Shown piece after piece: positions 1 through 64,000 of a DNA stretch of 64,000 nt (positions are counted from its first letter, which is position 1; the number at the start of each line of letters is the position of its first letter). The position numbers and the translations under genes were made by a program. The DNA is from an uncultured Cohaesibacter sp. (lineage in GTDB: Bacteria > Pseudomonadota > Alphaproteobacteria > Rhizobiales > Cohaesibacteraceae): assembly GCF_963676275.1 (NCBI RefSeq), contig NZ_OY781091.1:186001-250000 (forward strand). The letters run 5' to 3'. The notes beneath the pieces are model-generated. The model worked only from the letters and a program-made list of their open reading frames with translations. It searched no databases and was not told the origin of the DNA.

Positions 1-961
1 TCTTGTTCAGCTTGTCAGCTTTCAGGCCCATCAGCTTGGCAAAGGCGGAATTGCTGATTTCGATGGATTTGCAAAGCAGGCTGATCGGTTCGTCGTTGCT
101 CTGATAGAGCGCGTTGGAAACAATCGGCTCTTCCAGATCCGACATGGCCGCAAGGAACATGACGATATCCGGTCCACGGTTGGTCTCTACCAGCAGGCTG
201 AGCGCCTCTGACTTGTCGCGCCGACCATCTCTCACATCTGCGATGACAATCTTCGCTTCAAGGCGTTTCTGGCGGCCCGAAATGGTTTGCTCGCTGGCAG
301 CCTTCTTGGCACCATCGACAAGAGCATTGGCCATTTCGGCATTTTCCTTGAACAATTGCGCCAGACGCGCCTTGCCTTCAGGTGGCAGCAGCGGCAGCAG
401 TCTCTTGGCGGCATCTTCTGTTATGTCCGGGCGGGCGGCCAGATTGGATTGCAGAATGGCATCGCCGTCGGCATTGCTCACCAGTGCATTGAAGCCTTTT
501 GAGGTAATCTCGGCTCCCCTGTTTTGGGTAACCTTGTGCCAGACAGCCCGCGTGCCATTCTCGATCAGGGCGTCGGTAACCGTGCCGCTGAGATGTTCGC
601 GTTGCGCGATGCTTTCAAGATGAGAGGCTGGCAGGGTCTGGGTGAGCTGAACGAAGTCATCATCCGTCAAGACAGGGCTATGCTGCAATACAGGCCCCGC
701 GACGGAAACATCGTCCTGAGCCATCTGCATGGCAACCTCATTGGGCAGCCTTGTTTCACTTGCCACCCGGTCAGCAAATTCGGCGCGTCCTTCCAGGCTG
801 ACATCATTGAGCATTTTCAATACGATGTCGCGGAAGATCAGCGTGCCTTGTTCTGTGTGATTTTCGGCTCCATCGAAGAATAGATCTGCCACGCGACCGA
901 GCAGCTCACGCCTTTTATCGCTCGATTTCTCCCTGGCGAGGTCTGTGATATTACTTAGCAT
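1..961 (-). CDS. DUF2336 domain-containing protein, C-terminus cut by window edge
   Basis: An open frame runs from an ATG at 961 (minus) to the window edge with no stop, about 320 codons. The translation starts MLSNITDLAREKSSDKRREL and is an all-helical, leucine/alanine-rich protein with no signal peptide or membrane segment. The start followed by repeated helical pairs (LTDDDFVQLTQ, ITEDAAKRLLPLLPPEGKAR) matches the alphaproteobacterial DUF2336 family, whose biochemical role is unknown to me. A GAGG sequence lies just upstream of the ATG. It follows the giant RTX gene on the same strand after 136 nt that contain a hairpin, so it may be partly co-transcribed with it. The frame assignment is firm; the family call is by recognition. 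Confidence 0.75.
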   Translation of the reverse strand, partial: MLSNITDLAREKSSDKRRELLGRVADLFFDGAENHTEQGTLIFRDIVLKMLNDVSLEGRAEFADRVASETRLPNEVAMQMAQDDVSVAGPVLQHSPVLTDDDFVQLTQTLPASHLESIAQREHLSGTVTDALIENGTRAVWHKVTQNRGAEITSKGFNALVSNADGDAILQSNLAARPDITEDAAKRLLPLLPPEGKARLAQLFKENAEMANALVDGAKKAASEQTISGRQKRLEAKIVIADVRDGRRDKSEALSLLVETNRGPDIVMFLAAMSDLEEPIVSNALYQSNDEPISLLCKSIEISNSAFAKLMGLKADKLNK

Positions 962-1044
962 GGTAGCCTCTTTTTTTATCATTTCCAGAGCGACTATATC
1001 TTTTCGTTTCTAAGATAGGGTTAATCAAATATTGGACATCAATG

Positions 1045-1080
1045 TTCAAATAACCCTTATGTTACGAAGGGTTATTTGAA
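1045..1080. terminator. Perfect 14-bp hairpin between the RTX and DUF2336 genes
   Basis: Positions 1045-1058 and 1067-1080 are perfect inverted repeats around an 8-nt loop. The element lies 17 nt after the stop of the giant minus-strand gene. It is AT-rich and has no U-tract on the minus strand, so it is a weak terminator candidate, an mRNA 3'-end stabiliser, or a protein-binding dyad. Confidence 0.5.
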
Positions 1081-1097
1081 TTCATTCCGTTCAGCTG

Positions 1098-4000
1098 CTA
1101 CCAGGAGACATTGTCAATATTTTCCAGTTCGATCTTGCTGCCATCACTGAAATCGATGGTTCCGGTCGCATCGTCTGAGAGCAGAAGCTGATCGCTGCCA
1201 TCGACCATGGTCATGGTGCCGGTATCAAGCGAGATCGTCCAGTCTGTGCCATAGCTGGTTGTATCCGTACCATCGGATGCAAGAATGACCAGAGAGTCGG
1301 TCCAGTCTCCTGCTGCGCCACCATCGACAATGTCGTTGCCATCGCCCAGCTGGTAATAGAAAATGTCATTTCCCTCACCGCCGACGAGATAGTCATCCCC
1401 GGTTCCGCCAATGATATAATCATTGCCTGACCCGCCATAGATGCTGTCATGGCCAGCTTCACCAAACAGGACGTCGCTGTCTTCGCCGCCATAGATCGTG
1501 TCGGTGCCTTCGCCGCCATAGATCCAGTCGTTGCCAGCTTCACCATGCAGGGAGTCCGAACCGGCATCCCCATGGATCACATCGGCTCCATCCTCACCAT
1601 TGATGAAGTCATTGCCATCGCCTCCGGTTATATTGTCCGTATCGGCGCCGCCATAAATGTCGTCATTGCCGAGGCCACCGTCGATGGTATCCTGCCCTGT
1701 GCCGCCATAGACAATATCATCTCCGGCTCCGGCGCTGATCGTGTCATTGCCTTCATAACCGGAAATATTGTCAGCTCCGCCGGTACCATTCAGATGATTG
1801 TCGAAATGGTTGCCATGGATCATGTTATAGCTGGCGGTATCGTCGATATCGCCAACCTGAATATCGAGCGACTGCGTATCCGAAAGCCCGCCGCTGTCGG
1901 TGACAGTCACATCGACGGAAACATGGGATGCGGTCTCATAATCCAGACTGACACCATCGACCAGCTTCAGCACGGTATCTCCATCCTGCACGACAACCTC
2001 GAAGCGGGGATCGCTGACCGTATAGCTGAAGCTCTCGCCGCTGTCCGGATCGGCGACGCTCAACAGGGCAATTTCGGCCCCGGCTTCGTTTTCCAGCACG
2101 CCATAGCCGGAATTGTCGTTGATCTCGAAATTGTCGATCAGGGTGCCGTAGCTGTTTTCCGAGCCCACCTCGACAAAGGTGATGGTGTTGGTGCCATCGC
2201 CGGATCCTGCCGTCAGCTCAATATTGTAAGTGTGCCAGCCAAGGCCATCTTCAGCCGGATCGATCGTGGCGATGACCTCGCCATTCCAGATCACCTGAAC
2301 AACGCTTTGCCCCAGGGCATCTTCTGCGGTTCCGCTTACGCCATCCCCCGTTGCCCCGCGGGATTTGAGATCAAGGGAAAGAGAATAGCTGTTGCCATCC
2401 GTCAAACCTTCCATCTCCCGGCTCAGCGTACCATTGGAGGTTTCTGCCAGATCGATATGATAATTGCCATCGGTTGCGCCAAGGCTCATATGGCCTGCTT
2501 CATGAATATCGATGTCGCTCTGCGTCCAGCCATCAATATAGGCATCCTGAATCCAGCCGGTTCCATCGCCACCATAGTGGGTGCCACCGTTGAAGATTTC
2601 AAAACTGCCGTTATAGAGGAAGTTATATGAGCCCGAGGCCGACAGCGTTGGGCCTTCATTGACATCATTGACATTGACGACCAGATCTTCGCTATGAGTG
2701 CCGCCATTGCCATCGTCGGTGGTGATGGTGATGGTGACCGAGCTTTCGCTCTCATGATCAAGCGAAACTCCATCCTTGAGCTTGAGGATCATGTTGCCCG
2801 TACCATCATTGACCACTTCAAAGCGATCATCCGATACTGAATAGCTGTGGCTGTCCGATGTGTCGACATCAGCCGTGGTCAAGGTGCCGATAACGGCGCC
2901 AGCATCATTCTCGTCAATCGTATCATTGCTGACATAGACAGCGGTCGGCGCATCATTGGTGCCGGTCACAATGATATTCACTGTGGCAACAGAAGTGCTG
3001 CCATTGCCGTCATCCGCCTGATACTGGAACGAGACGGTGCGCGTTTCACCCACGGCCAGATCGTCAAAGTCTGTGCCCGGATTGAAGCTCGACTGACCAT
3101 TGGCGCTCATGCTTACGGTGCCGCCGCTTGGCTGCGTCACCACGCTGTAGCTGATCGCATCGCCATCCCCATCGATGGCAAAGGCATGGCCGTTCAATAT
3201 CTGGTTTTCAGACCCGGTAACGGTACCGCCATAGGCCTTTACGGCATCATTGGTGCCGGTCACCTCGATGGTGACGGTGCCGCCATCGGTGGAGCCATTG
3301 CCGTCATCGGCGGTATAGTTGAAGGTCACCGTGCGGCTCTCGCCTACGGCCAGATCATCAAAGTCTGTGCCCGGATCAAAGCTGTAGGAGCCATCGGCAT
3401 TGAAAGTAACGCTGCCCTCGGACGGCTGGGCATCCAGACTGTAGCTGATGGCATCGCCATCCAGATCCGTAGCGCTGACATTGCTCGACAGCGAGGTGTT
3501 CTCGCCAGTGGTCTCGGACGCATCCTCAGCCGTTACCGCTTCATTGAGATCGGCAACGCTGATATCGAAGCTTTCCGAAAGGGTGCCGCCATTGCCGTCA
3601 TCGGTGGTGACGGTAACGGTAACCGAGCTTTCGCTCTCATAATCGATGGAGACCCCATCCTTGAGCTTGAGCACCATATTGCCCGCGCCATCATCGACAA
3701 TCTCGAAACGGCTGTCGTCAACACTGTAGCTGTGGCTGTCGGATATATCGGCATCGGTAGTCGAAAGGGTACCGATCACCGCCCCTGATGCATTCTCGTC
3801 AACACTTGCGGACGAGAGATCCACAGCGGTCGGCGCATCATTGGTGCCGGTCACCTCGATGGTGACGGTGCCGCCATCGGTGGAGCCATTACCATCATTG
3901 GCGGTATAGTTGAAGGTCACCGTGCGGCTCTCGCCCACGGCCAGATCATCAAAGTCTGTGCCCGGATCAAAGCTGTAGGAGCCATCGGCATTGAAAGTAA

Positions 4001-7000
4001 CGCTGCCCTCGGACGGCTGGGCATCCAGACTATAGCTGATGGTATCGCCATCCAGATCCGTAGCGTTGACATTGCTCGACAGCGTGGTGTTCTCGCCAGT
4101 GGTCTCAGAGGCATCCTCAGCCGTTACCGCTTCATTGAGATCGGCAACGCTGATATCGAAGCTTTCCGAAAGGGTGCCGCCATTGCCGTCATCAGTGGTG
4201 ACGGTAACGGTAACCGAGCTTTCGCTCTCATAATCGATGGAGACCCCATCCTTGAGCTTGAGCACCATATTGCCCGCGCCATCATCGACAATCTCGAAAC
4301 GGCTGTCGTCAACACTGTAGCTGTGGCTGTCGGATATATCGGCATCGGTAGTCGAAAGGGTACCGATCACCGCCCCTGATGCATTCTCGTCAACACTTGC
4401 GGACGAGAGATCCACAGCGGTCGGCGCATCATTGGTGCCGGTTACCTCGATGGTGACGGTGCCGCCATCGGTGGAGCCATTGCCGTCATTGGCGGTATAG
4501 TTGAAGGTCACCGTGCGGCTCTCGCCCACGGCCAGATCATCAAAGTCTGTGCCCGGATCAAAGCTGTAGGAGCCATCGGCATTGAAAGTAACGCTGCCCT
4601 CGGACGGCTGGGCATCCAGACTATAGCTGATGACATCGCCATCCAGATCCGTAGCGTTGACATTGCTCGACAGCGTGGTGTTCTCGCCAGTGGTCTCAGA
4701 GGCATCCTCAGCCGTTACCGCTTCATTGAGATCGGCAACGCTGATATCGAAGCTTTCCGAAAGGGTGCCGCCATTGCCGTCATCTGTGGTGACGGTAACG
4801 GTAACCGAGCTTTCGCTCTCATAATCGAGAGAGACACCGTCCTTAAGCTTGAGCACCATATTGCCCGCACCATCATCGACCACTTCGAAACGGCTGTCAT
4901 CAACACTGTAGCTGTGGCTGTCGGATATATCTGCGTCGGTGGTGGAAAGGGTGCCGATCACCGCCCCGGCTTCATTCTCGTTGACGCTTGTTGCGGACAG
5001 ATCCACCGCCGTCGGCGCATCATTGGTGCCGGTCACCTCGATGGTGACGGTGCCGCCATCGGTCGAGCCATTGCCATCATCGGCTGTATAGTTGAAGGTG
5101 ACCGTCCGGCTCTCGCCCACGGCCAGATCATCAAAGTCCGTGCCCGGATCAAAGCTGTAGGAGCCATCGGCATTGAATGTAACGCTACCTTCTGATGGCT
5201 GGGCATCGAGACTGTAGCTGATGGTATCGCCATCCAGATCCGTCGCCGTGACCGAGCCATCAAGGGCCACATTCTCAGAGGTGGTCTCTGACGCATCCGC
5301 AGCCGTTACCGCTTCATTCAGATCGGCAACGCTGATGTCGAAGCTTTCCGAAAGGGTGCCGCCATTGCCGTCATCGGTGGTGACGGTAACGGTAACCGAG
5401 CTTTCGCTCTCATAATCAAGGGAGACCCCATCCTTGAGCTTGAGCACCATGTTGCCCGCGCCATCGTCAACCACTTCGAAACGGCTATCATCAACACTGT
5501 AGCTATGGCTGTCGGATATATCGGCATCGGTAGTCGTCAGGGTACCGATCACTGCTCCGGCGTCATTTTCGTTGACGCCTGCATTGAATTCTACAGTACT
5601 GTCCGTCCAACCAGTCCCCGCAACATGGCCTTCGGTCAGTGTATGATTGTTGCCGGACTGATCGGCTAGTGGATCATCGCCGGAGAAAGTCCAGTGTGCA
5701 TTCAGGGAAGGATCACTGGAATCCACACCATTTTGCGTATCTTCCGCAATCTGGGCAGCATCACGAGCTTCAGAGAATATGGCGACTTCATCAATCTGCC
5801 CGGTAAAGACCTGGCGGGTTTCAAATGTGCCACCCACATCATCCTGATCCTGTCCCAGGATGATATCCCCATTGGGAGCCAGATCCACACCGGTCATGTA
5901 ATTGTCGATGGAATATTCCAATTCCCCATCGACATAAATATCCAGCGATCCGTCATCGGAATCCCTCACAATGGCAAGAGTGTGCGTTTCACCATCATAA
6001 AGGGTTGACGTGTCGATCGTAGTCTCCAATTTCTGGTCATCTATGAAGATCGACAGATTTTCTCCGGTAAAGGAACCAACAAGAAATTCATTGTCGGCCG
6101 GCGTTGCTGCATAGGAAAGCAGAGGCGTGAAATGTTCAGCCTGTTCACTGACCGAAAAGGTTATTTCCAGAGTAAATTGCGACTGCGAGCCGAGAATGTC
6201 CCCGTTATCCATAACGGACAAATAGGAATTGTTACCAGCATCCTCATTCAGGCTCACTCCGGCGCTATCAGCCTGTAAATCAATCGCCGTCGGTGCATCA
6301 TTGGTGCCGGTCACCTCGATGGTGACGGTGCCGCCATCGGTCGAGCCATTGCCATCATTGGCGGTATAGTTGAAGGTCACCGTACGGCTCTCGCCAACGG
6401 CCAGATCATCAAAGTCGGTGCCCGGATCAAAGCTGTAGCTGCCATCGGCATTGAAGGTAACGCTACCCTCGGATGGCTGGGCATCAAGACTATAGCTGAT
6501 GGTATCGCCATCCAGATCCGTCGCGCTGACATTGCTCGACAGCGTGGTGTTCTCGCCAGTGGTCTCGGAGGCATCCTCGGCTGTTACCGCTTCATTGAGA
6601 TCGGCAACGCTGATATCGAAGCTTTCCGAAAGGGTACCGCCATTGCCGTCATCGGTGGTGACGGTAACGGTAACCGAGCTTTCGCTCTCATAATCGATGG
6701 AGACCCCATCCTTGAGCTTGAGAACCATATTGCCCGCGCCATCATCGACAATCTCGAAACGGCTGTCATCAACGCTGTAGCTGTGGCTGTCGGATATATC
6801 GGCATCAGTGGTCGAAAGGGTACCGATCACCGCTCCTGCGTCATTCTCGTCAACACTTGCGGACGAGAGATCCACTGCGGTCGGTGCATCATTGGTGCCG
6901 GTCACCTCGATGGTGACGGTGCCGCCATCGGTCGAGCCATTGCCATCATCGGCGGTATAGTTGAAGGTAACCGCGCGGCTCTCGCCCACGGCCAGATCAT

Positions 7001-7733
7001 CAAAGTCCGTGCCCGGATCAAAGCTGTAGGAGCCATCGGCATTGAAAGTAACGCTGCCCTCGGACGGCTGGGCATCGAGACTGTAGCTGATGGTATCACC
7101 ATCCAGATCCGTCGCCGTGACCGAGCCATCAAGGGCCACATTCTCAGAGGTGGTTACATCACTGTCTTGCGCAAGGACAGGCCTGTTGGCGGCGTCGTCG
7201 GTCTCGACATCTTCCTGTGGGGCCAGAGAGCCGCCGGAAGCCTGACTGCTATCGATGCCGCTGCTCTGAACGGTCGGAATGACCGCCTCTTCAGAACCGC
7301 CCTCGGGAGCGCTGTTGTCTGAAGTTTCAGGGGTGCCATTGTTAATGGAAAGAATCGGGCTTTCCGGCTCCAGCAAGGCATTCTCTTCCGGGGCTGACAA
7401 TCCGGAACTGGATGCAGGAGCAGTGGCGCCTGATGTGGCCGAAGAGGGAAGCGTTGAGCTGCTATCGGATGAAATAGGGCTGGATGCGGTTTGGCTGTTG
7501 CTGGAACTGGCCTCCCCGGACTGTTGTTCGGGCAGCAGCACTTCGTCCCCATTGGCTAGGCCATAATGCAGATTGGGGTTCAGGATATCCTGCCGCAGGG
7601 CAATATGATCGCCGGTGTCATAGTCGCTAGCCTTCTCGGCTTCTGCTTTCTGCAGCGACTGCTGCACGCGGTTGGATTCATATTTCGATGTCGCAGCTTC
7701 GGATTTCGCGTCTGGTGTTCTGGTGTCAGCCAT
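1098..7733 (-). CDS. Giant VCBS/cadherin/LamG/RTX repeat protein, type I secretion substrate (putative adhesin)
   Basis: The start is placed at the ATG at 7733 because AAGGA lies 8 nt before it; an ATG at 7775 in the same frame has no such site. The 2,211-aa product has a Ser/Gly-rich N-terminus (about 1-190) without a Sec signal. Seven VCBS-type modules (ATDLDGDTISYSLD ... VTGTNDAP) then alternate with seven cadherin-like modules (DENDAGAVIGTL ... SVADLNEAV). A LamG/concanavalin-like domain interrupts the array at about 485-720. A DUF642-like carbohydrate-binding domain (LYNGSFE ... LIDNFEIN) follows at about 1700-1880. About nine RTX calcium-binding nonapeptides (GGxGxDxI type) lie at about 1968-2130, and the last 80 residues probably carry the T1SS signal. 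The divergent T1SS genes support export. No LapG-type di-alanine cleavage site was seen in the N-terminus. Function as adhesin or matrix protein is inferred. Confidence 0.9.
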   Translation of the reverse strand: MADTRTPDAKSEAATSKYESNRVQQSLQKAEAEKASDYDTGDHIALRQDILNPNLHYGLANGDEVLLPEQQSGEASSSNSQTASSPISSDSSSTLPSSATSGATAPASSSGLSAPEENALLEPESPILSINNGTPETSDNSAPEGGSEEAVIPTVQSSGIDSSQASGGSLAPQEDVETDDAANRPVLAQDSDVTTSENVALDGSVTATDLDGDTISYSLDAQPSEGSVTFNADGSYSFDPGTDFDDLAVGESRAVTFNYTADDGNGSTDGGTVTIEVTGTNDAPTAVDLSSASVDENDAGAVIGTLSTTDADISDSHSYSVDDSRFEIVDDGAGNMVLKLKDGVSIDYESESSVTVTVTTDDGNGGTLSESFDISVADLNEAVTAEDASETTGENTTLSSNVSATDLDGDTISYSLDAQPSEGSVTFNADGSYSFDPGTDFDDLAVGESRTVTFNYTANDGNGSTDGGTVTIEVTGTNDAPTAIDLQADSAGVSLNEDAGNNSYLSVMDNGDILGSQSQFTLEITFSVSEQAEHFTPLLSYAATPADNEFLVGSFTGENLSIFIDDQKLETTIDTSTLYDGETHTLAIVRDSDDGSLDIYVDGELEYSIDNYMTGVDLAPNGDIILGQDQDDVGGTFETRQVFTGQIDEVAIFSEARDAAQIAEDTQNGVDSSDPSLNAHWTFSGDDPLADQSGNNHTLTEGHVAGTGWTDSTVEFNAGVNENDAGAVIGTLTTTDADISDSHSYSVDDSRFEVVDDGAGNMVLKLKDGVSLDYESESSVTVTVTTDDGNGGTLSESFDISVADLNEAVTAADASETTSENVALDGSVTATDLDGDTISYSLDAQPSEGSVTFNADGSYSFDPGTDFDDLAVGESRTVTFNYTADDGNGSTDGGTVTIEVTGTNDAPTAVDLSATSVNENEAGAVIGTLSTTDADISDSHSYSVDDSRFEVVDDGAGNMVLKLKDGVSLDYESESSVTVTVTTDDGNGGTLSESFDISVADLNEAVTAEDASETTGENTTLSSNVNATDLDGDVISYSLDAQPSEGSVTFNADGSYSFDPGTDFDDLAVGESRTVTFNYTANDGNGSTDGGTVTIEVTGTNDAPTAVDLSSASVDENASGAVIGTLSTTDADISDSHSYSVDDSRFEIVDDGAGNMVLKLKDGVSIDYESESSVTVTVTTDDGNGGTLSESFDISVADLNEAVTAEDASETTGENTTLSSNVNATDLDGDTISYSLDAQPSEGSVTFNADGSYSFDPGTDFDDLAVGESRTVTFNYTANDGNGSTDGGTVTIEVTGTNDAPTAVDLSSASVDENASGAVIGTLSTTDADISDSHSYSVDDSRFEIVDDGAGNMVLKLKDGVSIDYESESSVTVTVTTDDGNGGTLSESFDISVADLNEAVTAEDASETTGENTSLSSNVSATDLDGDAISYSLDAQPSEGSVTFNADGSYSFDPGTDFDDLAVGESRTVTFNYTADDGNGSTDGGTVTIEVTGTNDAVKAYGGTVTGSENQILNGHAFAIDGDGDAISYSVVTQPSGGTVSMSANGQSSFNPGTDFDDLAVGETRTVSFQYQADDGNGSTSVATVNIIVTGTNDAPTAVYVSNDTIDENDAGAVIGTLTTADVDTSDSHSYSVSDDRFEVVNDGTGNMILKLKDGVSLDHESESSVTITITTDDGNGGTHSEDLVVNVNDVNEGPTLSASGSYNFLYNGSFEIFNGGTHYGGDGTGWIQDAYIDGWTQSDIDIHEAGHMSLGATDGNYHIDLAETSNGTLSREMEGLTDGNSYSLSLDLKSRGATGDGVSGTAEDALGQSVVQVIWNGEVIATIDPAEDGLGWHTYNIELTAGSGDGTNTITFVEVGSENSYGTLIDNFEINDNSGYGVLENEAGAEIALLSVADPDSGESFSYTVSDPRFEVVVQDGDTVLKLVDGVSLDYETASHVSVDVTVTDSGGLSDTQSLDIQVGDIDDTASYNMIHGNHFDNHLNGTGGADNISGYEGNDTISAGAGDDIVYGGTGQDTIDGGLGNDDIYGGADTDNITGGDGNDFINGEDGADVIHGDAGSDSLHGEAGNDWIYGGEGTDTIYGGEDSDVLFGEAGHDSIYGGSGNDYIIGGTGDDYLVGGEGNDIFYYQLGDGNDIVDGGAAGDWTDSLVILASDGTDTTSYGTDWTISLDTGTMTMVDGSDQLLLSDDATGTIDFSDGSKIELENIDNVSW
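3240..7140 (-). repeat. 591-bp near-identical tandem repeats inside the RTX gene
   Basis: Blocks of one VCBS plus one cadherin-like module recur with a period of 591 nt (197 codons). For example, the same shadow frames reappear at 3448, 4039 and 4630, and at 3533 and 4124, with nearly identical DNA. Copies continue from about 5,000 to 7,140, interrupted at about 5,575-6,280 by the LamG domain. DNA-level near-identity points to recent duplication or homogenisation, so copy number may vary between strains or assemblies. Confidence 0.9.
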
Positions 7734-8011
7734 AGCCAGTTTCCTTAACAAAAGTGTGCATCTGCCAAAAGGCATTTGGCCCAGACGCTATAGTATGCGT
7801 GATTAATCGGCCCTTTCGGAAACTGGTTAGAAATGGGTTAAGCGCCTGCTTTCACTCTGATTTAATTTGGAAATGTCCAAAAAATTGCAAAGTTGGTTAA
7901 GGAAAGATCAAGAGACTTGCGCTCATATAGAAGATGTCTGGAAATTTCTGTTTACCCTTTGTCTGTTCAATTGCCGCTCGGACAGGGGGCTTTGACGCAT
8001 GAGCGCTTTTA
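7734..8011. promoter_or_regulatory. Divergent intergenic region between RTX substrate gene and T1SS operon
   Basis: These 278 nt separate the starts of the RTX gene (minus) and the first ABC gene (plus) and must hold both promoters. No convincing -35/-10 pair or operator could be assigned by eye. An ATG at 7999 with GGGGG upstream opens a 35-codon frame that overlaps the ABC start in another frame and ends at TAA in 8104-8106. Confidence 0.4.
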
Positions 8012-9832
8012 ATGATGACAAGTCGAAAGAGGGAAAAACCAGAAGGCTTGCTTTCGGCTGTTCGGGCCGGAATTCAGCGCTTTCACGAGGTTTTTCAACC
8101 CCCTAAATCCATGCAGTCGACATGGTTTGCTGATCAGGTCCGCGTTCCCAAGCGGATCATTGCGGCATCATTTGTCATCAATATGCTCGGATTGGGCATG
8201 CCGCTGGTCATTCTCCAGATCTATGACCGGATCATTCCGAACCAGTCTTACGCAACGCTTTTCTATCTGATTTCGGGTCTTGTCACCGTGCTGGTTGTGG
8301 ATACGGTGCTGAAAGTTGTCCGCTCCCACATATCTGGCTGGTCTTCATCCTATATCGATTACATTTCCGGGGTGGAGGCAATCCAGCGCGTTTTGCGGGC
8401 GCCTCCTGAATCGCTGGAAAAGAACCCGGCCAGCACCCATATCGATCGCATGAATGCGCTGTCTGCCACCGCGCGCATGTTTGCCGGCCCTGCGCGCATG
8501 GGGCTGGTTGATCTGCCTTTCATTTTCATCTTTCTGGGTGTGATGGCGATTGTCAGTCCGACGATTGCCGGCCTGCTGGTGATGGTTTTCGGCATATTCG
8601 CCTGGCGCTTGCTCAAGCGGGCGAAAAATATTCAGGATCTTCAGGATGAACGCCAGCAGCTGGATCGACGCAAATATGATTTCGTGATCGAGGCCCTGTC
8701 GGGGATTGAAGCCATCAAGACCATGTCCTGTGAACCGCAGATGATGCGGCGCTATGAACGGCTGCAGGAAGCCATCGCGGTTGCCTTCCACCGATCGGTC
8801 AAGCTGGATGGGGCCACCCAGACCCTGAGCGCTTCCTTTGCATCGATCACGATGATCACCATCGTGTCGAGTGGTGCCCTGCTGGTGATCGAGGGAACCC
8901 AGTCCATTGGCTCGCTTGCCTGCTGCCTGCTTCTGGGCGGAAGAGCCGTCGAGGTGCTGGTCCGTTCGGTGCGCTCCTGGAGCGAAATGAGCAATTTCGA
9001 TCTGGTCAAACAGAATGTTGACGAACTGCTTCTGCTCAATCAGAATCCGGAAAAAATCCGCGCGACGATGGAACTGGGCTCGGGCGAGATCATTCTCGAT
9101 AATGTCGTGATGCCTTCGCAGATGGGGGAAAACCGCGAGAAATACGACATCTCAATGACCATTCCGCACGGAACCATCATTGGCATTCGAGGGAACAATT
9201 CCAGCGACGATCACCAGTTCCTGAGGATGTTGCGGACCAAAGTGGCGCCAAATGAAGGCGACATCCGCATGGGAGGCCTCCCGATTCGCGATCTGATCGA
9301 AGCCGACTTGTCCGCTTCCATTGCCTATGTGCCGAACAGTCCTGCCATTTTCTCGGGCACCATTCTGGAAAATCTCACCCTGTTCAATCCGCGCGACGGA
9401 TTGCAGAGCGCCCGTGAAGCAGCCCAGCTCATCGGGCTTGAAAGCGATATTCAGCTTCTGCCCTATGGCTATGACATGATGCTCGGAACCGGAGGCAACG
9501 AGACACTTCCACCCAGTTTCCGCCAGAGAATATGCATCGCCCGCGCCATCGCCCGCAAACCCAGCATCCTCATTCTGGAGGAGGCGAATGCCATGCTTGA
9601 TCAGCGTTCCGATACGCTCCTGCGCAAGGGCATCGAGCAATTGCGCGGCTCCATGACAATCATCTTCCTGTCCAACCGGCCGTCTTTTCTGGCGCTGGCA
9701 GACAAGCAACTGATTTTGAAGGATGGCACTCTGAAGCCCTATGAAGGAACCGCTTATCCCACCACCGCCAAGGACAACACCCGGAATTCTGCCGCAAATG
9801 CGGCAAAGTCGGCGGCTGGAGGTGGCCAATGA
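8012..9832 (+). CDS. Type I secretion ABC permease/ATPase subunit with degenerate nucleotide-binding domain
   Basis: This is a 606-aa membrane-ATPase fusion of the HlyB/PrtD-like type. Residues about 45-330 form the transmembrane domain, with VINMLGLGMPLVILQIYDRI as its first helix, and residues about 355-575 the ATPase domain. The ATPase motifs are damaged: the Walker A position reads GIRGNNSSDDHQ with no GK(S/T), the signature is LPPSF instead of LSGGQ, Walker B ends in LILEE, and the H-loop is SNRP. It probably cannot hydrolyse ATP alone and should pair with the next gene, which it overlaps by ATGA. The ATG at 8012 lacks a clear Shine-Dalgarno; a better one precedes the out-of-frame ATG at 7999, so translational coupling or a start error is possible. 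It is divergent from the RTX substrate gene. Confidence 0.88.
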   Translation: MMTSRKREKPEGLLSAVRAGIQRFHEVFQPPKSMQSTWFADQVRVPKRIIAASFVINMLGLGMPLVILQIYDRIIPNQSYATLFYLISGLVTVLVVDTVLKVVRSHISGWSSSYIDYISGVEAIQRVLRAPPESLEKNPASTHIDRMNALSATARMFAGPARMGLVDLPFIFIFLGVMAIVSPTIAGLLVMVFGIFAWRLLKRAKNIQDLQDERQQLDRRKYDFVIEALSGIEAIKTMSCEPQMMRRYERLQEAIAVAFHRSVKLDGATQTLSASFASITMITIVSSGALLVIEGTQSIGSLACCLLLGGRAVEVLVRSVRSWSEMSNFDLVKQNVDELLLLNQNPEKIRATMELGSGEIILDNVVMPSQMGENREKYDISMTIPHGTIIGIRGNNSSDDHQFLRMLRTKVAPNEGDIRMGGLPIRDLIEADLSASIAYVPNSPAIFSGTILENLTLFNPRDGLQSAREAAQLIGLESDIQLLPYGYDMMLGTGGNETLPPSFRQRICIARAIARKPSILILEEANAMLDQRSDTLLRKGIEQLRGSMTIIFLSNRPSFLALADKQLILKDGTLKPYEGTAYPTTAKDNTRNSAANAAKSAAGGGQ

Positions 9833-12366
9833 GCGATGATAAATCCCGCTTCGATGATGCTTCGTCCGATGGTTCTTCCTCGGAACAGCAATCCACGCGT
9901 CCTGCCTCTGGCAGGCTGAAGATCAAGCCGATCAAGCCAGTCAGATCAGACAAGGCCACCAGCAGTGAGGGCCGTCGCTCCAATCCCATGCTGCTGAAGG
10001 GAGACCCGCAGAAAAGCCTTTCAGGGGCTTCCTTTGCGCAGGCCGCCCGCAAGTTGGGCGAAGGGGATGTCAGCCTGTCCGAACTGGCGGACTATTCTGC
10101 CGACAATCACCTGACGGATGCAGAAGAAATGGGTCCGGAGCAAATCTCCGCCATCCCGGGAGGTGAAGAAAGCCGGGATTTCGCAAGCGGTGTGGATCCG
10201 GCTGAAGATAAGGTGCCATTCTCCGATTTCGAGCAGCGGCTGGGCATCAGCGAACGCTGGGCTGGTATCGACTATCGCAGTTCGGCGGGGCGATGTGTTC
10301 AGGTTCTGCTGGTTTTGATCGGCTGGGGCGGTGGTGGGCGCCATCTGGCGCAGGTCCTGCCCCATTTCAACACGGTCCATGACATGACCGGTCTGAGGGC
10401 TGTGCTGACAAGGCTCAATTATGTTGCCATTGCCGATGAAGCGCATATTGGACATCTGTCAGAGGAAAAGCTGCCCTGTCTTTACAGCGATGACGCGGAT
10501 GGTATTGTCCGGATCATCCTCTCTGTCGATTATGCGACAGGGCAGGCCAATTGCTTCAACGGACTGACCGGAGAAGAAGAAACGATCCGCTGTCCGGAGC
10601 AGGCGGTGGTGATCCATCACATAAAGCCGCTGGATGTGGCCAACCGGACCCGGTTTGTGCAATCCTTCGGCTGGGTTGCCCATGCGGCGGCGTCTTTCCG
10701 CAAGCTGTTTCTGTCTCTCTTCATCATCAATTTCGGCATCAACCTTGCGGCCATGGCGGTGCCGATCTTCATCATGACCGTCTATGGCTATGCGATCCCC
10801 TCCAAGGCACCCGGCAGCCTGATGATGTTTGTCGTCGGGGTGGGAATGATCGTTGCGGCGGATTATGGCTTGCGCACCTTGCGCACGCGGATTCTGGCCT
10901 ATATCGGCGCGCGCTTTGATACCGCATTGTCGGTCGAGGTTTTCCAGCGGCTGCTCTATCTGCCCTATAGCATGGTGCAGAATGCCTCCATCGGCTCGCA
11001 GCTGTCGCGCCTGAGGCAGTTTGAGAAATTGCGGGAAATCTTTCTGGGCTCTTTCGGAACGGCGGTGCTCGACCTGCCATTCGTGCTGGTCTTCATCACT
11101 GCGATCGCGCTGATTGGTGGCTGGATTGCCGCCATTCCATCCATGTTGGTGGTCTTCTATGTCATACTGGCAGTGGTGTCCGTGCCGATTGCCAAGCGGC
11201 AGACCATGCAATCTGGCGATGCCAAGTCGAAGAAGCAGAATATCATGATGGAACTGTTTCTCATGCATCGCGAAATCAAGAATGTTGGCGGCGAAGCCAT
11301 CTGGCAGAAGCGCTATGAAGATGCATCGGCCAATTTCGCGGCCCTTGATTTCCGCGCCCAGCATTTCTCGCGCCAGATCCAAACCGTCAGTCAGGCCCTC
11401 TCGATGGCAGCGGGCATCACCACGCTGGGGACCGGCACCATCATGGTGATGGAAGGGGATCTGGGAGTTGGTGGACTGATTGCCATCATGGCTCTGATCT
11501 GGCGCGTGCTGGCTCCCTTGCAGAATGCCTTTCTCAGCCTGTCTCGGGTTGGCAAGCTGATCGAGGCCATTCGCATGGTGAACAATCTCATGCGCACCCA
11601 GCCGGAGCGTATACCCGGCATCGTGCCGAGCATTTCCAGAAAATTCAACGGACATATCTCAACCAAGAATCTGTCCTTCCGCTATCCTCAGGCGGCTGAT
11701 GCGGCGATCAAGAGCGCCAATGTGGTTATCAATCCCGGTGAGATCGTAGCCATCACCGGCCCCAGCGGTGGAGGCAAATCGACCTTCTTGAAACTGCTCG
11801 CAGGTCTCTACCGGCCGATCGCCGGCACTGTGGCCTTTGATCATCTGGATATCCGCCAGATGGATCTGGGCGAATTGCGCTTTGAAATCAGCTACCAGCC
11901 AGACAATGCAACCTTCTTCTATGGCACCGTCACTCAGAATTTCCATCTCAATGATCCCGAGGCGGATATCCAGAAGATCACGGGACTGATGCAAACCTTC
12001 AATATCGAAGCTGATCAGCATGATCTGCCCGAAGGCTTGGAAACCCGTCTCAAGGCAGAAACCATCCATCAATTGTCGGACGCACTGAAGCAGAAATTGC
12101 TGCTCTGCCGCAGCTTCAGCAAATCCGCGACCTATTATTTCCTCGATGAACCAGCCAATTATCTGGATTTTGAAACAGACCGCAAATTCATGGACCATCT
12201 GGAGGGTATGCGCGGCTCATCAACCATCCTGTTCACCACCCAGCGCCCCAGTCACATGAAAATGGCAGACCGCATTCTGGTGCTGCATGAAGGGCAGGTC
12301 ATTCTCAACGGTCCGCCCGAGACTGTTCTGCCGCAGCTGGATGCCTTCAACAAATCGGTTGCCTGA
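9829..12366 (+). CDS. Type I secretion ABC transporter with C39-like domain and intact Walker A
   Basis: An 845-aa partner of the preceding ABC protein, starting at an ATG that overlaps its stop (ATGA). A charged, disordered N-terminus (1-130) is followed by a region at about 150-270 placed like the C39-like domain of HlyB-type exporters, with no catalytic Cys/His motif. The membrane domain follows (about 285-600) and then the ATPase. Walker A is intact (GPSGGGKST), as is Walker B with its glutamate (YYFLDEP). The signature is LSDAL rather than LSGGQ, and the H-loop His is replaced (TTQRPS). With its partner it should form a heterodimeric inner-membrane exporter whose two composite ATP sites are both atypical. 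The likely cargo is the RTX protein encoded divergently. Confidence 0.9.
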   Translation: MSDDKSRFDDASSDGSSSEQQSTRPASGRLKIKPIKPVRSDKATSSEGRRSNPMLLKGDPQKSLSGASFAQAARKLGEGDVSLSELADYSADNHLTDAEEMGPEQISAIPGGEESRDFASGVDPAEDKVPFSDFEQRLGISERWAGIDYRSSAGRCVQVLLVLIGWGGGGRHLAQVLPHFNTVHDMTGLRAVLTRLNYVAIADEAHIGHLSEEKLPCLYSDDADGIVRIILSVDYATGQANCFNGLTGEEETIRCPEQAVVIHHIKPLDVANRTRFVQSFGWVAHAAASFRKLFLSLFIINFGINLAAMAVPIFIMTVYGYAIPSKAPGSLMMFVVGVGMIVAADYGLRTLRTRILAYIGARFDTALSVEVFQRLLYLPYSMVQNASIGSQLSRLRQFEKLREIFLGSFGTAVLDLPFVLVFITAIALIGGWIAAIPSMLVVFYVILAVVSVPIAKRQTMQSGDAKSKKQNIMMELFLMHREIKNVGGEAIWQKRYEDASANFAALDFRAQHFSRQIQTVSQALSMAAGITTLGTGTIMVMEGDLGVGGLIAIMALIWRVLAPLQNAFLSLSRVGKLIEAIRMVNNLMRTQPERIPGIVPSISRKFNGHISTKNLSFRYPQAADAAIKSANVVINPGEIVAITGPSGGGKSTFLKLLAGLYRPIAGTVAFDHLDIRQMDLGELRFEISYQPDNATFFYGTVTQNFHLNDPEADIQKITGLMQTFNIEADQHDLPEGLETRLKAETIHQLSDALKQKLLLCRSFSKSATYYFLDEPANYLDFETDRKFMDHLEGMRGSSTILFTTQRPSHMKMADRILVLHEGQVILNGPPETVLPQLDAFNKSVA

Positions 12367-12482
12367 TGGACAATCGGGCGCGCCAATCTCTTTTAGGCAA
12401 GGATGTATTAACCCTGAACGGGCTATTGTTGGGAAAGGTGTGTGGCGGTTGCGGCATTCCATATAGTGGGGAGCATCTTCCG

Positions 12483-12510
12483 GACTGGAAAGGCAAAGGG
12501 CTTTCCAGTC
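12483..12510 (+). repeat. 10-bp hairpin between ABC and HlyD genes
   Basis: Positions 12483-12492 and 12501-12510 are perfect inverted repeats (GACTGGAAAG and its complement) around an 8-nt loop, in the 170-200 nt gap before the adaptor gene. No T-tract follows, so it may be a processing or attenuation element rather than a terminator. Confidence 0.45.
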
Positions 12511-12574
12511 TCGAGTATGCGTAAAACGGAAATGAGGCTTGCGCTTTCCCAAGGCTGGGCAAGGTCATTTCAGG

Positions 12575-13918
12575 GTGAATTTCGTGAAATTGTTCGCGTC
12601 GAAAAGCACAGGTCTTGATTCCAAGACATTGACACTGCCGCTGGCGCTCGAGGCCGAGCAGCCGCCGCAGCTTTTCGCCTATGTGGTGACGGGCTGTCTG
12701 GTGTTTCTAAGTGCATTCATCATCTGGGCCTTTGTCACCTCTGTGCTTGAGGTCACCCATGCTGGCGGCCAGATTCAGCCGATCGGTTCGGTGCAGACCG
12801 TACAGCATCTTGAAGGTGGCTATATCGAGCAAATCCTTGTCTCTGAAGGCGACAGGGTGCGCGCGGGACAGCCGCTGGTGCGTCTGCGCCCGACGGCAAC
12901 AGAGAGCGAGCGCGATCAACTCGCCGTCAGAGCCGCTTCCCTGCGCATGTCGATTGCGACCACCGACGCGCTGATAGATCAGAAAGACAGCCTTTCATTC
13001 GGTGAGCTTGGGCGCCAATATGGCGATATAGCCCAATCCCAGATGGGGGTCTTCTCATCGGAAAAAGAACGCATAAACCGGGAACTGGCGAAATTCGCTT
13101 CCCAGCTTGCCCGTCGCGAAGCGGAATATCGCTCCGCTGTGGCGGAGCAGAAGAGCGCTGTCAAGCGCATGGAAATTGCCAAGGAGCAATTTGACATGCT
13201 CAACGGTCTGCTCAAGCAGCAATATGCCTCCCGCCGGTCGGTGCTGGAAGCCGAAGCCGCGCTGGAAGAAGCCCGCGCCCGGCTCTATTCCCTCGATGGG
13301 CGGATTTCCACCTCCAAGGAGCAGGCCCGCGAAGCCCAGATCCAGCTTGATGAAGCCCGCGCCAATATCTTCAGCGATCTGGCCAAGGAAAAATCCAAGA
13401 ATGCCAGCGAGCTTGCTGAGGTTGATCGCCTGCTTGCCAAGCAGCAGGATCGTGTGACCAGCCTTGATCTGGTCGCGCCGACCGATGGGATCGTTCAGGA
13501 ATTGCCGATCAATACGGTTGGGGCCGTTGTTCGCTCCGGGGAAGTGGTTGCCCGTATTGTGCCTGATGACCGCAAGATCGTGGCTGAAGTGCGGGTCAAG
13601 CCGAAAGATATCGGCCATATTCATCTGAATGCCGATGCAAAGGTAACCGTGTCGGCTTTCGATCCCTATGTTTTCGGCTCGCTTGAAGGCAAGGTCAAAA
13701 CCATCTCCGCAACCTCCTTTGAGGATGAAGAGGGGCAACCCTATTTCAAGGTGCAGGTTGCGCTCGACCAGAATGAGTTCAATCGCAAGGGCATGGCCTA
13801 TCCGGTGCTGCCCGGCATGGTCGTCACCGCCGATATCGTGACCGGTTCCAAATCCCTTGCCCGCTATCTGCTCAAGCCGGTTTACCGCTCCATGGATGTT
13901 GCCTTCTCCGAGCGCTGA
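12575..13918 (+). CDS. HlyD-family type I secretion periplasmic adaptor
   Basis: The product is about 447 aa. It has a short cytoplasmic N-terminus, one membrane segment (LFAYVVTGCLVFLSAFIIWA), a lipoyl-like half motif (IQPIGSVQTVQHLEGGYIEQ), a long coiled-coil hairpin rich in E/A/K/Q (about 100-300), the second lipoyl half (LVAPTDGIVQEL) and a C-terminal beta-barrel. This is the standard HlyD/PrtE/LapC adaptor layout, bridging the ABC dimer and the TolC-like channel. The open frame extends upstream to a TTG at 12539. GTG at 12575 (AAGG 10 nt upstream) or GTG at 12584 (AGGG 8 nt upstream) are more likely starts. It is separated from the ABC pair by a hairpin-containing gap. Confidence 0.9.
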   Translation: MNFVKLFASKSTGLDSKTLTLPLALEAEQPPQLFAYVVTGCLVFLSAFIIWAFVTSVLEVTHAGGQIQPIGSVQTVQHLEGGYIEQILVSEGDRVRAGQPLVRLRPTATESERDQLAVRAASLRMSIATTDALIDQKDSLSFGELGRQYGDIAQSQMGVFSSEKERINRELAKFASQLARREAEYRSAVAEQKSAVKRMEIAKEQFDMLNGLLKQQYASRRSVLEAEAALEEARARLYSLDGRISTSKEQAREAQIQLDEARANIFSDLAKEKSKNASELAEVDRLLAKQQDRVTSLDLVAPTDGIVQELPINTVGAVVRSGEVVARIVPDDRKIVAEVRVKPKDIGHIHLNADAKVTVSAFDPYVFGSLEGKVKTISATSFEDEEGQPYFKVQVALDQNEFNRKGMAYPVLPGMVVTADIVTGSKSLARYLLKPVYRSMDVAFSER

Positions 13919-14055
13919 TCAGTCGGCAAATCGCCTGTCCGTACAAGATTATCAGACATGGCTGGCACACATTGTGCGCTGTTGGCCGCAGCGCAATTAT
14001 GTGGCCAATCTGGCGCGATATGTCTGGGTGTTTCCCCTTTGTTAACCATAAATAC

Positions 14056-14106
14056 CTAAGAGTGGAAGGGTGGCTCGCCTCAGGTGAGCCAGATGCGTCC
14101 TCTTAG
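14056..14106 (+). promoter_or_regulatory. Nested stem-loop in the leader of the tolC-like gene
   Basis: An outer 7-bp stem (14056-14062 with 14100-14106, CTAAGAG/CTCTTAG) encloses an inner 8-bp stem (14072-14079 with 14083-14090, one G-U pair, 3-nt loop). The element ends 54 nt before the chosen start at 14161. It could be a terminator-like or regulatory leader structure; no U-tract is present. Confidence 0.4.
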
Positions 14107-14160
14107 TGAAGCTGTAGCATGAATGGCCAGATGAGAAAATTTCAGGCAAAGGGCGCAATC

Positions 14161-15600
14161 ATGAGCGCCACAGCACCGGTGCTCGGCCCGTGGGGATGTC
14201 GGGCCTTTGCCATGGCGCTGCTGACCGCTAGCCTATGTCTGCCGGTCACGCCCGCCCTTGCGGACAATCTGGCCCAGATGCTTTATGACGTTTACGACAA
14301 TAACCCCGATATTCAGGCCGAAGAGGCCGGGTTCCAGATCAAGCAGGCGGAAACCCAAAAGGCCAATGCGGCCCTGATGCCGCAGGTCAGCGCCTTTGCA
14401 GCCCAGTCGATGGTGGAAGAGGAACTCAAGTCCGGGCGCACCGAACGCACCCGCACCAGCCAGTATGGCATCAAGGCCAGCCAGCGCCTCTTCAATGGCT
14501 TTCAGAGCCGAAACAATCTGATAAAGGCGAAATACCAAGAAAAGTCAGGCTATTATGAGATGCGAAATCGGGAGCGGGAGATCCTTCTCGAAGCGGTCAA
14601 AGCCTATATGGATGTCTATGCAGCGCGCCAAATGATCAGCCTCAGGCGCACGCATGTGACCAATCTGGAAAAGCAGCTCAAGGCCACTCGCGCCCGCATC
14701 AAGGCAGGTGAACTGACCCGGACCGATTTGTCCAAGACCGAAGCATTGCTCTATCGCGCCCGCGCGTCGCTGGAAGGTGCCCATGCAGATCTTGGCGGGG
14801 CGTCCGGGCGATATGAATCTTTGGTTGGCTATGCGCCCGGCGAGTTGATCTTTCCGCAGATGCCCGAGCGCTATCTTCCGGTCAATGCGGAAGAAGCCGC
14901 AAAGAAAGCCATCCGCATGCATCCGGACCTCAGAGCCTCCCGCGCCAATGACAAGGCGGCCGATTATGCGGTCAAGTCAGCCAAGGGTGCTTTCCTGCCA
15001 ACGCTCGATCTGAGCGGTGAATATGCCAATAATTTTGCCTCAAGCGCCGCCGAAACCAACGAGTCCGAACGTTCTGTGTCGCTGCGCCTCAGCCTGCCGC
15101 TGTTTGATGGCGGGGCGCGTGCGTCCGAGGTGCAAAAGGCGCGTGCTGCCAGAAGCCAGCAGTTGCATCAGACCAATGCCCTGACCGCTCGTATCAAGGC
15201 CGACGCGCGCGAACAATATCTGCGCTACAAGGCTGCAGTCGCGTCCGTGCGACAGGCCAGCGCCGAGGTGGAAGCCGCCACCAGTCTGTTGCGCGGCATC
15301 AAGATGGAAGAGAAGGCGGGGCAGCGTTCCTATCTGGACATTCTGGATGCGGAGGTCTCCCTGCTCGATGCACGCGAGCTGAAAATCTATTCGCAGGCAG
15401 ATTCCGTCATTGCGATCTATAGCTATCTTGCCGCTACGGGCCAACTGACCGTATCCGGTGCGCGCAAGGAATTTATCAGCAATGATCCGCAAACAGCTGC
15501 GGTCGTCGCCAAGGCAAAGCGTCTGGCTGCGCTGGAGAAGACGGCTGCAAGGAAAGCCGGACCGCGCCGCTCCGATGATCCATGGAGTGGCTTGCGCTGA
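14161..15600 (+). CDS. TolC-family outer membrane channel of the type I secretion system
   Basis: The 479-aa product has a cleavable signal peptide (hydrophobic FAMALLTASLCLPVTPALA, then DNLAQML). Two related TolC/OEP repeats follow, each with long amphipathic helices and a beta-strand pair: LAQMLYDVYDNNPDIQAEEA begins the first, AAKKAIRMHPDLRASRANDK the second. LRLSLPLFDGGARASEVQKA is the typical late strand motif. It completes the T1SS with the ABC pair and HlyD upstream. An in-frame ATG at 14119 gives 14 more residues, but AAAGGG 8 nt before 14161 supports the shorter form. It carries no lipobox, unlike the RND channel at 52.5 kb. Confidence 0.9.
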   Translation: MSATAPVLGPWGCRAFAMALLTASLCLPVTPALADNLAQMLYDVYDNNPDIQAEEAGFQIKQAETQKANAALMPQVSAFAAQSMVEEELKSGRTERTRTSQYGIKASQRLFNGFQSRNNLIKAKYQEKSGYYEMRNREREILLEAVKAYMDVYAARQMISLRRTHVTNLEKQLKATRARIKAGELTRTDLSKTEALLYRARASLEGAHADLGGASGRYESLVGYAPGELIFPQMPERYLPVNAEEAAKKAIRMHPDLRASRANDKAADYAVKSAKGAFLPTLDLSGEYANNFASSAAETNESERSVSLRLSLPLFDGGARASEVQKARAARSQQLHQTNALTARIKADAREQYLRYKAAVASVRQASAEVEAATSLLRGIKMEEKAGQRSYLDILDAEVSLLDARELKIYSQADSVIAIYSYLAATGQLTVSGARKEFISNDPQTAAVVAKAKRLAALEKTAARKAGPRRSDDPWSGLR

Positions 15601-15818
15601 GGAATATAGTCCCCAGAGTTATCGACTCGCTCGTTCGTTTCATGTGGCTATAAACACAATATTTACGCTAGTCAGAGCTTTTGGGCTTGCAAGGCGCGCT
15701 TTGCGTATTTTGCCCCTGTGTCATTAAGAAGTTTGCCTTAGTCTGGTCTCCATCATAGTCAAAGCCGTCTGCTCTTGGGGAAGAGCGGATAACGCATAGG
15801 GGACACGCGGGGCTCAAC

Positions 15819-17993
15819 ATGGCACTCATCTTGATCGTTGATGATCAGAATACCAATCGACAGATTTATGCCCAGATCGCAAGGCGCATTGAGACCGAAA
15901 TAGACGTGGTCACTTGCTCCGGACCGATCGAGGCGCTCTCCTGGTTGTCGCAGAACAGCCCGGATCTGATCTTGACCGACTTTTCCATGCCCGGAATGCA
16001 GGGCGATGATTTTATTGGCCAGATCCGGTCAGACCGGCGTCTGGCAGATGTGCCTGTCATTGTTGTTACCGTCTTTGAAGATCGCCGCCTGCGCCTGCGC
16101 GCTCTGGACGCCGGGGCGACGGATTTGTTGATCTCGCCCGTCGATCACCGCGAATTCATCGCAAGAGCCCGCAACCTCCTCAAAATGCACCGTCAGAGCA
16201 AAGTGCTCTCCAATCGCGCCAATTCCCTGCTCGAGTCCCTCAAGAAGAGCGAAAGCATTCTGGCCTGGACCCAGCGCGAAAGCGAGTCACGCCTCGTCAA
16301 TGTGATCAACACGCTGCCCGTCATGGTCAGCGCGACGGACCTGGATGGCTGCTATCTTTTCATGAATGTCAATCAGGCCAATTATCTGGGTCTTAAGGTC
16401 GAGCAGGTGGTTGGCCGCCACAGGGCCGAAGTCTTTGGCTCTCAGGTGGCTGAACGCTATGATTCCATTGACCAACTGGTCATTGCGGCAAAACATGGAA
16501 TCCGCTCCTTTGAGGAGGAGATTGTCGGTGCTGATGGCAGCAAGCGGATTTTCCTGACCAATAAATCGCCTCTGGTCGAGGGTGAAAAGGTCATCGGGGT
16601 GGTCACCTCGTCGCAGGATATCACCGATCGCAAGGCCGCCGAGACGCATCTGCATCATCTGGCCCATCACGACAGCTTGACGGGGCTCGCAAACCGCGCC
16701 CTGCTCAGGGATCGCGTCGAGAGGGAAATCGGGCGCTGCCGTCGCGGCGACGGGCGTTTTGCCCTGCATCTGATCGATCTGGATGGCTTCAAGCAGGTCA
16801 ATGACGTGCATGGCCATGGAGTTGGCGATGAATTGCTGGTGCGCGTGGCGGAAGGCTTGCGCGCCATTGGTGGCAAGGAAGATCTGGTTGCCCGGCTCGG
16901 TGGCGACGAATTTGCCATTCTTCAGTCCAACATATCCTCCGATCGGCAGATCGAGGATATGTGCAAGGCCATTATGGAGCATATGCCCGGTACCATTGCT
17001 GGCGCCAAACTGTCCACTCCGGTCACCGCATCGGTTGGTATCGCGGTGCATCCTGAAGATGGCAACAGCTATGAACATCTCATGCGCAACGCCGACCTTG
17101 CCATGTATCGCACCAAGGCGGCCAACGGCAACGGCTTCAGCTTCTTTGTTGCCAACATGGATGTCAGGGCCCGCGAGGAGCAGCGTCTGGACAATACCCT
17201 GCGCGAGGCGCTGGAAAATAACCGCTTCGAGTTGCTCTATCAAAGACAGGTAGACATCAAGACCGGCCAGATTGTCGGCTGCGAAGCCTTGCTGCGCATG
17301 CGCGACATGCATGGTGGGCTGGTGGCTCCGAGTGAATTTCTGGCCCGCGCCGAACGCAACGGCCTCATCATGCCAATCAATGAATGGGTGATCCGCGAGG
17401 CCTGTCGTCAGGGCGCCAGCTGGCGCGAGATGGGGTTGCCCGAATTCACCGTCGGCGTCAATCTGTCTCCCGTCCAGTTCCAGCGCCAGTCGGTGCCGCT
17501 GCTGGTGGCCCGCATATTGGCAGAAACCGGATTGCCGCCGGAATTGCTGGATCTGGAACTGACCGAAAGCATCGTTCTGCATGATCGCAAGCAGGTGGCC
17601 TTGCAGCTGCAACAGCTCAAGGATTTGGGGGTCATGATCTCCATCGATGATTTCGGTACCGGTTGTTCCTCTCTTTCCTATGTGAAGCATTTTCCCGTTG
17701 ACCGCCTCAAGATCGATCAGTCCTTCGTGCATGATCTTCTCAACAATCCCTCTGATGCTGCCATTGTCCGCGCTACCATCAACCTTGGCCATTCTCTCGG
17801 CTTTGAAGTCATCGCGGAAGGGGTGGAAAGCGAGGAAGTTGTCCAGCATCTGGAGATGGAACATTGTGACAAGGCGCAGGGCTATTATTTCGGCAAGCCG
17901 CAATCTGCAGAAAAATTGCAGCAGGCCATCCAGTCGCAAATTACCGGCAACAAACCCTCTATTGGTCAAGTCAAGACGATCGGATTTTCATGA
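15819..17993 (+). CDS. Response regulator with PAS, GGDEF and EAL domains (c-di-GMP turnover)
   Basis: A 724-aa cytoplasmic protein. The N-terminal receiver (1-125) has phosphoacceptor D54 (LILTDFSMP), but the usual KP lysine is replaced by serine (LLISPVDH). A PAS domain (about 160-275) follows, then GGDEF with the exact motif at 361-365, then EAL with E489-A490-L491 plus DDFGTGCSSLSYVKHF and LKIDQSFV, suggesting an intact phosphodiesterase. No RxxD inhibitory site is apparent before GGDEF. It may synthesise or, more likely, degrade c-di-GMP under phosphorelay control. Its stop overlaps the start of the hybrid kinase gene by ATGA, so the two are almost certainly partners. The neighbouring T1SS/RTX genes suggest control of surface attachment. 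Confidence 0.92.
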   Translation: MALILIVDDQNTNRQIYAQIARRIETEIDVVTCSGPIEALSWLSQNSPDLILTDFSMPGMQGDDFIGQIRSDRRLADVPVIVVTVFEDRRLRLRALDAGATDLLISPVDHREFIARARNLLKMHRQSKVLSNRANSLLESLKKSESILAWTQRESESRLVNVINTLPVMVSATDLDGCYLFMNVNQANYLGLKVEQVVGRHRAEVFGSQVAERYDSIDQLVIAAKHGIRSFEEEIVGADGSKRIFLTNKSPLVEGEKVIGVVTSSQDITDRKAAETHLHHLAHHDSLTGLANRALLRDRVEREIGRCRRGDGRFALHLIDLDGFKQVNDVHGHGVGDELLVRVAEGLRAIGGKEDLVARLGGDEFAILQSNISSDRQIEDMCKAIMEHMPGTIAGAKLSTPVTASVGIAVHPEDGNSYEHLMRNADLAMYRTKAANGNGFSFFVANMDVRAREEQRLDNTLREALENNRFELLYQRQVDIKTGQIVGCEALLRMRDMHGGLVAPSEFLARAERNGLIMPINEWVIREACRQGASWREMGLPEFTVGVNLSPVQFQRQSVPLLVARILAETGLPPELLDLELTESIVLHDRKQVALQLQQLKDLGVMISIDDFGTGCSSLSYVKHFPVDRLKIDQSFVHDLLNNPSDAAIVRATINLGHSLGFEVIAEGVESEEVVQHLEMEHCDKAQGYYFGKPQSAEKLQQAIQSQITGNKPSIGQVKTIGFS

Positions 17994-20602
17994 CCGGGCA
18001 GAGCAATCCCTTCGAGCCGATTGTTGACCCTGTTATGCGGGCAGTGACCTTTCTGTCCCATCGTCCAGACACGGAACATGTTGCGATCATCCTGCGCTTC
18101 TGCCTTGTCATCTTCACTTGGATCTTTGTCGGTTTCGACTATCTGTTTCAGAATAAACTGGCCTCCGGCGCCTATGACGAGATCTTCGCGGCGACAGGGA
18201 TCTTCTGCCTTGCCCTTGCACTGGAGGCGACGCATCTGGCCTTTTCTCCCGGGGTTTCCAGCGGACGCAGACTGTGGGCCATTCTCTCGGATCTGGCGCT
18301 TCTGACCTATTTTGCCGTCCGGTTGGGAGAAACAGGCACCGTTCTTTATCCCTTCTATCTCTGGATCATGCTGGCGGCGGGTTTCCGCTATGGCAATATC
18401 TATCTGCTGACTGCGGCGATCCTTTCGGTTGCCGCCCTTTCTGCGCATTATCACCTCTTTGGATTGTGGCAGAGCAACTATCTGGTTTGCTGGCTCCAGA
18501 TCTTTTTCGTCATCATGCTGGCGCTCGCAATGGCCTCTTTCCTAGACATGATCCGCCGCAACATTGCGACCGCCCAGAATGCTAGCCGTGCCAAATCGGC
18601 CTTTCTTGCCGGTATCAGTCATGAGGTGCGCACGCCGCTGCAGGCAATCAAGGGGCTCAGCGATCTGCTGGGGGACACAAGGCTGGATAGTGAGCAGCGC
18701 CGCATGGTTGGCACCATATCGGAAGCGGGCAACACGCTTCTGGTGCTGATCAACTCCTTGCTTGACTGTGCCAGAGCCGAGACGGGCAACATGCCGGCGC
18801 GCGAAGATGACTTTGACCTGTTCGTTCTGTCCGGTCGCCTCTATCGCCTCTTTTCCGAACAGGCACGTCAGAAATCTCTCGATCTGAACTTCCATTTCGA
18901 TCCTTCCCTGCGGCGGCTTTATCATGGCAATCTGCGTTTTCTGGAAGATATTCTGACCAATCTGATCGCCAACGCCATCAAGTTTACCCATCATGGGCAG
19001 GTGACCTTGCGGGTTCGGCTGCTGGAAGAAAACAGCCGCACGCACAGGATTTGCTTCGAAGTGATCGATACCGGTATCGGCATCGCCAGCGAGGCCCAGC
19101 AACGCATTTTTGATCGCTTCATCCAGTCCGATGACGAGGTTCTGGCCCAGTTCGGCGGCTCCGGTCTTGGATTGGCGCTTTGCCGCCAATATTCGGAACT
19201 GATGGGGGGAGAGATCGAGGTTTCCTCCTCTCAGGGACAGGGCAGCACCTTCACATTCACCGCGCCTTTTGGCCTGATGCTGAAAAATGGCGCCGCAAGG
19301 CAGAAGGATGACGAAGGCGATTTCAGACACAGACGGCCTGTCATGGTTATTTCGCCAGAATCGGGATTGCTTGAGCTGGATTCCCATGCTGCGCCTGTTT
19401 GCGATCATTATGATAATCTGCATCTGGCCCTCAAAAAGCTTGCTGCATGTCAGCAGGACCTGATGCCTTCGCTGATCGTGATTGATCGGCAGGGGCAGGG
19501 GCAGGAGCATGACATTGCCCTGATCAAGAAGCAGGTGGTCGCCTGCGGCAAAGGTGGTTTCCCGCTCATTCTTTGGGTTTGTCGCGAGAATGAGCAGGCG
19601 GAAAAGCTGGCGCTCATTCATCCCCAGCATGGCCTTTCCTTTGTTGATCGGCATGAATTGCAGCACCGCTTCTGCAAACTGCTGCGTCTGGCCGAGCATC
19701 TGCACGAGCAAAGAGGGGAGAAGGAGAGAGCTGTCAGCCGGATCAGCAGTCATCAGGCTGCGCAAAGGCTGCAGATTCTGGTCGCTGATGACAATCGCAC
19801 CAATCAGATGGTGATTGAAAAAATGCTGCTCAGCCTCGGCCATCAGGTGACGCTGGCTGAAAATGGCCGGCAGGCGATTGCGGCGATCCGCTACAAAGCC
19901 TTTGATCTGGCCTTTCTCGACATTCGCATGCCGGTTCTTGACGGGCTTGAGGCATCGCGTCGGCTCATGGCTCTGGCCCGTGAAGGAGAGCTTCAAACCC
20001 TGCCGACCCTCTATGCGCTGACCGCAGATCCGACACTGGAAATGGAACAAAGATGTCGACAGGCCGGAATGAAAGCCTGTCTGCTCAAGCCGATCGAGAG
20101 AGAGCGGCTGAAGGAATTGCTCGATGTCATTGTCGAGCAAAAACAGCAAATCGCTGAAAATCGCAAGAAAATGAATATTTCTGACAATTGGGGACTAGAA
20201 GAAATGTATTCAACGCAAGTTATTGAAGATTTGAGAGATCTTGGCGGCGACCAGTTTGTGGTCGATCTCGCCCATCAGTTCAGTGAAGATGGTATTCTGG
20301 CGCTGAAACGTCTCAACAGGGCAGTCAATGAATGTGACGATGAGGATTTTCGCAATGGTGCTCACGCCTTGCGCTCTGCTGCGGCCAATATCGGGGCGCG
20401 GTCTGTTTTCGACCTCTGTCTGTCATGGCGCGACATGACCGCCGCCGAGCTGGATGTGGAAGGCTCCGGGCATATGCTGCGACTGGCTGCCAATCTGAAT
20501 GAAGCCATTGGCGATCTGGAGCATATTCTGTCGGTAACGCTGCCAAAGCCCGAGCTCTCAGACGCTGCCGCTGAGCGGACGGAGAGGATCGTCAATCACT
20601 GA
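17990..20602 (+). CDS. RpfC-like membrane hybrid histidine kinase (HisKA-HATPase-REC-HPt)
   Basis: An 870-aa protein with about five membrane segments (40-190) and no large periplasmic domain. The HisKA box is FLAGISHEVRTPLQAIKGLS with H211. An ATPase domain follows (NLIANAIKFTHHG, DTGIGIASEAQQRIF, GGSGLGLALCRQ). After a spacer, perhaps a degenerate receiver, comes a REC domain with D644 (LAFLDIRMPVLDG) and a C-terminal HPt with H792 (GAHALRSAAANIGA). This order matches RpfC of the xanthomonad DSF system. No rpfF-like synthase is in the window, so the signal is unknown. It overlaps the GGDEF-EAL response regulator gene by 4 nt, recalling RpfC/RpfG, in which a c-di-GMP phosphodiesterase is the output. 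The pairing is inference from position. Confidence 0.9.
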   Translation: MTGQSNPFEPIVDPVMRAVTFLSHRPDTEHVAIILRFCLVIFTWIFVGFDYLFQNKLASGAYDEIFAATGIFCLALALEATHLAFSPGVSSGRRLWAILSDLALLTYFAVRLGETGTVLYPFYLWIMLAAGFRYGNIYLLTAAILSVAALSAHYHLFGLWQSNYLVCWLQIFFVIMLALAMASFLDMIRRNIATAQNASRAKSAFLAGISHEVRTPLQAIKGLSDLLGDTRLDSEQRRMVGTISEAGNTLLVLINSLLDCARAETGNMPAREDDFDLFVLSGRLYRLFSEQARQKSLDLNFHFDPSLRRLYHGNLRFLEDILTNLIANAIKFTHHGQVTLRVRLLEENSRTHRICFEVIDTGIGIASEAQQRIFDRFIQSDDEVLAQFGGSGLGLALCRQYSELMGGEIEVSSSQGQGSTFTFTAPFGLMLKNGAARQKDDEGDFRHRRPVMVISPESGLLELDSHAAPVCDHYDNLHLALKKLAACQQDLMPSLIVIDRQGQGQEHDIALIKKQVVACGKGGFPLILWVCRENEQAEKLALIHPQHGLSFVDRHELQHRFCKLLRLAEHLHEQRGEKERAVSRISSHQAAQRLQILVADDNRTNQMVIEKMLLSLGHQVTLAENGRQAIAAIRYKAFDLAFLDIRMPVLDGLEASRRLMALAREGELQTLPTLYALTADPTLEMEQRCRQAGMKACLLKPIERERLKELLDVIVEQKQQIAENRKKMNISDNWGLEEMYSTQVIEDLRDLGGDQFVVDLAHQFSEDGILALKRLNRAVNECDDEDFRNGAHALRSAAANIGARSVFDLCLSWRDMTAAELDVEGSGHMLRLAANLNEAIGDLEHILSVTLPKPELSDAAAERTERIVNH

Positions 20603-20706
20603 CAATCCGGTGCTGCAGTGCATTCTCCTTGACCTGAGCTGATGTCTCCCCTATTGCCAAGAGGCTGAAAACAGCCATTGCAAGCAATAGGGGGCACCCA
20701 ATCACC

Positions 20707-21993
20707 ATGGCGCAGGAAAAGTCCGGGGATCACCCCAGCAAGGCGAGCCAATCTGACGATATCCCATACACGGCCAGCCTCGCCTCAGACGAGGCCGGGG
20801 GGGCGAAAAGCATGGGCAGGCTCTGGGATGCAATCATTCTGGGGGCGGGAGCCGCTGGCCTGATGGCCGGGATCGTTGCCGCCAATCGCGGCAAGCGTAT
20901 CCTCGTGCTTGATCATGCGCGTGTGGCCGGTGAAAAGATCCGTATCTCGGGCGGCGGTCGCTGCAATTTCACCAATCGCGAGGTGAGCGCCAAAAACTAT
21001 ATTTCCAGCAATCCCCGTTTCTGCATTTCCGCCCTCAAGGCCTATGCCCCGCAGGATTTCATCAAGCTCATCGATAGCCACGGCATTGCCTGGCATGAAA
21101 AGGGCCTGGGGCAACTCTTTTGCGACGAGAGCGCCAAAGACGTGGTTGCCATGCTGCTGCAAGAGCTGGAACGTGCCGGTGGTCGCCTTCAGCTTGGCAC
21201 CGAGATCAAGGCGGTTGAAAGGCGCGGTGAGCGCTTTCAGGTCGCCACCAGCCGGGGCAGCGAAGAAGCCGCGGCTCTGGTCGTTGCCACTGGTGGCAAA
21301 TCCATCCCCAAAATGGGCGCGACGGGGCTGGGCTATGATATCGCCAGACAGTTCGGCCTTGAGCTGCTGCCCACCAGAGCGGGGCTGGTTCCGCTCACCT
21401 TTTCCGATAGTCAGAAGAGCTTTGCTGCCGGGCTCTCGGGGCTTTCGGTTGACGCCGAGGTGCGTTTTGGCAAGGTGCGTTTCCGCCATGGGCTGCTCTT
21501 TACCCATCGCGGTCTGTCCGGCCCGTCGATCCTTCAGATTTCCTCCTATTGGCAGGAGGGAAAGCCGGTCACCATCGATCTGGCCCCAGATGCCCGCTGC
21601 CTTGAAAACCTGATGGCTGCCCGCAAGAGCAATCCCAAACAGGATGTGGCAACCAGTCTATCGGCCTTTTTGCCAAAGCGGCTGGCCAAGGCCATCGTCG
21701 AGCGGGAAGGGGCCAGCGGGCATATTGCCGAGCTGGGGGACAAGATGCTGCGCAAGCTCGATGATGCGGTGCATCGCTGGCAGGTGGTCCCGGTAGGAAC
21801 AGAAGGCTACCGCACCGCAGAGGTGACGCTTGGCGGCGTGGATACCAGAGGGCTCTCCTCCAAGACCATGCAGGCCAATCAGGTGCCCGGGCTTTATTTC
21901 ATTGGCGAAGTGGTTGATGTAACAGGCCAGCTGGGCGGCTATAATTTTCAGTGGGCATGGGCTTCTGGCGCAGCGGCAGGGCGGGCGCTCTAG
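20707..21993 (+). CDS. YhiN/HI0933-family NAD(P)/FAD-dependent flavoprotein
   Basis: Up to 428 aa. The dinucleotide fold is at WDAIILGAGAAGLMAGIVAA (about 40-60). It is followed by the family hallmarks KIRISGGGRCNFTN, ATGGKSIPKMGATGLGYDIA, THRGLSGPSILQISSYW, the AEVTLGGVDTRGLSSKTMQ region and GEVVDVTGQLGGYNFQWAW. The family is conserved in bacteria with poorly defined activity. The ATG at 20707 gives a 35-residue disordered extension; the ATG at 20812 (MGRLWDAII), just after a G-run, is an equally plausible start. It seems a stand-alone housekeeping-type gene. Confidence 0.88.
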   Translation: MAQEKSGDHPSKASQSDDIPYTASLASDEAGGAKSMGRLWDAIILGAGAAGLMAGIVAANRGKRILVLDHARVAGEKIRISGGGRCNFTNREVSAKNYISSNPRFCISALKAYAPQDFIKLIDSHGIAWHEKGLGQLFCDESAKDVVAMLLQELERAGGRLQLGTEIKAVERRGERFQVATSRGSEEAAALVVATGGKSIPKMGATGLGYDIARQFGLELLPTRAGLVPLTFSDSQKSFAAGLSGLSVDAEVRFGKVRFRHGLLFTHRGLSGPSILQISSYWQEGKPVTIDLAPDARCLENLMAARKSNPKQDVATSLSAFLPKRLAKAIVEREGASGHIAELGDKMLRKLDDAVHRWQVVPVGTEGYRTAEVTLGGVDTRGLSSKTMQANQVPGLYFIGEVVDVTGQLGGYNFQWAWASGAAAGRAL

Positions 21994-22173
21994 GCCTTCC
22001 GCAAACCTTGCGGCCAGACTGCACGGGCGCCTACTGCATTTCTCGCAAGAACGAGGGTCTTGAAAAGGCCTTGCGAGCGATGCAGAATTGCCCATTCATA
22101 AAAGAGTGCACATCACCCAGCCCGTCCAAGGCAGACCAGTCAAAGGCAGGCCAGGGCAAGATTGAAGGCCATT

Positions 22174-22671
22174 ATGAGCAAGATGATCAAACCCGACCTT
22201 ACCGCGCCGGTCGACGGTCGCCAGTCGGAACGGGCGCTCGAGATCCAGCGCGGAACCGGCCGCCTCTTGCGCCGCTATGGATTTGTCTGCCTGCCGGAAG
22301 TAACCCTGAAATCGGGCCGCAGGGCCGATCTTCTGGCCATCAATCCCAAAGGCGAAATCTGGATCATCGAGATCAAGTCCTCTCTGGCCGACTTTCGCGC
22401 CGACAGCAAATGGCCCGACTATTGGGACTATTGCGATCGCCTGTTCTTCGCCACCAATCAGGAAACACCTGAGGAGATTTTCCCCTCGGAAGCAGGATTG
22501 ATCATCGCCGACGCCCATGGGGCCGAGATCATAAGGGACATTGAGCATCGCAAGCTTGCGCCTGCCCGCAGAAAGGCCCTGACCTTGCATTTTGCCCAGA
22601 TTGCCGCCGCCAGACTGCATGCCATCCATGATCCGGGAGTACCGACGCATATCGAGCCAGCCAAGCTGTAG
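22174..22671 (+). CDS. mmcB: MmcB family DNA repair protein
   Basis: A 165-aa protein with the MmcB/DUF1052 pattern: LEIQRGTGRLLRRYGF, then EVTLKSGRRADLLAINPKGE, WIIEIKSSLADFRADSKWPD and YCDRLFFATN. The E-x-K-S segment after R-x-D resembles a PD-(D/E)xK nuclease core (known family; activity inferred). MmcB takes part in SOS-linked DNA damage tolerance in Caulobacter. The ATG at 22174 is preceded by AAGG at 6 nt and is preferred over an in-frame TTG at 22162. It converges with actR, with a hairpin between the two genes. Confidence 0.88.
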   Translation: MSKMIKPDLTAPVDGRQSERALEIQRGTGRLLRRYGFVCLPEVTLKSGRRADLLAINPKGEIWIIEIKSSLADFRADSKWPDYWDYCDRLFFATNQETPEEIFPSEAGLIIADAHGAEIIRDIEHRKLAPARRKALTLHFAQIAAARLHAIHDPGVPTHIEPAKL

Positions 22672-22705
22672 CATCGGCTGTTTCTCGACATGAGGCGCGT
22701 ATAAT

Positions 22706-22736
22706 CCCGATCAATCCTGAAAAGGGCTTGATCGGG
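22706..22736. terminator. Hairpin between convergent mmcB and actR
   Basis: Positions 22706-22714 (CCCGATCAA) and 22728-22736 form a perfect 9-bp stem with a 13-nt loop between two convergent genes. No clear T-run follows on either strand, so a bidirectional terminator is only a tentative call. Confidence 0.45.
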
Positions 22737-22804
22737 CCTGAACTGGCAGGGCCAGCAACGAACCGGCATGAGAATGGGACGGCGGCGCCCGCAGCAAAGA
22801 GGGG

Positions 22805-23359
22805 TTAGCGGGGAGCCCGCTTGGCCAGAATCCGCTGCAATGTGCGGCGATGCATGTTGAGCCTGCGCGCAGTTTCCGAGACATTGCGATCACAAAGCTC
22901 ATAGACCCGCTGGATATGCTCCCAACGCACGCGATCGGCCGACATGGGATTTTCAGGCGGTTCGGCCTTGGCCTCACCATCATTGAGCAAGGCGGCGAAA
23001 ATGTCATCGGCATCGGCAGGCTTGGCCAGATAATCCACCGCACCCAGTTTGACTGCGGTAACCGCTGTCGTGATATTGCCATAGCCGGTCAGCATGATGG
23101 TGCGTGCATCCGGGTTGGCATCACGGATCGCTTCTATGACATCGAGACCATTTCCGTCTCCAAGGCGCATATCCACGACGGCATAGCGTGGCGGATCCGT
23201 CTTTACAGACGAAAGGGCATCGGCCACATTGTCTGCTGATTGCACGGTGAAGCCTCGACTTTCCATGGCCCGCGCCAGACGAATCAAAAATGGGCGATCA
23301 TCGTCAACCAGCAAGAGATAGCCCGGCTGGGTGCTTATTCCTTGATCAATTGCTGTCAT
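22805..23359 (-). CDS. actR: ActR/RegA/PrrA redox response regulator
   Basis: A 184-aa regulator: a receiver with acidic cluster D19-D21, phosphoacceptor D63 (AVVDMRLGDG), conserved T (IMLTGYG) and KP lysine (DYLAKPADAD). A proline-rich linker leads to a Fis-type helix-turn-helix (VSETARRLNMHRRTLQRILA). Length and the position of D63 match RegA. It should control redox-responsive genes of respiration and of carbon and nitrogen metabolism. The start at 23359 has GGA 9 nt upstream; an ATG at 23377 and TTG at 23401 are possible longer starts. It lies 108 nt downstream of actS on the same strand. Confidence 0.93.
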   Translation of the reverse strand: MTAIDQGISTQPGYLLLVDDDRPFLIRLARAMESRGFTVQSADNVADALSSVKTDPPRYAVVDMRLGDGNGLDVIEAIRDANPDARTIMLTGYGNITTAVTAVKLGAVDYLAKPADADDIFAALLNDGEAKAEPPENPMSADRVRWEHIQRVYELCDRNVSETARRLNMHRRTLQRILAKRAPR

Positions 23360-23467
23360 TTCTGCTCGTCCTGTCATGATTGCACGTCTTTCCTGTCTCA
23401 AAATACGTTATCTCGGGGGGTGTGGCAATCGGTCTCGCCCGTTAATGTAGCATCAAACTTGCCTCTT

Positions 23468-24883
23468 TTATTGATCTGTCTCAAGCAAAATACGAGGCCA
23501 TGTGATTTCGATTACTGCTCCACTGATTTCGTTTATCTTTTCAGACAAGTTTTCCTTTTTAATTGTTCCACTTCTTAAGATGGTTACTTTGGCTCCACTC
23601 CGCTCCAGCAGCGTCTTGGCGATGAAGTAGCCCAGTCCCAGTCCGCCACCATTGACGCCGGACTTCTGCCAGCGGGCCAGATCTGGCCCGGAGGTTGCAT
23701 CGCGTCCCGCTTGGTTCTTTTCCATGCGAGAGGTGACGAAAGGATCGCCCAGACGGGTCATGATGGCATCGGAAAAGCCCGGTCCATCATCGGCTATGAC
23801 AAGCCTGATGGTGCTATCTGTCCATTGCGATTCGACAATCACACGGCTATGGGCAAAATCGACGGCATTTTCCATCAGATTGCCCAGCCCGAACAATAGC
23901 CCCGGATTGCGCTTCAACACCGGCTGATTGTCTTTGTTCTGAGGGAATATACGGTCGATCTCGATATCCGGATTTTCAAATGGCTCGACAATTTCCGAAA
24001 TCAGCGCTTCAAACTGCATCTTGGTGAAGTTGCTGTGATCATCCCCGGAAAGCGACCGCAACTTGCCCAGAATGTCGCGGCAGCGTTCAGCCTGCGATCG
24101 GATGAGGCAAACATCTTCGAAAATCGGGTCATCACGCAGCATTCCACGCTCAAGTTCCTTGGCGACCAGCTGGATTGTCGCCAGCGGTGTGCCCAGTTCG
24201 TGAGCCGCCGCAGTGGCCAGTCCGTCAATGCTGGTCAGGTGCTGCTCGTTGGCAAGAATAAGTTCGGTGGCCGAGAGCGCATTGGCCAACTGATGCCCTT
24301 CCTGAGCGATGCGCGAGGTATAGATGCTCAGAAACAGCATGGTCACGATCAGCGCGACCCAGATTCCGAAGACATAGAGCTTGGGAAAATCCGGTGGCGT
24401 GGCATCGGCCCATGGCAGCGGGTAATGGAAGAAGATGAGGGCTGTCGTGATGGCCGTTATCAGAATCGAGAGAAAGGCGGTGAAACGCGCAGGCTGCGTC
24501 GTCGCGGAAACGATGGCTGGCACGAGCAGAAGGAGTGCAAAGGGATTTTGCAATCCTCCTGTCAGATAGAGCAATCCACCCAGTTGGGCGGCGTCATAGC
24601 TCAGAATTCCCGTTGCCGGCAGAGCGGGCAAGCGCACACTTTTGCGAAATCCCATCTGCAAAGCCAGATTGAGAAAGATCGACAGAATGATGAGGAAAAG
24701 GCAATAATTGACGTGAAAGTGGTAGCCAAGCCCGAATGAGACCGCAAAAACCGCGGCCGACTGGCCGCCAATGGCCAGCCAGCGCAGGCGAACAAGCGTG
24801 TCGAGCTTAATCTGGCGGTCGGCAAATATCGGATTGGAGGCAGATGCGAAAAGCATGATATCCTGCAAGCTGAATGATGTCAC
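23468..24883 (-). CDS. actS: ActS/RegB/PrrB redox sensor histidine kinase
   Basis: A 471-aa sensor with six membrane segments (about 30-200). It carries the RegB quinone-site segment GGLQNPFALLLLVP and the H-box TAAAHELGTPLATI with H228. The redox-active cysteine sits in AERCRDILGKL (C268, equivalent to RegB C265). An ATPase domain with GNLMENAVDFA, DDGPGF and GGGLGLGYFIAKTL follows. The GTG start has AGGAG about 7 nt upstream. It phosphorylates ActR when the quinone pool and the cysteine are reduced (established for the family). Gene order actS-actR in tandem is the usual Rhizobiales form. Confidence 0.94.
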   Translation of the reverse strand: MTSFSLQDIMLFASASNPIFADRQIKLDTLVRLRWLAIGGQSAAVFAVSFGLGYHFHVNYCLFLIILSIFLNLALQMGFRKSVRLPALPATGILSYDAAQLGGLLYLTGGLQNPFALLLLVPAIVSATTQPARFTAFLSILITAITTALIFFHYPLPWADATPPDFPKLYVFGIWVALIVTMLFLSIYTSRIAQEGHQLANALSATELILANEQHLTSIDGLATAAAHELGTPLATIQLVAKELERGMLRDDPIFEDVCLIRSQAERCRDILGKLRSLSGDDHSNFTKMQFEALISEIVEPFENPDIEIDRIFPQNKDNQPVLKRNPGLLFGLGNLMENAVDFAHSRVIVESQWTDSTIRLVIADDGPGFSDAIMTRLGDPFVTSRMEKNQAGRDATSGPDLARWQKSGVNGGGLGLGYFIAKTLLERSGAKVTILRSGTIKKENLSEKINEISGAVIEITWPRILLETDQ

Positions 24884-25295
24884 AGTGCGCTCCTGTTGTT
24901 CGATGCCATCAGCTGAGCCTGACGAATACAGCCTTTTATATAAACTGGAGCAATTCTTGTTTTTGCCAAAGTTGCAAATACTTGTCTGTTTCTATCGTAA
25001 ATTTTGCTCCTCTGGAATGCCTGCCACATAACAGTTTGTTGATAAATGCCACCACAGACAAGCCTCAACTCAAGCCAGAGCAACCAAGGTCTGATCTTGA
25101 CAGGGCAATGGTAGGAATTTCGCCATTTCAAGACCCTGTTACAAAATATATTTCGGTGAAAATGTCTTGAACTTCAGATTTAACCTTACCACCTTTCTGG
25201 ATGTGAGAGCACATTGGGTGATTTTGGAAATATTCATGATTGAATACTTTCAGTCCAATGTGAAAATTGAACGTAAACCATTCGAAAGGAAGACG
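24884..25295. promoter_or_regulatory. Divergent intergenic region actS / DUF2852 gene
   Basis: A 412-nt non-coding stretch, AT-rich toward the right end, that must contain promoters for actS (minus) and the DUF2852 gene (plus). Open frames crossing it lack ribosome-binding sites and family features. No operator or RNA element could be assigned. Confidence 0.4.
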
Positions 25296-25739
25296 ATGTC
25301 ACACAGTGCAACAGCCAAATCATCTTGGAAGGGTTCTCATTTAGCTCTGATGATACTTGGCTTTATTTTCTTCTGGCCGCTTGGTCTTGCAATATTGGCC
25401 TATATGATCTGGGGTGATGAAATGCGTGAAATGTTCAGGGATTTTAAGACGAGGATAGACCGCGAATTCAAGGGCTCCGGATGTGGTCATCGCCATCGCT
25501 CGCACGGTTTCGACAAGACCGGCAACGTGGCCTTTGATGAATATCGCAAGGCAGAACTGGAGCGTCTGGAAGAAGAACGCCGCAAACTGGAAGCGCAGAA
25601 AGCTGAATTCGAGGAATTCCTGGCCGAACTGAATCGTGCCAAGGACAAGGAAGAATTCGATCGCTTCATGGCTGCGCGCCACAATGCCCGGACTTCTCCG
25701 GCGGGCGACCCCGCCTCTGATGGTCCCTATCACGGCTAG
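25296..25739 (+). CDS. DUF2852 domain-containing membrane protein
   Basis: A 147-aa protein with one or two N-terminal membrane segments (LALMILGFIFFWPLGLAILA), then WGDEMREMF and a strongly charged coiled coil (ELERLEEERRKLEAQKAEFE, about 90-125). This layout matches the alphaproteobacterial DUF2852 family of unknown function. The ATG at 25296 has AAAGGAAG just upstream; the frame extends farther, but that part lacks a start signal. A strong terminator lies about 155 nt downstream. Confidence 0.82.
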   Translation: MSHSATAKSSWKGSHLALMILGFIFFWPLGLAILAYMIWGDEMREMFRDFKTRIDREFKGSGCGHRHRSHGFDKTGNVAFDEYRKAELERLEEERRKLEAQKAEFEEFLAELNRAKDKEEFDRFMAARHNARTSPAGDPASDGPYHG

Positions 25740-25749
25740 GTCCTATTAA

Positions 25750-25795
25750 GGCTGGGCCCAATCAAAGCTGGGCCCCATCAAGGCTGAGAAGGCCG
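25750..25795 (+). repeat. Short 16-bp tandem repeats
   Basis: GGCTGGGCCCAATCAA (25750-25765) is followed directly by AGCTGGGCCCCATCAA and a third, decayed copy starting GGCTGAG. The repeat lies in the 3' untranslated region of the DUF2852 gene. Confidence 0.6.
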
Positions 25796-25894
25796 GGTGC
25801 AGCCCGACCGCAGGCAGAGAAATGGGCGACGGCCTCTGGCGGTTGCCCGAATATGGGCCTGAACAAGTGCCAGAATATGCGAATGTGAAGATGG

Positions 25895-25924
25895 AAGCGG
25901 GACACCAGATCCCGCTTTTCTTTT
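25895..25924 (+). terminator. Rho-independent terminator after DUF2852 gene
   Basis: An 8-bp stem (25895-25902 with 25910-25917, AAGCGGGA/TCCCGCTT) with a 7-nt loop runs into TTTTCTTTT on the plus strand. It separates the DUF2852 transcript from the riboswitch transcript. Confidence 0.85.
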
Positions 25925-26035
25925 GCCGATCCATCGAATTTCTTCATGGAACCTATTTACAAATGCGCACTTGCATTTTTCGCGGATTTCCCCCATTTTA
26001 GCGCAGCTCTGCCTAATAATGATATAGGCAGGCCT

Positions 26036-26215
26036 TGTTCTCGGGGCGGGGTGAAAGTCCCCACCGGCGGTAAGAGAGGGCGCCAGACCTTCAATGATGG
26101 CACCTCTTGCAGCCCGCGAGCGCATTGCTGATTGGCCCGTTTGGCCCCTCTTCAATGGTCAGCAGATCTGGTGCAATTCCAGAGCCGACGGTTACAGTCC
26201 GGATGAAAGAGAACG
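26036..26215 (+). promoter_or_regulatory. FMN riboswitch (RFN element) upstream of ribN
   Basis: The conserved RFN segments appear in order: P1 5' side GTTCTC at 26037-26042, GGGGTGAAAGTCCCCACCGG at about 26048, AGCCCGCGAGCG at about 26111, TGGTGCAATTCCAGAGCCGA at about 26169, CGGTTACAGTCCGGATG, and P1 3' side GAGAAC at 26209-26214. This is an essentially complete FMN aptamer. About 130 nt to the ribN start form the expression platform, in which CGTGCC/GGCACG near 26229-26263 can pair. High FMN should lower ribN expression. Confidence 0.96.
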
Positions 26216-26342
26216 TGACAGAAAAGCGTGCCGACAGGAGTCCCTTTCGGGTGGGCACGTGTGCTTTGTCCGTGCGTCCTGATTCTTTTGGCTCTGATCC
26301 CTTGGCTCAAAAGGCAAAGGGGGTCTATTACAGGTATGCGAA

Positions 26343-27251
26343 ATGAATCAGATTTCCCAATCTACCACCACAGCACCAATGCCAGCCTTGCGTTCCGGCG
26401 CAGTGCGGGCAGCGATCTATATGGTGCTGGCTGGCCTCGCCTTTGCGCTGGTCAATCTTGCTACGCAATATCTGACGATGAAGCTGGGCGTCAGCTCGCT
26501 GATCGTCGCATTCGGGCAATATTTTGTTGCTTTCCTCTTCAGCCTTCCCTGGCTTCTGAAAGTCGGCCTCGGTGCGGCCCGCACCCAGCATGTGAGCAGG
26601 CATGTGGTCCGCGTCATTTTTGCCGTGCTGGGAACGCAGGCCTGGACCGCTGGCCTTGCCTATGTTCCGATCTGGCAGGCGATCGCGCTGATCATGACAT
26701 CCCCCTTCTTTGTAACGCTGGGGGCTTATCTCTTTCTGGGTGAGAAGGTCGGACCGCACAGGTTGGCTGCAACCGCGGTCGGTTTTGTCGGCGGCATGAT
26801 CATTCTGGCGCCATGGTCGGATTCCTTCTCCGTCTATGCGCTCTGGCCGGTTGTTGCCGCCGCCTTCTGGGCTGCGACATCGGTCATGACCAAGTCGCTG
26901 ACCGGTGGCGAGGCTCCCGAAACGGTCACCATTTATCTGCTGCTGTTGATGAGCCCGGTCAATGCCTTCATGCTGCTGGGTAGCGACATGGTTATGCCTT
27001 CCATGCTGGCGCTGGCCGTTATCGTTATCTCCGGCCTTGGGGTCTATCTGGCGCAGTTGCTCTGTGCCAAGGCCTATTCTGTTGCCGATGCCGCCTATGT
27101 GCAGCCATTTGACCATCTCAAGCTGGCTTTCAATGTGTTGTTCGGTTGGGTGGTGTTCGGCTTTGCGCCAGTGGGGCAATTCTGGCTGGGTGCCCTGCTC
27201 ATTCTGGGCGCATCCTTCTATATTCTGCGGCGCGAAACCCGTGAGCAGTGA
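26343..27251 (+). CDS. ribN: RibN/ImpX-type riboflavin importer (EamA/DMT family)
   Basis: A 302-aa protein of ten predicted membrane helices in two EamA-type halves (GLAFALVNLATQYLTMKLGV at the start; AAFWAATSVMTKSLTG beginning the second half; LGALLILGASFYILRR at the end). DMT/EamA proteins placed directly under an FMN riboswitch in alphaproteobacteria are riboflavin importers of the RibN family. The complete RFN element 130 nt upstream therefore gives the substrate. The ATG at 26343 has AGG 8 nt upstream. A palindrome and a strong terminator follow, so it is a single-gene unit. Confidence 0.9.
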   Translation: MNQISQSTTTAPMPALRSGAVRAAIYMVLAGLAFALVNLATQYLTMKLGVSSLIVAFGQYFVAFLFSLPWLLKVGLGAARTQHVSRHVVRVIFAVLGTQAWTAGLAYVPIWQAIALIMTSPFFVTLGAYLFLGEKVGPHRLAATAVGFVGGMIILAPWSDSFSVYALWPVVAAAFWAATSVMTKSLTGGEAPETVTIYLLLLMSPVNAFMLLGSDMVMPSMLALAVIVISGLGVYLAQLLCAKAYSVADAAYVQPFDHLKLAFNVLFGWVVFGFAPVGQFWLGALLILGASFYILRRETREQ

Positions 27252-27263
27252 ATGCCTCCCTTA

Positions 27264-27291
27264 CCTTCTGCCTCAAGCTTGAGGCAGAAGG
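27264..27291. repeat. Perfect 28-bp palindrome after ribN
   Basis: Positions 27264-27291 (CCTTCTGCCTCAAG followed by its exact complement) form an uninterrupted palindrome 13 nt after the ribN stop, with no T-tract. It could be a cruciform or protein-binding site, or a 3'-end hairpin. Confidence 0.7.
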
Positions 27292-27323
27292 CGTGGGATT
27301 GCGCTGTCATCGAGAAATTTATG

Positions 27324-27353
27324 CCCTGCCATGCAACATCATGGCAGGGTTTT
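27324..27353 (+). terminator. Rho-independent terminator of ribN
   Basis: A perfect 10-bp stem (27324-27333 with 27340-27349, CCCTGCCATG/CATGGCAGGG) with a 6-nt loop is followed by TTTTGCTTTT. It terminates the riboswitch-ribN transcript. Confidence 0.9.
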
Positions 27354-27418
27354 GCTTTTCTTTGGCCGCGTTTTTCAATAGAAAACAGAGGAGATTACAG
27401 CATCAAGGGAGGTGCGAC

Positions 27419-29413
27419 ATGGCCCGCGGAACAATGCAGAATCCAGACCTCGTTCTACGCAGCAGATGGATTGATGACGCAAGTCCGACCGGCCGGATCG
27501 AATTGCGCCTGATGGCAGCTCCGGGCACGAGCTTTCCTGCGAGCGTGCGGCTGGCCTATACCGGCCTTACCCGCATTCCTCCGAAAACCGAATTGATCGG
27601 TGCCCGTTATCTGGCCCGCACCGCCAATTATCATGAGCTGGCCCCGCTCGGGCCACTCAAGGCCGATGACAAGGGCTTGCTGTGGCAACTGACGATTCCT
27701 GCCCTCTCGCACAAACCGAACCATTGCACGGACGGACCATCCTCCGCCTTCCTCATTCTACCTGATGCAAGCCCGCTTGAGATTACCTGCGAGCTTCTCC
27801 AGCCGGATGAAAAGCAGGCCCGCAAACTGGCCGAGCAGACGACCATTCGCGCCTCGACCATCCGGCCAGAGCGCAAAGCATCCGCCCGCGCTATCGGCAT
27901 GCTGCCGCTGGCTAACAACTGCGCCATATCAGACTGGCAGGCTTGCGCGCCAGTCGCGTTTTGCCTTGACGAGGCCTTGCAGGCCACAGGAGAGAAAATC
28001 AATGCGCTCCATGGGCGCCTGTTTGAAGGCCCGCTCCCCTTTGCCCTGACAGCAGCAGACAAGACAGAATGTGCCATTTCCCTGTTGGCTGGCAATGAAA
28101 ATGGATTGTCCGAGGCGGGCTACCGGCTGGTCTTTTCGGGCGCGCAGATCTCCATCGAGGCTGGCAAGAGGGGGCTGCATCATGCCCTGATCGCCCTTGC
28201 CCAGATCTGGCGTGCCGCACGGCTTGATCCGGATCGCTTCGCCTTTCCCGCTAAGGGCATCATCGAAGACTGGCCCCGCCATGACTGGCGCGGCATGCAT
28301 CTGGATGTGTCCCGACAATTCTACACTGCCGAAACCATCAAGGCCTTTCTTGATTGCCTCGCATGGCACCGCCTCAACCATTTTCACTGGCATTTGTCAG
28401 ATGATGAAGGCTGGCGCCTCGAAAGCCGTATCTATCCCCATCTCACCGAAATCGGCGCATGGCGTGGCCACGGATTGGCCCTGCTGCCCCAGCACGGGTC
28501 CGGGGCTTCCCGCTATGGTGGCTTCTATAGCCAGGTGCAGGTTCGCGACATTCTCGCCCATGCTGAGGGCCTTGATATCGAAGTGGTGCCCGAGATTGAT
28601 GTACCCGGCCATTGTCATGCGGCCATGATGGCCTTGCCGGAACTGATCGATCCGAGCGCCATGGCGGGAGGGGCTTCGGTGCAGGGCTATGTCAACAATG
28701 CGCTTAATCCCGGTCTGGGTGCCACATGGCTCTTTCTGGAACATATATTCGGCGAAGTGGCCGATCTCTTCCCCGGCCGCCATGTGCATATGGGCGGAGA
28801 TGAAGTGGCCGAGCAGGCATGGATCGGCTCGCGCGCAGCCAGCAGCTGGGCCCGTGCCAAAGGGCATCTGGATGGTGATGGCAGGCCTGACTGCATGAAG
28901 ATGCAGGCCGCCATGCTGCGTTTCGTTGTCGATCAACTGGTCGCGGCAGGAAAGAAACCCCTCGCCTGGCAGGAGGCAGCAAAGGGCGGCGGTGTTGATC
29001 CCGAAAAGGTGATCCTCATGGCATGGATGAATGCGCAAAGCGCAAGGGATCTCGCCAAGGAGGGCTATAAGGTCATCATGTGCCCCGGCGAGGTTTATTA
29101 TCTCGATATGGCCCAGTCTACCAACTGGTGGGAACCGGGGCTGAGCTGGGCGGGAACCTCAAACCCGGAGCAGACCTATCAGTTTGACGCCAGCGCCTCC
29201 CTTGGTGCCAGCAAGGATCAGCTTGTTGGCATTCAGGGCGGAATCTGGAGCGAGAATCTGACCAGCCGCGCGCGCTTCAACCATATGGTTTTCCCGCGCC
29301 TTTCAGCTATTGCAGAAAGCGCATGGACCGCAAGCGAAAACAAGCATTGGCCAAGCTTTACGGCCCGTCAGAGCCTGATGCCTGCCTTGCCTCAAGATGG
29401 TGACATCCGATAG
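27419..29413 (+). CDS. GH20 beta-N-acetylhexosaminidase, cytoplasmic
   Basis: A 664-aa enzyme with no signal peptide. The N-terminal part (1-255) is a beta-rich domain of the chitobiase/hexosaminidase type. The catalytic TIM barrel begins at DWPRHDWRGMHLDVSRQFY and contains HWHLSDDEGWRLES and the acid/base pair D461-E462 in HVHMGGDEVAEQAW. NWWEPGLSWAG and GIQGGIWSENLTS form the C-terminal side of the active site. It releases terminal GlcNAc/GalNAc, for example from chitin or peptidoglycan fragments inside the cell. The frame is open to a GTG at 27248, but GGAGG 7 nt before the ATG at 27419 fixes the start. No sugar transporter adjoins it. Confidence 0.93.
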   Translation: MARGTMQNPDLVLRSRWIDDASPTGRIELRLMAAPGTSFPASVRLAYTGLTRIPPKTELIGARYLARTANYHELAPLGPLKADDKGLLWQLTIPALSHKPNHCTDGPSSAFLILPDASPLEITCELLQPDEKQARKLAEQTTIRASTIRPERKASARAIGMLPLANNCAISDWQACAPVAFCLDEALQATGEKINALHGRLFEGPLPFALTAADKTECAISLLAGNENGLSEAGYRLVFSGAQISIEAGKRGLHHALIALAQIWRAARLDPDRFAFPAKGIIEDWPRHDWRGMHLDVSRQFYTAETIKAFLDCLAWHRLNHFHWHLSDDEGWRLESRIYPHLTEIGAWRGHGLALLPQHGSGASRYGGFYSQVQVRDILAHAEGLDIEVVPEIDVPGHCHAAMMALPELIDPSAMAGGASVQGYVNNALNPGLGATWLFLEHIFGEVADLFPGRHVHMGGDEVAEQAWIGSRAASSWARAKGHLDGDGRPDCMKMQAAMLRFVVDQLVAAGKKPLAWQEAAKGGGVDPEKVILMAWMNAQSARDLAKEGYKVIMCPGEVYYLDMAQSTNWWEPGLSWAGTSNPEQTYQFDASASLGASKDQLVGIQGGIWSENLTSRARFNHMVFPRLSAIAESAWTASENKHWPSFTARQSLMPALPQDGDIR

Positions 29414-29437
29414 AAGGGCGCATCGCTCTTTGTGCTT

Positions 29438-30412
29438 TTATCCTGCCTTGTTGGCTTGATATTGCCCGCTTGGGCGATAGGACCAGAGATAGGATGGAAT
29501 GACCGCCTCAATGGCAACCGGATCGATGCCAAGGCCCTCAAACGTGCGCCCTTCTGCGATCGCGGATTGCGAGACCACATTGTCGCGCTTGAGCAAGGTC
29601 ACCTGATCGCGGGTCAAGGCCGGCTTCATCGGCAGCTTTTCAAACAACCATCCCATGCTGGAAGCGGCCCAGAAGGGCAGCGGCAACAACAGGCGTCGAA
29701 GATGGGTCTCGCGCAGCGTCAGCGTCAGCAATTGCCTGAAACTCTTGCTTTCCGGTCCGCCCAGCTCATAGATGGTGCCACCCTTGAGCGCGCCCTTGAC
29801 ACCAAGCGCAATGACCTTGGCCACGTCACCGACAAAGGCTGGCTGGAACAGTGTCTCGCCACCACCGACCAGCGGCAGGAAAGGTGACAGCTTGGCCATG
29901 GCGGCAAATTTGTTGAAGAAATCATCCTCGGGGCCGATCAGCAGGGAAGGGCGGATGATCGTCGCTTCCGGCAAAAGTTTGAGCACGGCTTCCTCGCCCC
30001 TTGCCTTGCTGCGGGCATAGGCAGATGGTGAGGCAACATCGGCTCCAATGGCAGAAATCTGCACCATGTTCGAAATGCCTGCCTTGCGGGTAGCCTCGGC
30101 GATGGTTCTGGCTCCCTGATGATGCACCTTCTCAAAGCTGGCCCGGCCTGTCTCAAACAGGATGCCGACCAGATTGACCACCGCGTCGCTGCCTTCAATG
30201 GCGCGGGCAACAGACGCTTGATCACGCAGATTGGCCTGCACCGGCATGATTTGGCCCACACCGCCAAGCGGCTGCAGGAAACCTGCCAGATCCGGACGCC
30301 GCACGGCAACCCTGATGCGATAGCCCTCTCTAGCCAGCGCACGGACAACATGGCGACCCAGAAATCCCGAACCGCCAAAGACTGTAACGATCTGTTCTGT
30401 TGAACCGGCCAT
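29438..30412 (-). CDS. Complex I NDUFA9-like NAD(P)-binding protein (atypical SDR)
   Basis: A 324-aa atypical short-chain dehydrogenase. The Rossmann glycine motif VTVFGGSGFLGRHVVRALA lies at the N-terminus, with AVVNLVGILFETG and SAYARSKARGEEAV (YxxxK) further on. The C-terminal half holds IRPSLLIGPEDDFFN, FQPAFVGDVAKVI and TIYELGGPESKSFRQLL. This matches the NDUFA9 family found in alphaproteobacteria and as an accessory subunit of mitochondrial complex I. The ATG at 30412 has GGGAG 8 nt upstream and is preferred over an ATG at 30520. It converges with the GH20 gene (24-nt gap). Confidence 0.9.
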   Translation of the reverse strand: MAGSTEQIVTVFGGSGFLGRHVVRALAREGYRIRVAVRRPDLAGFLQPLGGVGQIMPVQANLRDQASVARAIEGSDAVVNLVGILFETGRASFEKVHHQGARTIAEATRKAGISNMVQISAIGADVASPSAYARSKARGEEAVLKLLPEATIIRPSLLIGPEDDFFNKFAAMAKLSPFLPLVGGGETLFQPAFVGDVAKVIALGVKGALKGGTIYELGGPESKSFRQLLTLTLRETHLRRLLLPLPFWAASSMGWLFEKLPMKPALTRDQVTLLKRDNVVSQSAIAEGRTFEGLGIDPVAIEAVIPSYLWSYRPSGQYQANKAG

Positions 30413-30661
30413 GGCTATCACTCCCGAAAAGAATTTTCTACGCAAATGCGCTGCAATGAGATCTATGTCGCTATCGGATTTTTTGCAACCTACTGCGTTT
30501 CTATACGAAAATCCACGCATATGAACATGGGCTTAAGTCGACCTCCACATCATTGAGCGGGATTGCGCGCACAGAATTTCGCTCTGGCGCGCCTTTTTCA
30601 CAAGGCTGAAGCGATATAAACAGGAATGATGTGAATTTTGCATTTTTTCAAAATCTATGCG

Positions 30662-30690
30662 TTGACAATAGCTTGCCAGAGCCGTAAATA
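30662..30690 (+). promoter_or_regulatory. Sigma-70 type promoter of tRNA-Leu
   Basis: TTGACA (30662-30667), a 17-nt spacer and TAAATA (30685-30690) lie 18 nt before the tRNA 5' end, an almost consensus housekeeping promoter at the right distance. Confidence 0.8.
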
Positions 30691-30708
30691 CCCCCTCACA
30701 CCTTAAGT

Positions 30709-30795
30709 GCCCAGGTGGCGGAACTGGTAGACGCGCTAGCTTCAGGTGCTAGTTTCTGTATGGAAGTGGAGGTTCGAGTCCTCTCCTGGGCACCA
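30709..30795 (+). tRNA. tRNA-Leu (anticodon CAG)
   Basis: An 87-nt class II tRNA. The acceptor stem GCCCAGG (30709-30715) pairs with CCTGGGC (30785-30791), followed by A and an encoded CCA. The D-arm contains GGCGGAACTGGTAGACGC. The anticodon stem CTAGC/GCTAG encloses loop TTCAGGT, giving anticodon CAG. A long variable arm and the T-arm GGTTCGAGTCC complete it. A short hairpin follows its 3' end. Confidence 0.96.
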
Positions 30796-30879
30796 TTCAT
30801 CCTTAAAATTGAATGGTCACAAAGAGTTAAGCTCTTTCAATGGCTTGGTTGTCACCCGGTGGTACAAGCGGGTGGTACA

Positions 30880-31016
30880 ATGATCCTCTCAATGATCCAG
30901 CCTCTCAAGCATCCCCCTCTTTAGCAATCAAGACCGGTATTTACTACTACTGCAGGGTCGTCACAGAGCCTCTCAGGGGCGTTGTTGCGCCGTGTGTGAA
31001 GCGATTGGCGACATAA
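30880..31016 (+). pseudogene. Remnant of a tyrosine recombinase (integrase) N-terminus
   Basis: From ATG 30880 one frame reads MILSMIQPLKHPPL and stops at 30924. The overlapping frame from 30921 continues SLAIKTGIYYYCRVVTEPLR and GVVAPCVKRLAT before TAA at 31014. Joined, this resembles the usual start of alphaproteobacterial integrases (KHPKTGVYYYRRVVPEPLRG..K..IKRSLGT). A frameshift and a stop have destroyed it, and no catalytic domain remains. Two copies of GGTGGTACAA precede it (about 30860-30880). Its position immediately downstream of a tRNA gene fits an old island integration. The match is by memory of the family, not a search. Confidence 0.42.
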
Positions 31017-31190
31017 CCGGCAAGGCCTAGAAAAGAGCGATGGATAGGATCCTGATACAGGTTTGACCCTATCGGCAGAGGCAGCCAAGAGAGGACGGTA
31101 GAATATCGTGCCAACGCTCCGAACCGAGGCGGGCCTATTCTCGAGCGCCTCACTAAAAGCAACTCAACAACCACTTGCCGATATTGCAAA

Positions 31191-31724
31191 TTATTTTGAT
31201 CCAAGGGGCTGAAGCCGTTGCCGTTTTCCCGTTTCTTGCGACAGGGGGGCATCCTTTGGGGGCGACAGGATCTCTTCCGGCAGGCTGATCTTTCCATGCG
31301 GACGCAGGTCCGAGGCATTGATGTCACCCGATACCAGCTTTGCGACATCCTTGTCGGATAGCTTGCTGAAACGATCCACAATATCCCGGGTCATGCCGGA
31401 GCTTTTAAAAAGCGTATCCAAACCTTTGGGCCGGAGTTCAAAGACGGCAAAAGCGGAGGTTGATCGGGAGTTCATCCATAGGACGGTCAAATCCGGCACG
31501 CCGTTTCCGGTCATATCGCGCGGTCCGTCGATCTCGAAGGGCGCCATGCCGATATTGAAACCGATCTCGAAAAGGGTCTCTCCCTTGAGGCTTATCACAT
31601 AGGACATGTCCGTATCTGTAATCTCGTAACCCTCCGGAATTGCCGCCGTTTCAGTCCGGGCGGGAAGTGCCGCGATTGTCATCAGGGCAAGTATGGCAAG
31701 ACTTGAACAAAGTTGGCGTGACAT
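31191..31724 (-). CDS. Exported protein of unknown function
   Basis: A 177-aa protein with a clear signal peptide (SSLAILALMTIAALPARTETA). A small domain follows with DMTGNGVPDLTVLWMNSRST, which resembles one FG-GAP/VCBS-type calcium-binding loop (D-x-T-x-N-G-x-x-D). The C-terminus is polar. I do not recognise a specific family. The ATG at 31724 has GGAG about 8 nt upstream. It lies 17 nt after the next gene on the same strand, so the two form an operon, both exported. It is next to a tRNA and an integrase remnant, so acquisition by transfer is possible. Confidence 0.7.
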   Translation of the reverse strand: MSRQLCSSLAILALMTIAALPARTETAAIPEGYEITDTDMSYVISLKGETLFEIGFNIGMAPFEIDGPRDMTGNGVPDLTVLWMNSRSTSAFAVFELRPKGLDTLFKSSGMTRDIVDRFSKLSDKDVAKLVSGDINASDLRPHGKISLPEEILSPPKDAPLSQETGKRQRLQPLGSK

Positions 31725-31741
31725 GATCGGCTCTCCTTGTC

Positions 31742-33046
31742 CTAGAGCTGAAGGCTTGAGAAAAAGGCGGTGATTTCGGATGCGAAGGAAGCCAGTTCAT
31801 CTTTTCTCATCCCGTTGAGGCGGTCATGAATCTTGCGGTTCTCACTAACGCACCTGTCTGCGACATCCGACCAATAGTCGGCATAGACTTCCATCATTCT
31901 GATGGTCACTGTCTGATTCTTCAGGATTGCAGCATTTTCTTTGGCCTGTTGCTGCCACGAGATCAGAGTCTTGGGCAGTGCAAACAGTGACGTGTTTAGC
32001 GAATAGCCTTCAAGCCCGGCATACATGTCGGTGGGAATGAAGTTGGTCCAGCTGATGAAGGAGAGCGTTGCGACCTTCATCACGTTGCTCATGAAATTGA
32101 GCTTGAGCGCCTCGATGGAATGCAACAGTTGATCATTTTGCGCCAACGCAAGTTTGTGCAATTTGACATGCGCCTTTGAAAGCGTCTCAAGACGCCTGAT
32201 CTGCTCCATTGAGGCATCGGCCGGAGAGGCGGCAAGGGAGAGGGAGACATTCCCCTTGTCCGCCATCTGGACCTCAAGATCCTTGAGAGAGGTCCTGATG
32301 GACTGCCATTGCTGTCGCGCCAGCGGCAACATGCCCTGGACCAGATTTTGAGAAAGCGCCTCCATCTGTCCGCTTAACCGATCCAGCACCCAGCCGAGTT
32401 TGTCGTCCCGTTCACCGCGTGCGATGAAATATTTGCTGCGATACCAGGAGGCAGCCTCGACTTCAAAGGGCAGCTCGAGTGAATAGTCCTTCACGGTTGG
32501 CGCGAGCCCCTTGGTCGGCAATTCAGAATAGGCCAATTTGTAGCCGGTGACCTGCCCGTTGGCATCCAGAATGCTTTGACTGACGAGACCGGTTTGTCGA
32601 TAGACAATATCGGAGGAATGAATTTTGAAGCGGCCTTCCGGCGTAACAGCGCCTTCAATGGTTCCCTGCCGATAGCCGATCCAGAAGGGTTTGTCTGGAT
32701 CATATTGCCGCGGGAGATTCTTCAGAAAGGATTTCGATACGCCTTGCGATGTGGCCCTCAGAATGCCGTCGACGAATGTGCCTTCAAGCGTGAAACTGCC
32801 TGTAAATGTCCCGTCCTTGGATGTCGTCCGCCAATTCCATTCGCTCGTTACCGACCGGCCGCGAAACCTGTAGATGATGGCTTCCTGTTCAATATGGTAA
32901 AGCGTGTTATGGATTGTCTTGCTTTCATCGATTGCCGGCTCGACAACAAGATCAAAATCCCGCGATTGAGCACAGGCAACAATGCTCCAGCCAGCCCCCA
33001 GCAAAAGCTGCAAGAAGAAGACAACTGTAAGAATACCCTTGGACAT
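31742..33046 (-). CDS. Exported protein of unknown function, beta-rich plus helical domains
   Basis: A 434-aa protein with an N-terminal signal peptide (ILTVVFFLQLLLGAGWSIVACA). Residues about 30-200 look beta-rich (WNWRTTSKDGTFTGSFTLEG, FKIHSSDIVYRQTGLV) and residues about 215-430 helical (LSGQMEALSQNLVQGMLPLA). No catalytic motif was found. It is the first gene of a two-gene minus-strand unit with the smaller exported protein. The ATG at 33046 has CAGG 7 nt upstream. Function unknown. Confidence 0.7.
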   Translation of the reverse strand: MSKGILTVVFFLQLLLGAGWSIVACAQSRDFDLVVEPAIDESKTIHNTLYHIEQEAIIYRFRGRSVTSEWNWRTTSKDGTFTGSFTLEGTFVDGILRATSQGVSKSFLKNLPRQYDPDKPFWIGYRQGTIEGAVTPEGRFKIHSSDIVYRQTGLVSQSILDANGQVTGYKLAYSELPTKGLAPTVKDYSLELPFEVEAASWYRSKYFIARGERDDKLGWVLDRLSGQMEALSQNLVQGMLPLARQQWQSIRTSLKDLEVQMADKGNVSLSLAASPADASMEQIRRLETLSKAHVKLHKLALAQNDQLLHSIEALKLNFMSNVMKVATLSFISWTNFIPTDMYAGLEGYSLNTSLFALPKTLISWQQQAKENAAILKNQTVTIRMMEVYADYWSDVADRCVSENRKIHDRLNGMRKDELASFASEITAFFSSLQL

Positions 33047-33262
33047 GGCGACACCTGCCCTTCATGAGGTCTTCCTTTATTATACTGGAGAGCGAGCTTG
33101 AAAGTCAGCATTCCTCATCTAAACACTATTTCTGATTGTGTGGTATTTTGCCCCACTCCATCGCGTCCGGGCGGTAGGCTCTGCCTTTTGGGAAATTGCG
33201 CGCATTGAGCGCACGTTTGGTGCCCGCGGTTAAGGATATCTCATTTCCCAAAGAGAAGGATT

Positions 33263-33285
33263 GGAGAGAGACCGGGCCTCTCTCC
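33263..33285. terminator. Hairpin downstream of the alpha/beta hydrolase gene
   Basis: GGAGAGAG (33263-33270) and CTCTCTCC (33278-33285) form an 8-bp stem with a 7-nt loop, 12 nt past the hydrolase stop on the minus strand. The minus-strand sequence that follows is pyrimidine-rich but not a pure T-run. Confidence 0.55.
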
Positions 33286-33297
33286 TTTCTGTTGCCT

Positions 33298-34641
33298 TCA
33301 TTCGCCTTTCTTGAGGGTCTCAAAACGCAGGCCCGCAGCGGTGCGGTTCGGGAACCCTTTCCAATAGCTGTCATCGGCTTTGGGTGTGCCGTCTTTTTCT
33401 CTTGACCAAACCCCATCATGAGCAACGGGAACAAGATCAAGATAGGCATCTTTGCTCGCATCACCTTTGAGATATTTGTCCATCCATGCGGTGATGAAGT
33501 GACTGGAGATGTTATTCATCCTGACATTATCCCAAACAGGATCAAGATAGTGCATGGTGAGATTGAAGCCGAGCTTGGGGGAAACGAAATCGGCTTCAGC
33601 CGGGGCTGACATAGGGGCGCCCGCATTATGGTTGGCATTTTCGAACGTTAGCAAAGAGCGGTCGACATTTTTGGTCAGCTGCCACATTTTGCGGACGCCA
33701 TCTTCATAGCCGACGATGTCATCAATGGATCCGGCAATAAAGAGCGTCGGAACACGAACGCCTTTAAGCGTCTCGGCATCCATAAAACCGCGCTTCACTC
33801 CTGCGGGAGCGAAGGTGACCGCTGTCTTGATGCGCGTGTCAGTCAATGCATTATAGGCTTCGCTGCCAGCACGATATTGATCGAGTGTACCTGCTGGCGC
33901 GGAGAAAAATCCCTCCTGAGACTCAAGCGCTTTCTGGGTAAGGCCGCCACCAACGGTGACAATGGTGCCGTAGCCACCCATGGAATAACCGATCATGCCG
34001 GTATTGTTGGTGTCAACAAGGCCAAACAAGAATGAGCTCTCATCCTTGGACAGGGCATCAATCTGGTTGAGCACAAACAGGTCGTCCTTGGTGCGGTTTA
34101 CAAGTGTCGAGCTGATATTTCCAAGTGTGGCATATGTGGCATCGGTATGGTCGATCGCCACCACGACATAACCTTTGGAAGCCAGATTTTCGGCAATCGG
34201 AGACATCAGGAAGCGGTTTCCCGGATAGCCATGTGTCACAATGACCAAGGGGAGGGGCTTGTCCAGTTTGGCAGGTTCTGCCTCCCTGATGGCCTTGCCA
34301 TGCAAATCAATCTGGGTTTCGCCGTCGCGCAGATTCGCCTTGAGCGCGGTAGAGCCTTCGGCGTCTGCTGCGGCTGGATACCACACTTCGACCGTCAAGG
34401 GACGATCATAACGCGGGTAGGAGGTGCGATCCTTATCCTTTGCGCTGATATGGAGAATATCGATCTGGTTTTCATGCACAAAATCAAGTTGCCGTACGCC
34501 CAGCTTCTGGTCTCCATAGGCGGCCAGTTCTGGGGCGTCTGCCCGAATGATGTCGATGCGATTCTCAGCTTTGGCTGGTGTGAAAGCGGCGGCGATTGCA
34601 AACACAATCAATGGCAATTCCCGCCATGTCATCTTGCTCAT
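33298..34641 (-). CDS. Exported alpha/beta hydrolase (PAF-acetylhydrolase/dienelactone hydrolase-like)
   Basis: A 447-aa protein with a signal peptide (LPLIVFAIAAAFTPAKAEN). The alpha/beta-hydrolase core has the oxyanion segment LPLVIVTHGYPGNRFL and the nucleophile elbow GYSMGG with S220. The acid region is VPTLFIAGSIDDIVGYED and the histidine probably FENANHNAG. The arrangement resembles platelet-activating-factor acetylhydrolase-type esterases; the substrate is unknown. The ATG at 34641 follows AAGGGAG at about 9 nt; longer in-frame starts are less likely. It is divergent from a LacI regulator, and two operator-like sites lie between them, so it is probably the regulated target, induced by an unknown ligand. 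Confidence 0.82.
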   Translation of the reverse strand: MSKMTWRELPLIVFAIAAAFTPAKAENRIDIIRADAPELAAYGDQKLGVRQLDFVHENQIDILHISAKDKDRTSYPRYDRPLTVEVWYPAAADAEGSTALKANLRDGETQIDLHGKAIREAEPAKLDKPLPLVIVTHGYPGNRFLMSPIAENLASKGYVVVAIDHTDATYATLGNISSTLVNRTKDDLFVLNQIDALSKDESSFLFGLVDTNNTGMIGYSMGGYGTIVTVGGGLTQKALESQEGFFSAPAGTLDQYRAGSEAYNALTDTRIKTAVTFAPAGVKRGFMDAETLKGVRVPTLFIAGSIDDIVGYEDGVRKMWQLTKNVDRSLLTFENANHNAGAPMSAPAEADFVSPKLGFNLTMHYLDPVWDNVRMNNISSHFITAWMDKYLKGDASKDAYLDLVPVAHDGVWSREKDGTPKADDSYWKGFPNRTAAGLRFETLKKGE

Positions 34642-34730
34642 TGCGTTCATCTCCCTTATGCGGCCGATACAGCATTGCTCGAAAGACAAAGCGATGCAGA
34701 GCGGCCATTTTCATTGTTTCAAACAGGTTG

Positions 34731-34744
34731 GGCAATCGATTACC
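34731..34744. promoter_or_regulatory. LacI-type operator, site 1
   Basis: GGCAATCGATTACC is palindromic at 6 of 7 positions with the central CG typical of LacI-family operators. It lies 90 nt upstream of the hydrolase start and 81 bp (centre to centre) from a second copy. Confidence 0.7.
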
Positions 34745-34809
34745 TAAATGAATGACAAACACAGGCTCCGGAAGTTAGCTTCATGGAAATCCAGTGAATG
34801 AATCATGGT

Positions 34810-34827
34810 AGGTTAATCGATTGCCTA
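34810..34827. promoter_or_regulatory. LacI-type operator, site 2
   Basis: AGGTTAATCGATTGCCTA shares the AATCGATT core and a GATTGCC half-site with site 1. Spacing of about 81 bp would allow looping by a tetramer or co-ordinate repression of both divergent genes. Confidence 0.65.
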
Positions 34828-34958
34828 GCCAGATTGCATCAAGGATAAGCCAATTGCAAGATGGTCATTGTTTCCTTGTTCTCAAGAGTTATAGTTGGCA
34901 GCGAAAAAGATGGCTTGATTTCTTGCATCGCCATAATCGAGCAACGAAGGAATTTCTC

Positions 34959-36005
34959 ATGTCACCACGGTCGCACTCCAATATGGGGCGAGGAAAAACG
35001 GAGCGGGTTTCCCTTGCCACAGTTGCCCAAAAGGCTGGGGTGTCTACGGCCACCGCTTCCAGAATCATAAATGGAATCAACAACAAGGCTTCCAAGGAAA
35101 CTGTGCAGCGGGTCAAAGCCGTAGTGGCTGCGCTTGGCTATCGGCCAGCCAGTAGCGGGCGCACCCTCAGAACGCAGGAGAGCCGGATTGTTGGGTTGCT
35201 CGCAGCGTCCATTGCCAACCCGATGATCGCGGCATTCGCGTCATCAATTGAATGGGCCCTCAGAGCCGAGGGTTATGTTATGGCGCTCTGTGATACGCAT
35301 GAGATGGCAGAAGTGCAGGATGAGTATCTTCTGGAAATGCAGTCACAGCTGGCCCGCGCCATTATCATAATTGGTGCGGTCAAAAGCCCTGTGCTTGACC
35401 AGATGCAAACTTCGGGGCCCCCCATCCTGTTCGTGAACCGTCCGGATCCGAACTCGACCAAAAGCCCCTATGTGGGCATGGACAATTATCAGGCAGGCCT
35501 TGATATGGCCCGATGCCTCATTACGCAGGGCGTTCGCAAATTCGGTGTGATCCATGGCTCGCTGAATCAGACCGCAGCAACCTTTCGCCATAGCGGTTTC
35601 ATGGCCGGTTTGTCTCAGGCCGGAGTGGATGGCGCAAATGTAACGCAATTGACAGGTGAGGGGGCCAACCCTCTGGAAGTCGGCTATGCCTGCATGCCTT
35701 CCTTCATAGACATGCAGGATGGTCCTGAAGTCATTGTCTGCACGAACGATATTTTGGCTTATGGCGCTTATCGGCGGGTGATCGAGGCGGGCCTTGATCC
35801 GACCAGAGACTTTGCTTTCTTCGGATTCGATGACAACCCACTGAACCAATGGATCGCTCCTTGGCTCAACTCTATCGGCATTGAAGAGACGGATATCGGA
35901 AGCACATGCCTGTCCATTCTCAAGCAAATCTGGGCAGGAAATGAAGTTGAGGAGCCTGCTTTCCTGCCCCATAGAATCCGCTTGAATGGATTGGGCCTTC
36001 CATAG
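34959..36005 (+). CDS. LacI family transcriptional regulator
   Basis: A 348-aa regulator. The N-terminal helix-turn-helix VSLATVAQKAGVSTATASRI is followed by a hinge region (GYRPASSGRTLRTQES) and a periplasmic-binding-protein-like sensor domain (IVGLLAASIANPMIAAFASS; FVNRPDPNSTKSPYVGMDNY; VIVCTNDILAYGAYRRVIEA). The ATG at 34959 has AAGGA 7 nt upstream and is preferred over a TTG at 34821. It is divergent from the exported hydrolase and should bind the two ATCGAT-centred operators. The ligand is unknown. Confidence 0.93.
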   Translation: MSPRSHSNMGRGKTERVSLATVAQKAGVSTATASRIINGINNKASKETVQRVKAVVAALGYRPASSGRTLRTQESRIVGLLAASIANPMIAAFASSIEWALRAEGYVMALCDTHEMAEVQDEYLLEMQSQLARAIIIIGAVKSPVLDQMQTSGPPILFVNRPDPNSTKSPYVGMDNYQAGLDMARCLITQGVRKFGVIHGSLNQTAATFRHSGFMAGLSQAGVDGANVTQLTGEGANPLEVGYACMPSFIDMQDGPEVIVCTNDILAYGAYRRVIEAGLDPTRDFAFFGFDDNPLNQWIAPWLNSIGIEETDIGSTCLSILKQIWAGNEVEEPAFLPHRIRLNGLGLP

Positions 36006-36203
36006 AGACGTTCTCAAAGCCTCAATCGAGCTTGCCTCACAGAGTGCCTGCCCCAATTATAGGAAATGAAGTGCCGATACTCTCTCGGTGTCGCGGCGCA
36101 ATGCTTCAGGGATCATGCGCGGCACAAGGAAAGACCAAACGGCATCTCGCAAGCGGATAGAAAAAGCTCCTGCGCATAGAGCAAGGGCGAAGCCACATGC
36201 GGT

Positions 36204-37085
36204 TTACCCGAAGACCTCTCCAATCCGGTCGAGCGTGCGTCGCACTTCGGGCAGATAACGGTCTTCTTCATGGCTGACGAGCCATTGATCATGGCAGAGA
36301 TCGTCGATATCGGCCCCGACTTGCTCCAGCCCCGCCCGTCCCTGACCGACAAAGGTGGGCAGGAGTGCGCGACCGACACCGGCAAGCATCAGATCCAGCG
36401 CAAGGCGCGGAATATTCACCTCCGCTGCAATCCGGTCGCCGCACCGTTCGCGGACCCAGCGGGCAGAAGAGGTGTCGGCCTGTATCACGATCCAGCGGTC
36501 CGGCGCTCCCGGTGCGGCAAAGGGGGCAAATGTAACACGGCGCATCCTGCGCGCGGCCAGCCCGGTTTGTGTCGGACGCTGCGACCGGAAGCCGACCGAT
36601 GCCTCCCGCCGCCGGATGGACAGAACATCTTCCCCCTGAAGAAGCCGCACGCGCAGATCAGGCGGCGCACCGGTAATCCGGGACAAGGCTTCGGCGATGG
36701 TCAGCATGGTCCATGTTCCGGCGGCAATCTTGACCAGCGGCAAACCATCCTCCGGGGCAGGCAGTGTTGCACGCGCAATGGCGTCTTCAGCCGCGCGCAA
36801 CTGATCCTGTAGCTGCAAACCGGCTTCGGTCAGCTCATAGCCATGGGTATGGCGAACGAAAAGCTCTCGCCCGAGTGTGCGTTCAAGCGCCCGCATGCGC
36901 CGTCCGAGCGTTGGCGCGCTCGATCCAGTCTCTCGGGCGGCCATTGACAGGCCTCCGTAGCGCGCGATGGCAAGAAACGCGAACAGATCGTTCCACTGAA
37001 CGGCCCCACCTGCGGCGGGTCTGTTTGGCCCCGTCGCGAAGCTGACAAACGCATCCATGGTTGGCAACATTTTCTTTTCAGTCAT
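36204..37085 (-). CDS. LysR family transcriptional regulator
   Basis: A 293-aa regulator. The LysR-type winged helix-turn-helix is at about 30-90 (WNDLFAFLAIARYGGLSMAA; SSAPTLGRRMRALERTLGRE), followed by a divergent effector domain. The ATG at 37085 has AAAGGG 7 nt upstream. It is divergent from the aldo/keto reductase gene with 94 nt between the starts, the usual layout for a regulator and its target. The helix-turn-helix resembles the LysR subgroup that carries TLGRRM in the recognition helix. Confidence 0.92.
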   Translation of the reverse strand: MTEKKMLPTMDAFVSFATGPNRPAAGGAVQWNDLFAFLAIARYGGLSMAARETGSSAPTLGRRMRALERTLGRELFVRHTHGYELTEAGLQLQDQLRAAEDAIARATLPAPEDGLPLVKIAAGTWTMLTIAEALSRITGAPPDLRVRLLQGEDVLSIRRREASVGFRSQRPTQTGLAARRMRRVTFAPFAAPGAPDRWIVIQADTSSARWVRERCGDRIAAEVNIPRLALDLMLAGVGRALLPTFVGQGRAGLEQVGADIDDLCHDQWLVSHEEDRYLPEVRRTLDRIGEVFG

Positions 37086-37179
37086 GAAACAACCCTTTCA
37101 TGTCATGTTATTCCATGCATGATGCAGATTTGTTATCGCTATTGCAACCACGCTCCGATCAGATGGAATGGAGGACTGT

Positions 37180-38244
37180 ATGACGATGACCCGAACAGAT
37201 ATTTTGCCAATGCCAATGCGTCCCCTCGGCCAGAATGGGCCAACGGTGTCAGCTCTGGCGCTGGGGGCAATGACCTTTGGCGCGGAGACGGACGAGCAGA
37301 CATCACATCAGCAACTCGACCGCTTTGTCGAACGCGGCGGAACCCTGATCGACACGGCCGATATCTACGCGGATGGGGCCTCGGAAGAGATTATCGGTCG
37401 CTGGGGCAAGGCGCGCGGCGGCATGGCTGACCTGATTGTTGCCACCAAATGCCGCTTCCGGCCAGCTAAAGGCAGTGCGGGGGCTTCCCGCCGCGCTGTG
37501 CGGCTGGCGCTGGAAGCAAGCCTGAAGCGTCTCGGGGTTGATGCGATTGACCTCTATTTCATTCATGGTTGGGACAAGGATACCAGCGTTGGCGAAACGC
37601 TCGACGTCCTCGGCGATCTGCGGCGCGAGGGCAAGCTGCATCATATTGGTTGGTCCAATGTAACGGGATGGCAATTGGAGCGGATCGTCCGCACGGCAGA
37701 AGCCAACGGCTTGCCTGTGCCTTGTGCGCTTCAGCCCCACTATAACCTGCTTGACCGGGGCATCGAGGTTGAAGTCTTGCCATGCGCGTTGGAGAACAGG
37801 CTCGGGCTCACGCCCTGGTCGCCGCTCGGCGGTGGGTGGCTCACCGGAAAATACAGCGCAGACGCTCCCCCTTCAGGCCCCACCCGGTTGGGCGAGGACC
37901 CGCACCGGGGCGTTGAAGCCTACGACAAAAGGAACACCGGGCGGACCTACAGGATCCTCGACGTGGTAAAACGCATAGCCAGCGCGCATGAATGCCTGCC
38001 TGCCCATGTGGCTCTGCAATGGCTTCTGAACCGGCCGGGCGTCTCATCCGTCCTTCTCGGTGCGCGCACACTCGCGCAATTGGAAAGCAATCTGAATGCC
38101 GTCTCAGTTGTACTGAGCAATGACGACCTGCGCGAACTGACGGAAGTCTCCGCGCCCGGCATTCCAGACTATCCCTACATCTTCGTTCGCGACTGGTCAG
38201 GCATTGACCATTGGGAACGATTGGGGACCGGCATGAACACCTGA
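37180..38244 (+). CDS. Aldo/keto reductase
   Basis: A 354-aa NADPH-dependent oxidoreductase of the AKR superfamily. The catalytic tetrad is visible: D58 and Y63 (DTADIYADG), K90 (VATKC) and H129 (YFIHGWD). LTPWSPLGGGWLTGKY and the C-terminal cofactor region VSSVLLGARTLAQLESNLNA are typical of the YajO/AKR11-like branch. The ATG at 37180 has GGAGGA immediately upstream at correct spacing, better than the ATG at 37168. It is divergently transcribed from a LysR regulator that probably controls it. Substrate unknown. Confidence 0.93.
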   Translation: MTMTRTDILPMPMRPLGQNGPTVSALALGAMTFGAETDEQTSHQQLDRFVERGGTLIDTADIYADGASEEIIGRWGKARGGMADLIVATKCRFRPAKGSAGASRRAVRLALEASLKRLGVDAIDLYFIHGWDKDTSVGETLDVLGDLRREGKLHHIGWSNVTGWQLERIVRTAEANGLPVPCALQPHYNLLDRGIEVEVLPCALENRLGLTPWSPLGGGWLTGKYSADAPPSGPTRLGEDPHRGVEAYDKRNTGRTYRILDVVKRIASAHECLPAHVALQWLLNRPGVSSVLLGARTLAQLESNLNAVSVVLSNDDLRELTEVSAPGIPDYPYIFVRDWSGIDHWERLGTGMNT

Positions 38245-38547
38245 GCATAAATGGCCTTCATCGGGCGGAAATCGTTGGCGGATTTTTGCTCCATCGCGTT
38301 GATCTGTCCTTCCGCCACACCTCATCAGCTTGTTGAAAATAATGCGTTTTTCCGGGCTCCCAGCTATGGGCTGCTTAACAATCTCCGCCCTTCCCGCGCG
38401 ACAGTCGAACTGGCAAATGACAGCCCCGGTGCCGTGATATTCTTTTACGCATTGCATAGTTGAAATTGAGGCTGGTGTATCCTTGCCGTATGAGGGAAAA
38501 TGCGGAGATGTCCAGTATGAGGCAGGATCGCATTTCGAGGAGACGCC
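38245..38547. other. Intergenic region without recognised gene
   Basis: 303 nt between the aldo/keto reductase and the AraC gene. Short frames are present on both strands, but none has a ribosome-binding site or family motif. It should contain the AraC promoter; no site was assigned. Confidence 0.4.
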
Positions 38548-39510
38548 ATGCCGACGATTTCCATAAGTTCGAAAGATTTCGATGTTTCTCGCCGGGTCGA
38601 TGAGTTCCGCGATGTTGTGTCAAACATCACGAAAGTCGATTTTCTGCCCGACGATCCAGATAGTTTTCAGTCTGAAACATCCATCGGCATCTTGCAGGAC
38701 CTGATCATCGGCCATGGTCAGCATTCTGCTTCCACCGCTTTCAGATCTGCGGCCCATGCTGCCGAGGGTGGCGACAATGTAATGTTCCATATACCGCTGT
38801 CCGGTGGCTATTCCATTGAACAGAAGGGCGGCGAGCGTATCGAGCTGAAGCCCGGTGCGATCTATGCCGATCCCTGCGATGTAGCGGGCACGCTGCGCTT
38901 TCATGGCGAGCCGACCGAAGGCTTCTATGTCTCGGTGCCACGCATTCACCTTGCCACCGCCGGGGCTGGCCTTGGAACCATGCTGCGCAATGCCATGCCA
39001 TTGACACCCCAATGGCGGCTGTTTTTCACCTATACTCGCGGCCTGCATCAGGAAATGGCCCAACTGGGACCAGAAGATGTCGCGCACTATACAGCCCATG
39101 TTCAGGATCTGGCGCTGATTGCGCTTGGGGCAACGCGCGAGGCCGCCGAAATTGCTCAAGGTCGCGGTGTTCGGGCCGCGCGCCTGAGAAATGTAAAGGC
39201 GGATATCGAGCGGCATCTGGTCGATCCCGATCTTTCGACAGAAGCCGTTGCGATGCGCAACGGCCTGTCGCCGCGTTATTTGCGCGCCTTGTTCGAAAAG
39301 GAAGGCACATCCTTTGGCGACTATGTCGCAACGCGGCGGCTCGCCCATGCCTATCGCATGCTATGCGACATGCGCTTTGCCTCCCGTAATATCAGTCAGA
39401 TCGCGATGGATTGCGGTTTTGGCGATCTGTCATGGTTCAATGCGCGCTTTCGCCGGGCCTATGGCATGTCGCCCAAGGATGCACGCGAACGGGCCAAGGC
39501 TTCCGACTAG
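38548..39510 (+). CDS. AraC family transcriptional regulator
   Basis: A 320-aa regulator. The N-terminal AraC-binding-type domain contains NVMFHIPLSGGYSIEQKGGE and LKPGAIYADPCD. The C-terminal double helix-turn-helix (about 215-315) contains LSTEAVAMRNGLSPRYLRAL and ISQIAMDCGFGDLSWFNARF, then RRAYGMSPKDARER. The ATG at 38548 follows GGAG at 5 nt. No obvious target is adjacent apart from the aldo/keto reductase upstream and the VWA gene downstream. Confidence 0.93.
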   Translation: MPTISISSKDFDVSRRVDEFRDVVSNITKVDFLPDDPDSFQSETSIGILQDLIIGHGQHSASTAFRSAAHAAEGGDNVMFHIPLSGGYSIEQKGGERIELKPGAIYADPCDVAGTLRFHGEPTEGFYVSVPRIHLATAGAGLGTMLRNAMPLTPQWRLFFTYTRGLHQEMAQLGPEDVAHYTAHVQDLALIALGATREAAEIAQGRGVRAARLRNVKADIERHLVDPDLSTEAVAMRNGLSPRYLRALFEKEGTSFGDYVATRRLAHAYRMLCDMRFASRNISQIAMDCGFGDLSWFNARFRRAYGMSPKDARERAKASD

Positions 39511-39661
39511 CATTTCATTATGCCTCTCTCCCCGCATTTGAGTGCCGTATTCCCCAAGACGCGGGAAAGGCGCGCCTCTATTCTGCGCCTTCTGTGAGAC
39601 TCTATCGGAGCCGGGTTGACCCATTGGGTCCAACCTCGCCGATATCTGGGAGAGAGACCTT

Positions 39662-41947
39662 ATGGCAAACGCACTCAAGAAGCTTGGCAGTCTGATGCTC
39701 GCCGCGTTCCTCTTTGGGGCGATGCAGGCGAAAGCGCAACAGAGCGACAGGGCTACAATTGTTATTCTCGATGCATCTGGGTCCATGTGGGGCCAATTGT
39801 CCGACGGACGCACGAAAATCGAGGTGGCCCGCGATGTGCTTGGCGGCTTCCTTGGCTCGCGAGACCTGTCTGTTCCCCTTGGTGTCGTGGTCTATGGTCA
39901 CCATCGCAAGGGGGATTGCTCCGACATCGAAGTGGTGGCTCCGGTCGGAGGGCAAAGCGCCGCCGAATTGTCCGCCCGCCTCAACCGCATCAGCCCGAAA
40001 GGCAAGACGCCGCTTGGCCAGTCCTTGCAGATTGCCGCCGCAGAAATTCCCCGCACCGCCGAAGAGGCAGACATCGTGATGGTCACGGATGGTTTAGAGA
40101 CTTGCGGTGTTGACCCCTGCGCGGTTGCGGATGCGCTTGCGGCGGATGGAGTGAAGATCCGGGCCCATGTGGTCGGCTTCGGTCTCAGCGAGGTGGAAGC
40201 GGATGCCCTTGCCTGCATTCCCGAAAAGACCGACGGGCTGTTGATGCGGCCCCAGACGGGGGCAGAGCTGGCCGAGGCGCTAGCGCGGACAACGGCGGAT
40301 GCACCAGCCGTAAGAGCCACTGGCGTTCGCCTCATCTTCTCCTATCCCGGCGCCATGCCCGATGTCTATGAATGGGCGCTGCGCAATGACGAGACGGGCG
40401 AAGAACTTGTGCTTGGCAAGGTCTCCGGCGATGAACGCTACAGGCCCTTTGCGGTGGAGATGGCACCGGGGTCATACACGGCAATCGTCACAGCCACTGG
40501 CGGTCGTGGGGAGACGAAATTTGCCGCCGGTGGGGAAGCTCAGGATGTTGTTGTCACCATGCAGGGCATCCTGCCTGTCACCGTGATGCAGGACCGGGGG
40601 CCTTATGCGGCGCGCGGGGAAACCGTGGCGATTGATCTCAACATCACGCAGGCCGGTCAGGAGCAGGGCGGGGCAGCTCTGGCGTTGCGGCTCTATTCTG
40701 AGGCCGGAGGCGATGCGATTACCTATTCCACCATCGAAGGCCAAGCCGGCGTCAAACAGGCCGGGATCAATCTTCCCGCCACGCCGGGACGCTATCTCTT
40801 AAGGCTCGAAAGCTGGGGTGGTGAGTTGGTCGAGGAGATGATGATCTTGTCGCAAGCCAACCCGGAGGTGACGCTCATTGCACCGCCACAAGTTGCGCCG
40901 GGCGAGGTGATCGTCGTTGAGAGCATCGGCAGCCAGCTATGGAATGACGGCATCGAGATCTGGCAGGGCGACCGTCAGATCGACTGGGGGGCAACGCTCG
41001 GCGATCTTGCCTATGGCAATCAGCTCCACGCCCCCGCCGAGCCGGGCACCTATGATCTGGTCTATAAAAGCCATGACGCTTCTGGTGAGCGCGTCGAGAA
41101 GACCCGTATGTCGATCGAAGTCGGTGAGGTCGTCGATGATGCTGCCGGGGCCGGGCGAACGCAAAGCGGCACTTCGGCGGACAGCGGTGATGGGCACGGG
41201 CCGGATGGCGGGGTATCACCGGTCTCGGGGCAGGAGGCTGGCAAGGCGTGGGAGGACTATCCCCACCGCTGCCTGCCCGGCGACAGGACCGTCGAGAATT
41301 GCGACATGCGCGATGAGACAACCGGTCTCTTCTTTCACCTGCCAGAAAATTGGGTCGCAGACGTGATGCCGTCAAGCCCCCATCCGCGCGCCGAATTTGC
41401 ACAGGAGGCAGGGGCAGCTCATTCGATATGGCTGAACCCGATTGATTGGCCAATGGGAGAGCGTGGATGCCGCCTCACGCGGGTCGGGCAGCTTTGTGCT
41501 GATCCTGACCGGTCGGACAAGGAGCTTGAACGGGCAATGCAGACCCTGCAATTCACTCTGACAACCGGCAAGGTCCTCCGGCGATGTGGTGATGAGGATT
41601 GCGAATTCGGATTCAAGGGATCGCCGGTCAATGGCCTCCTCCCGGCGCGCTGGTCTACCGAGTTCGGAGACGTCGGTTCGGACGGTCTGGTGCGCAGCTG
41701 GTTCTGGGATCGCGATCCGGCGGGCAATTTCAAACTCGTCGGGCTCAATCAGGAGGGCGGCGAGGATTGTCTCGAAGTCGCGCCCGGATCGCTGCTCTGC
41801 GCTTTCACCCCCTATATCTCCTCACAGGAATTCGACCTCATCCTAAACAATCTAAAAATCGGGGCGCAGCCGCAAAAGGCAGACAATGGCGCAGCCGCCA
41901 AACAGCTTCTTGATCTGCTCGCCCCTGCGCGACGCCCGGCACCGTGA
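39662..41947 (+). CDS. Secreted von Willebrand factor A domain protein
   Basis: A 761-aa protein with a signal peptide (LGSLMLAAFLFGAMQAKAQ). The VWA domain (about 28-215) has the metal-ion site D37-x-S39-x-S41 (VILDASGSMWG), a threonine in GKTPLGQSL and MVTDGLETCG. Beta-rich domains follow (about 220-480), a Gly/Ser/Asp-rich linker (about 495-525), and a C-terminal domain with several cysteines (EDYPHRCLPGDRTVENCDMR; CRLTRVGQLCADPDRSDKEL; RRCGDEDCEF). It probably acts in the periplasm or outside the cell and binds a metal-dependent ligand. It is followed 22 nt later by another exported protein. Confidence 0.85.
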   Translation: MANALKKLGSLMLAAFLFGAMQAKAQQSDRATIVILDASGSMWGQLSDGRTKIEVARDVLGGFLGSRDLSVPLGVVVYGHHRKGDCSDIEVVAPVGGQSAAELSARLNRISPKGKTPLGQSLQIAAAEIPRTAEEADIVMVTDGLETCGVDPCAVADALAADGVKIRAHVVGFGLSEVEADALACIPEKTDGLLMRPQTGAELAEALARTTADAPAVRATGVRLIFSYPGAMPDVYEWALRNDETGEELVLGKVSGDERYRPFAVEMAPGSYTAIVTATGGRGETKFAAGGEAQDVVVTMQGILPVTVMQDRGPYAARGETVAIDLNITQAGQEQGGAALALRLYSEAGGDAITYSTIEGQAGVKQAGINLPATPGRYLLRLESWGGELVEEMMILSQANPEVTLIAPPQVAPGEVIVVESIGSQLWNDGIEIWQGDRQIDWGATLGDLAYGNQLHAPAEPGTYDLVYKSHDASGERVEKTRMSIEVGEVVDDAAGAGRTQSGTSADSGDGHGPDGGVSPVSGQEAGKAWEDYPHRCLPGDRTVENCDMRDETTGLFFHLPENWVADVMPSSPHPRAEFAQEAGAAHSIWLNPIDWPMGERGCRLTRVGQLCADPDRSDKELERAMQTLQFTLTTGKVLRRCGDEDCEFGFKGSPVNGLLPARWSTEFGDVGSDGLVRSWFWDRDPAGNFKLVGLNQEGGEDCLEVAPGSLLCAFTPYISSQEFDLILNNLKIGAQPQKADNGAAAKQLLDLLAPARRPAP

Positions 41948-41969
41948 TGGACAGGAAAGGACGCACCCC

Positions 41970-42728
41970 ATGAAACACACTCTGACCTTCGCCGCTCTTT
42001 TGCTTTTGGGCACGAGCCTCGCGGCCCCGGCACTTGCCGAAAATGTCATCATTGCTGAATGTCATGGCAATGGGGCGGATTTCTATCTCTCTGACTTTGA
42101 TCGCGAGAATATTGCAGAGGCCGGTAAAAGCGTCGGTCTTCCACCGCCGACATCCGCAGATGCAATCCTTGTTGTTGACCGCAAGACCGGGGCCTATCAC
42201 TGGGATCGCCGATCCCGGGCAGCCATCGCCAGGGAATGCGGTGGAGAAGAGGATGAACTGGCGCTGTTTGAAGGCATTCAGCCCAAGCCCGGCCTGTGGC
42301 AGGCCCGACTTGGTGCAACGCGGCTTGATGGCTGTCCGCCGATCATGGAGCAGTTTTTCCCCAAATCACCCGGCGCTCTGCCGCCGGAGTGGCAACAACC
42401 CCGCCCCTTGACCTATCAGGCTCCGTTCCATCCGGACAAACTGGAAATGACGAAAAGGCTAGAGGCGCAGGGCAAGAGCAAGGTCACATGGCGCACCGTG
42501 GGCAATGATGCCTGGGAAGCAGAGATCTTTTCGGAATTGTTTGGCCAGATACCGGCAGGAGAAGGGCTCGGCAGCAAGATGACGTGGAACCTTACGGTCA
42601 AGAGCCCTACCGAGATCGAGCATATCTCGACCGTTCACATAGTCTTGCCCGCCGAAGCTGCGGCGGTGATGGGCGGCAAGGATTGCAAGATGGTGAGCGC
42701 CAATGCGTGGGTGCGGGTGGGAGACTAA
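41970..42728 (+). CDS. Exported protein of unknown function next to VWA gene
   Basis: A 252-aa protein with a signal peptide (LTFAALLLLGTSLAAPALAE). The mature part contains ADAILVVDRKTGAYHWDRRS, PGLWQARLGATRLDGCPPIM and EIEHISTVHIVLPAEAAAVM and keeps few cysteines. The family is not recognised. The start at 41970 follows AAAGGA at about 8 nt; the frame extends upstream into the VWA gene, but that part is out of context. The 22-nt gap after the VWA gene suggests an operon, so the two products may work together in the envelope. Confidence 0.75.
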   Translation: MKHTLTFAALLLLGTSLAAPALAENVIIAECHGNGADFYLSDFDRENIAEAGKSVGLPPPTSADAILVVDRKTGAYHWDRRSRAAIARECGGEEDELALFEGIQPKPGLWQARLGATRLDGCPPIMEQFFPKSPGALPPEWQQPRPLTYQAPFHPDKLEMTKRLEAQGKSKVTWRTVGNDAWEAEIFSELFGQIPAGEGLGSKMTWNLTVKSPTEIEHISTVHIVLPAEAAAVMGGKDCKMVSANAWVRVGD

Positions 42729-42805
42729 TTGCGGGGAGCATGCACTATGTCAAATGACGAGCGCTGTCATTGTGTTTGCAATTGTGAAGGCATTTGCTTG
42801 GCGGT

Positions 42806-43744
42806 CTAGAATTCGGGGAACTGCAGCAATCTTCCGCTAAGCTCGCCTGTCGACACCGCTTCATGCACCAGTTCGACGATCAGGCTCTTGACGGCCAGAG
42901 CGGCATTGGAAAGCTCTATGTCATTGCGGAACACGATGCTCATGATGCGTTCCGGGGTTGGATCGATGATCTTGTGAGCGCTTAAGACACCGGCCTCGAT
43001 ATCATGTGCGAAGATGGAATAGGGAACCACGGTGTAGATCTCTCCGCATCGGACAATCTCGTGATAGATGGCGGCGGCATCCTGTTCATACTGAATATTG
43101 ATGGCAAAGCCATGCTTGATTGCAGTGGTTTGGAGTTCGATTCTCAACTGGTCATTCTTGCCGCCCATGACGAGCGGATAGCGATGCAAATCCTTGAACA
43201 TCACGAAATTCGGATGGTTTCTGTCCGCTTGCCGGGGGCCAATCAGATAAAGATCCTGAGCGATCAGGGGGAAGATATTGACATCTTCCAATGTAGGCGC
43301 ATTCGGCAAAAGGCCGAAATCCACCTCACGTGTTTCAATCAGTTGCCGAGAATCCCGGACCGAAAGGTCAAGCAGCCGCAGATTGATCTTGGGGAAACGG
43401 TCATGGCAGCGCCAGAAGAGTTTGCCCGCCAGCGGTGGCACCATGGATTTTGACAAGGCAACGACGACCTGACCGGCCGGTTCCGATCCGATCTGGATCA
43501 CCTCTTCACGCGCCTGTTCCACATGGCGCAGAATGGCATCGGCATGTCTTCGCAGCTTGATGCCCGCATCGGTCAGCTTCACGCCACGCACCGAGCGTTC
43601 AAACAGAATGGTATCCACACTTTCTTCCAATTGGCGCATGTGAATGCTCAGTGCGGGCTGGGCAATGGAGGCCGCTCGCGCAGCCGCAGAGATCGAGCCA
43701 TGTTGGGCGATCAGCAGAAAGAGTCGTAATTGTTCAAGGCGCAT
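42806..43744 (-). CDS. LysR family regulator of the Tct/PLP locus
   Basis: A 312-aa regulator with N-terminal helix-turn-helix RLEQLRLFLLIAQHGSISAA and QPALSIHMRQLEESVDTILF, and a LysR substrate-binding domain that resembles NAC/CbbR-type proteins (VVALSKSMVPPLAGKLFWRC; VDFGLLPNAP). The start at 43744 fits the family length; the frame continues upstream to a TTG at 43792. It is divergent from tctC with 129 nt between. ATATG/CATAT inverted repeats at 43760-43785 are a possible binding site. It should control uptake and breakdown of the TctC ligand. Confidence 0.92.
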   Translation of the reverse strand: MRLEQLRLFLLIAQHGSISAAARAASIAQPALSIHMRQLEESVDTILFERSVRGVKLTDAGIKLRRHADAILRHVEQAREEVIQIGSEPAGQVVVALSKSMVPPLAGKLFWRCHDRFPKINLRLLDLSVRDSRQLIETREVDFGLLPNAPTLEDVNIFPLIAQDLYLIGPRQADRNHPNFVMFKDLHRYPLVMGGKNDQLRIELQTTAIKHGFAINIQYEQDAAAIYHEIVRCGEIYTVVPYSIFAHDIEAGVLSAHKIIDPTPERIMSIVFRNDIELSNAALAVKSLIVELVHEAVSTGELSGRLLQFPEF

Positions 43745-43873
43745 GGTTCTGAAGGGGGTATATGAAATTATTATAGAAAGCATATTGAACAAATATTTTT
43801 CTTAGAGCAAGCCTGTGGCTATGCTGGCGTAAAAAAAGAACTCGACAAAGGCAATTCCCAACAGGAGAACAAT

Positions 43874-44848
43874 ATGTTCAATATCAAAAGAGCCGTTGCA
43901 GCTTCAGCCGCACTGCTGGTTGCTGGTGCCATTTCTACCACATCAGCATTTTCGGCAGATTACCCCGAGAAGCAGATTGACGTGATCGTCGCCTTCGGTC
44001 CCGGTGGCGGAACCGACGTTGCAGCCCGCACGATCGAGCCATTCATCGAGAAATATCTCGGCGCGGATCTTGTCATCATCAACAAGCCCGGTGCTGGCGG
44101 CGAAATCGGCTTTTCCCTGCTCGCTTCTTCCAAGACTGATGGCTATACCCTCGGCTTCATCAACCTGCCAGCCATGTTCGGCTATTCTTATGAGCGCGAG
44201 ACCGATTATTCGCCGAAAAGCTTCAAGGGCGTGGCAAACCTCGTTTACGATCCGGGCATCATTGCTGTTCCCGCAGACAGCGACATCAAGGATCTCAAGC
44301 AGTTGATCCAGTTCGGCATCGACAATCCCGGCGCGCTTCCGATCGGCACCTCCGGCTCTGTTGGTTCCAGTGAACATATTGCCATTCTGCAAATGCAGGC
44401 CAAAACCGGTGCGACCTTCAATCACGTGCCATTTGGCAGCACCGCACCGCTGCGCACCGCTCTGCTTGGCGGTCACATTCCCGCCGCCGCTTTCAACCTC
44501 TCCGAAGGTGTTGAATATATGAAGGAAGGAACGCTGCGCATTCTTGGTGTAATGGCTCCGGAACGCTCCGACTTCGCGCCGGATGTACCGACCTTCAAGG
44601 AACAGGGCGTTGATGTCGTCATGGGCTCTTCCCGTGGTCTGGCTGTTCCTGCCGGTACCCCCGAAGAAATCGTTGAGAAGCTGAGCGCTGCCGTTGAGAA
44701 GGCAATGGCCGATCCTGAATATGCCGAAAAGGCAAAGGCTGCCGGTGTTCCCGTTCATTATCTGAACGACAAGGACTATGACAAGTTCCTCGCAGAAACC
44801 AGTGAAAATCTGGACATGACCTGGGAAAAGACTCCTTGGACCAAATAA
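43874..44848 (+). CDS. tctC: Tripartite tricarboxylate transporter substrate-binding protein (TctC/Bug)
   Basis: A 324-aa periplasmic binding protein with a signal peptide (AVAASAALLVAGAISTTSAF). Bug-family hallmarks are YPEKQIDVIVAFGPGGGTD, INKPGAGGEIGFSLLASSK, GTSGSVGSSEHI, the HVPFGSTAPLRTALLGGHI segment and VPAGTPEEIVEKLSAAVEKA. It captures a small carboxylated compound, not identifiable from sequence, and delivers it to TctAB. AGGAG upstream supports the ATG at 43874. A strong intercistronic hairpin follows, probably raising its expression over the permease genes. Confidence 0.94.
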   Translation: MFNIKRAVAASAALLVAGAISTTSAFSADYPEKQIDVIVAFGPGGGTDVAARTIEPFIEKYLGADLVIINKPGAGGEIGFSLLASSKTDGYTLGFINLPAMFGYSYERETDYSPKSFKGVANLVYDPGIIAVPADSDIKDLKQLIQFGIDNPGALPIGTSGSVGSSEHIAILQMQAKTGATFNHVPFGSTAPLRTALLGGHIPAAAFNLSEGVEYMKEGTLRILGVMAPERSDFAPDVPTFKEQGVDVVMGSSRGLAVPAGTPEEIVEKLSAAVEKAMADPEYAEKAKAAGVPVHYLNDKDYDKFLAETSENLDMTWEKTPWTK

Positions 44849-44861
44849 GGAAAATAAAGGC

Positions 44862-44887
44862 GATGGCGGCTTGTAAAAGCCGCCATC
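44862..44887 (+). repeat. Strong intercistronic hairpin between tctC and tctB
   Basis: A perfect 11-bp GC-rich stem (44862-44872 with 44877-44887, GATGGCGGCTT and complement) with loop GTAA. It is followed by CAGTCTTTTAGG, so it could act as a partial terminator or protect the tctC mRNA 3' end. Confidence 0.75.
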
Positions 44888-44908
44888 CAGTCTTTTAGGA
44901 TCGGGATC

Positions 44909-45382
44909 ATGAATTATAAAACTGCTGAAATCGGCCTGTCCATCGTCTTGCTGGTCGTCTCCTTTGTCTCCTGGCTGTCAATCAAGGATATTCCTGCCGA
45001 TGCGCAGATGTTCCCCAATTTCATCCTCGGCGGGATCGCGCTCTGCTCGGTCGTGATGATCGTGCGCAGCCTGACCGGTGCCTCCCAGAGCGCATTGGGA
45101 GATGATCTGAAGGGATGGACATTTTCCATCAGCCTCAAGCGCATGTTTGGTGGCCTTCTGATTTTTGTCGCCTATCTGCTTGTCGTTGACCATATCGGTT
45201 ATTTCACCGCCTCGGCCCTGCTGATCGTCGCTCTTGCCGCGTTCGCCGGATACAGAAACTGGATCGCGCTCATCAGCTCGGCAATCGGCTTCTGCCTGTT
45301 TGTTTATCTGGTCTTCGTGCTGCTCTTCAATCGGCCGCTGCCTCACGAATTCTTCGTCACCCTGTTCTCGGCCTCAAACTAG
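44909..45382 (+). CDS. tctB: Tripartite tricarboxylate transporter small membrane subunit TctB
   Basis: A 157-aa protein with four membrane helices (TAEIGLSIVLLVVSFVSWLS; MFPNFILGGIALCSVVMIVR; LLIFVAYLLVVDHIGYFTAS; AIGFCLFVYLVFVLLFNRPL). The MFPxFxLGGI motif in helix 2 is typical of TctB. It sits between tctC and tctA, with a 10-nt gap to tctA. Confidence 0.92.
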   Translation: MNYKTAEIGLSIVLLVVSFVSWLSIKDIPADAQMFPNFILGGIALCSVVMIVRSLTGASQSALGDDLKGWTFSISLKRMFGGLLIFVAYLLVVDHIGYFTASALLIVALAAFAGYRNWIALISSAIGFCLFVYLVFVLLFNRPLPHEFFVTLFSASN

Positions 45383-45392
45383 GGATACCGCC

Positions 45393-46910
45393 ATGACTGA
45401 TATTATTGCAGCCATCTTTCATGCTCTTCCTTATGTTTTGGAATGGCAGAATCTTCTGGGAATGCTGATTGGCGTTTTTGCCGGCATGGTTGTCGGGTCT
45501 CTTCCCGGCCTGACCGCGACCATGGCAATCGCCGTGCTTATCCCGCTCACCTTCTCCATGCAGCCGCTGGTGGCCCTGGGCATGATGGCCGGTATCTATA
45601 ACGGCGCCATGTATGGCGGTGCCATTCCGGCAATTCTGCTCAATATTCCCGGCACGCCTCCCTCCATCGTGACGACCTTCGATGGCAACCCTCTCGCCCA
45701 TCAGGGCCGGGCAGCCTACGCGATGAAAGTGGCTTGCTGGTCCTCGGCAATCGGTGGAGCATTCAGCGCCATCTCCCTGATGCTCTTCGCGCCGCCGCTG
45801 GTCAAGGTGACCTTGCTGTTCGGTCCGGCAGAATATTTCTGGGTTGGTGTCTTCGGCCTTTCCGCCATTGCCGTTCTGCTTGGTAAGGATCCGATCAAGG
45901 GCATCACCGCCGGTCTTCTTGGCCTGATGTTCGGTGCAATCGGCTCTGATGTGGTAACCGGTGCAGACCGCTTCGTGTTCGATCAGCGCGAATTGCTGGA
46001 TGGTATCAACATTCTGATCATTCTCACCGGTCTTTACGCCATTCCTCCAGCCATCCGCATGGTCGAGAAGAAGATCGTCGACACGGCCCAGAAGATCAAG
46101 ATCGAGTCCGGCCCGGAAGACAGCTTCTGGAAGAATTTCCGCCAGTTCATTCCGACATGGATCCGCAGTTCGCTGATCGGCATCTGGGTCGGTATCCTGC
46201 CTGCAACGGGCGGCTCCATGGCGGCTTTCATCGCCTATAACGAAACCAAGCGTGTTTCGGATGATCCCGACAGCTTCGGCAAGGGCAATCCCAAAGGCAT
46301 CGCGGCGGCTGAATGCGGCAACAATGCCGACAATGCTGCTGCCATGATTCCGGCTCTGGTGCTCGGTGTGCCGGGCAGTGGTGTTGCTGCGGTCATTCTG
46401 GCAGGCCTTCTGGTGCATGGTCTCCAGCCCGGCCCGCAATTGTTCCGCAACACGCCGGACATCGTCTATGGCTTCATGTGGCAGATGCTGCTGACCTCTC
46501 TGGTGCTGTTCGCCTTTGGCGGAACCGTTGCGATCAAGCTGTTTGCCTATGTCATGCGTCTGCCGCAGACGGTTCTGGCGCCGATGATTCTGGCTCTCAC
46601 ATTCGTGGGTATCTATGCCCTGTCGAACAATATGTTCAACTGCTGGCTGATGCTCGGCTTCGGCGTGGTCGGCTATGTGCTCAGCCGTTTGCATTTCCCG
46701 CTTGCGCCGATTGTGCTGGGGCTGGTGCTGGGCGATATGGTCGAGAAGAATCTGCGTCTCACCCTGCTCATCAATCAGGGCGATGTGACGTCTCTGGTTG
46801 CCTCCCCGCTGTCATGGCTGCTGGTTGGTCTCAGTCTTCTGGTTCTGGGCTATCCGCTCTATGGCTATTTCCGGGATCGTCGGGCAAGCAAGAAACTGGC
46901 TGGAGCTTGA
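45393..46910 (+). CDS. tctA: Tripartite tricarboxylate transporter large permease TctA
   Basis: A 505-aa permease of about 12 helices with TctA signatures: GMLIGVFAGMVVGSLPGLTA near the start, YGGAIPAILLNIPGTPPSIV, TAGLLGLMFGAIGSD, then GILPATGGSMAAFIAYNETK and ECGNNADNAAAMIPALVLGV. It uses the ion gradient to import the TctC ligand. The frame is open to 45234, but AGGG 8 nt before the ATG at 45393 fixes the start. Confidence 0.94.
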   Translation: MTDIIAAIFHALPYVLEWQNLLGMLIGVFAGMVVGSLPGLTATMAIAVLIPLTFSMQPLVALGMMAGIYNGAMYGGAIPAILLNIPGTPPSIVTTFDGNPLAHQGRAAYAMKVACWSSAIGGAFSAISLMLFAPPLVKVTLLFGPAEYFWVGVFGLSAIAVLLGKDPIKGITAGLLGLMFGAIGSDVVTGADRFVFDQRELLDGINILIILTGLYAIPPAIRMVEKKIVDTAQKIKIESGPEDSFWKNFRQFIPTWIRSSLIGIWVGILPATGGSMAAFIAYNETKRVSDDPDSFGKGNPKGIAAAECGNNADNAAAMIPALVLGVPGSGVAAVILAGLLVHGLQPGPQLFRNTPDIVYGFMWQMLLTSLVLFAFGGTVAIKLFAYVMRLPQTVLAPMILALTFVGIYALSNNMFNCWLMLGFGVVGYVLSRLHFPLAPIVLGLVLGDMVEKNLRLTLLINQGDVTSLVASPLSWLLVGLSLLVLGYPLYGYFRDRRASKKLAGA

Positions 46911-46913
46911 GAC

Positions 46914-47345
46914 ATGACAGATGGAACCTTCACCCTGCATGAACGCCTGATCAAGGCAACCCGCCCTCTGATCAGCACAGCGCTAAGCGATATTCTGATG
47001 ATGGAAGAACGCAGAATACCATGGCTTCTTCTTGTGCCAAGAAGAGAAGGGGTTGAGGAGTTCCATCATCTTTCCGCAGCTGATCGCCAGATTTTCATCG
47101 AGGAAATCGCCGCAATCACAGCCGGGCTGGAAAAGGAATTCAGCCCGGTGCGGATCAATGTCGGCGATCTGGGCAATATCGTCGGCCAGATGCATGTGCA
47201 TCTGGTTGCACGCCAGACCGACGACCCCTTCTGGCCCCAAGTGGTTTGGAGCCGTGATCGAGAGCCTTTCAGAAATGATGAGGAAGCGGACATGATGCGT
47301 CAACGACTGATGCGAGCCTGTTCATCTCTTCTGCCGCCGGGCTGA
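46914..47345 (+). CDS. HIT-like domain protein
   Basis: A 143-aa protein of the histidine-triad superfamily. The N-terminal strand and helix region is ILMMEERRIPWLLLVPRREG, and the triad region is GNIVGQMHVHLVARQTDD. It has H-x-H but no third triad histidine at the usual place, so nucleotide hydrolase activity is uncertain. The ATG follows the tctA stop by only 3 nt, so it is translated with the transporter. HIT proteins of this short form occur in many alphaproteobacteria; its role in the locus is unknown. Confidence 0.85.
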   Translation: MTDGTFTLHERLIKATRPLISTALSDILMMEERRIPWLLLVPRREGVEEFHHLSAADRQIFIEEIAAITAGLEKEFSPVRINVGDLGNIVGQMHVHLVARQTDDPFWPQVVWSRDREPFRNDEEADMMRQRLMRACSSLLPPG

Positions 47346-47423
47346 CGAGACTCTCGACTTTCTCCCCTAACTTTTAGCAATGAATGACTGCCCTTAGGCG
47401 GCAGAACAGGAAGGTATTGTCTG

Positions 47424-48419
47424 ATGACATACTCCCCCCTCATCAAACAGGTATTTGGAACACGCGCAGAAAAGGGACCGCTCTTTTCCTTTTGGACGCA
47501 TTTCCCGCAATGTGACATGGACCCGGAAGCGCTTGCAGAAAGTTCCGTGGAAAATCAGAAGAAGTTCAATCTCGATTTCGTCAAGGCCGCGCCAAATGGC
47601 ATGTATACCATTGAGGATTATGGCGTTGATGTTGATTTTTCCGAAGTCCCGACCGGCGGCGTTGCCAAGCTGGTGGATACGCCCTTCAAGACCGTTTCCG
47701 ACTGGCGCAAGCTCGAAGCGATCGAGCCGGATGCCGGAGCATTGGCCCGCGAAATCCTCTCGATCCGACTGATGCGTCAGGCCCTGCCAGATGTGCCGAT
47801 CTTCTTTTCCTCATTCAGCCCGATGACGACTGCAGCCAAACTGAGCGGCAATCGCATTCGCGAACAGCTCAAGGATCGCGACAATGCACCGCTGATCCAT
47901 CAGGCGCTTGCGCGCATTGCTGCCACGACGCAAAAAACCATCGCTGCGGCCATGGAAGCCGGAGCCACCGGGGTTTTCTTTGCTCATCAGGACACCTCTC
48001 GCGATCTGTTCAGCTATGATGATTTCAGCGAATTTGTCGAGCCTTACGATCATGAAGCCCTGCTTGGTGCGGCGCGCGCTCCGTTCAATATCCTGCATAT
48101 TCACGGCGCGTCGATACGGTTCAAGGAATTGCTCGACTATCCGGTGCAGGCCTTCAACTGGCATGCATGGGAAACCACCCCCAGTTCCAGCGCTGGCATG
48201 CTGTCGTCAAAGCGCTGCGTTTTGAGCGGGATCGACCGCCGCTCCATCACCGAAAATGACATAGACGCGTTGAAAAGCCAGGTGGATGCCTCTCTTGCCG
48301 CCGCAGACGGGCTGGGAGATTTCATTCTGACCCCGAGCTGCATCGTGCGCGCCGGCTTCAACGAGGAAACCGTACGCCAGCTGAGCGACTATGTTCACTC
48401 ATTCTCTTTTGACAACTAG
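47424..48419 (+). CDS. Uroporphyrinogen decarboxylase-superfamily protein (methyltransferase-like)
   Basis: A 331-aa TIM-barrel protein of the URO-D superfamily, which includes corrinoid methyltransferases (MtaA, CmuA) besides heme enzymes. Visible segments are FSFWTHFPQCDMDPEALAES, IFFSSFSPMTTAAKLSG, AAMEAGATGVFFAHQDTSRD, PFNILHIHGASIRFKEL and ILTPSCIVRAGFNEETV. The HIH...C pattern lies where methyltransferase members carry zinc ligands HxC...C, so a metal site is possible. The residues needed for uroporphyrinogen decarboxylation were not evident. Placement in a transport/PLP operon argues for a catabolic lyase or methyl transfer role. Inference only. Confidence 0.82.
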   Translation: MTYSPLIKQVFGTRAEKGPLFSFWTHFPQCDMDPEALAESSVENQKKFNLDFVKAAPNGMYTIEDYGVDVDFSEVPTGGVAKLVDTPFKTVSDWRKLEAIEPDAGALAREILSIRLMRQALPDVPIFFSSFSPMTTAAKLSGNRIREQLKDRDNAPLIHQALARIAATTQKTIAAAMEAGATGVFFAHQDTSRDLFSYDDFSEFVEPYDHEALLGAARAPFNILHIHGASIRFKELLDYPVQAFNWHAWETTPSSSAGMLSSKRCVLSGIDRRSITENDIDALKSQVDASLAAADGLGDFILTPSCIVRAGFNEETVRQLSDYVHSFSFDN

Positions 48420-48449
48420 ATCCATTCTATCAATCAACAAGGAAGCACC

Positions 48450-48836
48450 ATGAAAGCAATCACCAGCAAAAAGGCTCCCGGTGCGATTGGGCCATATTCT
48501 CAAGCCGTAGCGACCAATGGCTTGCTGTTCGTTTCAGGGCAATTGCCGATCAATCCCGAGAGTGGCGAAATCGAAGCCGGCGATGTGGTCGGTCAGCTGC
48601 ATCAGAGCATGCAGAATATTGCCGCCATCGCCGAGGAGGCTGGCACCTCGCTGGCCAATACCGTCAAGACGACCATTCTCATGCAGGATCTGTCCGGCTT
48701 TGCCGCAGTAAATGAGGCATATGGCTCCTATCTTGCCGAGCCGTTTCCGGCCCGCGCCTGTTATCAGGTGGCCGCCCTTCCCAAAGGCGCGCTGATCGAA
48801 ATCGAAGCGGTCATTGCGCTGAAAGGAGACGCATGA
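48450..48836 (+). CDS. ridA: RidA family enamine/imine deaminase
   Basis: A 128-aa RidA protein (KAPGAIGPYSQAVATNGLLF; SGQLPINPESGEI; FPARACYQVAALPKGALIEI), with the active-site arginine at R102. RidA hydrolyses reactive enamines and imines such as 2-aminoacrylate made by PLP enzymes to keto acids and ammonia. Its stop overlaps the start of the PLP-enzyme gene (ATGA), strong evidence that it processes that enzyme's product. The ATG has AGGA 7 nt upstream. Confidence 0.95.
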   Translation: MKAITSKKAPGAIGPYSQAVATNGLLFVSGQLPINPESGEIEAGDVVGQLHQSMQNIAAIAEEAGTSLANTVKTTILMQDLSGFAAVNEAYGSYLAEPFPARACYQVAALPKGALIEIEAVIALKGDA

Positions 48837-49945
48837 TGCGACAGGTTATGCAAGTCATGGAGACCGGTATGGATCATCCGCTTTGTCAGCAAGACACACA
48901 TCAGAGCTGGGCCTGCATGGCGCTGGAAAAGCTGGAGCGGGAAAAGCAGCGCGCCGTTGACACCCATCTGATCCTGCTTGAACTGCCCGGTTTTGAAGAT
49001 ACGCCGATCTATTTCAAGGACGAAAGCACCCATCCGACCGGGAGCTTGAAGCACCGGTTGGCGCAATCCCTGTTTGCCAATGCCATCTGCCATGGCTATA
49101 TCGGTCCGGAAACCACCGTGATCGAGGCATCGTCCGGCTCGACTGCGGTCAGTGAAGCCTATTTTGCCCAACTGCTCGGGCTGCCTTTCATTGCCGTGAT
49201 GCAGAAAGATACCTCGCAGACCAAAATCGACGCCATCAAGCATTATGGCGGGCAGATTCATCTGGTCGAACGCAGTGATCAGGTTTATGCCGCATCCGAA
49301 CGTCTGGCTGAAGAGACCAACGGTCACTATATGGACCAGTTCACCAATGCGGCGCTGGCAACGGACTGGCGCAGCGACAAATGCATCGCCGGAAGCATCT
49401 TGCGCCAGATGGAGCGCGAACCCGATCCCGTCCCAGCATGGATCGTCATGGCCGCCGGTACAGGGGGCAATTCGGCGACAATCGGACGTCATCTGCGCTA
49501 TCACAAGCTGGCAACGAAACTGTGTGTGCCGGATGTTGAGAATTCGGTTTTCATGGATGCCTGGTCGACGCGCGATGCCAGCCTGACGAGTGATGTCGGC
49601 TCACGCATTGAAGGCATTGGCCGCCCTCGGGTCGAGCCTGCCTTCAAGCCCGATGTGGTGGATGCCATGCTCAAGGTGCCTGATGCTGCATCGGTCGCTG
49701 CCATGCTCAAGCTGTCCCAATTGCTTGGGCGCCCGGTTGGCCCTTCCAGTGGCACCAATTTCTATGCAGCCTTGATCATTGCCCGGAAAATGCAGGAAGA
49801 AGGGGAAAAGGGAGCCATTGTTTCTGTGATCTGCGATGGTGGTTATCGCTATCTTGATACCTATCACAATCTCGATTGGCGCTTGCAGAAAGATCTTGAA
49901 AGCACCCAGTTTGCCGCCGAAATAGAAGATCTTCTTTCAAGATAA
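48833..49945 (+). CDS. PLP-dependent lyase/synthase of the cysteine synthase (fold type II) family
   Basis: A 370-aa fold-type-II PLP enzyme. The Schiff-base lysine is K73 in PTGSLKHRLA, the substrate loop IEASSGSTAVSEAYFAQLLG, the phosphate-binding glycine loop AAGTGGNSATIGRHLRY, and the C-terminal SVICDGGYRYLDTYHN. It resembles PLP-dependent cysteine synthase-like proteins and cysteate or beta-eliminating lyases. Its coupling with ridA suggests elimination giving an enamine, not synthesis. Ligand uptake by TctABC suggests a small carboxylated substrate such as a sulfonated or substituted amino acid. Exact reaction unknown. Confidence 0.88.
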   Translation: MMRQVMQVMETGMDHPLCQQDTHQSWACMALEKLEREKQRAVDTHLILLELPGFEDTPIYFKDESTHPTGSLKHRLAQSLFANAICHGYIGPETTVIEASSGSTAVSEAYFAQLLGLPFIAVMQKDTSQTKIDAIKHYGGQIHLVERSDQVYAASERLAEETNGHYMDQFTNAALATDWRSDKCIAGSILRQMEREPDPVPAWIVMAAGTGGNSATIGRHLRYHKLATKLCVPDVENSVFMDAWSTRDASLTSDVGSRIEGIGRPRVEPAFKPDVVDAMLKVPDAASVAAMLKLSQLLGRPVGPSSGTNFYAALIIARKMQEEGEKGAIVSVICDGGYRYLDTYHNLDWRLQKDLESTQFAAEIEDLLSR

Positions 49946-50103
49946 CAAATGACAACACACTGCTGGTCATCTGTATTTCGCACGCAAATATGGCGCCCTG
50001 TTGGGGGGGGGCTGCTGCCGGAATGCCGGTGATCAGCAGATGCTATCGGGCGCGCTCAGGTCCAGACCTGACGCGTCTGAGAATGATACAAGGCAGGGGT
50101 TCT

Positions 50104-50376
50104 TCATCCCCCGCTGCCTGCATCCACGAAGCTGCTTTTGGTCAGTGCCCTGAGCGTTTTGTAAAAACGCTGCTTCTCGATGTCGTCTACAATAGTCTCT
50201 TCAATTATCGAGATTTCAAAATGGATCAACTTCGCCAGCTTGGCGGAATCGATGCCATATAGCAGCGAGATGCAATGATAATTGCACAGAAGCTCCTCTA
50301 TTTTGCCTTTCAGCACGAGATAGTCGGAATTGATATCAAATAGATCATCAATCAGGTCTTCGATATCGGCATGCAT
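50104..50376 (-). CDS. Small acidic protein of unknown function
   Basis: A 90-aa protein starting MHADIEDLIDDLFDINSDYL, followed by LKGKIEELLCNYHCISLLYG, with no membrane segment or signal. It is helical and acidic, with two cysteines. The ATG at 50376 has GGAG 9 nt upstream. It lies 76 nt before the CpxA-like kinase stop region on the same strand and is not recognised. A reverse-strand frame at 49990-50262 has less support. Confidence 0.5.
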   Translation of the reverse strand: MHADIEDLIDDLFDINSDYLVLKGKIEELLCNYHCISLLYGIDSAKLAKLIHFEISIIEETIVDDIEKQRFYKTLRALTKSSFVDAGSGG

Positions 50377-50452
50377 GCTTCTTGTCTCCAAAGGCCGCTA
50401 TGAGTGATTGAATGAGCAGGGCATCCTGTTCATTGCCATTTTCAAGAAAGCC

Positions 50453-51721
50453 TCAGTCTGATTGTTTCTCTGGAATGGCTATGGTTATGGTCAGACCGCC
50501 CGTATCCGGCAGGGAGGCCCAAACTTTGCCGCCATTTCTTTCGATTGCCTGCTTGGTGATCGCCAATCCCAGCCCATAGCCGCTTCCCTTTGCTTCACCG
50601 CGGGAAAAGGGCTGAAAAATCTTTTCAAGCTCCGCGCGATCAACCCCGCCCCCCTGATCGGCGATCGCGATATGGAGCCAGCCCTCCTTGACAACGGCCT
50701 TGATGCCAACAGCAGAGTGATCGGGAGAATATTTGATGGCATTGCGAATGACATTTTCCAGCGCACGATAAATCAGCTCGCCGTTGACTTTGGTCACGAA
50801 GGAACTGGTTCCGTTGATTTCGATGGAAATATCGCGCGCCTGAGCTTCGAATGAGGCGTCTGCAACAATGTCATTCAAAAGATCGACGATATCGAGGGTC
50901 TGAAGCTCGAATTCCTCTTTTGAGCGGCTTGTCAGTCTGGCGAGCGTTAGAATTTCCCCGATCAGACCATCCATTCTTTCCACCTCGGCTTCCATGCGCA
51001 GAAGCATTGCATTCAGCTTGGAAGGATTCTGCTGCAACACCCCGATGGCAGCCTGAAGTCGCGACAGGGGGGAGCGTAGTTCATGGGAGACATCGTGGAA
51101 TAGTCTTTCGCGGGATTTCTGGAATTTGTCCAGATGTTCGGCGCTGACATCAAAATCATGGGCAAGGGCAACCAGCTCATCATTGCGCCGACCACCCAGC
51201 GTGTGGGCAATGCGGGTATCAAAATGCCCCCCGGCCAGCCTTTTCAGGCCCATCCGGATCTTGAAAATCGGCGTGATGAGATAGCGCGCCAGCCAATAGG
51301 CGGCAAGGGCCGCCGCCATCAGAACGAATGTGACTGGTGCAAAGCGTATCCAGGCTACCGAGAACGGATCCTCTATCTCCGGCTCAACCGTGATCTGATA
51401 GCATTGCCCCTTTGACATCGTGGTTGCGCTAAAGTTGACCATATCTGTTGGACAATGCGTCTCCCCCTCCAGAGGCATGATTTGCATCACAATAGAGGTG
51501 GGGATCCGGTCTGCCGCATTGATAAAGGTTTGGGCCGCTTCCAGCCCATTTTCATGCAACAGGGCCGTGACCGTATTCAGCGCAAACAATTCCTTTTGAT
51601 GCGCTATCTCTCGGGGGAGCGGGGCCAGTTGCAATGTCTTGGTCACAACGAACAGCAGCAGCACGGACGCCGTCAGGGTCAGCCAGATCACCAGAAAGAA
51701 CTTCCAGAAAAGCTTGTTCAT
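50453..51721 (-). CDS. CpxA/EnvZ-type sensor histidine kinase
   Basis: A 422-aa sensor. Membrane segments are at about 7-28 and 125-148, flanking a periplasmic domain of about 95 aa. A HAMP linker (LITPIFKIRMGLKRLAGGHF) follows, then the H-box FHDVSHELRSPLSRLQAAIG with H213. The ATPase domain contains ENVIRNAIKYSPDH, DQGGGVDRAELEKIF and GSGYGLGLAITKQA. Its ATG overlaps the regulator stop (ATGA). Together with the CpxR-like gene and the divergent RND pump it probably responds to envelope or toxic stress. Called CpxA-like from the H-box and gene order. Confidence 0.92.
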   Translation of the reverse strand: MNKLFWKFFLVIWLTLTASVLLLFVVTKTLQLAPLPREIAHQKELFALNTVTALLHENGLEAAQTFINAADRIPTSIVMQIMPLEGETHCPTDMVNFSATTMSKGQCYQITVEPEIEDPFSVAWIRFAPVTFVLMAAALAAYWLARYLITPIFKIRMGLKRLAGGHFDTRIAHTLGGRRNDELVALAHDFDVSAEHLDKFQKSRERLFHDVSHELRSPLSRLQAAIGVLQQNPSKLNAMLLRMEAEVERMDGLIGEILTLARLTSRSKEEFELQTLDIVDLLNDIVADASFEAQARDISIEINGTSSFVTKVNGELIYRALENVIRNAIKYSPDHSAVGIKAVVKEGWLHIAIADQGGGVDRAELEKIFQPFSRGEAKGSGYGLGLAITKQAIERNGGKVWASLPDTGGLTITIAIPEKQSD

Positions 51722-52404
51722 TCTTCCTCTCTGATCAATTGATAGCCCTGCCCGCGAACGGACTGGATCCAGGATTGCCCATCGGAGCGCTTGCCAAGCT
51801 TCTGCCGAACGCTGCTGATATGGACATCGATCCGGCGATCATAGGGGGTGAGTGGCCTGCCGAAGGCCTGCTTCGAAATGTCCTGCTTGGATATGAGTTG
51901 TCCTGCGCTGCGGGCCAGCACTTCAAGAAGGTTGAATTCCGTGCCGGTCAATTCCAGTGGTTTGCCGTTCCATTCCGCTGAACGCTTGCCCGAATGCAAG
52001 ATAAGATTGCCTGCCTGCAGGCTTTCCATCGGGGGAAGGATGCGCTCGACGCGGCGCATGATGGCGCGCAGCCGTGCAAGCAACTCTCCGGGAGAGCAGG
52101 GCTTGGTGACATAATCATCGGCGCCCAGATTAAGCCCGGCGATGCGATCCGCGTCATCGCCCTTTGCTGTCAGCATCAGAACCGGAACCGTGCTGGTCTT
52201 GCGGATGCGTTGCAAGAGTTCAATGCCGTTCATTTGCGGCATCATGATATCGAGCACGATAATGTCGACCGAATGCTGCGACAGGAATTTGAGCGCAGTC
52301 CGGCCATCTTCAGCGGTGTAGACCCTGAAATCCTCTTCGACCAGATATTCCTTCAAAAGCGTAGTGAGCTCGCTGTCGTCATCGACCAGAAGGACGCTTG
52401 TCAT
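51718..52404 (-). CDS. CpxR/OmpR-family response regulator
   Basis: A 228-aa regulator: a receiver with D8-D10 and phosphoacceptor D52 (IIVLDIMMPQMNG), T (VLMLTAKG) and KP lysine (DDYVTKPCSPGE). The C-terminal winged helix has LELTGTEFNLLEVLARSAGQ and DRRIDVHISSVRQKLGKRSD. It is transcribed first, then the kinase, with overlapping stop and start. It is divergent from the RND efflux operon (149 nt between starts), where a CpxR-box-like pair is found, so it probably activates the pump genes. Confidence 0.94.
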   Translation of the reverse strand: MTSVLLVDDDSELTTLLKEYLVEEDFRVYTAEDGRTALKFLSQHSVDIIVLDIMMPQMNGIELLQRIRKTSTVPVLMLTAKGDDADRIAGLNLGADDYVTKPCSPGELLARLRAIMRRVERILPPMESLQAGNLILHSGKRSAEWNGKPLELTGTEFNLLEVLARSAGQLISKQDISKQAFGRPLTPYDRRIDVHISSVRQKLGKRSDGQSWIQSVRGQGYQLIREEE

Positions 52405-52486
52405 GCCGAATGCCTCCTTGCAATTACAAAACTATATTGCAGCCCTAACCGGGATGCGCACGGACTTTTATATTTCTTAACGCAAC

Positions 52487-52502
52487 TTTGACCCCACTTT
52501 AC
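52487..52502 (-). promoter_or_regulatory. CpxR-box-like direct repeat in the divergent region
   Basis: On the minus strand the sequence reads GTAAA-GTGGG-GTCAAA, near the CpxR consensus GTAAA-N5-GTAAA. An inverted repeat TGCAAT/ATTGCA (52419-52424 and 52436-52441) lies nearby, close to the regulator start. Either could be an autoregulatory or pump-control site. Confidence 0.4.
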
Positions 52503-52553
52503 ATCCAATCGTCTAATCCTCTGTTCTGGCCCACAGGCAGACAGAGGAAAGAC

Positions 52554-53996
52554 ATGGCGGCATCCAGATCCAATCATTTCATACCGGTTATCCTGCCCGT
52601 CGGCTTGCTTTTGTCCGGCTGTGTCGTGACGACAAACGAGCGACAGCCGGACCTTGCCATAACGACCATGTGGCATGAAACGCTGCCACATGGCGGCCAG
52701 TCCGCCAATATGCTGTCATGGTGGCAGAGTTTTGGCGACAGCTCCCTGTTGCAACTGATCGAGCTGGCCCAGACGGAGAATCCGGATCTGGCATCTGCTG
52801 CGGCCGACATAGAAAAGGCGCGCGCAACATTGGCCTCCTCACGGGCGGCATTGCTACCAACCCTTGACGGATCCGGCGCCCTCGAGGGGGGCGGGACGGA
52901 AGGGGAGCGGGCCAACCGGGTTGAGGAAGCAACGACAACGAGCGGAGCGCTCGATGCCACCTGGGAAATCGACCTGTTCGGCAAGAACCGTCTCACGCGC
53001 GACGCCGCTCGCGAACGGCTGGGAAAACAGCTGGCCAACTGGCATGATGCCCGGGTATCCCTGGCAGCAGAGGTCGCCGATGATTATGTGCAATATCGGG
53101 CATGCCGCCAGCTTGAGAGCGTCTATCAGCAGGAACTCGTCTCTCAGCGCGAGACGATAGCTGCTACGCAAAAAGCGGTAGGTTCGGGCTTTTCCTCTTC
53201 CTCTGATCTTGCTCTGGCAAAGGCAAGCGCCGCCTCTTCGGCGTCTACGCTGACCGAACAGAAGGCCGAATGCAGGATATTGGTCAAGACACTCGCCCAG
53301 CTCACCGGAGGCGATGAAACAAGGGTTTCCAACCTTCTGGGCAAGGGGCGCACAGCGATTCCGCTTGCCGGCAAATTCAATGTCAACAGGGTCCCCGCCG
53401 AGGCGATAAGGCAACGGTCGGACATCCAGACGCTGGAGCGGGAAGTCGCCGCTTCGATCGCCGAGCTGGGCGTTGCCAAGGCCGATCTCTATCCCAGCCT
53501 CAGTCTGGGAGGAACAATCACCATTTCCTCCTCGACAATGTCCGGGCAATCGGCACCATGGTCCTTTGGCCCGGCCCTGTCGCTGCCGCTGTTTGATGGC
53601 GGAACCCGGCGGGCCGCCGTCAAGAGTGCTCTGGCCGATTATCATGCTGCGGTCGCCGAATATAAATCCGGTGTGCTTGGTGCTGTACAGGAAGTGGAAG
53701 CCGCACTGGTGCATGTCAATAGCACGCGCCTGCGCATGGGCGATGCCAAGGATGCGGCAGAAAATTACCGCTCCTATTTTGATGCCATCGACATCAACTG
53801 GAAGGCGGGCAATGCCAGCCTGCTGGACCGCGAGGAGGCGCGCCGCTCGGCTTTGTCGGCTGAAGTCACCCTCATTGAGATCCGTAGGGATGCTACCCGC
53901 TACTGGATCGAACTCTACAAGGCTCTTGGCGGCGGATGGCAGGCGGCATCAGACAGCCCGCGCCCGGCAACACACAACGGCACTGATCAGAAATAA
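52554..53996 (+). CDS. RND efflux outer membrane lipoprotein (NodT/OprM family)
   Basis: A 480-aa outer membrane factor with a lipobox ending at C23 (GLLLSGC). WWQSFGDSSLLQLIELAQTE, then LDATWEIDLFGKNRLTRDAA and the second repeat from AEAIRQRSDIQTLEREVAAS to ALSLPLFDGGTRRAAVKSAL are typical of NodT/OprM channels. It forms the exit duct of the tripartite pump with the next two genes. AGGAAAG 5 nt before the ATG at 52554 is the best site; the frame is open to a TTG at 52488. Confidence 0.93.
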   Translation: MAASRSNHFIPVILPVGLLLSGCVVTTNERQPDLAITTMWHETLPHGGQSANMLSWWQSFGDSSLLQLIELAQTENPDLASAAADIEKARATLASSRAALLPTLDGSGALEGGGTEGERANRVEEATTTSGALDATWEIDLFGKNRLTRDAARERLGKQLANWHDARVSLAAEVADDYVQYRACRQLESVYQQELVSQRETIAATQKAVGSGFSSSSDLALAKASAASSASTLTEQKAECRILVKTLAQLTGGDETRVSNLLGKGRTAIPLAGKFNVNRVPAEAIRQRSDIQTLEREVAASIAELGVAKADLYPSLSLGGTITISSSTMSGQSAPWSFGPALSLPLFDGGTRRAAVKSALADYHAAVAEYKSGVLGAVQEVEAALVHVNSTRLRMGDAKDAAENYRSYFDAIDINWKAGNASLLDREEARRSALSAEVTLIEIRRDATRYWIELYKALGGGWQAASDSPRPATHNGTDQK

Positions 53997-54010
53997 GGAT
54001 AGAGGCAACC

Positions 54011-55108
54011 ATGTCTTACAAACGGATGGTCGCGGCTTGTCTGGCCGGGGCATTGGTCTCCAGTCTTGCCACAAGCTCCCCCACTCTCGCTCAAGGGACT
54101 GCCAAGGCCGAAGTGGAAGAAGCTGTTGCTCTCAGCGTCTCTCTGGTTCAGCCCCAGACGCGAAACTGGCCTGAAACGGTTCCTGTCAGTGGCTGGCTCG
54201 AACCATGGCACGAGGCAATCATCGCCTCGGAGATTGGCGGCTTGCGGATTGACGAGCTGTTGGTCGATGTCGGCTCCGAAGTCAAGAAGGGCGATCCTCT
54301 GGCCTATCTGGCCAAGGAGACGGCATTGGCCAATCTGAAAAAGCAGCAAGCGGAAGTGCAATCCGCCGAAGCTGATCTGGCCAAGGCGAAGGCCAATGCG
54401 GATCGCGCCAGAAAGGTTGAGGGCAGCGGTGCGCTCTCCGATGAAAAGGTGACCGAATATCTGATTGCCGAACAGACCGCAGAAGCCAGCCTGCTTTCGG
54501 CAAAGGCCGATCTGGAAAGCCAGCGCATCGAGCTGGAGCAGACCACGATCCGGGCTGTTGATGATGGCCAGATCACCTCCCGCTCGGCACAATTGGGGCA
54601 GGTTGTCTCCTCTGGCACCGAACTCTTCCGCCTGTTGCGGCAAAACAAGGTCGAGTGGCAGGCCGAAGTGACCGCAACATATCTCCCGCACCTCAAGGCC
54701 GGACTGGAGGCCATCCTTGAAGGGCCGGACGGCAAGGAAATCAGGGGCAAGGTGCGGCTTGTTGGCCCGACCATAGACACCGACACTGGACGTGCCATTC
54801 TTTACGTGTCCCTGCCGCAAGGGAGCAGGCCGCGGGTTGGGCTTTATGCCACCGGGGTCATCTTGCTCGGCTCCAAGGAGGCCCTGACGGTCCCCGAGTC
54901 GGCCCTGGTTTTCCGCGACGGCATCAACTATGTCTTCGCAGCCGGCGCTGACAAACGCGCCGAACGCCTCCTCGTCAAGACCGGTCGTCGCTTTGACAAT
55001 GAGGTGGAAATCCTTTCCGGCATTGAGGATGCGAGCAATATTGTTCAGTCCGGCGGGGCATTCCTCTCCGATGGGGCACTTGTCAAGATCGTGGGAGAAG
55101 CCCAGTGA
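54011..55108 (+). CDS. RND efflux periplasmic adaptor (MFP)
   Basis: A 365-aa adaptor with a signal peptide (MVAACLAGALVSSLATSSPT), a lipoyl half (SEIGGLRIDELLVDVGSEVK), an alpha-hairpin (about 95-175, AEADLAKAKANADRARKVEG), the second lipoyl half (IRAVDDGQITSRSAQLGQVV), a beta-barrel and a membrane-proximal domain (TVPESALVFRDGINYVFAAG). It links the permease to the outer membrane lipoprotein. The gene follows the channel gene by 14 nt, and its stop overlaps the permease GTG start. Confidence 0.93.
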   Translation: MSYKRMVAACLAGALVSSLATSSPTLAQGTAKAEVEEAVALSVSLVQPQTRNWPETVPVSGWLEPWHEAIIASEIGGLRIDELLVDVGSEVKKGDPLAYLAKETALANLKKQQAEVQSAEADLAKAKANADRARKVEGSGALSDEKVTEYLIAEQTAEASLLSAKADLESQRIELEQTTIRAVDDGQITSRSAQLGQVVSSGTELFRLLRQNKVEWQAEVTATYLPHLKAGLEAILEGPDGKEIRGKVRLVGPTIDTDTGRAILYVSLPQGSRPRVGLYATGVILLGSKEALTVPESALVFRDGINYVFAAGADKRAERLLVKTGRRFDNEVEILSGIEDASNIVQSGGAFLSDGALVKIVGEAQ

Positions 55109-58100
55109 ATTTCTCAGCATGGTCCATTCATAACCCGATCCCGTCTATTCTGCTTTTCGCCCTTCTTACGATTGGAGGTCTTCTGGCCTTCGACCGACTG
55201 GCGGTGCAGAATTTCCCGGACATGGATCTGCCCACGATCAAGATTTCTGCCTCTCTGGAAGGCGCGGCTCCGGCGCAGCTGGAAACCGAGGTCGCCCGCA
55301 AGATCGAGGATAATCTGGCCTCTCTCAACCGGCTCGATCACATCACCACGACCGTGACCGACGGGTCCGTCTCGATCAACGTCTCCTTCGAACTCGAGAA
55401 GGACAGCGACGAGGCGCTCAACGAGGTCCGCAACGCCGTTGACAGCACAACCGATCTGCCTTCGGACATGGAGTCGCCGAGTGTTTCAAAGGTGACGATT
55501 CAAAGCTCGCCCCTTGTCACCTTTGCGGTGAAATCCACTCGGCTGAATGAAACCGAGCTCTCCTGGTTTGTTGACAATGAAATGAGGAAGGCCCTGCTTT
55601 CGGTTGCCGGTGTCGGCGAAGTGGCTCGGGTCGGCGGCGTTGATCGCGAGGTGCATGTCGATCTTGATCCGCGCCTGATGACCTCTCTGGGCATCACTGC
55701 CGAGACGGTTTCCTCCAAGCTGGGCTCGGTGCAAAAAAATGCTTCGGGCGGCAGAACCGAGATCGGCGGCAACCGGCAGACCATCCGCACCCTTGGGGCG
55801 GTTGCCTCGATTGATGAACTCAAGACGATCAGGATTCCTCTGACCAATGGGGAGTTGGTGCGCCTTGACGAGATCGGCAAGGTCTATGACAGCTTTTCGG
55901 ACAGATCATCGATTGCCTATCTGAATGGTCAGCCCGTCATCGGTGTCGAGGTCAAACGTTCCAACGGTTTCTCGGATACCGGAGTTGCAGCCGACATTCG
56001 CGCCGCCATGCAAAGCTTTTCTGATAGCAACACCGATATCGAGATTGTCGAGGCCTACAGCACGGTCGGCCCGATCATCGAGAATTACAACGGCTCGATG
56101 CATATGCTCTATGAGGGGGCGCTGCTTGCCGTCATCGTGGTCTGGCTCTTCCTTAGGGACTGGCGCGCGACCATTCTGGCCGCCACGGCTCTGCCGCTCT
56201 CGGTCATTCCGACCTTTCTTGCCATCTATCTTTGGGGCTTTTCTCTCAACACTGTCACGCTTCTCTCCCTGTCGCTGGTGGTCGGCATTCTTGTCGATGA
56301 CGCGATTGTCGAAATCGAGAATATCGCGCGTCATCTCAAGATGGCCAAGTCTCCCAAGGAGGCAGCCCTTGTGGCAGCCGATGAAATCGGACTGGCGGTG
56401 ATTGCCACGACCTTCACGCTTGTTGCCGTTTTTCTCCCCACAGCCTTCATGGCAGGCATTCCGGGGCTGATCTTTCGCCAATTCGGCATAACCGCATCCG
56501 TCGCGGTTCTGGCCTCCCTGCTCGTTGCCCGCCTGCTGACGCCAATGATGGCGGCCTATATGATGAAGTCCAGCCCGATGGAGGAAAAGGGCGACGGCTG
56601 GATCATGGCAAGCTATCTCAAACTGGTCACAGCCAGCCTGTCCCATCGCAAGCTGACGCTGTTTGGCGTGGCGCTTTTCCTTGCCCTTTCGCTTTCAACC
56701 ATACCGCTCCTCAGCACGGGGTTCTTTCCGGCTTCAGACGACGCCCAGACGAAAGTAACCCTGACGCTGCAGCCGGGCAGCACGATTGAGCAGACGAATG
56801 ATGCTGCAAACAAGGCAGCAAATATCATTGCAAAACTGCACGATGTAACCAGCGTTTTCACCAAGGTCGGCAGTTCTTCATCAGGAATGGGAACCGATTC
56901 CTCAACGACGAGTGACGTCAAGACGGCAACTCTCGTGGTGGATCTGACCCCGATTGATGAACGGGATCGCAAGCAGTCAGCGATCGAGAATGATATCCGT
57001 CATGCGCTTTCCGTGCTGCCCGGAATCCGCGTCGAAGTCGGCTCGGGAGGCAATGGCACCGCGCTTGAAATCACATTGGCAAGTGATGACAACGGCCCCC
57101 TCGAACAGGCCTCGGATTCTCTTGAAAAGCAATTGCGCACCCTTCAGGGCGTCGGTGCGGTGACCTCGAGTGCATCTCTGCAGGCACCGGAATTGCAGAT
57201 CACCCCCGATTTTGCCCGCGCTGCTGCTCTCGGGGTCACCTCGGAGGCAATCTCGGAGGCCATCAGGGTGGCAACAAATGGCGACTATTCGGCATCGATG
57301 TCAAAGCTGAATCTGGCACAGCGCCAGATCTCCATTCGTGTCCGCTTTGACCCGCAGATCCGGTCGTCATTTGATGACCTGATGAATCTCCGGGTAGAGG
57401 GAAACAATGGCTCGGTCAGTCTGGGCGCGATCGCCGATATTGCAATCGGTGGCAGTGCTTCCGAAATTGACCGGATCGACAGATCGCGCAATGTTACGCT
57501 GTCGGTGGAACTCAACGGACGCATCCTTGGCGATGTCTACAAGGAAGCCCAGCTCCTGCCGACCATGCAGAAGCTGCCCAAGGGTGTCCGTTTGGTCGAG
57601 CAGGGCGAACTTCAGCGCAGTTCAGAGCTGTTCAGCAGCTTCGGTACGGCGATGGCGATTGGCATCTTCTGCATCTATGCGGTTCTTGTGCTGCTGTTTC
57701 ACGACTTCCTGCAACCATTCACCATTCTGATGGCCTTGCCCCTGTCTCTGGGAGGGGCCTTGATGCCGCTTGTCCTGACGGGAACGAGTTTCTCTATGCC
57801 CGCGGTCATTGGCCTGCTGATGCTGATGGGAGTGGTGACGAAAAATTCCATTCTGCTGGTGGAATATGCCATCATGGCCATCCGGGCCGGTAAATCCCGG
57901 ATGGAAGCGCTGGTGGATTCTTGCCACAAACGGGCCCGCCCGATCATCATGACCACCATTGCCATGGGCTGTGGCATGGCACCTGCGGCGCTCAACCTGA
58001 CCGGCGGTGATCCCAGTTTCCGTCAACCGATGGCAACGGTCGTTATCGGCGGCCTCATCACATCCACTTTTCTCAGCCTGATCGTCATCCCGGTGATTTT

Positions 58101-58158
58101 CACCTTCATCGACGATCTGCTGATTTTCCTGAAAAGAATCATGTCGCAGCGTCCGTAA
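55105..58158 (+). CDS. RND efflux inner membrane permease (AcrB/HAE1-like)
   Basis: A 1,017-aa pump of 12 membrane helices with two large periplasmic loops. The proton-relay aspartates D398-D399 lie in VVGILVDDAIVEIENIA, and the second half has MGVVTKNSILLVEYAI. The GTG start overlaps the adaptor stop (GTGA). The pump exports hydrophobic or toxic compounds or metabolites; specificity cannot be read. It is the last gene of the three-gene efflux operon divergent from the CpxRA-like pair. Confidence 0.95.
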   Translation: MNFSAWSIHNPIPSILLFALLTIGGLLAFDRLAVQNFPDMDLPTIKISASLEGAAPAQLETEVARKIEDNLASLNRLDHITTTVTDGSVSINVSFELEKDSDEALNEVRNAVDSTTDLPSDMESPSVSKVTIQSSPLVTFAVKSTRLNETELSWFVDNEMRKALLSVAGVGEVARVGGVDREVHVDLDPRLMTSLGITAETVSSKLGSVQKNASGGRTEIGGNRQTIRTLGAVASIDELKTIRIPLTNGELVRLDEIGKVYDSFSDRSSIAYLNGQPVIGVEVKRSNGFSDTGVAADIRAAMQSFSDSNTDIEIVEAYSTVGPIIENYNGSMHMLYEGALLAVIVVWLFLRDWRATILAATALPLSVIPTFLAIYLWGFSLNTVTLLSLSLVVGILVDDAIVEIENIARHLKMAKSPKEAALVAADEIGLAVIATTFTLVAVFLPTAFMAGIPGLIFRQFGITASVAVLASLLVARLLTPMMAAYMMKSSPMEEKGDGWIMASYLKLVTASLSHRKLTLFGVALFLALSLSTIPLLSTGFFPASDDAQTKVTLTLQPGSTIEQTNDAANKAANIIAKLHDVTSVFTKVGSSSSGMGTDSSTTSDVKTATLVVDLTPIDERDRKQSAIENDIRHALSVLPGIRVEVGSGGNGTALEITLASDDNGPLEQASDSLEKQLRTLQGVGAVTSSASLQAPELQITPDFARAAALGVTSEAISEAIRVATNGDYSASMSKLNLAQRQISIRVRFDPQIRSSFDDLMNLRVEGNNGSVSLGAIADIAIGGSASEIDRIDRSRNVTLSVELNGRILGDVYKEAQLLPTMQKLPKGVRLVEQGELQRSSELFSSFGTAMAIGIFCIYAVLVLLFHDFLQPFTILMALPLSLGGALMPLVLTGTSFSMPAVIGLLMLMGVVTKNSILLVEYAIMAIRAGKSRMEALVDSCHKRARPIIMTTIAMGCGMAPAALNLTGGDPSFRQPMATVVIGGLITSTFLSLIVIPVIFTFIDDLLIFLKRIMSQRP

Positions 58159-58260
58159 TTGAAGGCCGAACGGAGCAATTCTGAAAAGCAAACAAGCAGG
58201 TGTCGCAAGAAGGCAAACGCACTGGACAGACTTCCCGTTGCCTTGGCAGTTTGGAGTAAA

Positions 58261-58353
58261 ATGAGAAATGAGATCCTGCTCTTTGTGTTGCTCTATGCGA
58301 TATGCATCCTGCTGGGCATGTATATGGGGCAAATGATCGTTCACCCATTTTAG
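58261..58353 (+). CDS. Possible 30-aa single-helix membrane peptide
   Basis: An ATG with GGAG 4 nt upstream opens a 30-codon frame giving MRNEILLFVLLYAICILLGM and a short polar tail, a single hydrophobic helix. It lies about 100 nt after the RND permease and could be a small pump-associated membrane protein, or a chance frame. Confidence 0.35.
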   Translation: MRNEILLFVLLYAICILLGMYMGQMIVHPF

Positions 58354-58443
58354 CCACAGCGACAAGTCACAGCGACAAACCAGAGCCACAAACCGGCGTG
58401 AAAGGGCGGCCCGATATTCTGGCCTTTGCCGGAAAGGCCGCCT

Positions 58444-59361
58444 TCAGTCGACCGGTTCAAGGCCGAATTCAGGCGTGAAGGCTTCAATGGCATTGATCAC
58501 TTCCAATATGCGCGGATCGGACTTGCGCTCCAGAAGCACATAAATGCCCATCAGCCAGCGCGGAACAGGCTCTGCTGGGGCCATGTCGATCTCTACCAGC
58601 CCGCTCCGCTCCAGATAGCTGGACAATTGTCTTGAGTGGACAAGCACCATATCGGTTTCCAGCACCACATCGATGCAGGCCCCCATCGAGTTGGACATGA
58701 AGGTATGGCCAAACCAGTCCGAGCGCGGCTCATTGGCATCCGAGCGCTGTTCCAGTTTTCGGTTTTCCGGTGGAAAGGCCATGCAGGTGGGCCATGCGAA
58801 GATTTCATCCCGTCGTCTTTGTGCTTCGAGCAGGGGATGGTTCGGCCGCACGAAATAGGCGTCAACCGCCATGCCCAGCGGAATGAATTCCACCTCGCTT
58901 CGATTGTTGAAATCCGGGATGATATGACCCACGAACAGGGAGATATCGCCTGCCAGAAGATGATCCATGCAGGACATCATGTTGCCGATGCTGACATTGA
59001 TCGACACATTGGGAAAAGCCTGATGATGCCTGATCAGATAATCTTTGAAAAACTGCGTCCATGTAGAATAACCCGTGCCAATACTTATACCATGCTCGCG
59101 TTCTTCTCTAAGTTGATCGATACTTTCAATGGCATTGGCATAAATGCGCCGCATCAGATGCGCACTCTTGTAAAGGGTCTCGCCATAGGAGGTCAGGCGC
59201 ACCCCGCGTGAGGACCGCTCAAACAGCCTGACCTTCATTCTTTCTTCGAGCTTCTTGATGTTATAGGTAAGAGCGGGCTGTGATATCAATAACTTGGACG
59301 ACGCGGCCGCAAAGGATCCGGCATCCGCGACCTCCAGAAACTGCTCCAGCATACGATCCAT
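58444..59361 (-). CDS. LysR family regulator of the TRAP/GH4 locus
   Basis: A 305-aa LysR protein. The helix-turn-helix is MLEQFLEVADAGSFAAASSK and ISQPALTYNIKKLEERMKVR; the sensor domain contains NVSINVSIGNMMSCMDHLLA. GAGGAGG lies 6 nt before the ATG at 59361, so this start is better than the ATG at 59367. It is divergent from the TRAP transporter operon with a 301-nt gap that holds an AT-rich inverted repeat. It probably senses the transported sugar derivative. Confidence 0.92.
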   Translation of the reverse strand: MDRMLEQFLEVADAGSFAAASSKLLISQPALTYNIKKLEERMKVRLFERSSRGVRLTSYGETLYKSAHLMRRIYANAIESIDQLREEREHGISIGTGYSTWTQFFKDYLIRHHQAFPNVSINVSIGNMMSCMDHLLAGDISLFVGHIIPDFNNRSEVEFIPLGMAVDAYFVRPNHPLLEAQRRRDEIFAWPTCMAFPPENRKLEQRSDANEPRSDWFGHTFMSNSMGACIDVVLETDMVLVHSRQLSSYLERSGLVEIDMAPAEPVPRWLMGIYVLLERKSDPRILEVINAIEAFTPEFGLEPVD

Positions 59362-59662
59362 AGCCATCCTCCTCGCGCTATTTCACCAGCATGACACGCT
59401 ATAAAATATTTTTATATTAGCGCCATTTTTTTGTATTGGATTTATTTTTGATGGAAATTTATATTGCCCACAGCATATGTGTCAATTCCAGTAAATCGGC
59501 GATTGAACATTGCAGGGGGTAAGTAGTTAAACGAATGTATGCGTAAAAGGCATCTTCAGTTGACCGTGGTGGAGGCTTTCAAAAGAGACATGGAATACTT
59601 ACACGTAGAAATACTTGCCTGGCCCCAGTTCCAATAATATGCGTTTCGCAAGGGAGAAAGTC
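59362..59662. promoter_or_regulatory. LysR/dctP divergent control region with AT-rich dyad
   Basis: A 301-nt non-coding stretch. TATAAA-N5-TTTATA (59400-59416) is an inverted repeat near the regulator start and a candidate binding site. The rest is AT-rich, and no promoter hexamers could be assigned firmly. Confidence 0.45.
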
Positions 59663-60643
59663 ATGAGACTTGGTAAGATCGGAGCATTTCTGGTCGCTTC
59701 AATCGCAGCCGGTGCGCTGAGCACAGCGGCATCTGCATTGACGATCAAGGTATCGGATTCACACAATAACAATCACTCGACAGTGATCGCGCTGAATGAA
59801 ATGAGCGCCAATATCGAGAAACGCACCAATGGTGATGTTACCGTTCAGGTATTCGGTGCCGGCGTTCTTGGCACTGAATCGGAAATGATCAACCAGCTGC
59901 GCATGGGCATTCTGGACATGGTGCGCACCGCACCAACCGATCTGGAAAAATTCAACCCGGTTTATAGCGCTTTCCTGCTGCCTTATCTGTTCAAGGATGA
60001 TGCTGGCGTTGAAAAGGCCATGAATGCCGTCAAGGAAGACGTATTCAACGCACATCCGGAAGCCGGTTTCATGGGGCTTTCCTGGAACACCGCCGGTGCC
60101 CGCAGCTTCTATACCGTCAGCAAGGAAATCAACAGCCCGGAAGATCTGGCTGGCCTGAAGATCCGCGTTCCGAACAGCCGCTCGATGTCGCAGGCTGTTG
60201 AAATGCTCGGCGCAACCGCCACGCCTGTGCCTTGGGGTGAAGTCTATACCGCTTTGCAGCAGGGCATCGTGGATGGCGCCGAAGGCAGCCCGACCTCTCT
60301 GATCGACGGCAAATTTGTTGAAATCGTGCGTCATTTCTCCTTCGACCGCCATTTCACCATTCCTGATGTGCTGATCATCAGCACCAAGACCTGGAAAAAG
60401 CTCTCCGACGAGCAGAAGGCCATCTTCAAGGAAGAAGCCGAGACCTACACCCAGCGTGTCGCCCAGCTTGAAGAAGAAAAGATCTCCAAGGCCATCGAGC
60501 AGGCCAAGGAGCAGGGCGTCGTCTTCAAGGAAGTCGATCTGGAGCCTTTCAAGGCCCGTGTCATGTCCCTTTATGACGCGCTGCGCGCCGATAATGCAGA
60601 AGCCGCTGCAATCGTCGCTCGTATCGAGAAAGCTCAGGAATAG
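59663..60643 (+). CDS. dctP: TRAP transporter solute-binding protein DctP
   Basis: A 326-aa periplasmic protein with a signal peptide (IGAFLVASIAAGALSTAASA). DctP family features are GDVTVQVFGAGVLGTESEMI, RSFYTVSKEINSPEDLAGLK and IRVPNSRSMSQAVEMLGATA, the latter with the substrate-carboxylate arginine. It resembles the sugar-acid-binding branch. GGAG 7 nt before the ATG at 59663 fixes the start. It is the first gene of the dctP-dctQ-dctM-GH4 cluster and is followed by two hairpins. Confidence 0.94.
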   Translation: MRLGKIGAFLVASIAAGALSTAASALTIKVSDSHNNNHSTVIALNEMSANIEKRTNGDVTVQVFGAGVLGTESEMINQLRMGILDMVRTAPTDLEKFNPVYSAFLLPYLFKDDAGVEKAMNAVKEDVFNAHPEAGFMGLSWNTAGARSFYTVSKEINSPEDLAGLKIRVPNSRSMSQAVEMLGATATPVPWGEVYTALQQGIVDGAEGSPTSLIDGKFVEIVRHFSFDRHFTIPDVLIISTKTWKKLSDEQKAIFKEEAETYTQRVAQLEEEKISKAIEQAKEQGVVFKEVDLEPFKARVMSLYDALRADNAEAAAIVARIEKAQE

Positions 60644-60698
60644 AAAGCCTTGCTTTCTCTGACAAGACAATGTGTTTTCGGCCTCTGGTCGAAAACAC
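60642..60698 (+). repeat. Two hairpins between dctP and dctQ
   Basis: AGAAAGC/GCTTTCT (60642-60648 with 60652-60658, 3-nt loop) overlaps the dctP stop. GTGTTTTCG/CGAAAACAC (60672-60680 with 60690-60698, 9-nt loop) follows. As at tctC, structure directly after the binding-protein gene may raise its expression over the membrane subunits. Confidence 0.65.
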
Positions 60699-60729
60699 TG
60701 CCTTCTCCTCACACAAGGCAACAACCCTC

Positions 60730-61221
60730 ATGGTGAAATTTCGATTACTTTTGGAAAAGACCGTCCTGTCGCTGATCACGGTCTTTCTGGTCCTGCTTGT
60801 CGTCATGGCCTCCTGGCAGGTTTTCGCGCGCTATGTCCTCAACGACCCGCCTCAGTTCACGGATGAGGCCATGCGGTTCACGATGATCTGGCTCGTCTAT
60901 CTGGGCGCAGCGCTCGCCTTCGGCATCACGGATCGTCACATGTCTCTTGGTCTGGTCAAGGACATGTTTCGCGGGCAGTCCCGCATGCTGTTCGAGGCGT
61001 TCAGCTTCGCGGCCGTTCTGGTCTTTTGCCTGATCGTAATGATCAAGGGCGGCATCAATCTGGTCCTCATCGGTGAGGGGCAATATTCGGATAGTATGAA
61101 TCTGCCAATGAACTGGGTCTATGTGATCATTCCCTTTTCCGGCTTTCTCTCGATCCTGCTCAAAACACAGAATTTCGTCGAGGTCATCAAAGATATAAGG
61201 AGCGGTTCGGATGGACACTAA
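60730..61221 (+). CDS. dctQ: TRAP transporter small membrane subunit DctQ
   Basis: A 163-aa protein with four membrane segments. DctQ hallmarks are ASWQVFARYVLNDPPQFTDE and AMRFTMIWLVYLGAALAFGI. The ATG at 60730 matches the family N-terminus; the open frame starts earlier at 60670. The 3' end overlaps the dctM start by 11 nt, so the two are translationally coupled. Confidence 0.92.
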   Translation: MVKFRLLLEKTVLSLITVFLVLLVVMASWQVFARYVLNDPPQFTDEAMRFTMIWLVYLGAALAFGITDRHMSLGLVKDMFRGQSRMLFEAFSFAAVLVFCLIVMIKGGINLVLIGEGQYSDSMNLPMNWVYVIIPFSGFLSILLKTQNFVEVIKDIRSGSDGH

Positions 61222-62515
61222 TCTGGTCATAATGATCCTCTTGCCGTTGTTTCTGATCTTCATGTTTGCCGGCATTCCGATTGCGATCGGCATCGGCCTG
61301 AGTTCTCTTGCGGCAATCCTTGTCATCCTGCCCTTTGACATGGTGGCCTTTCAGGGCGCCCAGAAAATGTTTGGCGGCATCAACAGCTTCGGCATGCTCG
61401 CAGTACCCTTCTTCATGCTTGCGGGCAACATCATGAATCATGGCGGCATCGCCCGAAAGCTGATCAATCTTGCGCTGATGGTCGGTGGTCGCATGCCCGG
61501 CGCTCTGGCTCATGCCAACGTCATGGGCAACATGCTGTTCGGCACCCTGTCCGGCTCCGGCATGGCCTGCACCGCAGCCATCGGCGGCACCATGGCTCCG
61601 ATCCAGAAGGAAAAGGGCTATAATCCCGCCTTCTCGGCAGCAATCAACATTGCCTCCGGTCCGGTCGGCATGCTCATTCCACCCAGCGGACTGCTGATCC
61701 TATTCTCCATCGTCAGCGGCGGCGTATCCGTTGCCGGTCTGTTCATGGGCGGCTGGATTCCCGGTATCCTCTGGGGTATCGCGGTGATGATCGTTGCCTA
61801 TTTCATGGCAAAGAAACACAATCTGCCGACCGAAGAGAGCCATCGCACGCCGATGGAAATGCTCAAGGTCTTCTGGGATGCCGTGCCTGCGCTGATGCTG
61901 ATCGTCATCGTCATGGGTGGCATTGTCGGCGGTGTCTTCACGGCCACGGAAGGTGCTGCGGTTGCTGTTGTCTACAGCCTCCTGCTCTCCTTCTATTACA
62001 GAACCATCAACGGCAAGATGCTGCTCAAGACCCTGAGCGATACTGCCCTGACAACTGGCGTCATCCTCTTCCTTGTGGCGGTTTCCAGCCTGATGAGCTG
62101 GATCATGGCCTATGCCCAGATCCCGCAGATGATCGGAGGACTGCTTCTTGAGCTGACCGACAACCGCATCGTTCTGCTGCTGATCATCAACATCTCGCTG
62201 CTCATTCTGGGCACCTTCATGGACGCGACCCCGGCCATCCTGATCTTCACTCCGATCCTGATGCCGATCTGCACCGGAATGTTCGGCATGGACCCGATCC
62301 ATTTCGGCGTCATGATGATCTTCAACCTCGGGATCGGCAACATCACACCACCGGTCGGGTGTGTGCTGTTTGTCGGTGCCGCCGTCGGGGATACCAAGAT
62401 CGAGAAGATCATTCCATTCCTGGTACCGGTCTTCATCGTCCTGTTCATCGTGCTGCTGCTCGTCACCTACATTCCGTCGCTGACGCTGTTCCTGCCACAT
62501 CTTATCGGCGTGTAA
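61211..62515 (+). CDS. dctM: TRAP transporter large permease DctM
   Basis: A 434-aa permease with about 12-13 helices. Typical DctM motifs are FAGIPIAIGIGLSSLAAILV, MLAVPFFMLAGNIMNHGGIA, the NVMGNMLFGTLSGSGMACTA/AIGGTMAPIQKEKGY segment, ASGPVGMLIPPSG and NLGIGNITPPVGCVLFVGAA. With DctPQ it imports a carboxylated, possibly uronic-acid-bearing compound using the sodium gradient. Confidence 0.95.
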   Translation: MDTNLVIMILLPLFLIFMFAGIPIAIGIGLSSLAAILVILPFDMVAFQGAQKMFGGINSFGMLAVPFFMLAGNIMNHGGIARKLINLALMVGGRMPGALAHANVMGNMLFGTLSGSGMACTAAIGGTMAPIQKEKGYNPAFSAAINIASGPVGMLIPPSGLLILFSIVSGGVSVAGLFMGGWIPGILWGIAVMIVAYFMAKKHNLPTEESHRTPMEMLKVFWDAVPALMLIVIVMGGIVGGVFTATEGAAVAVVYSLLLSFYYRTINGKMLLKTLSDTALTTGVILFLVAVSSLMSWIMAYAQIPQMIGGLLLELTDNRIVLLLIINISLLILGTFMDATPAILIFTPILMPICTGMFGMDPIHFGVMMIFNLGIGNITPPVGCVLFVGAAVGDTKIEKIIPFLVPVFIVLFIVLLLVTYIPSLTLFLPHLIGV

Positions 62516-62546
62516 CCGCACGTTTTTTTTCAGCCGAACCCTTGCT

Positions 62547-62571
62547 CCCGGCCGCCCTTGCGGCGACCGGG
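62547..62571 (+). repeat. GC-rich hairpin between dctM and the GH4 gene
   Basis: CCCGG (62547-62551) pairs with CCGGG (62567-62571), and inner CCGC/GCGG closes a CCTT loop, with a 3-nt bulge. A T8 run precedes it (62523-62530) instead of following it, so it is not a classical terminator on the plus strand. Confidence 0.5.
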
Positions 62572-62640
62572 CCGGGCGGTGCTGACCTTATCGAACGCCT
62601 TTTGACCCATTCAAGATGCTATAACGAGAAAGCCTAGCTC

Positions 62641-63990
62641 ATGAAAAACGTAAAAATTGCTTATATCGGAGGCGGCAGCCAACAATGGGCTCTGCACCTC
62701 ATGGCCGATCTTGCCCTTTCCAAATCTCTCAGTGGCAGTCTGGTTCTTTACGATATCAACAATGCTGCTGCTGAAAAGAACAAGGAAGTCAGCAAGCATA
62801 TCTTCTCGCGCCCGGAAGCGACCGGCAAGTTCGTGGTGGAAGCCGAGCCGGACCTTGACCGCGCTCTCAGCGGTGCCGACTTCGTTGTCATCTCCATCGA
62901 GCCGGGCCCGACGGAAAACCGTTATATCGATCTCAAGATTCCCGAAAAATACGGCATCTACCAGAGCGTTGGCGACACCACAGGCCCCGGAGGCATTGCG
63001 CGGGCCATTCGCTCCATCCCCGTGATGGCGGAATTTGCCAATCGCATCATGGCCGTCTGTCCCGATGCATGGGTGATCAACTATACCAACCCGATGGCAT
63101 GGTGCACCGCCGCGCTCACAGCGACCCAGCCCAAGATCAAGGCTGTAGGCTGCTGCCACGAAGTGTTCCACACGCAGGAAATGCTGGGACGCTGGGTCAG
63201 CGAAACCTATAATGTACCGCTGCCTGCCAGACATGACATCAAGCTCGACATTTCCGGCGTCAATCACTTCACCTTTGCCACCGGAGCCCAGTGGAATGGC
63301 AAGGATATCTTCGAGGAATTCAAGGCCGCCATCAAGGCTGAGGATGTCGCCACGCTGAAAGCCAATGCAGCCAAACGCCACGAGGAAGAACTCTGGTTCG
63401 ATTCCGATTTCCAGATCGCCAAGGATCTGTTCAAGCGCTTTGGCGTGCTCGGCGCTGCCGGCGACCGTCATCTGGCGGAATTCGTGCCATGGTATCTTGG
63501 CAGCGGAGAAGAGCTCAATAGCTGGGGAGTTGTGCTGACGCCTTACGAATGGCGCATTAAGCGGCAGGCCGCGCAGGATGAAGCGCGTCAGAAATTCCTT
63601 GATTCCGAACTCAAGCCTTCCGGTGAAGAAGGCGTGCTGATGATCGAGGCCCTGAGCGGGGCGACCGATACCCCATGCCGGACACAGGTCAATATGCCCA
63701 ATATTGGCCAGAATGCCTCTGCGCCAAAGGGCTGTGTTGTGGAAAGCTACGGCCTTGTCAGCGAGAACAAGATTGAAACGATCGCCTGCGGCATCCTCCC
63801 TCCCGCCGTTCAGGCCCTTGAAGATCGTGTGCTTGCCGTTCAACAGCTCGTCCTTGAGGGCGTTCTGGAGAATGACAAGTCCAAGATCTTCAGCGGTTTC
63901 ATGATCGATCCTCTCATTTCCATCGCGCCGCGCGCATGTGAGGAAATGTTCGAGGAAATGTGGGCGGCGCTTGAGCAGCGCAAGGCCTGA
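62641..63990 (+). CDS. Glycoside hydrolase family 4 enzyme (NAD+/metal-dependent alpha-glycosidase)
   Basis: A 449-aa GH4 enzyme. The NAD-binding motif is KIAYIGGGSQQWA at the N-terminus. SIEPGPTENRYIDLKIPEKY and GDTTGPGGIARAIRSIPVMA follow. The Mn-binding residues are C172 (CCHEVFH) and H209 (GVNHFTF). GH4 works by oxidation-elimination and includes alpha-glucosidases, alpha-galactosidases, 6-phospho-glycosidases and alpha-galacturonidases (LplD). Location after a TRAP system, which usually carries carboxylates, suggests a uronide substrate. The weak Shine-Dalgarno (GAGAAA at about 10 nt) is a minor doubt. No signal peptide, so it acts in the cytoplasm. Confidence 0.93.
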   Translation: MKNVKIAYIGGGSQQWALHLMADLALSKSLSGSLVLYDINNAAAEKNKEVSKHIFSRPEATGKFVVEAEPDLDRALSGADFVVISIEPGPTENRYIDLKIPEKYGIYQSVGDTTGPGGIARAIRSIPVMAEFANRIMAVCPDAWVINYTNPMAWCTAALTATQPKIKAVGCCHEVFHTQEMLGRWVSETYNVPLPARHDIKLDISGVNHFTFATGAQWNGKDIFEEFKAAIKAEDVATLKANAAKRHEEELWFDSDFQIAKDLFKRFGVLGAAGDRHLAEFVPWYLGSGEELNSWGVVLTPYEWRIKRQAAQDEARQKFLDSELKPSGEEGVLMIEALSGATDTPCRTQVNMPNIGQNASAPKGCVVESYGLVSENKIETIACGILPPAVQALEDRVLAVQQLVLEGVLENDKSKIFSGFMIDPLISIAPRACEEMFEEMWAALEQRKA

Positions 63991-64000
63991 TCCGATCAGA

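Follow-up and report, generated by a model that had tools for sequence, protein, structure and literature searches.

Within the window, a stretch of 64,000 nucleotides from an uncultured Cohaesibacter sp., eight genes at positions 42806–49945 form an operon which ends with RidA and a predicted L-cysteine desulfhydrase. We are highly confident that these last two proteins are the cysteine-degrading half of the pathway that we propose, and we consider it probable that the operon as a whole serves to supply this half with cysteine. We see about an even chance that the operon imports a carboxylated cysteine derivative or conjugate and degrades it to pyruvate, ammonia, and sulfide. There is good support for the steps from cysteine onward; the reaction of the URO-D-like enzyme and the identity of the substrate we infer.

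Organization of the locus

Profile searches with Pfam and NCBIfam showed that the eight genes are present in the order proposed by the earlier note. The following features are found:

42806–43744, minus strand: LysR-family regulator, divergent from the operon (Pfam HTH_1 and LysR_substrate)
43782–43796: candidate LysR operator, interrupted palindrome ATATT-N5-AATAT, putative function
43874–44848, plus strand: TctC/Bug periplasmic solute-binding protein (Pfam TctC, 2.3e-49)
44862–44887, plus strand: hairpin between tctC and tctB (11 pairs, 7 of them G-C)
44909–45382, plus strand: TctB, small membrane subunit (Pfam TctB, 4.4e-17)
45393–46910, plus strand: TctA, large membrane subunit (Pfam TctA, 1.2e-149; start ATG 45393)
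46914–47345, plus strand: HIT-domain protein (Pfam HIT, 3.3e-11)
47424–48419, plus strand: URO-D-superfamily enzyme, proposed to release L-cysteine (Pfam URO-D, 1.7e-24; alignment to MtaA 4ay7; conservation)
48450–48836, plus strand: RidA, 2-aminoacrylate/imine deaminase (TIGR00004, over cut-off)
48833–49945, plus strand: PLP enzyme, predicted L-cysteine desulfhydrase of the Cds1/CdsH family (NF052478, E 6.3e-141, 469.8 bits; 58% identity to Salmonella CdsH)

LysR, TctC, TctB, TctA, HIT, URO-D, and RidA each score above the Pfam cut-off. Together with the alignment described below, these matches support the Bug/TctAB importer, the HIT protein, and the URO-D-superfamily protein with a metal-type site that had been read from the letters. 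The transporter set of TctA, TctB, and TctC is complete, as in tripartite tricarboxylate transporters. The overlap of 4 nt between ridA and the PLP gene (48833–48836) was also correct, but two start codons had to be revised: the TctA start was moved to the ATG at 45393, and the LysR reading frame opens with TTG at 43792, while the family matches start at residue 17, a Met at 43744. With this Met as the start the divergent gap comprises 129 bp. The operator palindrome lies within a near-identical block of this gap and shows one difference among three species. The gaps between the seven plus strand genes are, in order, 60, 10, 3, 78, 30, and −4 nt, sizes which would be compatible with a single transcript. 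However, the hairpin between tctC and tctB is strong and may qualify this picture.

Predicted degradation of cysteine by the PLP enzyme and RidA

The best NCBIfam model for the PLP enzyme is the L-cysteine desulfhydrase Cds1 (NF052478) with 469.8 bits, compared to 146.5 bits for the best cysteine synthase model. This score is below the curated cut-off of 600 bits, but Cds1 is still by far the best-scoring model. The protein shares with Salmonella CdsH, besides the 58% identity, the motifs STHPTGSLKHR and SSGSTA (EASSGSTA), which are the PLP-lysine and substrate-loop motifs. The PLP enzyme is not a cysteine synthase but belongs to the Cds1/CdsH family, and its activity as an L-cysteine desulfhydrase is predicted on strong family evidence. 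RidA matches TIGR00004 with 162.6 bits (cut-off 106.25), and its presence is explained by a PLP enzyme of the Cds1/CdsH type. The earlier note had taken RidA as a sign that a fold-type-II PLP enzyme produces an enamine by elimination; this view can be upheld and sharpened, as an L-cysteine desulfhydrase would in all likelihood form 2-aminoacrylate from cysteine as its enamine, and a cysteine derivative is the most likely substrate of the operon.

The known system of Cds1/CdsH with RidA resembles the pair in the window in the PLP family, the motifs, and the RidA partner. However, Salmonella cdsH is found with decR and is not part of an operon with transport and URO-D genes. No relatives of the PLP enzyme were found in the viral contigs searched. 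The idea that the pathway is novel stands insofar as our literature search found neither a described pathway with this gene set nor any work linking the genes of the operon, but the PLP enzyme itself comes from an ordinary family. Thus, the novelty would lie in whatever supplies cysteine to the PLP enzyme.

None of seven other Cds1 contexts inspected contains an annotated URO-D gene, so that Cds1 is used in other routes too. In two of the seven an L-2-amino-thiazoline-4-carboxylic acid hydrolase is annotated, as it is in the URO-D operon of L. kefiri, which would suit a thiazolidine or thiazoline carboxylate, a ring derived from cysteine, as a substrate that the URO-D-like enzyme opens or decarboxylates. 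Yet this hydrolase label is an annotation name, the L. kefiri and Azospirillum proteins that bear it have no mutual match at 1e-6 and match no NCBIfam model, and none occurs in the window. We regard such a ring as an improbable substrate. Even less probable is a sulfonate such as cysteate, which had also been considered. Tct systems are known for sulfonates and the PLP fold is compatible with beta-elimination, but the cysteate synthase model reaches 89.6 bits only, against the 469.8 bits of Cds1, and no sulfonate gene was recognised among the window genes scanned. As nothing was found that points to cysteate or sulfolactate, this proposal was abandoned.

The URO-D-like protein and its putative metal site

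Proteins annotated as 'uroporphyrinogen decarboxylase family' are found in bacteria well outside heme synthesis, and for few of them the role is known. The family scores reject HemE for the protein of the window, as a search at E 0.01 gave three families and the hemE model TIGR01464 was not one of them; the best scores are those of methylcobalamin:CoM methyltransferases. In the alignment to MtaA (4ay7), residues His225, His227, and Cys306 coincide with its H-x-C motif and its further C, whereas the solved HemE structure 1j93 has neither. His225 and Cys306 are kept in 21/21 homologues, and residue 227 is His in 17 and Cys in four. We suggest that the metal site of the thiol methyltransferases is retained in position in this protein. 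The structure model has a pLDDT below 50 at residues 296–321, that is, it is weak at Cys306, and Foldseek ranked MtaA and HemE nearly equal, which places the protein at the superfamily level; the putative site is consequently deduced from the sequence.

The earlier suggestion of a methyltransferase-like enzyme thus agrees with the metal-site positions but not with the His-His-Cys set nor with the lack of a corrinoid protein in the operon. UroD-superfamily S-methyltransferases of the MtaA/Mlp type have a corrinoid protein and an activase as partners. Neither was detected in the operon by the Pfam and NCBIfam scan, and none was seen at the other URO-D loci inspected. The protein could nevertheless be a corrinoid methyltransferase of the classical kind, which would take the methyl group from S-methylcysteine or a similar thioether and hand it to MetH or to a corrinoid protein whose gene lies elsewhere. 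In addition to the best family scores, this reading is favoured by the His-Cys-Cys zinc site of the superfamily S-methyltransferases treated in PMC10418091, by the His-Cys-Cys set of the URO-D paralogue of the genus, and by Cys at 227 in the Lactobacillaceae homologues; moreover, B12-binding proteins occur in 5/5 genomes searched and the activase is matched in G000 and G451. Against it stand His instead of Cys at residue 227 of the window protein and the genome-wide search for the activase, which gave a split result: the G000 match has an internal stop, and no activase was found in G006, G012, and G013, so that three of the genus's four genomes with URO-D gave none. On balance we consider a corrinoid methyltransferase unlikely.

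Recurrence of the gene set

All eight genes recur in two further species of this genus, where the flanks either show no match to those of the window or match them weakly (in one, histidine kinase 29% and response regulator 36%), and the core of LysR, URO-D, TctCBA, RidA, and PLP enzyme recurs without HIT and in a different order in Gemmobacter. The gene set is therefore more than a chance association. We inspected 24 loci with URO-D homologues, the window included (the plasmid match H54 was left out as near-identical to H53). A cysteine-degrading gene lies within a few kb at ten of them, eight of the Cds1 type (one truncated, one short) and two of the CyuA type in Bacillota. The two CyuA-type proteins share 33% and 38% identity with CyuA of E. 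coli, and L-cysteine desulfidases of solved structure are matched at 2.7e-36. As Cds1 and CyuA are unrelated and yet share the substrate, the pairing points to cysteine.

This bears on two other readings. The PLP enzyme could itself split an S-substituted cysteine into aminoacrylate and a thiol, with the URO-D-like enzyme processing the thiol afterwards; relatives in the PLP family take various beta-substituents, and small thiols of any kind would fit the URO-D site. However, the motifs are those of CdsH, and at two loci the PLP enzyme is replaced by CyuA, which by annotation and solved structures is a desulfidase specific for cysteine, so that we think this order of events rather doubtful. 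Alternatively, Cds1 and RidA might merely dispose of excess cysteine or form a separate regulon, and Tct and URO-D would serve an unrelated carboxylate pathway. Indeed, Cds1–RidA pairs are found in many operons, related TctC proteins sit with hydroxy-acid genes, and neither Cds1 nor CyuA was seen at 14 of the 24 loci (two of them on contigs below 5 kb), among these Tropicimonas, whose genome gave no Cds1 relatives at 1e-30, and the second URO-D cluster of the window's own genome. The overlapping genes, the recurrence of this content in Gemmobacter with the order changed, and the repeated pairing of URO-D with non-homologous enzymes speak against this separation, to which we give little credence.

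The link of URO-D with cysteine-degrading genes is also not the result of one inheritance. The URO-D-linked PLP enzymes fall in three separate places of a PLP tree of 14 chosen rows (the truncated Microvirga and the G011 proteins being left out), and on the URO-D tree the linked proteins require five changes, of which well-supported branches demand at least four; these changes may be gains, losses, or exchanges. Within the genus, the two URO-D paralogues are about 24% identical, one accompanied by Tct and the other by TRAP transport and an M19 dipeptidase, and both by the same RidA–PLP pair. The PLP enzyme was found at the threshold used in 4/4 genus genomes with URO-D and in 1/14 without (Fisher p 0.0016, uncorrected for kinship).

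Close homologues are rare: one in 398 genomes of the window phylum, namely G000 itself (E 1e-50), two in 295 of the Tropicimonas family (E 1e-20), one in 250 of the Lawsonibacter family (E 1e-60), and six in 398 of the Lawsonibacter phylum (E 1e-40), the own genome always included. In favour of a link to cysteine, the genes downstream in Microvirga include one for a cysteine dioxygenase (Pfam CDO_I) and one annotated as a sulfate exporter. On the other hand, the Microvirga ridA is broken into two reading frames and the PLP enzyme there is truncated, and the Polaromonas reading frames are short (82 and 302 aa). An octopine/nopaline dehydrogenase was rejected as a necessary partner: it is present at 4/24 loci (Gemmobacter, Microvirga, Tropicimonas, and G1285) and has no match at 1e-10 in G000, G006, G012, and G013, and is thus accessory.

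Proposed pathway and related systems

We suggest the following pathway. LysR would sense the substrate or an intermediate. By analogy to their families, TctC would bind the substrate and TctAB would import it. The URO-D-like enzyme would use His225, His227, and Cys306 to hold a metal that binds the sulfur of cysteine and, with the cysteine thiolate as leaving group, would remove the substituent and free L-cysteine without a corrinoid partner of its own; that this enzyme is the cysteine-releasing step we judge to be evenly balanced. On strong family evidence, the predicted desulfhydrase would then convert cysteine to sulfide and 2-aminoacrylate, and RidA, as known for its family, would hydrolyze the enamine/imine to pyruvate and ammonia.

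The soluble CoM methyltransferases MtaA/MtbA and the type 1 mlp clusters share with the URO-D-like protein the UroD superfamily, the metal-ligand positions, and the link to sulfur compounds (PMC10418091). The type 1 clusters described there, however, occur in anaerobes and combine several Mlps with a corrinoid protein and an activase, whereas the operon has one URO-D, no corrinoid genes, and His in place of one Cys. In the breakdown of S-(2-succino)cysteine (yxe operon, 2SL) a cysteine conjugate is likewise taken up and broken down to cysteine; according to PMC9706529, the cleavage is by a class I lyase or the YxeK monooxygenase, and the route includes N-acetylation and deacetylation steps. 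The operon in the window has no genes for YxeK or a class I lyase, an acetyltransferase, or a deacetylase; its eight genes belong to other families. Corrinoid-free Zn-thiolate chemistry on a related barrel is described for the cobalamin-independent methionine synthase MetE (PMC539065), but MetE is a double barrel using folate, and no sequence family match to the window protein is detectable.

The pairing with two unrelated cysteine-degrading enzymes turns an orphan URO-D family into a small testable set whose product should be cysteine. More speculatively, the whole family might carry out corrinoid-independent metal–thiolate C–S cleavage to gain L-cysteine from environmental conjugates, with the transporter (Tct, TRAP, or ABC) and the degrading enzyme (Cds1 or CyuA) freely swapped between lineages. 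If true, the release of cysteine by the URO-D-like enzyme would give the URO-D superfamily a reaction not known for it so far and would be a new way in which the sulfur of cysteine is mobilized from organic matter; it would also tie orphan binding proteins of Tct systems to organosulfur compounds.

TctC itself was rejected as a marker of the pathway: among 951 plasmid records the two URO-D plasmids rank highest, but the next-nearest relatives (44–48% identity) sit with hydroxy-acid genes and have no annotated URO-D. TctC is 69% identical to that of Tropicimonas, 49–50% to those of Microvirga and Gemmobacter, and 26–30% to two unrelated TctC proteins; LysR is 45–46% identical to the URO-D-adjoining LysR of the same three genera. 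A HIT protein was neither annotated nor seen at the other URO-D loci inspected; the copies in the two sister-species operons are 82–90% identical.

Organization of the operon

The window corresponds to G000:C1:186001–250000 in a genome (G000) of 5.03 Mb. All eight genes claimed by the earlier note, those for a LysR regulator, the tricarboxylate importer TctCBA, a HIT protein, a URO-D-like protein (uroporphyrinogen decarboxylase superfamily), RidA and a fold-type-II PLP enzyme, are present in the window:

43744 (start), minus strand, reading leftward: LysR gene, divergent from the operon
43782–43796: palindrome ATATT-N5-AATAT in the LysR/tctC divergent gap
43874–49945, plus strand: tctC, tctB, tctA, HIT, URO-D, ridA and PLP genes, in that order

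The gaps between the seven plus-strand genes are 60, 10, 3, 78, 30 and −4 nt, in order. All eight genes recur in unchanged order in the sister species G006 and G013; their proteins are 70–94% identical, and the flanks of these operons differ from those of the window. The palindrome, which may be a LysR operator, lies in a block nearly identical in all three species. A strong hairpin of 11 pairs between tctC and tctB (44862–44887) possibly favours expression of the binding protein. Directly downstream, on the opposite strand, a histidine kinase and a response regulator are encoded (50453–52404; nearest models CpxA and CpxR), and region 39662–42728 encodes a 761-aa VWA-domain protein and then a 280-aa ORF that overlaps it and has no Pfam match.

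The URO-D-like protein

Judged by family score, the URO-D-like protein is not the heme-pathway enzyme HemE; at an E-value of 0.01 it matched three models, all of methylcobalamin:CoM methyltransferases and all far below cut-off. A profile of 19 homologues aligns to the CoM methyltransferase MtaA (4ay7, E 4.5e-16), with H-x-C corresponding to His225-x-227 and the MtaA cysteine to Cys306; both of these metal-site elements are missing from the solved HemE 1j93. Across 21 homologues His225 and Cys306 never vary, residue 227 being histidine in 17 and cysteine in four. The zinc ligands of S-methyltransferases of this superfamily are His-Cys-Cys (PMC10418091). The predicted structure (three sequences, mean pLDDT 69.1, pTM 0.75, weak near Cys306) retrieves MtaA and a HemE almost equally with Foldseek (1.5e-10 and 2.7e-10) and, as a model, confirms the superfamily only.

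No corrinoid genes were found within the operon. B12-binding proteins are present in all five genomes searched, and a corrinoid activase family match was found in G451 and, with an internal stop, in the window's genome (G000), but not in G006, G012 (same genus) and G013. A corrinoid route is less likely for this enzyme. MetE provides a precedent for zinc–thiolate chemistry without corrinoid, its barrel being thought related to URO-D (PMC539065). The G000 activase match and a small B12-binding protein lie at G000:C1:1117928–1122297, with ∼4 kb between them.

Linkage to cysteine degradation

The top NCBIfam model for the PLP enzyme is L-cysteine desulfhydrase Cds1 (469.8 bits, not reaching the cut-off of 600), versus 146.5 bits for the best cysteine synthase model and 89.6 bits for cysteate synthase. 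Salmonella CdsH is 58% identical and has motifs in common with it. Cds1-type enzymes generate 2-aminoacrylate, which RidA clears.

URO-D homologues were drawn from plasmid records, one genome scan and genome samples, and 24 loci were inspected, all with identical probes; the Polaromonas locus was present twice in the search set. A cysteine-degrading gene occurs at 10 of the 24. Cds1-type genes are found in the window, G006 (two loci), G013, G012, Gemmobacter, Microvirga (truncated) and Polaromonas (short ORF), and genes resembling the unrelated cysteine desulfidase CyuA (CyuA-type) at the G1307 and G1098 loci (33% and 38% identity to E. coli CyuA; G1307 against solved L-cysteine desulfidases, 2.7e-36). 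Because the window itself began the search, the unbiased count is 9/23, including the window orthologues of G006 and G013. Neither Cds1 nor CyuA was found at Tropicimonas, Lawsonibacter, Aerococcus, the second G000 cluster, G498, Thermomicrobium, L. kefiri, Nicoliella, L. mucosae, Emticicia, G1285, G1019 (two) and G1304, 14 loci of which G1285 and one G1019 locus lie on contigs <5 kb. The CyuA-type genes lie near URO-D homologues at L068:7251–10000 and L069:1149–9502 (two genomes, Lawsonibacter phylum sample).

Among 18 genomes of the genus, four have URO-D and all four the PLP enzyme, which occurs in one of the other 14 as a more distant copy (Fisher p 0.0016, PLP threshold E 1e-80, kinship ignored). 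In a tree built from 14 PLP rows, the enzymes linked to URO-D fall in three places: a single genus clade (support 100/100), Polaromonas with CdsH and Shewanella (100/98), and Gemmobacter inside alphaproteobacterial PLPs (97/96). On the URO-D tree (21 rows) the cysteine-gene label needs five changes, four forced by well-supported branches; shuffling the labels 500 times gave an equally good result in 34 cases, and the label is therefore only moderately clustered. Each change could reflect gain, loss or exchange. The association exceeds plain inheritance.

Seven other Cds1 contexts, from 40 listed among 334 found, contain no annotated URO-D; RidA adjoins Cds1 in three. Two have a nearby gene carrying the annotation 2-amino-thiazoline-4-carboxylic acid hydrolase. 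Given these varied neighbours without annotated URO-D, Cds1–RidA looks like a cysteine-disposal module ending various routes.

Companion genes

Two further features are:

G000:C1:3885655–3886689 (L023): second URO-D-like gene, M19 dipeptidase and DctM-type TRAP subunit nearby, RidA–PLP pair absent
L065:2605–3723: C45-type acyltransferase/hydrolase, directly after a URO-D homologue

The second URO-D of the genus (∼24% identical) neighbours an M19 dipeptidase and a TRAP transporter, with an MlrC-type peptidase in G006 and G012, where the RidA–PLP pair also follows it. Gemmobacter has the order LysR, URO-D, TctCBA, RidA, PLP, octopine/nopaline-type dehydrogenase. In Microvirga, LysR, URO-D and TctCBA are followed by RidA and PLP remnants and then by Lrp, a protein of the cysteine dioxygenase family and an annotated sulfate exporter; upstream, past a transposase, are octopine-type dehydrogenase and hydantoinase/oxoprolinase genes. 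On this plasmid, L009:14050–15350 behind TctA has RidA over two frames and a truncated PLP gene, by its sequence a cysteine-degrading end in decay. In Tropicimonas, LysR and URO-D are present, and TctCBA and an octopine-type dehydrogenase are encoded close by; G1285 (Bacillota phylum sample) has an octopine-type dehydrogenase, URO-D and the C45-type protein. This dehydrogenase occurs at 4 of 24 URO-D loci, and no match was found in the four genus genomes with URO-D at 1e-10. Additional genes matching molybdopterin oxidoreductase lie at Polaromonas, a methionine-type ABC system at Aerococcus, and amino acid ABC systems at L. kefiri and Nicoliella. The neighbours share a theme of sulfur amino acids and carboxylates, and no one substrate fits every locus.

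Proposed route

The sequences establish which genes are present and in what order, their families, the conserved positions of the metal site and the recurring neighbours. We suggest that a carboxylated cysteine conjugate would be imported, that metal–thiolate chemistry would free L-cysteine, and that this would be desulfhydrated, with RidA hydrolysis following. The breakdown of 2SC follows a similar logic, but with enzymes from other families (PMC9706529). In searches covering subscription journals thinly, we found no literature joining cysteine desulfhydrase and RidA, thiazoline hydrolase, cysteine desulfidase or nopaline dehydrogenase to the URO-D family. A methanogen selenium study reportedly mentions both URO-D and a Tct transporter.
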